Assembly: GCA_017938725.1 (NCBI GenBank)
Contig: JAGBAW010000011.1
Location: 1 to 42,148 of the forward strand
Origin: Bacilli bacterium
GTDB lineage: Bacteria; Bacillota_I; Bacilli_A; RF39; UBA660
Length of the DNA stretch: 42,148 bases
Direction: 5' to 3'
The notes beneath the pieces were generated by a model. That model did no database searches. It was not told the origin of the DNA and worked only from the letters and a program-made list of their open reading frames with translations. Positions 1-42,148 of the stretch are shown piece after piece. A program made the position numbers and the translations under genes. The stretch's first letter is position 1; each line of letters begins with the position of its first letter.

Positions 1-4
1 TAAA

Positions 5-47
5 ACCTTTTAAGCTTAGAGCTTATATTAAAGGTCTGTTTATTTTG
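5..47 (+). terminator. Possible terminator of an upstream gene
   Basis: ACCTTT (5-10) and TAAGC (11-15) can pair with GCTTA (21-25) and AAAGGT (30-35), with a 4-nt bulge in the 3' arm. A mixed U-rich stretch follows rather than a clean T run. It probably ends a gene lying outside the window. The rest of 1-156 holds no ORF or RNA I can recognise. Confidence 0.35.
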
Positions 48-156
48 TGTTAAATTAATTATATAACAGTTTTAAATTTTTGAGTGTTTTCTCTTTTTTT
101 TATATAATTTTACATTTTCCCACATCTAGTTTACTACATCATTATTTTTGGAATAT

Positions 157-185
157 TTGACAAAAAGAAGCAGTTGTGTTAATAT
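157..185 (+). promoter_or_regulatory. SigA-type promoter for the repeat protein
   Basis: A perfect TTGACA (157-162), a 17-nt spacer, then TAATAT (180-185). Transcription should start near 192, giving a 30-nt leader with a GAGGGGG Shine-Dalgarno at about 207-213. Confidence 0.8.
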
Positions 186-221
186 AGTGCACGTTAATTC
201 AAATTTGAGGGGGTATATTAT

Positions 222-2429
222 ATGGAAGAAAAATCAAAATCTGGATTTATTAGAGATATTGTGATAAAGGTATTTTTAATACTATTATTTGTATTTTTAA
301 TAACTTTATTATTTCCAATGCCAAATTTAACACCATTTTATGATGCAGTATTTAATAATAATATTCAAACTATGAAAGATGCTGCTGAAAATTATTTTAC
401 TAAGGAAAGAATGCCTGAAAATGTGGGTGATTCATCTAAATTAACTTTAAAGCAAATGCTTGATAAAAAGTTAGTATTACCATTCCTTGATGAAGATGGT
501 AAAGAGTGTAACATTGAAAAATCTTATGTACAAGTTACAAAGAAAGAAAAAGAGTATGAACTTAAGGTATATTTATCATGTGGAAAAGATGAAAATTATA
601 TAATTACGCCTATAGGATGTTATAATTTCTGTGAAAATAATCAGGAATGTAATTGTTCATGTAATCAGGGTGAAGTTTCAACTGATAATACAGGTAAGGT
701 AACAATTAATAAGCCTGTTGTAACACCTGATGACGATGGAAAATATAAATTACAATATTTATATACTAGAACATTAACAAATACTAATTGGGTAACTGGC
801 AATTATCAAACTAACAGGGAAACTGAAAGTGATAATGTTAAGTTAATAGATACTAAAACAGAGTATACGGGTAAAAAGAAAGTTGAATCTGGTTCAGCAA
901 TATATAAACATGTAAAATATGCATATAAAAATAATTGGTCATATGATACAGATTGGACAGATGAAGTAAAAACTTTAACTGATAATTTAAGATTACTAGC
1001 AGAAAGAACTTTATACACAGGTCAAAGAAAGTATACTGTTGATACAACTAAATATAAACATATTAAATATGGCTATAAAGATAACTGGACATACGATACA
1101 AATTGGACAGATGAGGTAAAAACAATTACTGATAATATTAAATTACATGATGAAAGAACATTATATACTGGTCAAAGAAAGTATAATATTGATACAACAC
1201 AATATAAACATGTAAAATATGCGTATAAAGATAATTGGACAAAAACAGACTGGCAAACAACTAAATACAAAACATCTAGCAAAGTAGTATTAATCGGTAC
1301 AAGATATACTGTTAGGAAAACAATTAATACGGGAACATGGAGTAATTGGATTGAGGATAAAACTTGGAGAAGTTCTAAACCATCAAATACTTCAACAAAA
1401 CAGTGGTCGGATGCATACAATAAGAAAACTGAAACATCATGGGTCTTAAAATATAGTTCTGCACCTTTAGATCAAGTAATGCCAACATATAGTGGCAATT
1501 ATAAATATGATTTCTTATATGACGATTTAACACCATGTAACTCATCATGTAATGGTAATTCACATAAGAGAGTTTATTATCATCGTGTTTATGAGAAGCA
1601 AACATCTACTCAGTATCAATATAAGTATAGAACATATTCTTCAAGTACATCGGTTGATGAAAGGGTAGTTACTGATCCATCAAGTTATGTGGCAAACGGA
1701 TATTCAATAGTCAAATATGAGTATAAATATAAAATTAATAATAGAGAAAAATATGAAGCAGACTCTAAATGGACAGATTCAAAAAATTCACCAAGTGGAT
1801 ATGAGTATGCTAATAAGACTAGAATACTTAGAACAATAAAATATGAGAACCTGGGTAAATGGGTTACAAGTTACGATAGATTAGGTGAATATACTTATGA
1901 GGTTAGGACAAGAAAACAATATAAATATAAATATAATAATCCTATAAAGTATATTGAAGATACAATTTGGACAGATTCAAAAAATTCACCAAATGGATAT
2001 ATATATGCAAATGAGAAGATAACAACTAGAACAACAAAATATGAAAATTTAGGTAAGTGGGTAACAAGCTATGATAAACTAGGTGAATATACTTATAATG
2101 TAACAACAAGAAAACAGTATAAGTATAGATATAATAGGCCAGAGAAATATGTATCAGATACAATTTGGACATCATCTATAACCTCGCCAAGTGGATATAC
2201 ATATACTGGGGAATCAAAAGTTACTAGTAACACAAGCTACGTTGATCTAGGCAAATGGGTATCTAGTAGGGCTGAACTAGGGCAATACACTTATGATGTT
2301 GAAACAAGAAAACTATATAGATATAAATATAAGAAAACAACAACTACTACTGAAAGTAAATGGTTTGATAAAAATCCTGGTGGCAGCTGGGTATATGCAA
2401 ATCAAACTAGAAAAGTGAAAGTAAATTAA
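222..2429 (+). CDS. Membrane-anchored Trp/Tyr-rich repeat surface protein
   Basis: A 735-aa protein of unknown function. A short charged N-terminus is followed by one membrane segment (about residues 11-32) with no obvious cleavage site, so the rest is probably outside and anchored. Residues 50-150 carry spaced Cys and a YLSCG/SYVQV pattern reminiscent of pseudopilin-like heads; this resemblance is weak. Two tandem repeat families follow: three 50-aa units (bases 843-1292, core YTGQRKY...YKDNW) and three 66-aa units plus a partial fourth (bases 1722-2427, core KYENLGKWVTSYD...GEYTY...TRKQ). The composition is rich in W, Y, K and T. It has its own strong promoter and a terminator overlapping its last codons, so it is a single-gene unit. 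An adhesin or wall-binding role is a guess. Confidence 0.7.
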   Translation: MEEKSKSGFIRDIVIKVFLILLFVFLITLLFPMPNLTPFYDAVFNNNIQTMKDAAENYFTKERMPENVGDSSKLTLKQMLDKKLVLPFLDEDGKECNIEKSYVQVTKKEKEYELKVYLSCGKDENYIITPIGCYNFCENNQECNCSCNQGEVSTDNTGKVTINKPVVTPDDDGKYKLQYLYTRTLTNTNWVTGNYQTNRETESDNVKLIDTKTEYTGKKKVESGSAIYKHVKYAYKNNWSYDTDWTDEVKTLTDNLRLLAERTLYTGQRKYTVDTTKYKHIKYGYKDNWTYDTNWTDEVKTITDNIKLHDERTLYTGQRKYNIDTTQYKHVKYAYKDNWTKTDWQTTKYKTSSKVVLIGTRYTVRKTINTGTWSNWIEDKTWRSSKPSNTSTKQWSDAYNKKTETSWVLKYSSAPLDQVMPTYSGNYKYDFLYDDLTPCNSSCNGNSHKRVYYHRVYEKQTSTQYQYKYRTYSSSTSVDERVVTDPSSYVANGYSIVKYEYKYKINNREKYEADSKWTDSKNSPSGYEYANKTRILRTIKYENLGKWVTSYDRLGEYTYEVRTRKQYKYKYNNPIKYIEDTIWTDSKNSPNGYIYANEKITTRTTKYENLGKWVTSYDKLGEYTYNVTTRKQYKYRYNRPEKYVSDTIWTSSITSPSGYTYTGESKVTSNTSYVDLGKWVSSRAELGQYTYDVETRKLYRYKYKKTTTTTESKWFDKNPGGSWVYANQTRKVKVN
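843..1292 (+). repeat. Three tandem 150-bp coding repeats
   Basis: Units start at 843, 993 and 1143 and encode 50 residues each, with conserved LYTGQRKY, YKHVKYAYKDNW and DTNWTDEVKT segments. The third unit diverges in its last third. The first differs most from the second, while the second and third share long near-identical stretches, consistent with recent duplication. Confidence 0.85.
1722..2427 (+). repeat. Three and a half tandem 198-bp coding repeats
   Basis: Units start at 1722, 1920, 2118 and 2316 (the last partial) and encode 66 residues each: a YKYKYNN start, a WTDSKNSPSGY core, LGKWVTSYD, then GEYTY and TRKQ. The first two units are the closest pair. Confidence 0.85.
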
Positions 2430-2446
2430 CTACTTTCTCTTTTTTT
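2417..2446 (+). terminator. Rho-independent terminator overlapping the repeat-protein stop
   Basis: GAAAGTA (2417-2423) pairs with TACTTTC (2431-2437) around a 7-nt loop, followed by TCT7. The left arm lies inside the last codons of the repeat protein. Confidence 0.65.
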
Positions 2447-2474
2447 GTGATAAAATTGTTTTAGGGAGGTAAAT

Positions 2475-4643
2475 ATGATAATAGGTGTACTTGTTGAAAT
2501 ATCAATTAATAAAAAAGAGAAAACATTTGATTATTTAGTTCCTGAAAATTTAGTAGGTATGATTCAAATAGGAAAAAGAGTACTTGTTCCTTTTGGAAAG
2601 CAAAAATTAGAAGGTTTTATAATAAATATAAAAGATAAAAGTGAATATAATTTAAAAAAAATAATTAGTATAATAGATGATGAACCTATACTAACAGATG
2701 AATTGTTGAGTCTTGGAAAAGAGATATCAGATGATATAGTTTGTAATTTAATAAAGGTTTATCAAGCAATGCTTCCTATTGGATATAAGGCCTCAATTAA
2801 GGCAAAAATGGGTATAAAAGAAGAAAGGTATATTAAATTAGTTTCAAAAGAATGTGGGATTAACTTCATAAACTCATCTAAAGCAAAAAAACAAGTTGAA
2901 TTAGTAAAGAATTTATTTGAAAATGGCAGTGTAGTAAAAAATAAATATCCTTATAATATAGTCAGGACATTAATTGATAAAGGGATAATAAAAGAAGAAA
3001 AAAAAGAAATATATAGAATAGATAATACATGTAATGTAGAGGATTTAAAAGTATTAAATAAATATCAAAAAGATGCCTATGAAAGGATAAAGAATAGTAA
3101 TAAAGATGTTATATTACTTCATGGTGTAACAGGTTCAGGTAAAACAGAAATATATATGCATCTAATAAAAGACGTTATAAAGCATGGTAAAGAAGCTATT
3201 ATACTTGTCCCAGAGATAAGTTTAACACCACAAATTATAAATAGATTTAAAAGTCATTTTTCGAATAAAATAGCAGTTTTTCATAGTGGTTTATCAGATA
3301 GTGAAAAATATGACGAATATAGGAAAATAAAAAGAGGGGAAGTATCTATTGTAATAGGTGCTAGAAGTGCTATATTTGTACCCTTAAATGATATAGGAAT
3401 AATAATTGTTGATGAAGAGCAGTCTACTTCATATAAACAAGATCATGATCCAAAATACAATGCAATAGATGTTGCTGTAAAAAGAGGAAAATATCATAAT
3501 GCTAAAGTAGTACTTGGTAGTGCAACACCATCAATTGAAACTTATGCAAGGGCAGAAAAAGGATTTTACGAATTAGTAACATTAAATAAAAGAGCAAATG
3601 ATGCTAAACTTCCAGATGTTACTATAGTAGATATGAAAAATGAAATAAGAAAGGGTAATAGCATTTTTTCTAAAATCCTGGTTGATAATATAAATGATAG
3701 ATTAAATAAAAAGGAACAAATAATATTATTTTTAAATAAAAGAGGTTATTCATCATATCAGATGTGTAGTAATTGTGGTGAGGTAGTTAAATGCCCAAAT
3801 TGTGATATAACTTTAACTTATCATAAAAATAGTGGTATGAATAGATGTCATTATTGTGGTTATGCAAGAGTAAAAGAGGAGATATGTCCGCATTGTAAAA
3901 CTAATTCTTTAAAAAACTTTGGACTTGGAACAGAAAAAATAGAAGAAGAAATATCTAAATTATTTCCTACCTCTAAGATAATAAGAATGGATATAGATAC
4001 AACATCTAAAAAAGGTTCACATGAAAAAATAATAAATTCATTTTTGAACCATGAGTATGACATACTTATAGGTACTCAAATGATTGCAAAAGGACTAGAT
4101 TTTCCCCTTGTTACACTAGTGGGTGTAATAAATGCAGATACCTTATTAAATATTCCTGATTTTAGAAGTAATGAACATACATATCATTTACTTAGTCAAG
4201 TATCAGGAAGAGCAGGAAGGGATAAACTTTCAGGTAAAGTAATTATTCAAACGTACAATCCTGATAATTATAGTATAAGTTATTCAAAGAATCATGATTA
4301 TATAGGATTTTATAATGAAGAGATAAAAATTAGAAAAAATTTAAAATATCCACCATATTACTTTTTAACTCTTATAAAGATTGGTGGTAAAGTATATGAT
4401 AATACTTTAAATGAATCTAGAAAAATTTGTAGTTACATTAAAAGAAATATATCAAATGACATGGTAGTTTTAGGACCATCACCATCTAATATTTCAAAAA
4501 TAAATAATACATATTATTTTCAAATAATAATAAAATTTAGAAACAAAGAAAAAATGAAAGTAATACTAAATAATTTGGTATTATTAGATGAAAATAATAA
4601 TAAAATAAATTTAAGTGTAGATATTAACCCAATTAATTTATAA
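2475..4643 (+). CDS. priA: Primosomal protein N', replication restart helicase PriA
   Basis: A 722-aa superfamily 2 helicase that reloads the replisome at stalled forks. An N-terminal DNA-binding region (about 1-100) precedes the helicase core with a Walker A GVTGSGKTE near residue 216. The zinc-binding insertion shows paired cysteines (CSNCG, CPNCD, CHYCG, CPHCK, about residues 433-480), and the C-terminal helicase part has SQVSGRAGR. Motif II reads DEEQ where PriA proteins normally have DEEH. AGGGAGGT lies 4 nt before the ATG. An extended -10 (TGA plus TAAAAT, 2448-2456) just after the previous terminator probably drives it. The usual partners def-fmt do not follow. Confidence 0.96.
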   Translation: MIIGVLVEISINKKEKTFDYLVPENLVGMIQIGKRVLVPFGKQKLEGFIINIKDKSEYNLKKIISIIDDEPILTDELLSLGKEISDDIVCNLIKVYQAMLPIGYKASIKAKMGIKEERYIKLVSKECGINFINSSKAKKQVELVKNLFENGSVVKNKYPYNIVRTLIDKGIIKEEKKEIYRIDNTCNVEDLKVLNKYQKDAYERIKNSNKDVILLHGVTGSGKTEIYMHLIKDVIKHGKEAIILVPEISLTPQIINRFKSHFSNKIAVFHSGLSDSEKYDEYRKIKRGEVSIVIGARSAIFVPLNDIGIIIVDEEQSTSYKQDHDPKYNAIDVAVKRGKYHNAKVVLGSATPSIETYARAEKGFYELVTLNKRANDAKLPDVTIVDMKNEIRKGNSIFSKILVDNINDRLNKKEQIILFLNKRGYSSYQMCSNCGEVVKCPNCDITLTYHKNSGMNRCHYCGYARVKEEICPHCKTNSLKNFGLGTEKIEEEISKLFPTSKIIRMDIDTTSKKGSHEKIINSFLNHEYDILIGTQMIAKGLDFPLVTLVGVINADTLLNIPDFRSNEHTYHLLSQVSGRAGRDKLSGKVIIQTYNPDNYSISYSKNHDYIGFYNEEIKIRKNLKYPPYYFLTLIKIGGKVYDNTLNESRKICSYIKRNISNDMVVLGPSPSNISKINNTYYFQIIIKFRNKEKMKVILNNLVLLDENNNKINLSVDINPINL

Positions 4644-4731
4644 GTATGTGTATAAATTAATAAGTTATTACTATTGATTTGTAGACAATACAAATATATT
4701 TAAATTAGAAAATTAAATTTCAAATAAGTCA

Positions 4732-4760
4732 TTTACACTTTATTTTATTTATGTTATACT
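4732..4760 (+). promoter_or_regulatory. Promoter of rpsB-tsf
   Basis: TTTACA (4732-4737), a 17-nt spacer, then TATACT (4755-4760) preceded by TG at 4752-4753 (extended -10). It gives a leader of about 100 nt, long for this window. Confidence 0.75.
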
Positions 4761-4766
4761 AATTTT

Positions 4767-4862
4767 GGCTTTGAAATATGCGCAAATATTGATTTATGAT
4801 CCATGTGCTCGTTAGAGTGGTAAGTAAATATGAGATATTTGTAAGAAAAACAAAAGGAGGAA
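4767..4862 (+). ncRNA. Candidate structured leader of rpsB
   Basis: The roughly 100-nt untranslated leader can form a GCGCA/TGTGC stem (4780-4784 with 4804-4808, one G-U pair) and an AAATAT/ATATTT hairpin (4826-4831 with 4835-4840) just before the AAAGGAGG Shine-Dalgarno. Ribosomal protein operons are often autoregulated through such leaders. I cannot match this to a named leader family, so the regulatory role is inferred. Confidence 0.35.
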
Positions 4863-4868
4863 TTTAAT

Positions 4869-5816
4869 ATGGCAGTAGTTTCAATGGGATATTTATTAGA
4901 AGCTGGTGTTCATTTTGGTCATCAAACAAAAAGATGGAATCCAAAAATGAAAGAATATATTTTTACAGCAAGAGAGGGAATCTATATTATAGATTTACAA
5001 AAAACAGTTAAGAAAATTGAAGAAGCTTATAGTGCTTTAAAAGAAATCGCACAAAATGGTGGCAAAGTTATTTTTGTAGGTACAAAAAAACAAGCACAAG
5101 AGGCATCAATGGAAGAAGCGGTTAGATCAGATAGTTATTATGTAACTGAAAGATGGCTTGGAGGAACATTAACAAATTTCAAAACCATTAGAAGAAGAAT
5201 AGGTTATCTTGATCAAGTTGAAAAGATGGAGGCAAATGGTACTCTTGATTTACTTCCTAAAAAAGAAGTAATAAAAATAAGAAAAGAATACGATAAGTTA
5301 AATTCATATTTCTGTGGTATTAGAAATATGAAAAAAGTACCTGATGCAATGATTATTACAGACCCTAAGAAAGAATATATAGCGATAAAAGAAGCAAGAA
5401 AACTTGGTATACCTGTATTTGGAATTGTTGATACAAATTGTGATCCAGATTTAGTTGATTATGTAATACCTGCGAATGATGATGCAGTAAGGGCTGTTAA
5501 AATTATTTTAGGTGTACTTGCAAATGCAATTAATGAAGGAACTGATAGAGAAATTGTTGATTTCTTAACTGATGATGATAAAATGAAAAATGCTAATAAA
5601 GAAGCTAAAAAAGATATTAAGAAAAATGAAGCTAAAGAAGTTAAAGAGCAAAGCAAAGAGGAAGTAAGGAAAACTGTTGAAGAAGTCAAAGCCAATGATA
5701 AGGAAGATTTATCTAAAAAAACAGTAACTGAACTTAAGGAAATTGCAAAAGCTAAAGGTATCGAAGGATATAGTAAACTAAAGAAAAGTGAACTTTTAGA
5801 AGTTTTAAATAAATAG
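4869..5816 (+). CDS. rpsB: 30S ribosomal protein S2 with C-terminal extension
   Basis: Residues 1 to about 230 are a standard S2: the start [24 protein letters not shown], then [11 protein letters not shown] and [18 protein letters not shown]. The protein is 315 aa, whereas Bacillus S2 is near 246. The excess is a Lys/Glu-rich linker (about 235-278) and a C-terminal module (about 279-315, [17 protein letters not shown] then [11 protein letters not shown]) that resembles a SAP/Rho-N helical nucleic-acid-binding fold. An AAAGGAGG Shine-Dalgarno sits upstream. tsf follows after 23 nt, the conserved order. Confidence 0.97.
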
Positions 5817-5839
5817 AAATCTAAAAGGAGGAATAAGAT

Positions 5840-6709
5840 ATGAACGCAAGTTTAATAAAAGAATTAAGAGATATTTCAGGTGCTGGATTAATGGACTGTA
5901 AAAAAGCATTAGAAGCATCAGATGGTAATATCGATAAAGCAATAGATTATCTAAGAGAAAAAGGAATTAGTAAAGCTGCAAAAAAAGCAGATAGAATTGC
6001 AGCAGAAGGATTAAGTACAGTTTTAATTGAGGGTAATAATGCTTCAATTGTTGAAGTTAATTGCGAAACTGACTTTGTTGCTAAAAATGAAAAATTCGTT
6101 AATTTGGTTAATAAAATTGCAAAATTAATTGCTGATAATGATGTTTCCACTATGGAGGAAGCATTAAAACTTAATACAGAAGAAGGAACACTAAATGATA
6201 CACTTGTTAATATGACAGCAACTATAGGTGAAAAGATCAGTTTTAGGAGATTTGCAAGACTTACAAAAACTGATTCACAAAATTTTGGTGGATATATTCA
6301 TATGGGTGGTAAAATATCTGCAATTACATTAGTTGAAGGTGCAAGTGAAGAGGTAGCTAAGGATGTATCAATGCATTCGGCTGCAATGAGACCAAGCTAT
6401 GTAAGAAGAGAAGATGTACCAGCAAATGAAGTTGAAAAAGAAATGAGTATATTAAAAGAACAAGCCATGAATGAAGGAAAACCTGCAGATATAGCTGAAA
6501 AAATGGTTAATGGACGTATAAATAAATTTTATAAAGAAATATGCCTAGAAGAACAAGACTTCGTAAAGGATTCAGATGTTACTGTAGGTCAATATGTTAA
6601 AAATAGTGGTGGTTCAATAGTTGATATGGTACGTTTCGAAGTTGGTGAAGGTATCGAGAAAAAAGAAGAAAATTTTGTTGAAGAAGTTATGAGTCAAATT
6701 AACGGATAA
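5840..6709 (+). CDS. tsf: Elongation factor Ts
   Basis: A 289-aa guanine nucleotide exchange factor for EF-Tu. The N-terminal UBA-like domain holds RDISGAGLMDCKKAL and GNIDKAIDYLREKG; the core has the signature CETDFVAKNEKF (about residues 75-86), and the dimerisation part has MHSAAMRPSYV. Its length is normal. It is cotranscribed with rpsB (AAAGGAGG in the 23-nt gap). A terminator follows, so the uridylate kinase gene pyrH that often comes next in Firmicutes is absent here. Confidence 0.98.
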   Translation: MNASLIKELRDISGAGLMDCKKALEASDGNIDKAIDYLREKGISKAAKKADRIAAEGLSTVLIEGNNASIVEVNCETDFVAKNEKFVNLVNKIAKLIADNDVSTMEEALKLNTEEGTLNDTLVNMTATIGEKISFRRFARLTKTDSQNFGGYIHMGGKISAITLVEGASEEVAKDVSMHSAAMRPSYVRREDVPANEVEKEMSILKEQAMNEGKPADIAEKMVNGRINKFYKEICLEEQDFVKDSDVTVGQYVKNSGGSIVDMVRFEVGEGIEKKEENFVEEVMSQING

Positions 6710-6737
6710 GAAAAATTATTATTTTATTGCAAAAGAG

Positions 6738-6767
6738 CAAATGAGTAAAAAACTTATTTGTTTTTTA
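6738..6767 (+). terminator. Terminator of rpsB-tsf
   Basis: CAAATGAGT (6738-6746) pairs with ACTTATTTG (6752-6760), nine pairs with one G-U, around an AAAAA loop, followed by T6. Confidence 0.75.
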
Positions 6768-6864
6768 TATGCTTTTTATTTTCAAAAAAATGTCAAAAAT
6801 AAAAGTTATTAATATAACTTATTAGTTACTAAATGAAACATAAAAAAATTAGTAAGTATATTAA

Positions 6865-6893
6865 TTCACTTTTTATTCAATATTTGGTATAAT
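6865..6893 (+). promoter_or_regulatory. Promoter of the thioredoxin-like gene
   Basis: TTCACT (6865-6870), 17 nt, then TATAAT (6888-6893) preceded by TGG (extended -10). The Shine-Dalgarno begins only 7 nt beyond the -10, so the leader would be about 10 nt. Confidence 0.65.
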
Positions 6894-6910
6894 AAAAATA
6901 GGTGGTAGAA

Positions 6911-7570
6911 GTGAAAAAAAGTGTAAAAATTATAATTTTAGTATTAACTATAGTATTATTAGGTGTAGGATTAGTATATAGATTTATATCTAATAAAAAT
7001 AATGCAAATAATACGATTAAAGTAAATGAAGATAAGGTAGAATTTTCAAAATTATATGATGTAGATGAAAATAATGTATTTGAAAAAATAAGTGCTGATG
7101 CGGCAATAGATTTACTAGAAAAAGGCACAGGTATTTTATATTTAGGTTATCCTAAATGTCCTTGGTGTCAGGATTTAATACCTTTATTAAATAAGGCTGC
7201 AAAAGATAATAATATTGGTTCAATATATTATATCGAAAAATTTTTTGATATGAGACCTGATAAAGTAGAAAATCCTAAATATCAAGAGGAATATAATAAA
7301 ATAATAAAATATATAGATGAGTATGAAATAAAAATAAATGAAAAAATTAAGGAGGATGATATTATAAAAGTTCCACTTGTATTATTTGTAAAAAATGGAA
7401 AAATTATTGGTTATCAAAAAGGAACTATTTCAGGTCATGAAATAACAAAAAATGAAAATGGTAAATATGAATTAAGAGACTTAACTGATGAAGAAAAAAC
7501 TACAATAATTAGTAAACTAAATAGTTTAATAAATAAAATATATTCAAATGCATGCTCAAGTGGTTGTTAA
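6911..7570 (+). CDS. Membrane-anchored thioredoxin-like protein
   Basis: About 219 aa. One N-terminal membrane segment (residues 5-22) is followed by an extracytoplasmic thioredoxin-like domain with a CPWC active site (Cys83 and Cys86, in YPKCPWCQDLIPLL). The cis-Pro position is plausibly in IIKVPLVLFVKNG. It is closest in style to the bacteriocin-transport accessory/thioredoxin_9 group. The C-terminus ends CSSGC. I chose the GTG at 6911 because AGGTGGT (6900-6906) is correctly spaced from it; the upstream in-frame GTG at 6902 lies inside that site. It occupies the place between tsf and frr where pyrH is usual. Confidence 0.75.
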   Translation: MKKSVKIIILVLTIVLLGVGLVYRFISNKNNANNTIKVNEDKVEFSKLYDVDENNVFEKISADAAIDLLEKGTGILYLGYPKCPWCQDLIPLLNKAAKDNNIGSIYYIEKFFDMRPDKVENPKYQEEYNKIIKYIDEYEIKINEKIKEDDIIKVPLVLFVKNGKIIGYQKGTISGHEITKNENGKYELRDLTDEEKTTIISKLNSLINKIYSNACSSGC

Positions 7571-7616
7571 AAATATTTTTATATAGTAAAATAATATATA
7601 TGAGAGGATGAAAAAA

Positions 7617-8159
7617 ATGGAAGAAATTTTATTAGAAACAGAAGAAAAAATGGAAAAGACTATTGAAAATCTAGAAAATAGATTTAAATTAATACGTGCA
7701 GGTAGAGCTAATCCATCAATATTAGATAATGTAAAAGTTAATTATTATGGAACACCGACACTTTTAAATCAACTTGCAACTATATCAGTTCCTGAGGCAA
7801 GAAAACTTCAAATTAAAGCATTTGATAAATCATGCCTTAGTGATATAGAAAAGGCAATATATGAAGCAGACTTAGGTTTAACTCCTAATAACACAGGGGA
7901 ATTAATATTTATAACTATTCCTGAACTTACTGAAGATAGAAGAAGAGAACTTGTTAAACAAGCAAAAGCAATGGGAGAAGAAGCTAAGGTTGCTCTTAGA
8001 AATATAAGACAAGAATCTAATAATGCAATTAAAAAACTTGAACTAAATGAAGATGAAGAAAAATATGGTACTAATGAAGTTCAAGAATTGATAAATAAAT
8101 ATAATAAAAAAGCAGAAGAAAAGACTAAAGAAAAAGAAGAAGAGTTAATGACAATATAA
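7617..8159 (+). CDS. frr: Ribosome recycling factor
   Basis: 180 aa, a normal RRF length. It splits post-termination ribosomes together with EF-G. Signature segments are RAGRANPSILDNVKVNYYGTPT near the N-terminus and PELTEDRRRELVKQAKAMGEEAKVALRNIRQE in the long helix. The ATG at 7617 is preferred over 7608 because the GAGAGG Shine-Dalgarno (7602-7607) abuts the latter and sits 9 nt from the former. The next gene starts 28 nt downstream. Confidence 0.97.
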   Translation: MEEILLETEEKMEKTIENLENRFKLIRAGRANPSILDNVKVNYYGTPTLLNQLATISVPEARKLQIKAFDKSCLSDIEKAIYEADLGLTPNNTGELIFITIPELTEDRRRELVKQAKAMGEEAKVALRNIRQESNNAIKKLELNEDEEKYGTNEVQELINKYNKKAEEKTKEKEEELMTI

Positions 8160-8160
8160 T

Positions 8161-8183
8161 TAACTCTTTTAAAAAAAGAGGTA
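8161..8183 (+). promoter_or_regulatory. Hairpin covering the Shine-Dalgarno of the 8188 gene
   Basis: TAACTCTTTT (8161-8170) can pair with AAAAGAGGTA (8174-8183), 9 of 10 positions, around a 3-nt loop. No T run follows, so it is not a standard terminator. It buries AGAGGT, which would lower translation of the gene at 8188 when it is cotranscribed with frr. Confidence 0.4.
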
Positions 8184-8187
8184 TGTT

Positions 8188-8889
8188 ATGAAAAAATATA
8201 TTAAACTAATTTTGTTTTTATTATTTATAGCTTTCATTTTTTTATTAATATTTAATGTATCTAGAAGAATATCTTTGAATAATTTTTTAGATAAAACAAT
8301 AGCCACAGAAAAGAAAATTAATTATTCAACAACTATAAATTTGGATATAAGTAATTCAATTAATAGCTCAAGGATAGAATACGATATTGTTGTTTCACCA
8401 TCGGCAAAAAAAATAACTATAAATAATTATATTAATAATGAATTTATGAATAGTATTTATAAGTATAATGTTTTAAATGGAGAAAAAAAAGGTATATATA
8501 AGTATGATGGAAAAAAATATATAAAAACAAATGAAGAAAAGGATGAATTTAATATTAATTATGATTCCTTAAAAAAGAATATCATCAGCATTAAAAAAAT
8601 AGAGAATATTGTAATTGATGATATTAGTTATAAAAAATATGTTGTTAAGATGAAGGCATATGATGCATATAATATTATATATAATGATGATATATTGAAA
8701 AAAGAGGATATCAATAAAAATATAGATGTTACTATAATCATTGATAAGTCAAATAAATTTGTTTATAAAATATCATATAAAATAGATAATATAAATAATA
8801 GTAAACAGGCTGGTATGGCAATGGAATATAATGCTGAAATAATTAATAAGGATATTAATAATCATAATATTATTGAGTTACCTTTTTAG
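8188..8889 (+). CDS. Hypothetical single-pass membrane protein
   Basis: A 233-aa protein with an N-terminal membrane anchor (about residues 5-24) and a Lys/Asn/Ile-rich outer domain of alternating strands (for example STTINLDISNSI, KYVVKMKAY, DVTIIIDKSNKFVYKISY). It resembles beta-rich anchored proteins of the lipoprotein/DUF6612 kind, but I cannot assign a family. The Shine-Dalgarno AGAGGT (8177-8182) lies in the 3' arm of a hairpin formed with the end of frr. A terminator follows directly. Confidence 0.6.
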   Translation: MKKYIKLILFLLFIAFIFLLIFNVSRRISLNNFLDKTIATEKKINYSTTINLDISNSINSSRIEYDIVVSPSAKKITINNYINNEFMNSIYKYNVLNGEKKGIYKYDGKKYIKTNEEKDEFNINYDSLKKNIISIKKIENIVIDDISYKKYVVKMKAYDAYNIIYNDDILKKEDINKNIDVTIIIDKSNKFVYKISYKIDNINNSKQAGMAMEYNAEIINKDINNHNIIELPF

Positions 8890-8897
8890 AAAATAGT

Positions 8898-8927
8898 AAA
8901 AAAGTGCATTTTATAGGCACTTTTTTT
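8898..8927 (+). terminator. Terminator of frr and the 8188 gene
   Basis: AAAAAAGTGC (8898-8907) pairs with GCACTTTTTT (8917 onward) around a 9-nt loop, ending in T7. Confidence 0.8.
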
Positions 8928-8963
8928 ATTTTTTATCATAAATTAAAGTAGAGGAGTGATAAA

Positions 8964-9491
8964 ATGTCTAATTACAAGGAGATTGTAACTAAAGCTGTTA
9001 TAGGTAAAGGCAAAAAGTATTTTAAAAATAAATACAATGTAAATAGTGAAGTAAAACCTACTACTATTTTAGGATGCTGGATTATTAATCATAAATTTAA
9101 AGGTTATGTACAGGGTGATGATGTTGTAGTTGATGGTTCGTTTGATATAAATATTTGGTATTCATATGATAATGATACTAAAACTAATGTCATTAACCAA
9201 ACTATTAAATATAATGAACTTATAAATGTAAAAACTAAGTTAGATGTTGACTTTAATGATTCTGAAATAATAGTTAGAGCCTTAAAACAACCAACATGTG
9301 GTAACGTTCAAATAAATGGTAATACTATAGATTTTGATATAGAAAAAGAACTTGGAATTGAAGTAGTTGGAGATACAAAGGTTAAGATAATGGTTGAAGA
9401 TGATGAAGATAAATGGGAAATATTTGATGATACCGTTTCAGATGAAATTGTTGAAGAGATTGATAATGAAGTAAATGAAGAATTTTTATAG
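8964..9491 (+). CDS. cotE: CotE-family outer spore coat morphogenetic protein homologue
   Basis: 175 aa, close to B. subtilis CotE in length and aligned from end to end from memory: the start SNYKEIVTKAVIGKGKKY, then GCWIINHKF, DINIWYSYDNDTKTNV, ALKQPTCGNV, EVVGDTKVKIMVE, and an acidic C-terminal tail ending NEEFL. In Bacillus it assembles the outer spore coat. It stands alone between two terminators, with GAGGAGTG upstream of its ATG, and next to ribosomal genes rather than mutS as in Bacillus. Whether this organism sporulates cannot be told from the window. Confidence 0.88.
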   Translation: MSNYKEIVTKAVIGKGKKYFKNKYNVNSEVKPTTILGCWIINHKFKGYVQGDDVVVDGSFDINIWYSYDNDTKTNVINQTIKYNELINVKTKLDVDFNDSEIIVRALKQPTCGNVQINGNTIDFDIEKELGIEVVGDTKVKIMVEDDEDKWEIFDDTVSDEIVEEIDNEVNEEFL

Positions 9492-9528
9492 TAGTGTCAA
9501 CAAAAACAGTTGACACTACTGTTTTTTT
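9490..9528 (+). terminator. Strong terminator of cotE
   Basis: A perfect 12-bp stem, AGTAGTGTCAAC (9490-9501) with GTTGACACTACT (9509-9520), a 7-nt loop, then G and T7. The stem begins inside the cotE stop codon, and its 3' arm contains the -35 box of the rpsP promoter. Confidence 0.93.
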
Positions 9529-9538
9529 ATAGTATTAT
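9510..9538 (+). promoter_or_regulatory. rpsP promoter embedded in the cotE terminator
   Basis: A consensus TTGACA (9510-9515) in the 3' arm of the terminator stem, exactly 17 nt, then TATTAT (9533-9538). Transcription would start near 9545, 26 nt before the rpsP ATG. Confidence 0.75.
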
Positions 9539-9570
9539 AGTAACAACAAATATTTAAGGAGGAGAAATAT

Positions 9571-9837
9571 ATGGCAGTTAAAATTAGATTAAAAAGAATG
9601 GGAGCAAAAAAAAGACCTTTTTATAGAGTTGTAGTAGCAGATTCTAGAAGTCCAAGAGATGGTAAGGTAATTGATACATTAGGATATTATAATCCATTAA
9701 ATGGGGAAATAAAAGTTGAAGAAGAATCCGCAATGAAATGGTTAAAAAATGGTGCTATTGCTACAGATACAGCAAAAGATGTATTATCTAAATCTGGAAT
9801 AATGACTAAGTTTCATGAAGAAAAAAGAGGTAAATAA
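9571..9837 (+). CDS. rpsP: 30S ribosomal protein S16
   Basis: 88 aa. It shows the S16 start [24 protein letters not shown], then [13 protein letters not shown] and a C-terminal [11 protein letters not shown] segment. AAGGAGG (9556-9562) precedes the ATG. khpA starts 2 nt after the stop, the conserved Firmicutes pair. Confidence 0.98.
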
Positions 9838-9839
9838 TA

Positions 9840-10082
9840 ATGTCATTAATTGAATTAACCCAAATGATAATAAATTCTCTAGTAAGGGATCCTGATTCTG
9901 TATCTATAAAACAATTAGAAAGTGAAGAAGAAATTGTTATTGAGGTTGTAGTCCCTGAATGTGAGATGGGATCTATAATAGGAAGAGAGGGAAAAATAGC
10001 TAATTCAATTAGAACTATTGTTCAAGCAAGTTCCTATTTAAAAGATAATAAAAGAGTAAAAATTAATATTAGTTCAATATAA
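9840..10082 (+). CDS. khpA: KH-domain RNA-binding protein KhpA
   Basis: 80 aa, one KH domain with the GxxG-type loop IIGREGKIANSIRTIVQA. KhpA works with KhpB in RNA binding that affects cell division and elongation in Gram-positives. It is coupled to rpsP (TAATAATG junction). A terminator follows, so rimM, trmD and rplS, which usually continue this operon, are not here. Confidence 0.94.
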   Translation: MSLIELTQMIINSLVRDPDSVSIKQLESEEEIVIEVVVPECEMGSIIGREGKIANSIRTIVQASSYLKDNKRVKINISSI

Positions 10083-10105
10083 AAGTAATAACTTTTATAT
10101 TTTTA
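10078..10105 (+). terminator. Terminator of rpsP-khpA
   Basis: TATAAAAGT (10078-10086) pairs with ACTTTTATA (10091-10099) around AATA, followed by TTTTT. It overlaps the khpA stop codon. Confidence 0.75.
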
Positions 10106-10106
10106 T

Positions 10107-10135
10107 TTGCAAAAAAAAAGATTTTGATATATAAT
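10107..10135 (+). promoter_or_regulatory. Promoter of the zinc-ribbon membrane protein
   Basis: TTGCAA (10107-10112), 17 nt, TATAAT (10130-10135), directly behind the khpA terminator T run. Confidence 0.7.
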
Positions 10136-10164
10136 AATCGAAAAAATTAACAGGGGGATTTTTT

Positions 10165-10806
10165 ATGAAAAAATTATTAAATTATTTAAGTTTTATACCT
10201 TTTGCAGTATGTTTAGGGTCACTCGTTATATATATTATGTATATAATTAGGATTAAAATAAATCCATCTATAACTGTTACAGAAAAAATAACCTCAATGC
10301 TTAGGGTGTATTTGTTGATATCCTTAATATCATTATTTATAGGATTACTAATTATACTTGTAAAGAAGATATACAATTTATTAAGGGTAGATAATGTAAA
10401 GGTAAAGAGAAAAAAAATTAAAGAAATTAATAAAGATCAAAAAATATGGAAAAATGACGATGCATTTAGAGTTGAAAACATTTCAAAAAGTAGTTTTAAC
10501 TTAGAACAAAAGGAAATTCTTAAGTTAGATGGTTCCCTATGTCCAGAGTGTGGGGGACTAATTTCAAAAAATGCAGCAATATGTACACATTGTGGTATAT
10601 TATTTGATGAAGAATTATTAAGGTTTTTAAATAATAGGGATAAGATTAATGAAAAGAAAGTTAAAAAGCATAATATCAAAATAGTGATTGCTAATATAGT
10701 CCTAATAATAGTATTTATATTTTTAATATTTCTTATATCCAATATGTTATTAAATAAGAGAGCTGAAAATAATAAAAATATTAATCAAATAGTTATAAAT
10801 AAGTAA
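10165..10806 (+). CDS. Membrane protein with an internal zinc ribbon
   Basis: 213 aa. Membrane segments at about residues 10-30, 48-68 and 178-200 flank a basic cytoplasmic region carrying a short zinc ribbon (CPECGG...CTHCG, from Cys126). The pattern is a zinc-ribbon 'TFIIB-like' element attached to a small integral membrane protein, common in Firmicutes and of unknown function. AGGGGGA precedes the ATG. It is a single-gene unit ending at a terminator shared with the convergent gene. Confidence 0.6.
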   Translation: MKKLLNYLSFIPFAVCLGSLVIYIMYIIRIKINPSITVTEKITSMLRVYLLISLISLFIGLLIILVKKIYNLLRVDNVKVKRKKIKEINKDQKIWKNDDAFRVENISKSSFNLEQKEILKLDGSLCPECGGLISKNAAICTHCGILFDEELLRFLNNRDKINEKKVKKHNIKIVIANIVLIIVFIFLIFLISNMLLNKRAENNKNINQIVINK

Positions 10807-10808
10807 AT

Positions 10809-10845
10809 AAAAAATGTTATATGAAAAGCTTTATAACATTTTTTT
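10809..10845. terminator. Bidirectional terminator between convergent genes
   Basis: A 13-bp perfect stem, AAAAAATGTTATA (10809-10821) with TATAACATTTTTT (10832-10844), loop of 10 nt. The A run and T run give a U tail on either strand, serving the + gene that ends at 10806 and the - gene that ends at 10844. Confidence 0.88.
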
Positions 10846-11242
10846 ATATTAATGGATTTTCTACATCCGATATAGTAAGAGTTTGTTCTTCTCTATTAAG
10901 ATATGAAACATACAAAATTATAATCGCACCAATTAAACTTAAAACGCTTGTTGATAGAAGTAAGCCACTTTTAAATTTTGCAGTACTATCATTTTTTTCT
11001 GATTGATAATTTTTATAACCCGTATATAAGGACAGAAGTACTGCAACTAAAATCACAATTCTATTATAATATGAAATATTTAATGATTGTTTTGTTGTAA
11101 AATATCTTTTTCCTTTTACTAAATTGCCTTTTTCATCAAAAGTAAGTGCAAGTGATACTAATGATGCTAATATAAATACTATTGATGAAATAAGGTTTAG
11201 ATTAATTAATAATACATCTTCTTTTTTATTAGCACTATTCAT
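10844..11242 (-). CDS. Small three-helix membrane protein
   Basis: 132 aa, the only minus-strand gene. Three hydrophobic segments (about residues 14-33, 59-77 and 90-112) with a charged loop between the first two. No family recognised. The ATG at 11242 has no visible Shine-Dalgarno. On the minus strand a TATAAT lies 5 nt before the ATG, so the transcript may be nearly or fully leaderless. It shares a bidirectional terminator with the gene before it. Confidence 0.6.
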   Translation of the reverse strand: MNSANKKEDVLLINLNLISSIVFILASLVSLALTFDEKGNLVKGKRYFTTKQSLNISYYNRIVILVAVLLSLYTGYKNYQSEKNDSTAKFKSGLLLSTSVLSLIGAIIILYVSYLNREEQTLTISDVENPLI

Positions 11243-11247
11243 ATTTA

Positions 11248-11253
11248 ATTATA
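11248..11253 (-). promoter_or_regulatory. TATAAT -10 box of a possibly leaderless gene
   Basis: Read on the minus strand, TATAAT is followed by TAAAT and then the ATG of the 132-aa gene. A TTGCAA lies 20 nt upstream, longer than optimal spacing, so the -35 is uncertain. Confidence 0.5.
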
Positions 11254-11310
11254 TTCAAAATAAATTTTATTATTTGCAATGATGTTTAAAAGTAAAAGGG
11301 GCAAAGAACT

Positions 11311-11338
11311 TTGTTTTTTTTCCTTTTTGTTATATAAT
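11311..11338 (+). promoter_or_regulatory. Promoter of the murJ-alr-murT-gatD operon
   Basis: TTGTTT (11311-11316), 16 nt, TATAAT (11333-11338), 37 nt before the murJ start. Confidence 0.6.
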
Positions 11339-11374
11339 TATAAATGAAGTAATAAAAGAAAGTGGGAGTAGACT

Positions 11375-13015
11375 TTGAGCAAAGATAAAAAAAGAACAAA
11401 TTCATTTGTCGGAAATGTTTTAATGTTGATGATTTCACAAATTATAATAAAATTGCTTGGACTTATATATAGGTTAGCTATAACTAATGTTAAAGGATTT
11501 GGGGATTTAGGTAATGGATATTATTCGGCAGGTTATCAGGTATATGCTGTATTACTTATTATATCTTCTCAAGGTATACCGGGTGCTGTATCTAAACTTG
11601 TCTCTAATAAAGTAGCACAAGGAAAATATAATGAGGCACATAGAATATTTAAAGTATCTTTATGGGTATTTGGTATAATTGGTCTAATAGCGTCATTACT
11701 TTTATATTTTTTATCAGATTTTATATCAATGGATATATTAAATGTTAAAGATGTAACATATGTATTAAAGGTTTTATCACCAGCAATATTTTTTGTTTGT
11801 GTATCAGCAGTTATAAGAGGTTATTTTGCGGGCCTAGGTACAATGAAAGCATCAAGTATATCACAAGCACTTGAACAATTCTTTAATTGTGTACTTACTA
11901 TAACATTTGTTTATGCACTAGTAGGTAAAGAACCATATGTAATGGCTGCTGGTGGAAATTTATCAACAACACTTGCAATATTAATATCATTTTCTTACTT
12001 ATTATTGTTTTATAAAACTAATATAAAAAAATACAAAGAAGAATCAAATGATGTAGTTGATACTTCCAAGTCTGCTACTAAAAAACTATCTAAAATAATT
12101 ATAATGACAGCAATACCACTAACAGTAGGGTCAATTATATCTGTTGTCACAACATTAATCGATACTATAACTGTAAGTAATTGTATACAAATAGCATATA
12201 AAAATATTTTTGAAAGTAAGTATTTGCTTGAACAAGAGGCCATGAGACTTACAGGAATATTATCTAAAGTTGAGACTATTGTTAATTTACCAATAGCAGT
12301 AAATCTCTCATTTTATTCAGCGCTTATTCCTGCAATAACTGCAGCTATATCAAAAAAAGATTATGAATCTGCATCAAAAAAGATATCATTTTCTATTAGT
12401 ACTTCTCTATTAATAGTACTCCCATGTGCAATTGGTTTTATTACACTTGCAGATCCTATACTTAAAATGCTTTATCCAAACGCATCAGATGGTGCACATA
12501 TATTTCAAATAGCAGCCTTTACTATGATATTTGTAGCAATTAACCATACACTTCAGGGATCTTTATTTGGACTTGGTAAAATGTATACACCAGCTTTAGC
12601 CTTAACATGTGGCAGTATAGTTAAAATAATATTAAATTTGATTTTAATAAGAAATCCAAATATTAATATATATGGTGCAGCGGTAAGTTCCTTAATTTGT
12701 CAAGTAATTACGTTTACTATTATATATATAACGTTAAAAAGAACTATCAGATTTAAAATGGACAAAAGAAATAATTTAATTAAACCTATAATTGCAAGTT
12801 TATTGATGGGATTTGTAATAATTTTAATTCAATATATCTTTAAAGGAGTATTGGGTAATTCAATTTTAACAATGATAAGTATTATAATAGGTGCTATAGT
12901 ATATTTATTTTTAGTGGTAATTTTAAAAATACTTAAAAAAGATGAAATTTACGCCCTACCAAAGGGTGAAAAAATATATAATATGTTAGTTAAGTTAAAA
13001 TTATATAAAGCTTAA
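11375..13015 (+). CDS. murJ: Lipid II flippase of the MurJ/YtgP (MOP) family
   Basis: 546 aa with about 14 membrane segments. The N-terminus TNSFVGNVLMLMISQIIIKLLGLIYRL and the GLGNGYYSAGYQVYAVLLIISSQGIPGAVSKLV-like stretch are typical of the YtgP/SpoVB branch of MOP flippases, which move lipid-linked peptidoglycan precursors across the membrane. The start is TTG with GGGAG (11364-11368) 6 nt upstream. It heads an operon of wall-precursor genes with 12-, 19- and -8-nt junctions. A SpoVB-like or other polysaccharide flippase role is the alternative. Confidence 0.88.
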   Translation: MSKDKKRTNSFVGNVLMLMISQIIIKLLGLIYRLAITNVKGFGDLGNGYYSAGYQVYAVLLIISSQGIPGAVSKLVSNKVAQGKYNEAHRIFKVSLWVFGIIGLIASLLLYFLSDFISMDILNVKDVTYVLKVLSPAIFFVCVSAVIRGYFAGLGTMKASSISQALEQFFNCVLTITFVYALVGKEPYVMAAGGNLSTTLAILISFSYLLLFYKTNIKKYKEESNDVVDTSKSATKKLSKIIIMTAIPLTVGSIISVVTTLIDTITVSNCIQIAYKNIFESKYLLEQEAMRLTGILSKVETIVNLPIAVNLSFYSALIPAITAAISKKDYESASKKISFSISTSLLIVLPCAIGFITLADPILKMLYPNASDGAHIFQIAAFTMIFVAINHTLQGSLFGLGKMYTPALALTCGSIVKIILNLILIRNPNINIYGAAVSSLICQVITFTIIYITLKRTIRFKMDKRNNLIKPIIASLLMGFVIILIQYIFKGVLGNSILTMISIIIGAIVYLFLVVILKILKKDEIYALPKGEKIYNMLVKLKLYKA

Positions 13016-13027
13016 AGGAGTAATAAT

Positions 13028-14113
13028 ATGAGTGAATTAATAATAAAAAAGGAAGATTTATTACATAATATAAATGAAATAAAGTCAAGGGTAAGTAGTG
13101 ATGATTATACCTTAATCGCAGTTGTAAAGGGTAATGCATATGGACTTGGAATAGTTGAATTTACTAAATTTTTAATTGATGCTGGTTTTAATTTTTTCGC
13201 AGTTGCAGAAGCGAGTGAAGCACTTCTTCTAAGAAAAAATGGCATAAAAGAAAAAATATTATTACTAACACCGTATTCAGATGAAAAAAATGTTAAACTT
13301 CTAGTAGAAAACGATATAACTTTAACGATTGATTCTAAAGAATCATTTTGCGTTGCAGATGAGATTTGCAATAAACTAAATAAAAAAGTATTATCACATA
13401 TTAAAATAGATACAGGCCTTTCAAGATATGGATTTAATTTTAATAATATAAATGAAATTAAACAAATAGTAAAAAATTCATCTAATATTATATTTGAGGG
13501 AATATATTCACACTTTTCTTGTTCATTAAAGGAAGATTCCTCTTTTAGTAATTTACAATTTAATAGATTTAATACTGTAATTGAAAAGTTAAAAAAAGAA
13601 AATATTGAATTTAAATTAAGACATATTTGTAATTCATCTGGATTTTTTAAATATCCCAATATGCATTTAAACGCAGCTAGGATAGGTTCTGCTTTTTCTG
13701 GTAATGCAGTAGGTATAAAAACTAATTTAAAGAGGGTAGGTACTTTTCATACTAAAATATCAAAGATAAGAAATGTTTCTTCAGGTGATTATATTGGTTA
13801 TGCTAATTCATATAAGGTAAAGAAAAATATGAAAATAGGAGTGCTTCCAACAGGATATTATGAAGGAGTGGGGCTTTCCTTAATAGAACAAAGATATAGA
13901 TTCTTAAGTAAGGCAAAAAAGGCATTAATAGAATTTAAAAATATATTTACTGATAATTCGCTTGTACTTGGTGAATTTAAGGTACTTGGTCAAATAGGAA
14001 TGCATGATGTAGTTATAGATTTAACAAATAAAGATTATAAAGAAAATGATGATGTATATTTCTATGTAAAACCAGTATTCATAGATACAAGTGTAAAAAG
14101 GGTATATAAATAG
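13028..14113 (+). CDS. alr: Alanine racemase
   Basis: 361 aa, slightly short for the family. It converts L-Ala to D-Ala for peptidoglycan. The PLP lysine is K34 in AVVKGNAYGLG. The substrate and cofactor segments IKIDTGLSRYGF, YSHFSC and the GSAFSG region are present. The catalytic tyrosine is probably in GYANSYKVKKNMKIGVLPTGYYEGVG, and the late GQIGMHDVVID takes the place of the usual G(R)xxMD motif. The sequence is diverged from Bacillus Alr in the second half. Its Shine-Dalgarno AAAGGAG is shared with the end of murJ. Confidence 0.9.
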   Translation: MSELIIKKEDLLHNINEIKSRVSSDDYTLIAVVKGNAYGLGIVEFTKFLIDAGFNFFAVAEASEALLLRKNGIKEKILLLTPYSDEKNVKLLVENDITLTIDSKESFCVADEICNKLNKKVLSHIKIDTGLSRYGFNFNNINEIKQIVKNSSNIIFEGIYSHFSCSLKEDSSFSNLQFNRFNTVIEKLKKENIEFKLRHICNSSGFFKYPNMHLNAARIGSAFSGNAVGIKTNLKRVGTFHTKISKIRNVSSGDYIGYANSYKVKKNMKIGVLPTGYYEGVGLSLIEQRYRFLSKAKKALIEFKNIFTDNSLVLGEFKVLGQIGMHDVVIDLTNKDYKENDDVYFYVKPVFIDTSVKRVYK

Positions 14114-14132
14114 GCTAAAGGAGTAATTAAAG

Positions 14133-15500
14133 ATGAAAAAGTTATATTTTATATTAGTATTATGGGGAGTAAAGTTTGGTAATATATTATGCAAGTTATT
14201 TCATAAAGCAGGGACTATGATATCCGGTAAGGTAGCAGTTAAATTTCAAAAAGATTTTGTTAAATATTTTACTAATATAGATTATGATAAAGTAATATTT
14301 GTAACAGGAACCAATGGTAAATCTACTACAACTAATTTGCTTTATCATACTATAAAAACATCAGGTAAAAAGGTTGCGACTAATACAGAAGGTGCTAATA
14401 TGATGAGTGGTATTGCAACTACGCTTATTAAAAATTCAAATATTTTTGGTAAATTTAACAAAGAGTTTTTAATCCTTGAGGTAGATGAAAGAAGTTTAAG
14501 AAATATATTTAAAGTATTACCTGCCAAAAATCTATGTATTAGCAATCTTCAAAAAGATCAAGTACAAAGAAATGGTGATCCAGACTTTATATACCAGATG
14601 TTTAAAAATGCAATAAGTAAAGATGTAACCTTATTTGTTAATAATGAAGAACCAAGAAGTAGATCTCTAGAAGATTATGCGGGTAAAAGTATTTACTATA
14701 GTATGGAAAAAAACAGTAAGACATTTGAAAAAAATGGTTTTTATGATGTAACAATGCCTTGCCCAAAATGCAATCATAAAATAGAATATGAATACTATAA
14801 TATTGAAAATATTGGCAAATTTAAATGTACAAATTGTAATTATAAAAGCGTTAAAAAAGCAAATGTTACTATTAAAGAAATAGACTATGAAAACCATACA
14901 TTCAAATGTGGGAAAGATACATATAAAGTAAATTATATAAATCCATTTTATATATATAATTATGCTCTTGTTATATCAGTTTGTAAAAAATATAATATTG
15001 AATATAATGATATTCAAAAAGGATTTGAGACATTTAAAAATCCAGCAGATAGAAGAGAAGTATATAATTACCATGGAAAGATAGTTCATTACTTAAGAAT
15101 TAAACAGGAAAATCCTGAAACAATGCAAAATGCTCTTGATACAATAGCGAGAGATAAGAGAAAAAAAGCAATATATATTGGACTTTATGAAGTAAAAGAT
15201 TTTCCTCCAGCTTATGCTAATACATTTTATTTCTTTGATTGTGATTTTAAAAAATGCGTATCTAAACAGGTAGAAAAATATGTATGTTTTTCTAAAACAG
15301 TAGCTTTTGATACTGCTAATAGAATGATTTATGCAGGAGCAGATGAAAAGAAAATTAAAGTATATGATGTAGAAGATGACTTTAATAAAATATTTTCTGA
15401 TTTAGATAATTTAAAAACGGATAATATTTATATAATTACAGGTATGAAACCATATAAGAAAATAAAAGCATATTTAAAAAAAGGTGATAGTAATGAATAA
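14133..15500 (+). CDS. murT: MurT-like Mur ligase subunit, diverged active site
   Basis: 455 aa. It has a Mur-ligase N-domain with an intact Walker A (TGTNGKSTT, about residues 56-64), EVDE in the central domain, a zinc ribbon (CPKCNH...CTNCNY, about 210-235) and a DUF1727 C-terminal domain. In MurT-GatD this subunit activates the D-Glu carboxylate of lipid II before amidation. Compared with S. aureus MurT (from memory), the catalytic DTSW reads NTFY here (N363 for the essential Asp), AKNPAG reads IKQENPE, and NFFRDQMDRFGE reads NLQKDQVQRNGD. ATP binding looks kept but amidation chemistry is doubtful. It overlaps gatD by 8 nt. Confidence 0.88.
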   Translation: MKKLYFILVLWGVKFGNILCKLFHKAGTMISGKVAVKFQKDFVKYFTNIDYDKVIFVTGTNGKSTTTNLLYHTIKTSGKKVATNTEGANMMSGIATTLIKNSNIFGKFNKEFLILEVDERSLRNIFKVLPAKNLCISNLQKDQVQRNGDPDFIYQMFKNAISKDVTLFVNNEEPRSRSLEDYAGKSIYYSMEKNSKTFEKNGFYDVTMPCPKCNHKIEYEYYNIENIGKFKCTNCNYKSVKKANVTIKEIDYENHTFKCGKDTYKVNYINPFYIYNYALVISVCKKYNIEYNDIQKGFETFKNPADRREVYNYHGKIVHYLRIKQENPETMQNALDTIARDKRKKAIYIGLYEVKDFPPAYANTFYFFDCDFKKCVSKQVEKYVCFSKTVAFDTANRMIYAGADEKKIKVYDVEDDFNKIFSDLDNLKTDNIYIITGMKPYKKIKAYLKKGDSNE

Positions 15501-16227
15501 TACAGTTAATGTGGCATGGATGTATCCAGACATTTTAAATTTACATGGTGAAAGGGCAAATGCTAAAGCATTTGAATTAATTTCAAAAAAAATGAAAGTT
15601 AAACTTAATATAGATAGGATAGATGATATTGATGAAAAAGTAGATTTTGATAAATATGATATCTTACTTTTTAATCCAGGAGAATTAAGAGTAATTAATG
15701 CATTATCAAATATACTATATAATCAAAAAGATCAACTTAATAAATATATAAAAGATGGGAAAATTATTTTTATAACAGGTACAACAGGTGCTTTATTTGC
15801 AAAAAATATTCAAAGACTAGATGGAGAAGTATTTAATGGCCTTAATATACTTGATATGGACGCTAAAGAAAGAAATATGGTAATAGGAGATGACTTATAT
15901 TATACATTTAATAAAATGGATATAATGGCATCACAAATACAAATGATTGATATTACCCTAAATAATGTAAAACCATTTGCAAATATTAAATATGGCTATG
16001 GAAATAATGGTACTAGCGTAGAAGGTGCTAGATATAAAAACGTAATATTTACAAATGCACTAGGACCAGTCCTTGTTAAAAATCCATGGTTTACAGAATA
16101 TTTAATTAAATTAGCGTGTAAAAATAAAAAAATGAAATTAAAAACAAATAAAATAAGTTATGACTTAGAGAGAAAGTCACTTGCAAGTGCTAAAGAATTT
16201 ATAGATAAAAAATTGAATGAGAAGTAA
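15493..16227 (+). CDS. gatD: GatD-like glutamine amidotransferase without catalytic Cys/His
   Basis: 244 aa, collinear with GatD of the lipid II isoglutaminyl synthase: DILNLHGERANAKAF, a GLNILDMDAKER segment, KYGYGNN, and LGPVLVKNPWFTEYL near the end. The nucleophile motif ICGGYQ is ITGTTG here (T95 in place of Cys), and the catalytic His of the HGP motif is L190 (ALGP). The only Cys lies near the C-terminus, so glutaminase activity is not expected. I chose the ATG at 15493 over the GTG at 15484 because AAGGTG (15481-15486) is its Shine-Dalgarno. Translational coupling to murT suggests they still form a complex. Confidence 0.88.
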   Translation: MNNTVNVAWMYPDILNLHGERANAKAFELISKKMKVKLNIDRIDDIDEKVDFDKYDILLFNPGELRVINALSNILYNQKDQLNKYIKDGKIIFITGTTGALFAKNIQRLDGEVFNGLNILDMDAKERNMVIGDDLYYTFNKMDIMASQIQMIDITLNNVKPFANIKYGYGNNGTSVEGARYKNVIFTNALGPVLVKNPWFTEYLIKLACKNKKMKLKTNKISYDLERKSLASAKEFIDKKLNEK

Positions 16228-16250
16228 TAACAAGTATTAAAAATAGCTAG

Positions 16251-16279
16251 TTGTAATTTTTTTTATCATATAGTAAAAT
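16251..16279 (+). promoter_or_regulatory. Promoter of yebC
   Basis: TTGTAA (16251-16256), 17 nt, TAAAAT (16274-16279), 27 nt before the ATG, with AAGGAGAG as Shine-Dalgarno. No convincing terminator hairpin separates it from gatD. Confidence 0.6.
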
Positions 16280-16305
16280 ATAGTAAGTTAAAAAGGAGAG
16301 TTATT

Positions 16306-17022
16306 ATGGGAAGAGCATTTGAGGTTAGAAAAGCATCTATACAAAAAACAGGTGCAGCTAAGGCAAAACTTTATTCAAATTTTGCTAAGGAAATTTATCT
16401 TGCTGCAAAAAATGGTGGAATAAATCCAGATGCTAATGTTAATTTAAAGAGATTAGTAGATAAGGCAAAAAAGAGTCAGGTTCCTAGTGATATAATACAA
16501 AGGGCAATTGATAAAGTTAATAGTGGTGCAGATGAGAGTTATACATCTTGTAGATATGAGGGATTTGGACCAGGATCATCTACGATTATTGTTGATTGTC
16601 TAACAGATAATGTTAATAGAACAGTTGGTTTCGTACGTGCTGCATTTACAAAATGTAAAGGTAAACTTGGAGTTGAAAATTCTGTATCTCATTCTTATGA
16701 AAATTTATCAATAGTAGGATTTAAAGGCTTAACTGAAGAAGAAGCATTAGATGCAGTAATGATGGATGATATTGATATTAAGGATATAGAACTAGATGAT
16801 GATTTAACTATTGTTTATGGAGATGCGAAGGATTTACATAAAATTAAAGAATCATTAAAAAAGGCTAAAAATGATATTGATTTTGAAATAGATGAAATAA
16901 GTATGATCCCAATTGATAAAATTACACTTGATGGAGAAGATAAAGAAATGTTTGATAAGTTATTATCAATGCTTGATGATATAGAGGATGTACAAAATGT
17001 ATATCATAATGTTAATTTATAA
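16306..17022 (+). CDS. yebC: YebC/PmpR family protein of the YeeI type
   Basis: 238 aa. It has the family core KLYSNFAKEIYLAAKNGG, PSDIIQRAIDKV, RYEGFGPGSSTIIVDCLTDNVNRTVGFVRAAF and a C-terminal IPIDKITLD stretch. The N-terminus MGRAFEVRKAS matches the YeeI branch of B. subtilis (YebC2) better than classical YebC, which starts MAGHSKW. Family members were called transcriptional regulators; recent work on the YebC2 branch supports a translation role at proline-rich stalls. It is a single-gene unit with its own promoter and terminator. Confidence 0.93.
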   Translation: MGRAFEVRKASIQKTGAAKAKLYSNFAKEIYLAAKNGGINPDANVNLKRLVDKAKKSQVPSDIIQRAIDKVNSGADESYTSCRYEGFGPGSSTIIVDCLTDNVNRTVGFVRAAFTKCKGKLGVENSVSHSYENLSIVGFKGLTEEEALDAVMMDDIDIKDIELDDDLTIVYGDAKDLHKIKESLKKAKNDIDFEIDEISMIPIDKITLDGEDKEMFDKLLSMLDDIEDVQNVYHNVNL

Positions 17023-17071
17023 TGGTATTATAAAATTATATGTTTAATTTTTATTAGCACTTTGATTATGT

Positions 17072-17100
17072 AAGGGATAGCATCCCTTTTTCTTTTTTTT
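17072..17100 (+). terminator. Terminator of yebC
   Basis: AAGGGAT (17072-17078) pairs with ATCCCTT (17082-17088) around AGC, followed by a T-rich tract to 17100. Confidence 0.85.
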
Positions 17101-17107
17101 AAAAAAG

Positions 17108-17116
17108 TGATATAAT
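17108..17116 (+). promoter_or_regulatory. Extended -10 promoter of the VanY-like gene
   Basis: TGA plus TATAAT (17108-17116), lying 8 nt behind the yebC terminator T run. No good -35 is visible (17088-17093 falls in the T run). The Shine-Dalgarno begins 7 nt after the -10. Confidence 0.55.
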
Positions 17117-17137
17117 ATTAATAGGGGTAGTGATAGA

Positions 17138-18535
17138 ATGTCTAAGAAGAGAAAGATAACTAAACATAAAATATATGGCAGTACTATTAATACATCACGC
17201 CCAAAAAGAAGAAAAGGAAGACTAAGGGTTGATAGAATAATTATGGTTCTATCAATATTTATACTTATCATATTTAGTCTTAAACTAATACCATATATAA
17301 CTTATAACAATAAAATTTATAATACTATTATAAAATCTAACGATAAAAGCGTAGTTATTAATAAAAAGTATAATAAATTAAAACTATATAATAAAACTAT
17401 TAATTACATAAAGAAGAAAAAAATAAAAATTATAATAAAAGATAAAAAATATAAGGTATCTATTTTACCTAATAATATAAAAAGAAAAATGGATATATCA
17501 ATAGATACCTATTCACGTAAACTTTCATATTCTAATTTTAATAAAACAAAATCCTATATTATTGAAAATGTTGATAAATTTGAATCAGTTACAGTTAAAT
17601 TACCAAAATATTTAAGTAATAAAAAAGTAGTAGATATATATGGGGTAAAGGATAATAAAGTAAAGGGTTTAAATCTTGGTTTGAAGTTAAAAAATGATAA
17701 AGTTACATTTAAAACAGGGGACTTTGATAAATACTTTATTACTTACATAAAAGTTGATAAAATAACTGTTAAAAATATGACAGTAAATATTGACGATGTA
17801 ATTAAAATAGATATAAAATACACCCCTAGTAATGCAACCATAAAAGATATTGAATATATTAATATTGGTGATATATTTATGTTAAATGAAAATAATGAAC
17901 TTATTGCAAAGAAGGAAGGTACTTCGTATATAAAGATAAAACATAAGGCTGATAATATACAAAAAAAGGTAAAAATAAAAGTTATATCAAAAAAGAATAA
18001 TATTGAGGTAAGGGATGGTTTAACATATATTGATGGAATACTTATAGTTAATAAAACATATCGACTTCCTAAAGATTATGATCCTGGTAAACTTAATGAA
18101 GATGCACTTAATGCCTTTTATGAAATGAGAAAAGATGCAGCAAAGGATAATATAACTTTATGGATACAATCTGGTTATAGATCATACAGCACACAGAGTG
18201 ATTTATATGAAAATTATGTTAAAAAAGATGGAAAAGAAAAATCAGATACATATTCCGCAAGACCAGGACACTCTGAACACCAAACGGGCCTTGCTATGGA
18301 TTTAAATATAATAGATTCATCTTTTGAAGGTACAAAGGAAGCAATATGGATTGCAAAAAACTCTTATAAATATGGTTTTATAATTAGATATCCTAAGGAA
18401 AAGGAAAATATAACAGGATATAAATATGAACCATGGCATATAAGATATCTGGGTAAAGAAATAGCTAAAAAAGTTTATGATAGTGGGTTAACACTTGAAG
18501 AATATCTTCATATTGATTCAAAATATAGTGAATAA
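17138..18535 (+). CDS. VanY-type D-alanyl-D-alanine carboxypeptidase
   Basis: 465 aa. A very basic N-terminus, one membrane segment (about residues 33-55), a Lys-rich region, an Ig-like/Big_2-like segment (about 205-285, including NASIKDIEYINIGDIF-type strands) and a C-terminal peptidase M15B domain (about 310-460). Zinc and catalytic motifs are present: SGYRSY, GHSEHQTGLAMDL (about 377-389) and EPWHIRYLG (about 430). It should trim terminal D-Ala from peptidoglycan stem peptides outside the cell. The ATG at 17138 follows AGGGG. Confidence 0.9.
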   Translation: MSKKRKITKHKIYGSTINTSRPKRRKGRLRVDRIIMVLSIFILIIFSLKLIPYITYNNKIYNTIIKSNDKSVVINKKYNKLKLYNKTINYIKKKKIKIIIKDKKYKVSILPNNIKRKMDISIDTYSRKLSYSNFNKTKSYIIENVDKFESVTVKLPKYLSNKKVVDIYGVKDNKVKGLNLGLKLKNDKVTFKTGDFDKYFITYIKVDKITVKNMTVNIDDVIKIDIKYTPSNATIKDIEYINIGDIFMLNENNELIAKKEGTSYIKIKHKADNIQKKVKIKVISKKNNIEVRDGLTYIDGILIVNKTYRLPKDYDPGKLNEDALNAFYEMRKDAAKDNITLWIQSGYRSYSTQSDLYENYVKKDGKEKSDTYSARPGHSEHQTGLAMDLNIIDSSFEGTKEAIWIAKNSYKYGFIIRYPKEKENITGYKYEPWHIRYLGKEIAKKVYDSGLTLEEYLHIDSKYSE

Positions 18536-18547
18536 ATAGATAAAATA

Positions 18548-18556
18548 TGTTATAAT
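18548..18556 (+). promoter_or_regulatory. Extended -10 promoter of the 18587 gene
   Basis: TGT plus TATAAT (18548-18556), just after the VanY-like stop at 18535. No clear -35 box. Confidence 0.5.
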
Positions 18557-18586
18557 AGCTCTCATGTAAAAAAGGAGAGTTTTATT

Positions 18587-19447
18587 ATGATGCAAGTTGA
18601 AATTGATTTAGAAAATGCTATAAAATTTATAAAAGGTAAGCAAATTGATATAAAACACTATAAACCAGTTCAGATATATTCTGATTATTCATTAAAACAT
18701 TTTAAAAATTATAAACTAGAAAATAGAAACGTTTTAACTAGACTTGGAAGTTATCATGAAGTTGCTGATCTTGCCTCTTATAATGCAAATGTAACATGTT
18801 ATAGTGCAAACAGATTTGATATTTATTTTTTAAATTTATTTATAACATCTTTCAATTTACTATACGAGGATCATTTTAACTATTTTATTAAAAACTATAA
18901 GAATTATACCCAAACTTTCTCTTATAAAATTTATGAACTATTTCGTGGAAAACTATCAGATCATACTAGATTCTTCTTCGATGAGTTATATAAAAAATTT
19001 AATGGTCTTGAAATGTTAAATTCGGGTATTATAAGTGATACTAAGTATAGTTATGAGATTTTTTTAAAAACGGTAAGACATTTTTTAAGTGGAAAATATA
19101 GTATAGAAAAAATGAACAAAATAACTTACATAAATATAGAAGAGGATGACTTATTAAATAAATTAATTAATGAAGAAACAAAATTTAATTTCATTAATTT
19201 ATCATATAATCTTGATAAGATAAATAGTAGAGAATTTGTTAATATTTGTAATTCATTAGAACATTTTTCTAAGATTTTAAGTGAACATGGTAAGGTACAA
19301 GTTTTTACTACAAAGGATGCAGATATTATATTACCTGAATTTAAAAGGATACAGACAAGAAGTATTGATGATACTGAAACAAATAAAAATGATTGTAAAA
19401 AAGAGTATGCATATATGTATACAAAAGAAAATAATATTGACAAATAA
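18587..19447 (+). CDS. Unrecognised protein with a possible SAM-methyltransferase-like segment
   Basis: 286 aa, cytosolic, no membrane segment. Residues 40-95 (NVLTRLGSYHEVADLASYNANVTCYSANRFDIYFLNLFITSFNLL) have the strand-loop-helix-strand-N rhythm seen in DUF3419/BtaA-like SAM-binding proteins, where the motif is usually more glycine-rich. I treat that as a suggestion only. The remainder is helical and rich in Phe, Tyr, Asn and Lys. AAGGAGAG lies 7 nt before the first of two adjacent ATGs. The pyrophosphatase gene follows after 44 nt without a terminator. Confidence 0.55.
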   Translation: MMQVEIDLENAIKFIKGKQIDIKHYKPVQIYSDYSLKHFKNYKLENRNVLTRLGSYHEVADLASYNANVTCYSANRFDIYFLNLFITSFNLLYEDHFNYFIKNYKNYTQTFSYKIYELFRGKLSDHTRFFFDELYKKFNGLEMLNSGIISDTKYSYEIFLKTVRHFLSGKYSIEKMNKITYINIEEDDLLNKLINEETKFNFINLSYNLDKINSREFVNICNSLEHFSKILSEHGKVQVFTTKDADIILPEFKRIQTRSIDDTETNKNDCKKEYAYMYTKENNIDK

Positions 19448-19491
19448 TAAATTAAAGTAATAAAATATTATTGTTTGAAGGAGTGAAAAAA

Positions 19492-21108
19492 ATGGGAAAA
19501 GTATATATATTTGGGCATCAAAATCCAGATACAGATTCTGTAACATCAGCAATTAGTTTATCTTATTTAAAAAATAAATTAGGAATGGATACGGAACCTA
19601 GGGTATTAGGTCATATTAATAAAGAAACAAAGTTTGCACTTAATTATTTTAATCAAAAAGAACCAAAATATTTAAATGATGTGAAACTTCAACTTAAAGA
19701 CGTAGAGTACCATAAAGGCTTATATATGGATGAAAATGAATCTATATATAGTGTTTATAATTTTTTAAATGAAAATGGTGTTACTGGTGTACCTATTGTT
19801 ACAAATAATAATAAGTATAGGGGTATAGTTACAGTTAAGGATATTGCTAGAGAGTTAATGGAAAATAATATAGAAACTCTAAATGCACTATATGATAATA
19901 TTTTAAATGTACTTGATGCTGAAGAAATACTTAGATTTGATAATGAAATAAAGGGTAATATATTAACTGCTTCATATAGAAGTACAACATTTTTAAATGA
20001 TGTGAAACTAAATAATGATAATATATTAATTGTAGGTGATAGGCATAGCATTATAGAAAAAGCTGTTAATAGTAAAATAAAACTCTTAATAATTACTGGT
20101 AATGGTGAAATAAAAGATGAACATTTAAAAATTGCAAATGATAATAAAGTAAATATTATTAGAACAAAAATGGATTCTTTTCATACATCAAAATTAACTT
20201 TATTTTCTAATTCTATAAAATCGATTTTAAGGAATGATGAATCTAAAATATTTAGGGAAAATGACTATTATGATGACTTTATAGATGCATCAAAAAAATT
20301 AAAACATAATAACTATCCAATACTTAACAGTAAAAATGAATGTTTAGGATTAATTAGAATTACAGAGATAGTTAAGAAGAATAATAAACAGGTAATTTTA
20401 GTAGACCATCAAGAAAAAGAACAAAGTGTAATTGGCCTTGATGAAGCAAATATACTTGAAATAGTGGATCACCATAAAATTGGTAATATTAATACTAATA
20501 ATCCGATTAATTTTAGAAATATGACAGTAGGTAGTACAAACACAATTTTATATTTTATGTATAATGAAAATAATGTTGAGATACCTAAAAATATCGCAGG
20601 TATTATGCTTTCAGGTATTTTATCTGATACTCTTTGTCTTCAAAGCCCAACTACTACAAATCTAGATAAAATGGTAGTAGAAAATTTATCAAAAATCGTG
20701 GATGTTGATTATGAAAAATATGCACTTGAAATGTTTAAAGCAGGTACATCTTTAGAAGGATTAACTAAGGAAGAAGTTATTAAAAGTGATTTTAAATCAT
20801 TTCCAGTTTTAGATGAAAAAATAGCAATAGGTCAGGTTTTCACCCTTGATGTTGACAGAATATTTGATGAACTTGATTCATATATAGAAAAACTTGAGGA
20901 AATAAATAACAAAGATGGATTTAAATTTATAGTTCTTGCAATTACAGATATATTAAAAAATGGTTCATATTTACTTTATACAAAAGATGTTAAAAAAGTA
21001 CTTGAAAAAATATATAATGTAGAAGATATTAAACAAGGATATTATGTTGATGGACTTGTTTCTAGAAAGAAGCAAATATTACCAGCAATATTAGAAGAAT
21101 TAAACTAA
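19492..21108 (+). CDS. ppaC: Mn-dependent inorganic pyrophosphatase with CBS and DRTGG domains
   Basis: About 539 aa, a family II (DHH) pyrophosphatase. Metal ligands appear in FGHQNPDTDSV (residues 6-16), LVDHQ and VDHHKIG (DHH motif near residue 330). Between the two halves of the DHH domain sit CBS (about 65-125), DRTGG (about 160-235) and CBS (about 240-300) modules, the layout of nucleotide-regulated CBS-PPases inhibited or activated by adenine nucleotides and diadenosine polyphosphates. The C-terminal DHHA2 domain ends SRKKQILPAILEEL. The ATG at 19492 with GAAGGAGTG upstream is preferred over the TTG at 19471. Confidence 0.94.
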   Translation: MGKVYIFGHQNPDTDSVTSAISLSYLKNKLGMDTEPRVLGHINKETKFALNYFNQKEPKYLNDVKLQLKDVEYHKGLYMDENESIYSVYNFLNENGVTGVPIVTNNNKYRGIVTVKDIARELMENNIETLNALYDNILNVLDAEEILRFDNEIKGNILTASYRSTTFLNDVKLNNDNILIVGDRHSIIEKAVNSKIKLLIITGNGEIKDEHLKIANDNKVNIIRTKMDSFHTSKLTLFSNSIKSILRNDESKIFRENDYYDDFIDASKKLKHNNYPILNSKNECLGLIRITEIVKKNNKQVILVDHQEKEQSVIGLDEANILEIVDHHKIGNINTNNPINFRNMTVGSTNTILYFMYNENNVEIPKNIAGIMLSGILSDTLCLQSPTTTNLDKMVVENLSKIVDVDYEKYALEMFKAGTSLEGLTKEEVIKSDFKSFPVLDEKIAIGQVFTLDVDRIFDELDSYIEKLEEINNKDGFKFIVLAITDILKNGSYLLYTKDVKKVLEKIYNVEDIKQGYYVDGLVSRKKQILPAILEELN

Positions 21109-21128
21109 AGCAAATTTTTGCTTTTTTT
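21107..21128 (+). terminator. Terminator of the pyrophosphatase
   Basis: AAAGCAA (21107-21113) pairs with TTGCTTT (21118-21124) around ATTT, followed by more T. It overlaps the stop codon. Confidence 0.8.
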
Positions 21129-21133
21129 CTTTA

Positions 21134-21162
21134 TTGTAATAAAATTTTTATTATGTTATACT
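21134..21162 (+). promoter_or_regulatory. Promoter of the glycine-rich protein
   Basis: TTGTAA (21134-21139), 17 nt, TATACT (21157-21162) preceded by TGT (extended -10). Confidence 0.72.
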
Positions 21163-21183
21163 TAAAATAGATAAGGTGGAAAA

Positions 21184-22158
21184 ATGAAGATAGATAATAA
21201 GGGCTTTGTAACTTCAATAATTTTATTTAGTTTATTAATTTTGTTTTTAGTGGTATTTTTTACATTACTTATTACAATAGATGGTTCCTCAAAAATAAAT
21301 ACAATTATAAAAAAGGATATACAAGGTAAGTTAGAAAATAGTTCTACATCGGTACTTCAAAAAGTATGGATATTTGAATATACAGGTGCCGAGGAAGTTT
21401 TTAAAGTACCAGAAAATGGTATATATAAACTTGAAACATGGGGTGCTCAAGGAGGTTCTTTTAATACGACATATATAGGTGGCCTTGGTGGTTACTCAAA
21501 AGGTGAAATAAAATTAAATGAGGGTGAAACACTTTATATAAATGTTGGTGGTAAAGGTTCTTCATATTCAAAAACTACTATTAGCTTAGGAGGTTATAAT
21601 GGTGGTGGAGATGGTGGAGTTAATAGCGTTAGTTCATCAATGCAGGGTGGATGCGGAGGAGGAGGCGCTACGCATATAGCAACCGAATCAGGATTACTAT
21701 CATCACTATCAAAGTATGCTGGAGATAATAATTCACCAATTCTTATTGTCGCAGGTGGTGGCGGAGGTCCAGCTAGCCTAAACGAAACAGACAATGCTTA
21801 TATAGTGCAAGGAGAAAATGGAAGTGGTGGAGGCATTAAAGGAGCAAGCGGGGGATATGCATCCACTTATCCTAGTTATTATGCAACAGGAGCTACTCAA
21901 ACCTCTGGTGGAAATGATAATGCAGAGGCAAGTGAAACTAGCAAGGGAACCTTTGGAAAGGGTGGTTCAGCATTTACTAGTTTTGGTGGAAATGGTGGTG
22001 GCGGAGGCTACTATGGAGGTGGAGGTTCATCTAGATTTCATTCAGGTGCTGGTGGAGGATCTGGATACATAGAAAACTCTAGACTTTTAAATTCATTAAC
22101 ACAAAATGGTGTAAGAGAAGGTAATGGATATGTTAAAATAACATATTTAGGAAATTAA
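21184..22158 (+). CDS. Glycine-rich surface protein with prepilin-like N-terminus
   Basis: 324 aa. The N-terminus [23 protein letters not shown] has a K-G/F junction before a long hydrophobic stretch, like a type IV prepilin cleavage site but lacking the Glu at +5. Residues 60-130 (FEYTGAEEVFKVPENGIYKLETWGAQGG) and the Gly-rich C-terminal half (GGGGG runs, GGSSRFHSGAGGGSGYI) match the extracellular glycine-rich domain found in many Firmicutes surface proteins and in ALK/LTK receptors. The function is probably envelope-associated; no enzyme motif seen. GC content rises across the Gly runs because of GGN codons, not necessarily transfer. Confidence 0.72.
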   Translation: MKIDNKGFVTSIILFSLLILFLVVFFTLLITIDGSSKINTIIKKDIQGKLENSSTSVLQKVWIFEYTGAEEVFKVPENGIYKLETWGAQGGSFNTTYIGGLGGYSKGEIKLNEGETLYINVGGKGSSYSKTTISLGGYNGGGDGGVNSVSSSMQGGCGGGGATHIATESGLLSSLSKYAGDNNSPILIVAGGGGGPASLNETDNAYIVQGENGSGGGIKGASGGYASTYPSYYATGATQTSGGNDNAEASETSKGTFGKGGSAFTSFGGNGGGGGYYGGGGSSRFHSGAGGGSGYIENSRLLNSLTQNGVREGNGYVKITYLGN

Positions 22159-22178
22159 GAGCCCTAGTGGCTTTTTTC
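22157..22178 (+). terminator. Terminator of the glycine-rich protein
   Basis: AAGAGCC (22157-22163) pairs with GGCTTTT (22169-22175, one G-U) around CTAGT, ending in T6. Confidence 0.75.
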
Positions 22179-22204
22179 TTTACATAAACAAAGCGTAAAA
22201 TTAC

Positions 22205-22234
22205 TTGTAAATCCTTAAAAAAATGTGATATAAT
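22205..22234 (+). promoter_or_regulatory. Promoter of parE-parC
   Basis: TTGTAA (22205-22210), 18 nt, TATAAT (22229-22234) preceded by TGA (extended -10). AAAGGAG lies upstream of the ATG. Confidence 0.72.
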
Positions 22235-22265
22235 CACTTATAGTGAAAAGTAAAGGAGATGTACT

Positions 22266-24167
22266 ATGGCAGAATACAATGAGAAATCAATTAAGATACT
22301 AGAGGGCTTAGAAGCGGTAAGAAAAAGGCCTGGTATGTATATTGGTTCAACAGATAAACGTGGTCTTCATCATTTGATTTGGGAAATAGTAGATAATTCA
22401 ATAGATGAAGTTATGAATGGATATGGTAGTGAAATAAAGATTATACTTCATTCTGATGGATCTGTTAGTGTATCTGATAATGGACGTGGAGTTCCTGTTG
22501 GTAAACATGAATCAGGTAAAAGTACTGTTGAAGTAATTTATACTGTTCTTCATGCAGGTGGAAAATTTGAGGAAGGAAACTATAAGGTATCAGGTGGTCT
22601 ACATGGTGTTGGAGCATCCGTTGTTAATGCTTTATCAAAATGGATGATAGTTACATCAAAAAGAGATGGTGCAGAATATACTATTAGTTTTAAAAATGGT
22701 GGAGAAGTTAATACTAATCTAAAAAAGGTAGGTACTACTAGTAAGACTGGGACTACTGTAAGATTCATGCCAGATGATGAAATATTTTCTACTACTAATT
22801 TCTCTTTTACAACTATTTGTGAAAGAATGCAAGAGTCTGCATTTTTACTTAAAGGATTAACAGTTGAAGTAATTGATGAAGCAGATAAGAAAGAAGTTAA
22901 ATATCATTATGAAAACGGAATTAAATCATTTGCAGAATATATGAATGAGGGGAAAAATGTACTTCATAATGTATTTCATTTTTCAGGTGAAAAAGATAAA
23001 ATAGAAGTTGAAATAGCGATGCAGTATACTGATACATATAATGAAAGTATTATCTCATTTGTAAATAATGTTAAGACATCTGATGGTGGCTCACATGAAG
23101 TAGGTTTTAAAACTGCACTTACAAAGGTATTTAATGAATATGCTAAAACTAATGGATATTTAAAGGCAAAGGATAAAAATTTTGATGGTTCTGATGTAAG
23201 AGAAGGATTAACAGCAGTTATATCACTTAGAATTCCAGAAGCATTACTTCAATTTGAAGGACAAACTAAAGGGAAACTTGGAACACCAATTGCTAAATCT
23301 GTACTTGAAAATATTGTTACTGAAAAACTAGGATATTATTTAGAGGAAAATAAAGAAACTGCAGTTACAATTGTTAATAAAGCATTAAAAGGAAAATTAG
23401 CAAGAGAAGCAGCTAGAAAAGCAAGAGATGAAGCAAGAAAAGAAAAAGGAATTAAAAAAGAAAAAAATATTAGTGATAAGTTAGCACCTGCACAAAAGAA
23501 AGACCCATCTAAAAATGAATTATTTATAGTAGAAGGAGACTCTGCAGGAGGTTCTGCTAAAACAGGAAGAGATAGAAGATATCAAGCAATATTACCTCTT
23601 CGTGGTAAAGTGCTTAATACAGAAAAGGCTAAAATAGAAGATGCTTATAAAAATGCAGAAATAAATACGCTTATTTATACAATAGGCGCAGGAGTTGGTT
23701 CTGACTTTGATATTAAAGATTGTAATTATGATAAGGTAATAATAATGACAGATGCTGACGTTGATGGATCACATATACAAGTACTATTAATAACATTCTT
23801 TTATAGATTTATGAAACCTTTAATAGAAGAAGGTAAACTTTATATAGCAACTCCACCTTTATATAAATTAGAATTTTCAAAAAATGAAATTGTGTATGCA
23901 TATACTGATGAAGAGTTAAAAGAATATACTAAAGGAAGAAAGCCAATAGATATCCAAAGATACAAAGGTTTAGGTGAAATGGATGCGGAACAACTATGGG
24001 AGACAACTATGGATCCAAATAATAGATTACTTATTAGAGTTAAGATAACAGATGCAGCTTTAGCAGAGAAAAGAGTATCGGTTTTAATGGGGGAAGAAGT
24101 TGAACCTAGAAAAGAATGGATAGAAGAAAATGTAGTATTTTCTCTAGAGGATAGTTATAAAATATAG
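22266..24167 (+). CDS. parE: DNA topoisomerase IV subunit B
   Basis: 633 aa GHKL ATPase subunit. ATP-site motifs are EIVDNSIDE, DNGRGVPV and GGLHGVGASVVNALS; the TOPRIM part has VEGDSAGGSAK and MTDADVDGSHI. I call it ParE rather than GyrB because of the Gram-positive ParE segments ALLQFEGQTKGKLGTP, LAPAQKKDPSKNELFIVEGD and TGRDRRYQAILPLRGKVLNTEKAK, and because the partner next door is ParC. It decatenates sister chromosomes together with ParC. Stop and partner start are 16 nt apart. Confidence 0.94.
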   Translation: MAEYNEKSIKILEGLEAVRKRPGMYIGSTDKRGLHHLIWEIVDNSIDEVMNGYGSEIKIILHSDGSVSVSDNGRGVPVGKHESGKSTVEVIYTVLHAGGKFEEGNYKVSGGLHGVGASVVNALSKWMIVTSKRDGAEYTISFKNGGEVNTNLKKVGTTSKTGTTVRFMPDDEIFSTTNFSFTTICERMQESAFLLKGLTVEVIDEADKKEVKYHYENGIKSFAEYMNEGKNVLHNVFHFSGEKDKIEVEIAMQYTDTYNESIISFVNNVKTSDGGSHEVGFKTALTKVFNEYAKTNGYLKAKDKNFDGSDVREGLTAVISLRIPEALLQFEGQTKGKLGTPIAKSVLENIVTEKLGYYLEENKETAVTIVNKALKGKLAREAARKARDEARKEKGIKKEKNISDKLAPAQKKDPSKNELFIVEGDSAGGSAKTGRDRRYQAILPLRGKVLNTEKAKIEDAYKNAEINTLIYTIGAGVGSDFDIKDCNYDKVIIMTDADVDGSHIQVLLITFFYRFMKPLIEEGKLYIATPPLYKLEFSKNEIVYAYTDEELKEYTKGRKPIDIQRYKGLGEMDAEQLWETTMDPNNRLLIRVKITDAALAEKRVSVLMGEEVEPRKEWIEENVVFSLEDSYKI

Positions 24168-24183
24168 GAAGTAGGTGAAAAAG

Positions 24184-26730
24184 ATGGCTAGAAAAAAAGA
24201 GGAAGAAAGTACAATTGTTCAAAAAATACATGATTATGCTTTAGAGGAAATCATGGGTGATAGATTTGCATCTTACGCAAAAGAAATTATTCAAGATAGA
24301 GCACTTCCTGATGTTAGAGATGGACTAAAACCTGTTCAAAGAAGAATTCTTTATGGTATGTATGAAAGCAAAAATACATATGATAAAAAATATCGTAAAA
24401 GTGCTAAAGCTGTTGGAGAAATTATGGGTAACTATCATCCACATGGTGATTCATCTATATATGATGCGATGGTAAGAATGAGTCAGTACTGGAAAATGAC
24501 TACTCCCTACATAGATATGCATGGTAATAATGGATCAATGGATGGAGATTCAGCTGCCGCTATGCGTTATACAGAAGCAAGACTTTCTAAAATAAGTAAT
24601 GAACTACTTAAAGACATTGAAAAAAATACTGTTAATATGGCTCCTAATTATGATGATACTAGATTAGAACCTACTGTACTTCCTTGTAAGTTCCCTAATT
24701 TGTTAGTAAATGGATCAACCGGAATAAGCGCAGGATATGCAACAAATATTCCACCTCATAATCTAGGTGAAGTAATAGATGCTACTATAAAGAAAATAGA
24801 TAAACCAAATTGTTCTTTTGAAGAAATATTTGATATTGTTAAAGGACCAGATTTTCCAACTGGTGGGGTAATCGAAGGGAAAAAACAAATAGAGGAAGCA
24901 TACAGGACTGGTAAAGGAAAAATAAATATCAAATGTAAATATGAAATAGTAAAAGAAAAGGGTAATCATCAGATAATAATTAGCGAGATTCCATTTGAAG
25001 TAAATAAGCAAAATCTAGTTAAGAAAATAAACGATATTAGAATAGAAAAGAAGATAGATGGAATAGTTGATGCTAGAGATGAAACTGCAAGAGGTGATTT
25101 AAGAATTGCTATTGATCTAAAAAAAGATGCTAATAGTGAACTTATCTTAAATTATTTACTTAAAAATACAGATATGCAAATATCATATAGTTTTAATATG
25201 ATTGCAATAGTAAATAGAAGACCAAAACTTGTAGGTATACTTGAAATACTTGATGCATATATTGCACATCAAATAGAGGTAATAACAAGAAGAAGTAAAT
25301 TTGATCTTGAACATGCTAAAGTTAGAATGCACATAGTAGATGGTTATTTAAAAGCTATGAGTATATTAGATGAGGTAATAAAGTGCATTAGAAAGAGTAA
25401 TAATAGACTTGATGCTATTAATAATTTAGTAAAAGAATTTGAATTTACAAGTGAGCAAGCTACTGCAATAGTAGATATGAAACTTTATAGATTAACTAAT
25501 ACTGATGTAGTCGCACTAGAGGAAGAAAAAGCAAATTTAGAGAAGATAATTGCTTTTCTAAATTCAATATTATCGGATGATAAAATTTTATTTAGACAAA
25601 TGAAGAAAGAACTTCTTGAAATAAAGAAAGAATATAGTTCTGATAGAAAAACACAAATTAAGGATGAAGTAACCGAAATTAAGATAGATACAAGTGCCAT
25701 GATTCCAAAAGAAGATGTTATTGTTGTAGTAACAAAAGAAGGATATGTAAAAAGAGTTTCTAAAAAGAGTTATGCATCATCAAATATTGAAGATATCAAT
25801 TTAAAAGAAAATGACTATGTAATAGGTTTATATGAAATGAACACATTAGATACAGTATTATTATTTACTGATTTAGGTAATTATTTATATGTTCCAGTCC
25901 ATGAACTTCCAGATTTAAAATGGAAAGATTTAGGTAAGCATATTAGTAATATTATAAGTGTAAAATCAGAAGAAAATATAATAGCTAGTATACCAGTATT
26001 TGATTTTAATAACAATCAAATAATAACTATATTTACTAAAAATAGTATGGTAAAAAGAACATTAATTTCAGATTTCAAAGTCTCAAGATATTCAAAAGAA
26101 ATTACATGTATTAAATTAAAAGATGACGATAAAGTAGTTAGTGTTACAAATTCCAGTGATAAAGAAGTACTTACTATTACAAGTGATGGGTATGCACTTT
26201 GGTATTCAGTTAGTGAAGTACCAATATCAGGTATAAAATCATCTGGTGTAAAATCTATAAAATTAAAGAATGATTACGTAATAGGCGGTTATTTATTTAA
26301 TCAAGGTAATGAGTATGTTACTATATTTACTGACAAGATGACTTCAAAAAGAGTTAGAATATCAGACCTTGAAAAATCATCAAGATCAAGAAGAGGTTTA
26401 CTTATAATTAGAGAGGTAAAGACAAACCCTCATAAAATAATAAAGGCATTTGTAACAAATTCAAAAGAAATATTAGGTTTAGTAAATTCTAGTGGTATAA
26501 ATATAATTAAAAATTCAGAAATAACAATAAACGATAGACATTCAACGGGTTCAAATATTTCTAAATCTAAAATAAAGGATGTATTTTTAATTCAGCATTT
26601 GAAGTCAAAAAAAGAATTAGAAGAAGAAATAGAAGTATTAGATGAAGTTCAAAAAAAAGATATATCACTAAAAGAAATAGATGATAAAATTATGACTATT
26701 GATGATTTTTTAGATGATTTTGAAGTATAA
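24184..26730 (+). CDS. parC: DNA topoisomerase IV subunit A
   Basis: 848 aa. The breakage-reunion domain holds ALPDVRDGLKPVQRRILYGMY, GNYHPHGDSSIYDAMVRMSQ and the catalytic tyrosine in AAMRYTEARL; a C-terminal beta-pinwheel follows from about 500. There is no QRRGGKG GyrA box, which supports ParC. In the quinolone-determining region the Ser is present and the position equivalent to S. aureus Glu84 is Asp (SSIYDAMV). I chose the ATG at 24184 with GTAGGTG in front; the GTG at 24175 lies within that site. The tail is acidic (DDFLDDFEV). Confidence 0.95.
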   Translation: MARKKEEESTIVQKIHDYALEEIMGDRFASYAKEIIQDRALPDVRDGLKPVQRRILYGMYESKNTYDKKYRKSAKAVGEIMGNYHPHGDSSIYDAMVRMSQYWKMTTPYIDMHGNNGSMDGDSAAAMRYTEARLSKISNELLKDIEKNTVNMAPNYDDTRLEPTVLPCKFPNLLVNGSTGISAGYATNIPPHNLGEVIDATIKKIDKPNCSFEEIFDIVKGPDFPTGGVIEGKKQIEEAYRTGKGKINIKCKYEIVKEKGNHQIIISEIPFEVNKQNLVKKINDIRIEKKIDGIVDARDETARGDLRIAIDLKKDANSELILNYLLKNTDMQISYSFNMIAIVNRRPKLVGILEILDAYIAHQIEVITRRSKFDLEHAKVRMHIVDGYLKAMSILDEVIKCIRKSNNRLDAINNLVKEFEFTSEQATAIVDMKLYRLTNTDVVALEEEKANLEKIIAFLNSILSDDKILFRQMKKELLEIKKEYSSDRKTQIKDEVTEIKIDTSAMIPKEDVIVVVTKEGYVKRVSKKSYASSNIEDINLKENDYVIGLYEMNTLDTVLLFTDLGNYLYVPVHELPDLKWKDLGKHISNIISVKSEENIIASIPVFDFNNNQIITIFTKNSMVKRTLISDFKVSRYSKEITCIKLKDDDKVVSVTNSSDKEVLTITSDGYALWYSVSEVPISGIKSSGVKSIKLKNDYVIGGYLFNQGNEYVTIFTDKMTSKRVRISDLEKSSRSRRGLLIIREVKTNPHKIIKAFVTNSKEILGLVNSSGINIIKNSEITINDRHSTGSNISKSKIKDVFLIQHLKSKKELEEEIEVLDEVQKKDISLKEIDDKIMTIDDFLDDFEV

Positions 26731-26763
26731 TTAACAGTTTAAACATTAATATGATTAATTTTA

Positions 26764-26793
26764 TTGACTATAATAATTAATATAAGTTATAAT
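26764..26793 (+). promoter_or_regulatory. Promoter of lemA and the DUF2207 gene
   Basis: TTGACT (26764-26769), 18 nt, TATAAT (26788-26793). AGAGGAG lies upstream of the ATG at 26819. Confidence 0.78.
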
Positions 26794-26818
26794 TAATTAA
26801 AAGAGGAGATGATAATTT

Positions 26819-27373
26819 ATGCCAACATGGGCAATAGTAGTTCTTGTTATTATAGTACTTATTATATTATGGGCAATAGGTGTGCAAAATTCTTTAGTTA
26901 AGAAGAAAATGCTTGCGGAAAATGCATTTGCGGATATTGATGTACAATTAGTTAAAAGATATGATCTTATTCCAAATATAGTAAATACCGTAAAAGGATA
27001 TGCAAAACATGAGAAAGAAACTTTAGAAGGGGTAATTAATGCTAGAAATAAAGCTGTTAATGCACAAGGCGTTAATGATAAAATAGATGCTGATAATCAA
27101 GTTACACAAGCAATAAGTAGATTATTTGCATTAACAGAAAGTTATCCAGAATTAAAATCTAATATGAATTTTCTAAATTTGCAAAGTGATTTAAAATCAG
27201 TTGAAGCTGAACTTGCTGGAGCTAGAAAATATTATAATGCAGCAGCTAGAAATTATAATTATGCAATTAGGGTTATACCTGCATGTATAGTAGCTAAATT
27301 ATTCCATCATAAGGATATGGAAATGTTTAAGGCAGAAGAAGAACAAAGAAAAAATGTAAAAGTTGAATTTTAA
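26819..27373 (+). CDS. lemA: LemA family membrane protein
   Basis: 184 aa. One N-terminal membrane helix (about residues 4-22) followed by the LemA helical core: NSLVKKKMLAENAFADIDVQLVKRYDLIPNIVNTVKGYAKHE, ARNKAV and EAELAGARKYYNAAARNYNYAI. LemA is a conserved anchored helical-bundle protein of unclear function, often beside a DUF2207/TPM-type protein as here (14-nt gap), which suggests a shared membrane complex. Confidence 0.95.
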   Translation: MPTWAIVVLVIIVLIILWAIGVQNSLVKKKMLAENAFADIDVQLVKRYDLIPNIVNTVKGYAKHEKETLEGVINARNKAVNAQGVNDKIDADNQVTQAISRLFALTESYPELKSNMNFLNLQSDLKSVEAELAGARKYYNAAARNYNYAIRVIPACIVAKLFHHKDMEMFKAEEEQRKNVKVEF

Positions 27374-27387
27374 ACTAGGAGGAAGAT

Positions 27388-29130
27388 ATGAAAAAGAATA
27401 AGATTAGTTTACTTTTTATATCTTTTTTTCTGTTTTTTGCTTTACCGTTTAGTGTAAAGGCAGATGATGGATATATAATAGAAAAATATGATGTTGATAT
27501 AAAGGTAAACGAAAATAATGTACTTAATATTACTGAAACAATAGATGCTAATTTTATACTTGAAAGTCATGGCATAAAGAGGCAAATACCTATAAAAAAT
27601 AAATATTCTAGAAAAGATTTTGATGTTGAAACAAAAGCAAAAATAAATAATATTAGTATAAATGAAACTTATACAAAATATAAAGAAAATGGCAATCTAA
27701 TATTGAAAATAGGAGACGCTTATACAACAATTACAGGAAAAAAACAATATATAATTAAATATGATTATGATATTGGAGATGATAATGTAGATGACTTTGA
27801 TGATTTATATTTTAATATAATAGGAACAGAATGGACTACACAAATAGAGGATGTTACATTCAAAATAGAAATGCCAAAGGAATTTGATGAAACACTCGTA
27901 AATTTTACAGTAGGTTATTATGGATCAACATATTATGAGGATGTAGATTATATAGTAAATGGTAATGTAATTACTGGTTATATAAAAAAAGATCCATATA
28001 CTTTGCATGCACTAAGTGCAAAGGAAGGACTAACTGTTAGAATTGAACTTCCTGAAGGATATTTTAAAGGAGAGAGAAAAGTATTTGATCCTACTATATT
28101 AATTATAAGTAGTGTATCATTATTAAATATTTTATTAACCATTATAGGAATAAATCTTTTTAAGAAATATAGTTATAGAAAAAAAGAACTATTAGTACCA
28201 GAATATATTGTTCCTGATGATTTACCTCCAGCTGAAATAGGGTATTTATATGATGGAAGAACAAGGAGTAATCATATTGTATCTTTAATAATTTATTTAG
28301 CAAATAAAGGATATTTACAAATAAATGATGAAGGTAAAAATAAATTCTCTTTGAAAAAAATTAGTGAAATAAATGATAATGAACCAGAATATATTAAAAC
28401 TACATTTAATGGTTTATTTAAAAGGGTAAATTCAGAAGGTGTTGTAAAAAAATCTGATTTATCTGAAAAGTTTTATACAACACTACAGACAGCTCTTATA
28501 AAATTATCAAAAACACATAAAATATATAATAGTTCCCATATATGGTGTTTACTATTTTATATTCTTATGATAGTACTACCTAAATGTCTAGAAATATTTT
28601 TATTACCACTTACAACATATAGATTAAAATATAATTACATGATATTTTTTATAATTTATATAATAGTATCATCTATAAGTTTAATTTTAGCAATTATATT
28701 TATAATTAATAATAAAAAAAGAGCAGATGACGCAACTAAATATTACAATAAAATTAGAGGATTTAAAAACTATATGGAATTTGTTGAAAAAGATAAACTT
28801 GAAATGTTAGTTTTAGAAAATCCTAATTACTTTTATGATATTTTACCTTATGCTTATGTTCTTGGGGTATCTGATAAGTGGAGTAAAAAATTTGAATCTA
28901 TTGCAGTTTCCCCTCCATCATGGTATACAGGTACAATGTATATGCCATCAACAGGTAAATTTAATTCATCCTTATTTAATTCATCCCTAGTTAAGACGTT
29001 ATCATCTACAAGTAAAACAATGAGCTCAAGACCATATGAATCAAGTGGTACATCAGGCGGAGGAAGTTTCTCAGGTGGTGGCGGATTCTCCGGTGGCGGA
29101 GGAGGAGGCGGCGGCGGTAGTCGCTGGTAA
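27388..29130 (+). CDS. DUF2207 family membrane protein
   Basis: 580 aa. A signal peptide (residues 1-25, ending FSVKAD) leads an extracellular beta-rich DUF2207 domain (about 26-225, IEKYDVDIKVNENNVLNITET...IKRQIPI). A membrane segment follows at about 232-255, then a cytoplasmic part, two more helices at about 385-440, and a C-terminal tail ending in a long Gly run and SRW. That Gly-rich ending is typical of the family. It is the second gene of the lemA unit. Its biochemical role is unknown. Confidence 0.88.
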   Translation: MKKNKISLLFISFFLFFALPFSVKADDGYIIEKYDVDIKVNENNVLNITETIDANFILESHGIKRQIPIKNKYSRKDFDVETKAKINNISINETYTKYKENGNLILKIGDAYTTITGKKQYIIKYDYDIGDDNVDDFDDLYFNIIGTEWTTQIEDVTFKIEMPKEFDETLVNFTVGYYGSTYYEDVDYIVNGNVITGYIKKDPYTLHALSAKEGLTVRIELPEGYFKGERKVFDPTILIISSVSLLNILLTIIGINLFKKYSYRKKELLVPEYIVPDDLPPAEIGYLYDGRTRSNHIVSLIIYLANKGYLQINDEGKNKFSLKKISEINDNEPEYIKTTFNGLFKRVNSEGVVKKSDLSEKFYTTLQTALIKLSKTHKIYNSSHIWCLLFYILMIVLPKCLEIFLLPLTTYRLKYNYMIFFIIYIIVSSISLILAIIFIINNKKRADDATKYYNKIRGFKNYMEFVEKDKLEMLVLENPNYFYDILPYAYVLGVSDKWSKKFESIAVSPPSWYTGTMYMPSTGKFNSSLFNSSLVKTLSSTSKTMSSRPYESSGTSGGGSFSGGGGFSGGGGGGGGGSRW

Positions 29131-29184
29131 CAAATAAACTGTAAATTTTAATAATTTTAGGCATATATTATACTAGGTGGTTAT

Positions 29185-29547
29185 ATGTCTAAGAAAGAGG
29201 AATTTAAATTATTTGTTAAAGATCATCCACAGTTAATAAGATTTGTTAAAACAGGCGAAATGACATGGCAAAAATTTTTTGAAGTATATTCTCTATATGG
29301 AAATGATCAAGGAGTATGGGATAAATATTTTAAAACTGATGAAGATAATTCTTCTTCAGAAACAAAGGAAAGTATATCGGTATCTGATTTGATAGAAATG
29401 GTAAAAAAAGTAGATCTTAATAGTGTTCAAAAAAATATTACTAACATAAATAAAGCACTCGCACTTGTTCAATCTTTAATTACGAAGGAAGAAGTGCCTC
29501 AAGATACTTATACGCCAAGGCCATTATATAAGAAGTTTGAAGATTAA
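29185..29547 (+). CDS. ylbD: YlbD-family putative spore coat protein
   Basis: 120 aa. The N-terminal half (EEFKLFVKDHPQLIRFVKTGEMTWQKFFEVYSLYG...WDKYF) matches the B. subtilis YlbD coat-protein family (PF14071). It opens a block in B. subtilis order (ylbD-ylbE-ylbF, then rsmD/ylbH). The stop overlaps the ylbE ATG by 1 nt (TAATG). AGGTGG precedes the ATG. Family naming comes from spore-coat proteomics; the molecular role is unknown. Confidence 0.82.
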   Translation: MSKKEEFKLFVKDHPQLIRFVKTGEMTWQKFFEVYSLYGNDQGVWDKYFKTDEDNSSSETKESISVSDLIEMVKKVDLNSVQKNITNINKALALVQSLITKEEVPQDTYTPRPLYKKFED

Positions 29548-29768
29548 TGAGATTAGATATCCAGTTCAAAATTAAAAATGATCCCATGTTACAGAAATTT
29601 GTAAGAGAAAATTCATATTGGTATAAGAATCTAAATAGAAATCCGGATTCAATAAACTATTTAATAAGAGATATGAAAGAAAAATATAAATTAACAACAT
29701 CTGATAAAATAAATAATTTATCAGAAAAATTAGATTTAATAAGAACATTTATGAATGTATTAAAATAA
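29547..29768 (+). CDS. ylbE: YlbE-like protein
   Basis: 73 aa. It matches YlbE-like proteins: a start like PMLQKFVRENSYWYKNLNRNP followed by a helical tail. It is translationally coupled to ylbD by a TAATG overlap and followed by ylbF after 10 nt. Function unknown. Position within the conserved ylb block is the strongest support. Confidence 0.78.
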   Translation: MRLDIQFKIKNDPMLQKFVRENSYWYKNLNRNPDSINYLIRDMKEKYKLTTSDKINNLSEKLDLIRTFMNVLK

Positions 29769-29778
29769 AGGAAAATAT

Positions 29779-30048
29779 ATGAAAGAAAAAACTAAGTTTA
29801 TAGTGCAAAAAATAGATAAAACAGACGAAGTAAAAAGATTAAAAATATTAAGAGAAAAACTTAATAATAATGATTATTATTTAAATTTAATGAATAGTAT
29901 TGTAAAAGAAGGAACATCAGATAATATTATTGATATGAGAAAAAAACTTTTTGCAATTCCTGAACTTAAGGAATATTTAAAATTGCAAAATCAATTAAGA
30001 CTATTATCTATTAGTATAAATAATATAATTATAAGTGTATTAAATTAA
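29779..30048 (+). CDS. ylbF: YlbF/YmcA family protein
   Basis: 89 aa, shorter than B. subtilis YlbF (about 149). Predicted all-helical; the region KRLKILREKLNNNDYYLNLMNSI and a downstream ELKEYLKLQNQLRLLSISINNII match the DUF964/YlbF arrangement by pattern and position. In Bacillus YlbF joins YmcA and YaaT in the Y-complex that guides RNase Y. The truncated length makes function less certain. Ends before a strong terminator. Confidence 0.65.
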   Translation: MKEKTKFIVQKIDKTDEVKRLKILREKLNNNDYYLNLMNSIVKEGTSDNIIDMRKKLFAIPELKEYLKLQNQLRLLSISINNIIISVLN

Positions 30049-30060
30049 AAAAATAATTTA

Positions 30061-30086
30061 AACTACTTGAGAAAGTAGTTTTTTTT
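30061..30086 (+). terminator. Terminator of ylbD-ylbE-ylbF with a GAGA loop
   Basis: AACTACTT (30061-30068) pairs with AAGTAGTT (30073-30080) around a GNRA-type GAGA loop, followed by T6. The loop contains the -35 box for rsmD. Confidence 0.9.
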
Positions 30087-30095
30087 CTGTATACT
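30067..30095 (+). promoter_or_regulatory. rsmD promoter running through the ylbF terminator
   Basis: TTGAGA (30067-30072) straddles the terminator loop; 17 nt later is TATACT (30090-30095). GGTGA, the Shine-Dalgarno of rsmD, begins exactly 6 nt after the -10, so the leader is about 10 nt. Confidence 0.72.
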
Positions 30096-30111
30096 TAAAT
30101 TGGTGAATAGT

Positions 30112-30657
30112 ATGAGAATAATTAGTGGATTTTTAAGGGGTAGAGAAATAAAAGGTTATACAATAGATGGTACAAGACCTACAATGGATAGGGTAAAAGA
30201 GTCTATGTTTGCGATTATCCAAGATTATATAAAAGATAGTGTATGCCTTGATTTATTTGCAGGTACAGGTAACCTTGGAATAGAAGCAATTAGCAATGGA
30301 GCAAAAAAATGCTACTTTGTTGATAAAAACAAAATTGCAACAAAAATAATTAAAGATAATATTAATAAATTTGAAATACAAGATAAATGTGAAGTAATAA
30401 ATAAAGATTATTTAGATGCACTTGATTACTTTAAGGAAAACAGGATAAAATTTAATATCGTATTTTTAGATCCCCCATACGAGAATCATGTAATTACTGA
30501 AATCTTTAAAGTTTTATATAGAAGAAGACTATTAAAAAGAGATGCTATTGTAGTATGTGAATATCTAGATGAGGATATAGAAACTGAATATTTTGAGGTA
30601 GAAAAATCAAAAAATTATGGTTATAAAAAGGTTGGAATATATGTACCAAAAAAGTAA
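30112..30657 (+). CDS. rsmD: 16S rRNA (guanine966-N2)-methyltransferase RsmD
   Basis: 181 aa (B. subtilis ylbH). The start MRIISGFLRGREI, then TRPTMDRVKESMF, the SAM site DLFAGTGNLGIEAISNGA (about residues 46-63) and the catalytic DPPY (in FLDPPYENH, about 118-121) identify the enzyme. I chose the ATG at 30112 (GGTGA at 30102-30106) over the TTG at 30100. The ylbG gene normally before it and coaD normally after it are missing. Confidence 0.95.
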   Translation: MRIISGFLRGREIKGYTIDGTRPTMDRVKESMFAIIQDYIKDSVCLDLFAGTGNLGIEAISNGAKKCYFVDKNKIATKIIKDNINKFEIQDKCEVINKDYLDALDYFKENRIKFNIVFLDPPYENHVITEIFKVLYRRRLLKRDAIVVCEYLDEDIETEYFEVEKSKNYGYKKVGIYVPKK

Positions 30658-30702
30658 ATAATAAAATTAACTGTAAAATTTATGTAATTTTAAGCATGAA
30701 TA

Positions 30703-30731
30703 TTGACTACTGGATACTTAAATGATATTAT
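30703..30731 (+). promoter_or_regulatory. Strong promoter of the pilin-like gene
   Basis: TTGACT (30703-30708), 17 nt, TATTAT (30726-30731) preceded by TGA (extended -10). Leader of about 24 nt with TAGGAGGAA. Confidence 0.8.
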
Positions 30732-30761
30732 GTAAATAGGGTAGTATAGGAGGAATAAGTT

Positions 30762-31205
30762 ATGAAAACTATAAATAAAAAAGGGTTCACATTAATAGAG
30801 TTATTAGCAGTTATTGTAATACTCGCAGTTATTATGGTTATTGCGGTACCAAATATTTTAAATGTTATTGATAGTACAAAGAAAAGTGCTTGGGAAAGTA
30901 ATGTTAAATTAATAGAAGAAGCAATTGAATTAAATAATGCTATCGCAGGTACAAATGGAGTAAATAGATTTGACTATAACGCTACTTGTACATCTAGCGC
31001 CGAAACATATGGTAAGGATATAACTACAGCTATAAAGTCAATTGTTGATATTTCTGATACTGTAGTAAAATGCCCTGCTGATGAAAGTGGAGTTAATGGT
31101 GGACAACTAATTATAGAACCTTCATCAGATGGTCAATTTAAAGGACAATCATCTTACACTATAGCTTGTACATCATCTAGTTGTAGTTCTACAAAGAATG
31201 AGTAA
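30762..31205 (+). CDS. Type IV pilin-like prepilin
   Basis: 147 aa. Short basic leader MKTINKKG, then the class-III prepilin signature GFTLIELLAVIVILAVIMVIAVPNIL with Glu at +5, to be cut by prepilin peptidase after Gly8. The head domain has four Cys (about residues 76-147), likely two disulfides. It is a monocistronic gene with a strong promoter and strong terminator, and no assembly ATPase or peptidase gene nearby, so it could be a free pilin or a ComGC-like pseudopilin. Confidence 0.9.
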   Translation: MKTINKKGFTLIELLAVIVILAVIMVIAVPNILNVIDSTKKSAWESNVKLIEEAIELNNAIAGTNGVNRFDYNATCTSSAETYGKDITTAIKSIVDISDTVVKCPADESGVNGGQLIIEPSSDGQFKGQSSYTIACTSSSCSSTKNE

Positions 31206-31215
31206 TAGTTTTAAT

Positions 31216-31243
31216 AAAGTACTTTGAAAAAAGTACTTTTTTT
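31216..31243 (+). terminator. Terminator of the pilin-like gene with a GAAA loop
   Basis: AAAGTACTTT (31216-31225) pairs with AAAGTACTTT (31230-31239) around GAAA, ending in T7. The loop contains the -35 box for nfo. Confidence 0.9.
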
Positions 31244-31251
31244 GATATAAT
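31224..31251 (+). promoter_or_regulatory. nfo promoter running through the pilin terminator
   Basis: TTGAAA (31224-31229) straddles the terminator loop; 16 nt later is TATAAT (31246-31251) preceded by TGA. GGTGA begins 6 nt after the -10. Confidence 0.72.
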
Positions 31252-31268
31252 TTACTTGGTGATAGTTA

Positions 31269-32165
31269 ATGTTAATAATAGGATCTCATGTATCATTTAA
31301 TAAAAATGAACAATTACTTGGTAGCGTAAAAGAGGCACTTGGTTATGGAAGTAATACATTTATGTTTTATACAGGTGCTCCTCAAAATACTAATAGAAGT
31401 GATATAAATGAAAGTTTAATAAAAGAAGCAGATAAGTTGATGAAAGAAAATGGCATAGATAAAAATAAAGTAATAGTACATGCTCCATATATAATTAATC
31501 TTGCTAATGATTCAAAGAGTTATGATTTTTCAATAAATTTTTTAAAACAAGAGATAGATAGATGTGCTAAATTAGGTATTAAAAATATAGTCCTTCATCC
31601 AGGTTCTCATGTTGGGCTTGGTGAATTAAAAGGGTTAGATAATATTGTTTTTGCCCTTAAGGAAATATTAAAAGATGATAAGGGTGTAAAAATATTACTT
31701 GAGACAATGGCAGGAAAAGGTAGTGAACTTGGTAAAACAACTGATGAACTTAAATATATTATAGATAATGTTAATAGATGTAATTTGGGTGTATGTCTAG
31801 ATACCTGTCATCTTCATGATTCTGGAGTGGATTTAAATAACTTTGAAGAATACTTAAAAGAGTTTAATGAAAAGATTGGTATTGATAAAATAGGATGTAT
31901 ACACGTTAATGATAGTATGAACGGTATATCATCACATAAAGACAGACATGCCAATATTGGGTTTGGTAATATTGGATTTGATACACTTATTAATATTATT
32001 TATAATCCATTATTTGAAGATATCCCAAAGATACTTGAAACTCCATATGTGACAAAGATGGATGATTCAAAGGAAAGAGTATATGCTCCATATAAGTCTG
32101 AAATAGATATGATTAAAAATAAAAAATTTAATTCAAATATGATAAATGAACTAAGAGTTAATTAA
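31269..32165 (+). CDS. nfo: Endonuclease IV (AP endonuclease)
   Basis: 298 aa, a TIM-barrel enzyme that cuts at abasic sites in base excision repair. Zinc ligands sit in the family motifs VHAPYIINLAN, LHPGSH, LETMAGKG, CLDTCHLHDSG, HVNDSM and DRHANIGFGNIG. Length and start (LIIGSHVSF) are normal. GGTGA lies 6 nt before the ATG; the leader is very short. Confidence 0.97.
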   Translation: MLIIGSHVSFNKNEQLLGSVKEALGYGSNTFMFYTGAPQNTNRSDINESLIKEADKLMKENGIDKNKVIVHAPYIINLANDSKSYDFSINFLKQEIDRCAKLGIKNIVLHPGSHVGLGELKGLDNIVFALKEILKDDKGVKILLETMAGKGSELGKTTDELKYIIDNVNRCNLGVCLDTCHLHDSGVDLNNFEEYLKEFNEKIGIDKIGCIHVNDSMNGISSHKDRHANIGFGNIGFDTLINIIYNPLFEDIPKILETPYVTKMDDSKERVYAPYKSEIDMIKNKKFNSNMINELRVN

Positions 32166-32170
32166 TTTGT

Positions 32171-32199
32171 AAAGAATAGTGTAAACTATTCTTTTTTTT
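32171..32199 (+). terminator. Terminator of nfo with a GTAA loop
   Basis: AAAGAATAGT (32171-32180) pairs with ACTATTCTTT (32185-32194) around GTAA, with a T8 run. Confidence 0.9.
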
Positions 32200-32219
32200 G
32201 TATTTTTTTGTAATATGTA

Positions 32220-32248
32220 TGGACATATAAAAAACTAAATAGTATAAT
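32220..32248 (+). promoter_or_regulatory. Promoter of the dcw cluster
   Basis: TGGACA (32220-32225), 17 nt, TATAAT (32243-32248). Transcription would start near 32255, just ahead of the MraZ boxes. Confidence 0.75.
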
Positions 32249-32260
32249 AATGTTAATCAG

Positions 32261-32285
32261 TGGGACAAAGTGGATGATTGTGGGG
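32261..32285 (+). promoter_or_regulatory. MraZ operator boxes
   Basis: TGGGA (32261), TGGAT (32271) and TGGGG (32281) recur with an exact 10-bp period, one helical turn, ahead of mraZ. MraZ proteins bind direct TGGG-type repeats with 5-nt spacers, and in Mollicutes AAAGTG-type repeats; AAAGTGG is also present at 32267-32273. Autorepression of the cluster is the likely role. Confidence 0.75.
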
Positions 32286-32292
32286 GATGTAT

Positions 32293-32721
32293 ATGATGAT
32301 GGGTGAGTATCATCATAATATTGATGAAAAGGGAAGATTAATAATTCCATCAAAGTTTAGGTTTGAACTTGGTGAGAAATTTGTAATAACAAGAGGTATT
32401 GAGGAGTGTTTATTTGTTTATTCTATTGAAGAGTGGAATAAGATAATAAACAAATTAAGAGAACTTCCTTTTACAAATAAAGATGCCCGTACGTTCATGA
32501 GAATGTTTTTATCTGGTGCCGCTGAATGTGAACTCGATAAAAATGGTAGAGTCAATATAGCAAGTACACTTGCAAATTATGCCCATTTGGAAAAAGAATG
32601 TGTAATAGTAGGTGTAAACGATAGACTTGAAATATGGTCTAAAAATAAATTTGAAGACTTCTTTAATAATAATATTGAAAACTTTAGTGATATAGCGGAG
32701 AATCTATTCAGTGCATGTTAG
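32293..32721 (+). CDS. mraZ: Transcriptional regulator MraZ
   Basis: 142 aa. Two SpoVT/AbrB-like halves: [20 protein letters not shown] and [26 protein letters not shown]. The second matches B. subtilis MraZ nearly word for word. It represses its own division-wall cluster. I chose the first of three adjacent ATGs (32293), 6 nt after GGGGG; Bacillus MraZ starts MFMGEY, so 32296 is equally possible. It overlaps rsmH by 11 nt. Confidence 0.95.
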
Positions 32722-33625
32722 TGTATTACTTAATGAATCAATAGAAAATTTAAATATTAAAGAAGATGGTATATATGTTGATTGTACTTTAGGTTATGCA
32801 GGTCACAGTAAAGAAATATTAAAAAGAATAAAAGAGGGAAAATTATTCGCCTTTGATCAAGATGGGGAAGCTATCAAATATAGTAAAAAGATTCTTGATC
32901 AAACAAATGGTAATTATGAAATTATTAATAGTAATTTTGCATTTATAAAAACTGAATTAAATAAAAGAGGAATTAACAAAGTTGATGGTATTTTATTTGA
33001 TTTAGGTGTTTCAAGTGTGCAACTTGATTCAGCAGAGAGGGGATTTAGTTATCATAAAGATGCTAAACTTGATATGAGAATGGATTTAAATAGTCCACTT
33101 AGTGCCTATGAAGTTGTTAATAATTATTCATATGAAGAATTAACAAAAATATTTTATGAGTATGGTGAGGAAAAATATTCAAAGCAAATAGCAAAAGCTA
33201 TAGTTAAAGAAAGAGAAAGTAAAAAAATAGAGACAACACTTGAGCTTGCTGAAATAATAAAGAAAAGTGTTCCAGAAAAATATAGAAGAAATTCCCATCC
33301 TGCAAGAAAGGTATTTCAGGCAATAAGAATAGAAGTAAATAAGGAACTTGAAGTATTTGAAAAGGCTTTAAATGATTCAATAGATTTACTTAATAGCGGT
33401 GGAAGAATATGTGTAATTACGTTCCATTCATTAGAAGATAGAATATGCAAATTAAAATTCAAAAAAGAAAGTGAAATAAATAGTTTTTATAAAGGTTTAC
33501 CAGAAATACCATCTGAATATAAGCCTAAAATAAAATTAATAAAGAAAATAAAACCTAGCATGGATGAACTTGAAAATAATAATAGATCAAGGAGTGCTAT
33601 ACTTAGGGTTGCAGAAAAATTATAA
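32711..33625 (+). CDS. rsmH: 16S rRNA (cytosine1402-N4)-methyltransferase RsmH
   Basis: 304 aa (MraW). It begins [13 protein letters not shown] from a GTG at 32711, matching the start of Bacillus RsmH. SAM-site segments are [16 protein letters not shown] and [14 protein letters not shown]; the C-terminal part has [25 protein letters not shown] and [11 protein letters not shown]. It lies in the standard position after mraZ and is probably translationally coupled to it. Confidence 0.97.
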
Positions 33626-33637
33626 AGGGTGATTTAA

Positions 33638-33940
33638 ATGAAGAAGAATAAAAAGAAAAATACGGCAAAACTTCAAAAATTTGAGAAAAAATATACTTTG
33701 GTTGGAACGGTTGCATTATTATGTTTATGGATTGTAAGTTTCTTTGCAAAGATATCTTTATCCTCAATAAATGTTGAGGTTGAAAGACTAGATAAAGAGG
33801 TATCGAAACAAGAAAAAACTAATCAAAGTCTTGTTATGAAAGTAAATGAGCTTGCATCTTTAGAAAACATACAAGCAGTTGCAAGTTCAGAAGGATTAGC
33901 GTATAATAATAGCAATATAGTAATAGTTAATAATCAATAA
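33638..33940 (+). CDS. ftsL: FtsL-like cell division protein
   Basis: 100 aa. A basic cytoplasmic tail (1-22, KKNKKKN), one membrane helix (about 23-42) and an outer leucine-zipper-like coiled coil (about 45-75, VEVERLDKEVSKQEKTNQSLVMKVNEL). Sequence is poorly conserved in this family; the topology, size and place between rsmH and the septal PBP make FtsL the best call. It should work with DivIC in activating septal synthesis. Confidence 0.85.
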   Translation: MKKNKKKNTAKLQKFEKKYTLVGTVALLCLWIVSFFAKISLSSINVEVERLDKEVSKQEKTNQSLVMKVNELASLENIQAVASSEGLAYNNSNIVIVNNQ

Positions 33941-33954
33941 AGGATGTGCTTAAA

Positions 33955-36075
33955 ATGAGGAAGGAAAAGATGGTGAATAAGGTTCATATTAATAAACTTA
34001 TATTCATTATAAGCCTTCTTTTATTTTGTACCATAATAATTAGGTTGATATATCTAAATTTATCTCCTACAATAGATGGGATAAATTTATCTGAATTTGC
34101 AAAAAATAGAAACACTACTAAAGAGACTTTATATGCAACAAGGGGAACAATTTATGATTCTAATAAAGAAATACTTGCTCAATCAGTAGATTCTTATACA
34201 ATAATTGCATATTTAGATAAAAGCAGGAGTAAAAATTCTTTAAAACCAAAGCATGTAGTTGATAAAGAAATGACCGCTGAAAAACTTTCTCCTATCTTAA
34301 ATATGACAAAAGAAAGAATACTTGAACTTTTAAATCAAAAAGGTTTATACCAAGTTGAATTAGGTCCAGGTGGCAAGGGACTTACTGAACTTCAGAAAGA
34401 GGAAATTGAAAAGTTAGAATTACCAGGAATTGATTTTATTAGTACTACCAAAAGATATTATCCAAATCTTGATTTTGCATCATATATACTTGGTTACGTA
34501 AAAACTGATGAAGAAACTTCTCAAATGAATGGTGAAATGGGGGTTGAACTTTATTACAATAAGGAACTTACTGGTACTAATGGTTCACTTGAATATCAAG
34601 TAGATGCAAATGGTTATAAACTCATTACAAATAGTGATGCATCAGAGATTAGAATAGATAAAATAGATGGTATGGATATATACTTGACAATTGATAGTAA
34701 TGTTCAACTAATTGTAGAAAGGGCATTAAATACGTATTTTGAATCATCGGGTGCAACAAATGGTGGTGTAGTAGTTGCGGATGCCAAAACTGGCAAAATA
34801 CTTGCATCAACAAGTAGACCTAGTTTTGATCCAAATATAAAAGATATAAAAAGTTACTTAGATCCACTTGTTTCAGTTGCTTTTGAACCAGGTTCTACAA
34901 TGAAAACATATACCTACATGACAGCTTTAGAAAAAGGAACTTATAAGGGTGATGATAAGTTCATGTCTGGTACTATGGAAATTAGCGGATATACAATTAG
35001 GGATTGGAATAGAGTTGGTTGGGGTGAAGTTACATATGATTATGGTTATATGCAGTCATCTAATATAGGTATTGCCAATTTAGTAAGTAAATATATTACA
35101 AGAGATGATTTATATTCATATTTTGATAAATTAGGATTTGGAAAGAAAACTGGCATAGAACTTCCAGGTGAGGTGACAGGTAAAATATCATTTAAATATG
35201 ATATTGAAGTTGCAACAGCGGGATTTGGCCAAGGTATTACGACAACTCCAATTCAACATATAAAGGCACTAACCTCGATATCGAATAATGGGTACTTATT
35301 AAATCCAACAATAATTGAAAAAATAGTTGATTCTAATACTAAAAAAACAGTATATAAATATAAGGATAAAAAAGGTACTAAGGTAGCAAGTGAATCTACA
35401 GTAAATAAAATTAAGGATTTGATGAACTCTGTTGTAAGTAATCCTCAGGCAACAGGACATATTTATTATCTTGATGGATATAACATAATTGGTAAAACAG
35501 GTACAGCTCAAATATTAAATCCAAATACAGGACAATATTACTCAGGTGATATAGCAGCTATAAAGTCATTTGAAGGTATGTATCCTAAAGATGATCCTAA
35601 GTTTATATTTTATATATATCTAGAAAGAGCTAGATCAAATAAGATGCCTGATATATTAAAATCAATTATTAAGGATATAGAGACATATTATAATATTACA
35701 AAGGTTAATACAGGGGATACAAAAAACTACAAAATGGAAAACTTTTTGAATAAAAATGTTGATACAGTAAAAAATACACTAAATTTATTCGGTATTAAAT
35801 ATGAGATAATAGGTACAGGAAATAAAATAATAAACCAGTATCCATTAAATGGTACAATAGTAAATGGTAAAGTATTTTTGGTTACTAATTCAAGTGATAT
35901 AACTATTCCCAATATTGTTGGATATTCTAGAAAAGATGCAGTAAATCTAGTAAGATTATTGAATCTTGATTATTCTTTAGAAGGTAATGGCTATGTATCT
36001 ACTTATAATGTAGAAGTGGATGAAAATGGTAAACCTATAAAAGTTAATATTGTATTAAATGATAAATACAAGTAA
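33955..36075 (+). CDS. Septal class B penicillin-binding protein with PASTA domains
   Basis: About 706 aa. One membrane anchor (about residues 12-34), a pedestal domain with TRGTIYDSNKEILAQS, and a transpeptidase domain with SxxK at S314 (GSTMK), SxN at S368-S-N370 and KTG at K514, all intact. The C-terminus (about 585-706) has two PASTA-like repeats (FLNKNVDTVKNTLNLFGIKY and IPNIVGYSRKDAVNLVRLLNL). This is the PbpB/SpoVD (FtsI) type that cross-links septal peptidoglycan. I chose the ATG at 33955 over the GTG at 33946. mraY, murD and ftsW do not follow. Confidence 0.93.
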   Translation: MRKEKMVNKVHINKLIFIISLLLFCTIIIRLIYLNLSPTIDGINLSEFAKNRNTTKETLYATRGTIYDSNKEILAQSVDSYTIIAYLDKSRSKNSLKPKHVVDKEMTAEKLSPILNMTKERILELLNQKGLYQVELGPGGKGLTELQKEEIEKLELPGIDFISTTKRYYPNLDFASYILGYVKTDEETSQMNGEMGVELYYNKELTGTNGSLEYQVDANGYKLITNSDASEIRIDKIDGMDIYLTIDSNVQLIVERALNTYFESSGATNGGVVVADAKTGKILASTSRPSFDPNIKDIKSYLDPLVSVAFEPGSTMKTYTYMTALEKGTYKGDDKFMSGTMEISGYTIRDWNRVGWGEVTYDYGYMQSSNIGIANLVSKYITRDDLYSYFDKLGFGKKTGIELPGEVTGKISFKYDIEVATAGFGQGITTTPIQHIKALTSISNNGYLLNPTIIEKIVDSNTKKTVYKYKDKKGTKVASESTVNKIKDLMNSVVSNPQATGHIYYLDGYNIIGKTGTAQILNPNTGQYYSGDIAAIKSFEGMYPKDDPKFIFYIYLERARSNKMPDILKSIIKDIETYYNITKVNTGDTKNYKMENFLNKNVDTVKNTLNLFGIKYEIIGTGNKIINQYPLNGTIVNGKVFLVTNSSDITIPNIVGYSRKDAVNLVRLLNLDYSLEGNGYVSTYNVEVDENGKPIKVNIVLNDKYK

Positions 36076-36137
36076 AGATTATATTGGACAATAATAAAAT
36101 TTCAGAATTTATTAAATATTAAAGAAAACTAAAAGGT

Positions 36138-36290
36138 ATGAAACAAGTTAAATTAGCAAACAAATTATTTGTACTAGAAAGGAAAAAAACTAAATTGGCG
36201 ACCGCAAAGGGTACACAAAATATTTTGTTTTCATTGTTTTTATCAAAGAAACTTAATTGTATTCGATATCTTAAATGGTGTGAAGGATAA
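36138..36290 (+). CDS. Possible small Lys-rich ORF
   Basis: ATG to TAA, 50 codons, starting MKQVKLANKLFVLERKK and ending KWCEG. An AAAAGG stands 1 nt before the ATG, too close for a good Shine-Dalgarno. The product is basic with one hydrophobic patch (NILFSLFL). It could be chance, a remnant or a small protein; I recognise nothing. Confidence 0.2.
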   Translation: MKQVKLANKLFVLERKKTKLATAKGTQNILFSLFLSKKLNCIRYLKWCEG

Positions 36291-36361
36291 GAATACTAAT
36301 GAAAATATAAATGATATAACTAAATATATGTAAATAAATAAGTAAAAAGATAATTTTAGGG

Positions 36362-36414
36362 GACTGCTGAAAAAGTACATAAAGATTATTGTAAACCATA
36401 TCAGTAGTCTTTTT
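36362..36414 (+). terminator. Long-loop hairpin with T run before pyk
   Basis: GACTGCTGA (36362-36370) pairs with TCAGTAGTC (36401-36409), nine pairs with one G-U, followed by T5. The 30-nt loop can hold a small TACA/TGTA pairing. It is probably the end of a transcript from the dcw cluster; an RNA element is possible. Confidence 0.55.
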
Positions 36415-36439
36415 ATTTACATTTTTTGTAAGTATTCTA

Positions 36440-36469
36440 TTTACATAAACTGTAATTTTGGTGTATAAT
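36440..36469 (+). promoter_or_regulatory. Promoter of pyk
   Basis: TTTACA (36440-36445), 18 nt, TATAAT (36464-36469). AAGGAGAG (36481-36488) is the Shine-Dalgarno. Confidence 0.75.
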
Positions 36470-36496
36470 ACTCTTGCAAAAAGGAGAGTTGTAGAA

Positions 36497-37906
36497 ATGA
36501 AAAAAACAAAAATAGTATGTAGTATTGGTCCATCTACACAAAATTGGAAAAATTTTAAGGGATTAGTAGATGCTGGTATGAATGTAGCAAGAATTAACTT
36601 TTCACATGCTACCATGGAAGAAAGAAAAATTGATGAAGAATTAATTAAAAGAGCAAATGATGAACTTGGTGTACATATTGCAACATTATATGATACAAAG
36701 GGACCAGACTTAAGAACATGTACTTTTGAAGGAGATTATATTGATTTAGTTGAGGGAAAAACTATTCGTATAATTGAATCAGATGAACCTGGTACAAAAG
36801 ATGCTATATCATTTAATTATAATGGTATATTAAAGGATTTAAAACCTGGTATGAGTGTACTTTTAGATGATGGATTTTATAAATTAGAAGTTGAAAGTAA
36901 TGACTCTGATGGTGGTGTTACATGCAGAATTTGTAATGGTGGAACAATTAAAAGTAGACGTGGTGTGTGTATTCCAGGTATAAAACTAGATGTTCCATAT
37001 GTAAGCGAGCAAGATAGAGAAGATATTAAATATGCTTGCGACCATGATGGTGATTATTTGGCAATATCATTTGTTAATAGTGCTGAAAATATTAAAGAGG
37101 TTAGAAAACTATGTGCTGAATTTGGCAAACCAAATATGCCTATTATATCTAAGATAGAAACTCAATATGCTATGGATAATTTAGATTCAATAATTGATGA
37201 AACAGATGTAGTCATGATAGCAAGAGGGGATTTAGGAATAGAAACAGGTGTTGAAAATCTTCCATTATACCAACAAATGATGATTACTAAATGCCGTGAA
37301 AAAGCTAAACCAGTTATAATGGCAACTCAAATGATGGCAAGTATGAAACATAGTATTAGACCTACAAATGCAGAAGTAACAGACGTTGCTAATGCTGTAC
37401 TTGCAGGATGTGATGCTGTAATGACTAGTGATGAAACAACAATGGGTGAATATCCAGTTGAAACAGTTCAAAATATGGCTGAAATTTGTAAAAAGGTTGA
37501 AAGTTATTATAAATATGATAATAGATATGATTATACTGCTACTGATAAAACAGATATAATTGCTAGAAGTGTTGTTAATGCAAGTAATCAATTAAATTCA
37601 AAAGTAATAGTAGCAGCTACAATGTCAGGTCATACTGCTGCAGCTATTAGTAACTTAAGACCAGATGCACCTATACTAGCAACTGTACCTGGTGAAAAAA
37701 TAGCTAAAGCAGTTTCACTTAATTATGGTGTATATCCAGTAGTTGTTGGAGAATATAAATCAACTGATGAACTTGTAAATGATGGTGTTGCTAAAGCTAA
37801 AGAATTTGCAGAGTTAAATAAGGGTGATCAAATAATTATTACAGGTGGTTTCCCTAATAATGGAAATAAAACTACAAACTTTATGAAAATAGAAGAAATT
37901 GATTAA
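36497..37906 (+). CDS. pyk: Pyruvate kinase
   Basis: 469 aa. It catalyses PEP plus ADP to pyruvate plus ATP. Signatures: TKIVCSIGPSTQ, MNVARINFSHA, YDTKGPDLRT, ISKIETQ, MIARGDLGIE and IMATQMMASM. It lacks the extra C-terminal PEP-utiliser-like domain present in Bacillus Pyk, so it is the short form. I chose the ATG at 36497 with AAGGAGAG 8 nt upstream. Single gene; the promoter for the next gene overlaps its 3' end. Confidence 0.97.
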   Translation: MKKTKIVCSIGPSTQNWKNFKGLVDAGMNVARINFSHATMEERKIDEELIKRANDELGVHIATLYDTKGPDLRTCTFEGDYIDLVEGKTIRIIESDEPGTKDAISFNYNGILKDLKPGMSVLLDDGFYKLEVESNDSDGGVTCRICNGGTIKSRRGVCIPGIKLDVPYVSEQDREDIKYACDHDGDYLAISFVNSAENIKEVRKLCAEFGKPNMPIISKIETQYAMDNLDSIIDETDVVMIARGDLGIETGVENLPLYQQMMITKCREKAKPVIMATQMMASMKHSIRPTNAEVTDVANAVLAGCDAVMTSDETTMGEYPVETVQNMAEICKKVESYYKYDNRYDYTATDKTDIIARSVVNASNQLNSKVIVAATMSGHTAAAISNLRPDAPILATVPGEKIAKAVSLNYGVYPVVVGEYKSTDELVNDGVAKAKEFAELNKGDQIIITGGFPNNGNKTTNFMKIEEID

Positions 37907-37928
37907 TTTCTTTTATTTTTGTTATAAT
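37899..37928 (+). promoter_or_regulatory. Promoter of the XRE membrane regulator
   Basis: TTGATT (37899-37904, inside the pyk end), 18 nt, TATAAT (37923-37928) preceded by TGT. It yields a leader of about 94 nt. Confidence 0.65.
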
Positions 37929-37934
37929 ATTAGT

Positions 37935-37988
37935 GAATGCAACCGAAACTTTACAAAATTTCAAAGCAAAGTTGGTAGAATGCAACCG
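37935..37988 (+). promoter_or_regulatory. Leader with paired GAATGCAACCG repeats and hairpin
   Basis: GAATGCAACCG occurs at 37935-37945 and again at 37978-37988, 43 bp apart, about four helical turns. Between them, ACC plus AACTTT (37942-37952, GA bulged) can pair with AAAGTTGGT (37968-37976). It may be a two-site operator for the XRE protein encoded next, or a structured leader. No known riboswitch recognised. Confidence 0.5.
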
Positions 37989-38028
37989 TAAATAATATTA
38001 AAATTAATAGCGAAAGGAGTGAAATAAT

Positions 38029-39630
38029 TTGAAATTTGGAGACAAGTTAATTGCTTTAAGAAAGAAAGCAGGAATGTCACAAGAAGAATTAGCAGAAAAA
38101 TTAGGGGTGTCAAGGCAATCTGTATCTAAATGGGAAAGTAATAATACTTATCCAGAAACCGATAAGATAGTACAAATATGTAATATATTTGATTGTTCAA
38201 TGGATGATCTTATTAATGATAATATAAGTACAATTGAAAATATAGAAAGAAAAAGTAAAAATAACTTAAATGTTGTACTTGATTCATTTTTAGAGTTTAT
38301 AACAAAAACAATTAATATGTTTTGCGATATGAAATTCATAAGTGGACTAAAATGCGTAATTGAAATGATTATACTTTCAGTAATATTAATTATTGCAGGT
38401 TTAGTAATTGTAAGTTTTACTAGTTATATTGTAATAGATTTATTTTCTTTTATTCCGAGTATTGTAAGTGATATGTTTTGTCAAGTAATAGAAAGTCTAA
38501 TTACTATATTATTTGTTATATTATCAATAATAATACTAGTACATGTATTTAAGATAAGATACTTAGATTATTATGATAAAGTATTAGATGAAAAAACAAA
38601 TCAGAAGGATGGAGATGTTAAAAATGAAAAAATTTCCATTAGCAAAAAAGAGGACAAAAAAATTAAGTTTGAAAGTAACCCAAAGATAATAATTAGAGAT
38701 GAAAAACATAGACCATTTGCATTCTTATCTATATTATCTAGAATAATAATATTTTTCATAAAATTTATGTTAATGTTCTTCGTATTAGGTCTAATATTTA
38801 GTTTACTAATATTTATAGTTTTATTTATTATATCAATTTCTTTAATAACTACTAATGCAATATTTATTGGAAGTACACTTGCACTAGCATCGGCTATTTC
38901 TGTTAATATAATTTTATTATTAGTAATAATTAACTTTATATTTAATAAAAAGCCTAATTATAAAATAATGTTAATAATATTTATGTCATCAGTTTTATTA
39001 TTTGGTATAGGTATAGGCATATCTACAATTAGCTTAAAGAATATAGAAATAAAAGAAGAAAATATTAAGACGATTACTAAAGAAGAAAAAATTCCATATG
39101 ATGAAGATATGATAATTTTAAATTATTATCTTGGGGATGTTGAGTATGTTATTGATGATAGTTTAAATAATAATATAAAATTAATGATAGAATATGATGA
39201 TAGATTTTATTCACATAATTTAGTGATGAATCAAGATTATTATAAAATGAATAAAACTTTTGTTTCATTACACACTAATACAAATATTTTAAAAATATAT
39301 AACGAAATAACAAAAGATTTAAAAAATAATATCTTAAGAGATTATACTAATGATAATTATATGAATATAACAGTTGTTTCATCAAAAAATGTAATAGAAA
39401 AAATAATTGGTAACACAAAAAAAGTATATTTTGTAGATGAAACAAATACAGAAAATGGATATATTTTATCAAACTTTGAACACAGAATTAGTGGTTATAC
39501 TGAATGTACTGGAAATTATAATGCTAAAACAAATGAAATTTCTACAGATTTAGAAGGATGTACTTGTAAAATCAGAAATGAAAAAACAAACAGAGGAGAT
39601 ATTATAAATTATTCTTGTGATTGGGATTAA
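38029..39630 (+). CDS. Membrane-bound XRE-family transcriptional regulator
   Basis: 533 aa. The N-terminal helix-turn-helix (residues 1-65: KLIALRKKAGMSQEELAEKLGVSRQSVSKWESNNTYPETDKIVQIC) is followed by several hydrophobic helices (about 105-135, 150-175, 235-300 and 320-345) and a C-terminal outer or soluble domain rich in beta strands with two late Cys pairs. It is a one-component regulator anchored in the membrane, probably sensing the envelope. The start is TTG with AAAGGAGTG upstream. The long leader with repeats suggests autoregulation. Confidence 0.8.
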   Translation: MKFGDKLIALRKKAGMSQEELAEKLGVSRQSVSKWESNNTYPETDKIVQICNIFDCSMDDLINDNISTIENIERKSKNNLNVVLDSFLEFITKTINMFCDMKFISGLKCVIEMIILSVILIIAGLVIVSFTSYIVIDLFSFIPSIVSDMFCQVIESLITILFVILSIIILVHVFKIRYLDYYDKVLDEKTNQKDGDVKNEKISISKKEDKKIKFESNPKIIIRDEKHRPFAFLSILSRIIIFFIKFMLMFFVLGLIFSLLIFIVLFIISISLITTNAIFIGSTLALASAISVNIILLLVIINFIFNKKPNYKIMLIIFMSSVLLFGIGIGISTISLKNIEIKEENIKTITKEEKIPYDEDMIILNYYLGDVEYVIDDSLNNNIKLMIEYDDRFYSHNLVMNQDYYKMNKTFVSLHTNTNILKIYNEITKDLKNNILRDYTNDNYMNITVVSSKNVIEKIIGNTKKVYFVDETNTENGYILSNFEHRISGYTECTGNYNAKTNEISTDLEGCTCKIRNEKTNRGDIINYSCDWD

Positions 39631-39656
39631 AAAGTATAAGAAATTATACTTTTTTT
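39629..39656 (+). terminator. Terminator of the XRE regulator with a GAAA loop
   Basis: AAAAAGTATAA (39629-39639) pairs with TTATACTTTTT (39644-39654) around GAAA, an 11-bp stem ending in T7. Confidence 0.9.
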
Positions 39657-39666
39657 GGTGTATAAT
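39638..39666 (+). promoter_or_regulatory. DUF4186 gene promoter behind the terminator loop
   Basis: TATAAT (39661-39666) lies 17 nt after AAGAAA (39638-39643), which includes the terminator loop; that -35 matches consensus poorly. GGTGA begins exactly 6 nt after the -10. Confidence 0.5.
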
Positions 39667-39682
39667 TAAATCGGTGAAAAGT

Positions 39683-40036
39683 ATGGAAGATATATTTTAT
39701 AGACTTTCTAAATCGAAATTTAGAAGTAAATTTAAACTTAGTTATAAAAATAAAAAATATATAGAAGATAAAGGTATAGATAAAATAAAAGAACATGCAT
39801 ACGATTTTATAAATAAAAGACTTGCACCTAAAGTAATCTTAAATGATGGAAAGCAAACACCTATGAGAGGTCATCCAGTATTTATTTCTCAACATGCAAC
39901 TGCAACCTGCTGCAGAAATTGTTTATATAAATGGCATAAAATACCTATGAATAAAGAACTTACAAAGCAAGAGGTTGATTATATAGTAGATGTAATAATG
40001 AAATGGATTAACAAGCATATTCCAAAAGAAATGTAA
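39683..40036 (+). CDS. DUF4186 family protein
   Basis: 118 aa. It carries the family hallmark RLAPKVILNDGKQTPMRGHPVF, then ISQHATATCCRNCLYKWHKIP, with conserved His and Cys suggesting metal binding, and a helical C-terminus (YIVDVIMKWINKHIP). The function of the family is unknown. I chose the ATG at 39683 (GGTGA 5 nt upstream); the longer frame from 39617 would run through the preceding terminator. Confidence 0.9.
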   Translation: MEDIFYRLSKSKFRSKFKLSYKNKKYIEDKGIDKIKEHAYDFINKRLAPKVILNDGKQTPMRGHPVFISQHATATCCRNCLYKWHKIPMNKELTKQEVDYIVDVIMKWINKHIPKEM

Positions 40037-40252
40037 AATCCAATAATTAGATGCGAAAAATATACTGAAAATATTAAATAGATTACTTGAAAATATTAAA
40101 AGACTTAAATTTGTTTAATTTAATTGTTGCTATTTATCATTTTTATTATATTGTCAATTAAATATTAAACAGTAATTTTAATTATTTATTAAACCGAGAT
40201 ATTTACAAAAGATTAGATATCTTCTTTTTTTCATATCAAATGATCCCATTCA
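40037..40252 (+). other. Intergenic region before the second PBP
   Basis: About 215 bp, very AT-rich. TGAAAATATTAAA occurs twice (40066-40078, 40088-40100) with a 22-bp period. No gene seen. A terminator-like hairpin lies at its end. Confidence 0.5.
40196..40231 (+). terminator. Terminator-like hairpin before the second PBP
   Basis: AGATAT (40197-40202) pairs with ATATCT (40217-40222), plus a G-U, around a 14-nt loop, followed by TCT7. Confidence 0.55.
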
Positions 40253-40258
40253 TATAAT
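40230..40258 (+). promoter_or_regulatory. Probable promoter of the second PBP
   Basis: TATAAT (40253-40258), with a weak TTCATA (40230-40235) 17 nt upstream. GAGGTGG starts 6 nt after the -10. Confidence 0.5.
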
Positions 40259-40275
40259 TAATTAGAGGTGGACAT

Positions 40276-41325
40276 GTGTTTTTCAAAGATATTCATGTAA
40301 AAATTAGATTATTTTTTGTAATAGTTGTAATATTATTTCTCACTATAATTGGGAAAGTGATATATATCCAAGTATTTGAATACGATAAATTATCAAAATT
40401 ATCAAGTGACTTATGGAGCCGTAATTTACCAGTAGAAGGATCAAGGGGATTAATTTATGATAGAAATGGTGTAGTACTTGCAGATAATGTTACTACAACT
40501 AGTTTAGTCTTAATACCCAATCAGATAAAGGAAAAGGAAAGGGCAATAAAAGAAATTTCTAGTATACTAAACGTAACAGAAGAAGAAATGGCAAAGCATG
40601 TAAATAAAAAGACTTCAATTGAAAGAGTACATCCAGAAGGTAGAAGACTATCATTTGAAGTAGCTGATAAAATAGCAGCCTTAAATATAGAAGGTGTATA
40701 TTTAGTTAAAGAATCAAAAAGAAATTATCCATATGATTCTAATTTATCACATGTACTAGGTTATGTTGGTATAGATAATCAAGGCCTTTCAGGTTTAGAA
40801 CTTCAATATGATAAATATTTAACTGGAGAATATGGTTCAATTAAATATTTTTCGGATGCTAAAGGTAATAAATTAGAGCTAAGCGAAATATATGAACAAC
40901 CTCAAGATGGTATGAACTTAATGCTTACAATAGATAATAACATTCAACTTGCAGTCGAAAGGGAACTTGATAATGCAGTAAGTAAATATAATCCAGAACA
41001 TGCTCTTGCAATTGTAATGGACCCAAACTCTGGTGAAATACTCGCAATGAGTTCAAGACCAAACTTTTCACCATCTAATTATCAAGATTATTCAATTGAG
41101 GAAATAAATAGAAATCTTCCAATATGGATGAATTATGAACCAGGATCAACATTTAAGATAATAACGCTTGCTGCATCCCTGGAAGAAAATACCGTTGATC
41201 TTCAAAATGATAGGTTTTATGATGGTGGAAGTGTAAGAGTAGCTAATGCCAAAATAAAGTGTTGGAAAACAAAAGGTCATGGTGCGCAGACATTTTTACA
41301 GGTTGTTGAAAATTCTTGTAATCTT
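40276..41325 (+). pseudogene. Class B penicillin-binding protein, 3' truncated
   Basis: About 350 residues of a PbpB/SpoVD-type PBP: membrane anchor (about 10-30), pedestal with GSRGLIYDRNGVVLADN, transpeptidase start with SxxK at S291 (GSTFK) and SxN as S347-C-N349 (VVENSCN). Family members continue SCNPGF..., but here similarity stops at about 41322 and the frame ends at a TAA at 41368-41370 after unrelated residues. KTG and everything after are absent, so the product cannot be an active transpeptidase. It starts at a GTG with GAGGTGG upstream. Confidence 0.85.
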
Positions 41326-42148
41326 CTGGTGAATACAGGAACACATTTAAGTTTATTGAGAACCCTTTAAATTCTATAAAACAAATTACCAAGATTGATG
41401 TTAATACTAACTATGATTTGATATATGATGGGGTATTATATTTTAATAATTCACCTGTTGTTATTCCAAACAGTGAAACCGTAGTAATCAAAAATGTAAA
41501 GAAAAAAAGTAAGAAAATAGGTGCAAAATTATTTGACATAAATACCAGTGATTACAAAAAATTGACTTCCAACAAGAGAGTTGAAATAATTCAATTATTT
41601 GATAAATTAGACGAGAAGATTTTGAAGAAATTTAATGGAATACATAGAAACTATTTAATGAAAGAAGTAGCATATAAAACTAATGTTAGATTAATGACTG
41701 TTGTTATTAAGCAAAATGAGTTGATTATAAATTTTGATAAGTCTGCTAAAGATTATGATACTAAAAATTTATTAAAAGAAAGAGCTGGATATCAAAATCA
41801 AAATATTTCTTACTCAATGTGTATTAGTAAACAGAGTGAACTTAATTATGTCATTAAATTGTTTGAAAACTTATATAATAATAAAACAGACAATAGCAAA
41901 GAATTGTATATTGATAATTTACTATCTGATATAACTAATAATATATTAAATATTGATAAATCTATAAAGAAGAAAAAAGTAAATAAAGGATTAATGTTTA
42001 AAGCTAGTAGAAACTTTGCTATTTTAGAAAGAAGAAAATATGGAATTAATGTAAGAATATTAGAAGTAAAAGATAATGATAATTTATTATCCGTAGTAGG
42101 TAGAACAAATTATGAACCTTTATGTAGATCGTTTAAAATTAAAACAAA
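41326..42148 (+). CDS. 5'-truncated DUF5655-like protein, runs off the window
   Basis: A frame shifted relative to the PBP opens right at its break (SSGEYRNTFKFIENPL) and stays open to the window end (about 274 codons). It has no start codon, Shine-Dalgarno or promoter of its own at the junction. The middle (about 80-185: RVEIIQLFDKLDEKIL...YSMCISKQSELNYVIKLFENLYNN) and probably the end form two DUF5655-type domains (a small fold near transport/restriction-associated proteins). The N-terminus appears to be missing. Assignment is by pattern only. Confidence 0.6.

Follow-up and report, generated by a model that had tools for sequence, protein, structure and literature searches.

A putative skin-type intervening element at the SxN codons of a spoVD-like gene in an uncultured family of gut Bacilli

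The window analysed here, a stretch of 42,148 nucleotides, is the whole of contig C38 of the draft genome G000 (1.07 Mb, 38 contigs, 90% complete). Near its end lies the 5' part of a gene for a SpoVD-like class B penicillin-binding protein (PBP), which is broken off within the codons of its SxN motif and is followed at once by DNA of an integrative element. The features at this locus are:

40231 to 40258, forward strand: sigma-E-like promoter of spoVD (TCATATC, 13 nt, CATATAAT)
40276 to 41321, forward strand: 5' part (amino acids 1–349) of the SpoVD-like class B PBP, with a GTG start at 40276 and ending in the SxN motif (SCN)
41298 to 41343, forward strand: attL, with host half-site 41298–41319, core AA 41320–41321 and element half-site 41322–41343
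41322 to 41370, forward strand: spurious end of the interrupted PBP frame, encoded by the element (approx. 15 codons unrelated to the family, stop at 41370)
41322 to 42148, forward strand: left end of the integrative element (last 827 bases), with a startless tandem DUF5655 open reading frame (EXT) cut by the contig end

Among all models, TIGR02214 (SpoVD) gave the half protein its top score and was the best NCBIfam match (E = 2.4e-108), with 363 bits for the half against an equivalog cut-off of 688 bits; domain search detected PBP_dimer and the first third of Transpeptidase. With the intact protein of a sister genome (G006) the half shared 93.7% identity up to residue 349, the match ending after SCN. 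A preliminary description of this DNA had the PBP leaving its family right after VVENSCN, at approximately 41322, had a startless second frame beginning at that point, and considered both partners to be truncated there. All of this was confirmed: the match to the family ends at 41322, from where a non-PBP frame is open to the end of the window (275 codons). As the window is a complete contig, this second frame is truncated by the contig end and not by the window alone. In most relatives with an intact gene, DNA similarity stops at approximately window base 41321–41323. Comparison with sister genomes, proposed in the same description, revealed the same junction in independent genomes, and at the DNA level it was located at the same spoVD codon in 26 genomes (12, a further 8 GTDB contigs and 6 more), whose record titles point to separate MAG projects on rumen, rabbit, deer, goat and other sources. 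The junction is not a product of chance, since the similarity of relatives ends there and it recurs in these 26 genomes. Upstream in the window, a first class B PBP gene (33946–36075) is separated from spoVD by genes for a helix-turn-helix membrane protein and a small conserved protein (36458–40036); the genes adjoining spoVD are common to G001 and G006.

The 3' half of the PBP gene, for which a search elsewhere in the genome had been suggested, was found at C28:30253–31113 of G000, 91% identical to G006 and 318 bases from the contig end. Its frame is open, mraY and ftsW (named from sequence) lie downstream, and from the contig end the C-terminus of a large serine integrase reads into it and is fused to it. 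Both TIGR02214 as the best model and the gene order before mraY and ftsW fit a SpoVD homologue. The gene is split likewise in the sister species G001 and G004 and uninterrupted in G002, G003, G005, G006 and G007.

Attachment sites were deduced by comparing intact genes with the two junctions. The junction in the window reads TTCTTGT-AA-TCTTCTGGTGAATACAGG, that on C28 CGTATTCACCAGAACG-AA-CCCAGGATT, and intact spoVD at this site TTCTTGT-AA-CCCAGG or near variants. The host sides, when joined, give the codons of the intact sister genes around the core AA, and precise excision would restore the spoVD reading frame. The element sides, when joined, give a predicted attP, TGTTGCCGTATTCACCAGAACG-AA-TCTTCTGGTGAATACAGGAACA, a 46-bp near-palindrome around the AA core with arms complementary at 18 of 22 positions (none of 100,000 shuffles was as good). 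Two other lineages possess different attP arms of like symmetry (17–18 of 22) around the same core. Symmetric arms around a short core are the layout expected of the attP and attB of serine integrases. We regard the junctions in the window and on C28 as attL and attR of one integrative element. A deletion was considered first and rejected, the junction being that of a site-specific insertion; of the earlier suggestion that a deletion or recombination had fused two loci, recombination was correct in kind and deletion was not. The 5' half, element, integrase and 3' half are all found on a single contig in G065, G152 and G026, the only genomes in which the element was assembled through. The element ends in G000 lie on separate contigs and are linked by the logic of the att sites and by near-identical elements in G195 and G081, in which the ends are likewise on separate contigs.

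EXT in the window matches DUF5655 (PF18899) with 24.1 bits (E = 4e-5; Pfam gathering score 24), a full copy reaches 28.9 bits, and seven of eight EXT members match; its length is 311 amino acids in the near-identical copy of G081. It looks like two DUF5655 domains, and the predicted structure (pLDDT 72) has two alpha-beta domains, with a YdhG-like protein as the best PDB match (E = 0.04, too weak for assignment of a function). No match to EXT was obtained in phage and plasmid collections, and neither the integrase nor EXT had a relative in scans of viral contigs. In the copies examined EXT starts at the core and has no head of its own; in a GTDB scan 14 of 15 matches begin exactly at the junction, and the fifteenth, partial, also lies after a spoVD 5' half. 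EXT itself seems to be the far portion of the integrase frame that the element carries. As to the 5' part of the DUF5655 gene, which the earlier description had suggested looking for elsewhere in the genome, the integrase at the opposite element end is the most likely candidate.

At attR the integrase frame of G000 reads ...CCRIHQNE at the core, and across attP it would run on into SSGEYRNTFKFIENPLNS..., the first residues of EXT. Integrase, attP and EXT are in frame in most lineages, including G000, the near-identical G195 and G081, G065 (integrase of approximately 565 and EXT of 308 amino acids, on one contig) and G209. Read-through of attR by the integrase was likewise seen in G001 and in types G026 and G176. 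In G001 EXT is gone, and in G004 a deletion of 31 nt relative to G001 shifts the integrase frame. The G152 lineage has no fusion, its integrase ending before attP, and in G163 EXT is broken. The junction of G078 is followed by an open frame that aligns with the DUF5655 set and is more distant. If the host codons are TGT AAT, a TAA stands directly before EXT in its frame, and after integration read-through can therefore not reach EXT. No intact integrase–EXT frame was found in 193 genomes of the family and 395 of the class; the one long match, in G143 (open frame of 829), was rejected as a DUF5655-like tail on an unrelated protein.

A second, inverted attP-like site was located in the C-terminal coding region of the integrase, approximately 100 bp from the first, in G000, G195 and G081. 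The flanks of an insertion in G009, which belongs to another genus, are identical to this region over all 54 bases visible per side in G195 and G081, and at 54 and 53 of them in G000. Their orientation is as expected if the element had integrated via the second site, in reverse. The positions of the second site and of the G009 flanks are:

L063:11110–11290
L066:1–54
L067:3473–3526

We tentatively propose, at somewhat short of an even chance, that the integrase gene is a switch responding to the state of recombination. In the excised circle the integrase frame would run through attP into the C-terminal tandem DUF5655 part; integration would sever the two and, where the host codons are TGT AAT, replace the GAA or CAA of the junction by a TAA stop. 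Only the unintegrated form could then give rise to the long integrase. Integrated and excised forms would then encode different integrases, short and long and differing in directionality, with EXT, by analogy with engineered fusions of integrases and directionality factors, most likely biasing the direction of recombination, and in one element type the second attP would allow insertion in either orientation. If this is true, it would be a novel means of controlling recombination direction, with the integrase gaining or losing its C-terminus through the reaction that it catalyses. A comparably possible explanation, which we would also not call probable, is that the continuity is incidental, EXT being an independent gene with a lost start, or a remnant, and the integrase acting alone. 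The G152 lineage with no fusion, the broken EXT of G163, its loss in G001 and the failure to find a fused frame agree with this; the in-frame arrangement of three lineages (G000-type, G065 and G209), the read-through of attR in G001 and the G026 and G176 types, and the start of EXT at the core with no head of its own speak against it.

Large serine integrases were defined by Resolvase, Recombinase and zinc ribbon domains and a length of approximately 500 amino acids or more. The enzyme of G065 (573 amino acids) has Resolvase, Recombinase and Zn_ribbon_recom, and is 77% identical to that of G004. In G000, a full-length integrase of this element was not found, only its C-terminal end being assembled, beside attR; the best full-length integrase of this genome, encoded on C3, shares only 41% identity with the query. 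In the 193 family genomes, most of the integrases with the highest similarity to that of G004 adjoin a spoVD 3' half and are oriented like it, at residues ~348 (SxN), ~412–419 and ~290 (near SxxK); one adjoins spoIVA at residue 409, a much more distant one is located at residue 123 of spoIVA, and three adjoin a D-Ala-D-Ala carboxypeptidase gene neighbouring a Gate-domain (SpmA-like) gene, as dacB does. The latter three loci, each with a dacB-like gene whose frame starts near SxxK right beside the integrase and with the SpmA-like gene on the far side, are:

L088
L098
L102

In G005 (C4, L151:1726–13652) spoIVA is interrupted at residue ~122 by a 10-kb stretch with a distant serine integrase. The gene is also cut near residue 120 in G003, G004, G007 and G009 and is represented by a 1–124 fragment in G002; the family survey found SpoIVA split in some genomes at ~120 and ~405. 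On a tree of 36 integrases the target labels required 6 changes, the minimum possible (mean of shuffled labels, 16.8), and the clades, as resolved by this tree, match the target sites; it should be noted that the SxN integrases form one side of a branch with a bootstrap of 39, which is weak, and that the spoIVA entries are long branches. A full-length spoVD match was present in 104 of the 193 genomes. Among the spoVD matches listed, 20 are split at SxN, 9 at ~415 and more elsewhere, so that at least 29 of the 193 genomes are split at these two sites; contig ends may account for some of the other splits. In G080 one spoVD gene holds two elements, and that of G030 holds at least two. Across dozens of related species, elements of this family are inserted in several early spore genes. 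A small open reading frame, with a SHOCT_2 match below cut-off in two of five tried, lies directly upstream of most listed integrases and is a candidate directionality factor.

The motif CATA[CT]ANT, which we take to be a −10 box of sigma-E type, occurs 22–31 nt before the start in 33 of 63 spoVD upstream regions (2.6 expected from shuffles; maximum of 9 in 500). SpoIVA is intact in G000, and Spo0A was detected in seven of eight genomes tested, with no match in G000 (90% complete, 38 contigs). Genomes lacking SpoIVA mostly lack SpoVD (Fisher p = 1e-12, counts tallied manually from the family survey), and some genomes of the family are without both. The split spoVD halves of G000, G001 and G004 contain no stops, and their pN/pS (0.07–0.32, against 0.13–0.37 among intact copies) makes them look like sequences under purifying selection; a recent insertion could be another cause of intact halves. 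One split C-half in G030 has stops inside the matched stretch. In Bacillus subtilis dacB-spmAB, spoIVA and spoVD are sigma-E-controlled cortex genes, later repressed by SpoIIID (PMC517825).

The sequences themselves supply attL in the window, attR on C28, the uninterrupted attB of sister species, a symmetric attP and a site-specific group of integrases. We consider it likely that the integrase drives insertion at the SxN codons of spoVD, followed by skin-like excision in the mother cell. The element would have been inserted by its own large serine integrase, with the crossover at window 41320–41321, and vegetative cells would carry it passively, as is the case with skin of sigK. During sporulation, in the mother cell that requires spoVD, the integrase and a directionality factor (for which the small frame upstream of the integrase gene is the candidate) would excise it and restore spoVD exactly, and the spore genome would retain it. 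Such regulated excision is probable in view of the target gene and of skin-type precedents. It is made likely by the intact SpoIVA, the co-occurrence of SpoIVA and SpoVD, the stop-free halves with pN/pS like that of intact copies, the sigma-E-like promoter, the precedents (skin, SPbeta, gin and yin) and the candidate directionality frame.

An unlikely alternative is that an ordinary prophage or integrative element inactivated spoVD in hosts in which sporulation is lost or being lost, with no scheduled excision. Serine integrases commonly insert inside genes, and the missing Spo0A match in G000, the family genomes without SpoIVA and SpoVD, and the stops in the C-half of G030 would all agree with such decay; however, both halves are open and apparently under purifying selection in G000, G001 and G004, SpoIVA is intact in G000, and the targets of related integrases are not random but include several genes that belong to one mother-cell regulon. 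An assembly chimera, suggested earlier as an option and prompted by a junction 829 bases from the contig end of a draft genome, can be dismissed with near certainty. The junction recurs in 26 genomes of separate projects, a recurrence that the earlier description had itself named among the grounds against a chimera; single contigs contain both junctions, attP is symmetric, and the 3' half was recovered with a matching attR.

The excision model resembles skin in sigK of B. subtilis and Clostridioides difficile, likewise a serine-recombinase element inside a mother-cell sporulation gene, the precise excision of which restores the reading frame, as predicted here for spoVD. Skin of C. difficile is excised during sporulation and encodes a small directionality factor, CD1234 (PMC5025042). 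Unlike skin, which targets sigK, the present element occupies an early sigma-E cortex gene, has its integrase at its 3' side with the frame running into attP, and carries a DUF5655 extension; its excision is predicted. According to the accessible parts of three reports (PMC4191935, PMC5595907, PMC10747680), SPbeta in spsM, vfbin in spoVFB, vrin in spoVR, gin in gerE and yin in yabG, phage-like or not, also bear recombinases and interrupt sporulation genes; SPbeta and gin are excised during sporulation (PMC4191935, PMC5595907), and excision of yin is growth-phase-dependent (PMC10747680). Those parts report no element in spoVD, spoIVA or dacB. In contrast to these elements, related integrases here hit three genes of one regulon, at discrete sites, within one uncultured family. 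Engineered fusions of serine integrases with directionality factors (PMC5737554) likewise set direction by a protein part fused to the integrase; those are artificial and constant, whereas the fusion proposed here would be natural, made and unmade by recombination itself, and its DUF5655 part is not a known directionality factor. A literature search, mostly without subscription journals, found no precedent for interruption of spoVD, for attP inside integrase genes or for directionality factors of SHOCT type.

The sporulation intervening elements that we found described are single cases, several of them in late genes such as sigK and gerE. The related integrases described here have specialised on conserved codons of early sigma-E cortex genes (spoVD, spoIVA and dacB-like), two of the sites being at catalytic motifs, which suggests that regulated gene repair is a routine part of sporulation in this uncultured gut family. 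Standard annotation may score such split genes as absent; in one survey spoVD was reduced or absent in the order RF39 (PMC10868615), to which the present hosts may belong.

As to the cargo, the complete element of G065 (L138:3462–15921) encodes a Gp10-type baseplate protein, an RHS-repeat protein of 2016 amino acids and a type IV coupling protein, a mix of phage-like and conjugation-like content. The elements of G001 (C9, L070:5871–15175) and G004 (C22, L064:5881–15186) carry an apparently full NAD salvage set, named from the sequences as nicotinamidase, nicotinate phosphoribosyltransferase, NUDIX proteins, NadE, PRPP synthetase, NadD, a PncC-like protein, an NrtR-like regulator and NAD kinase.
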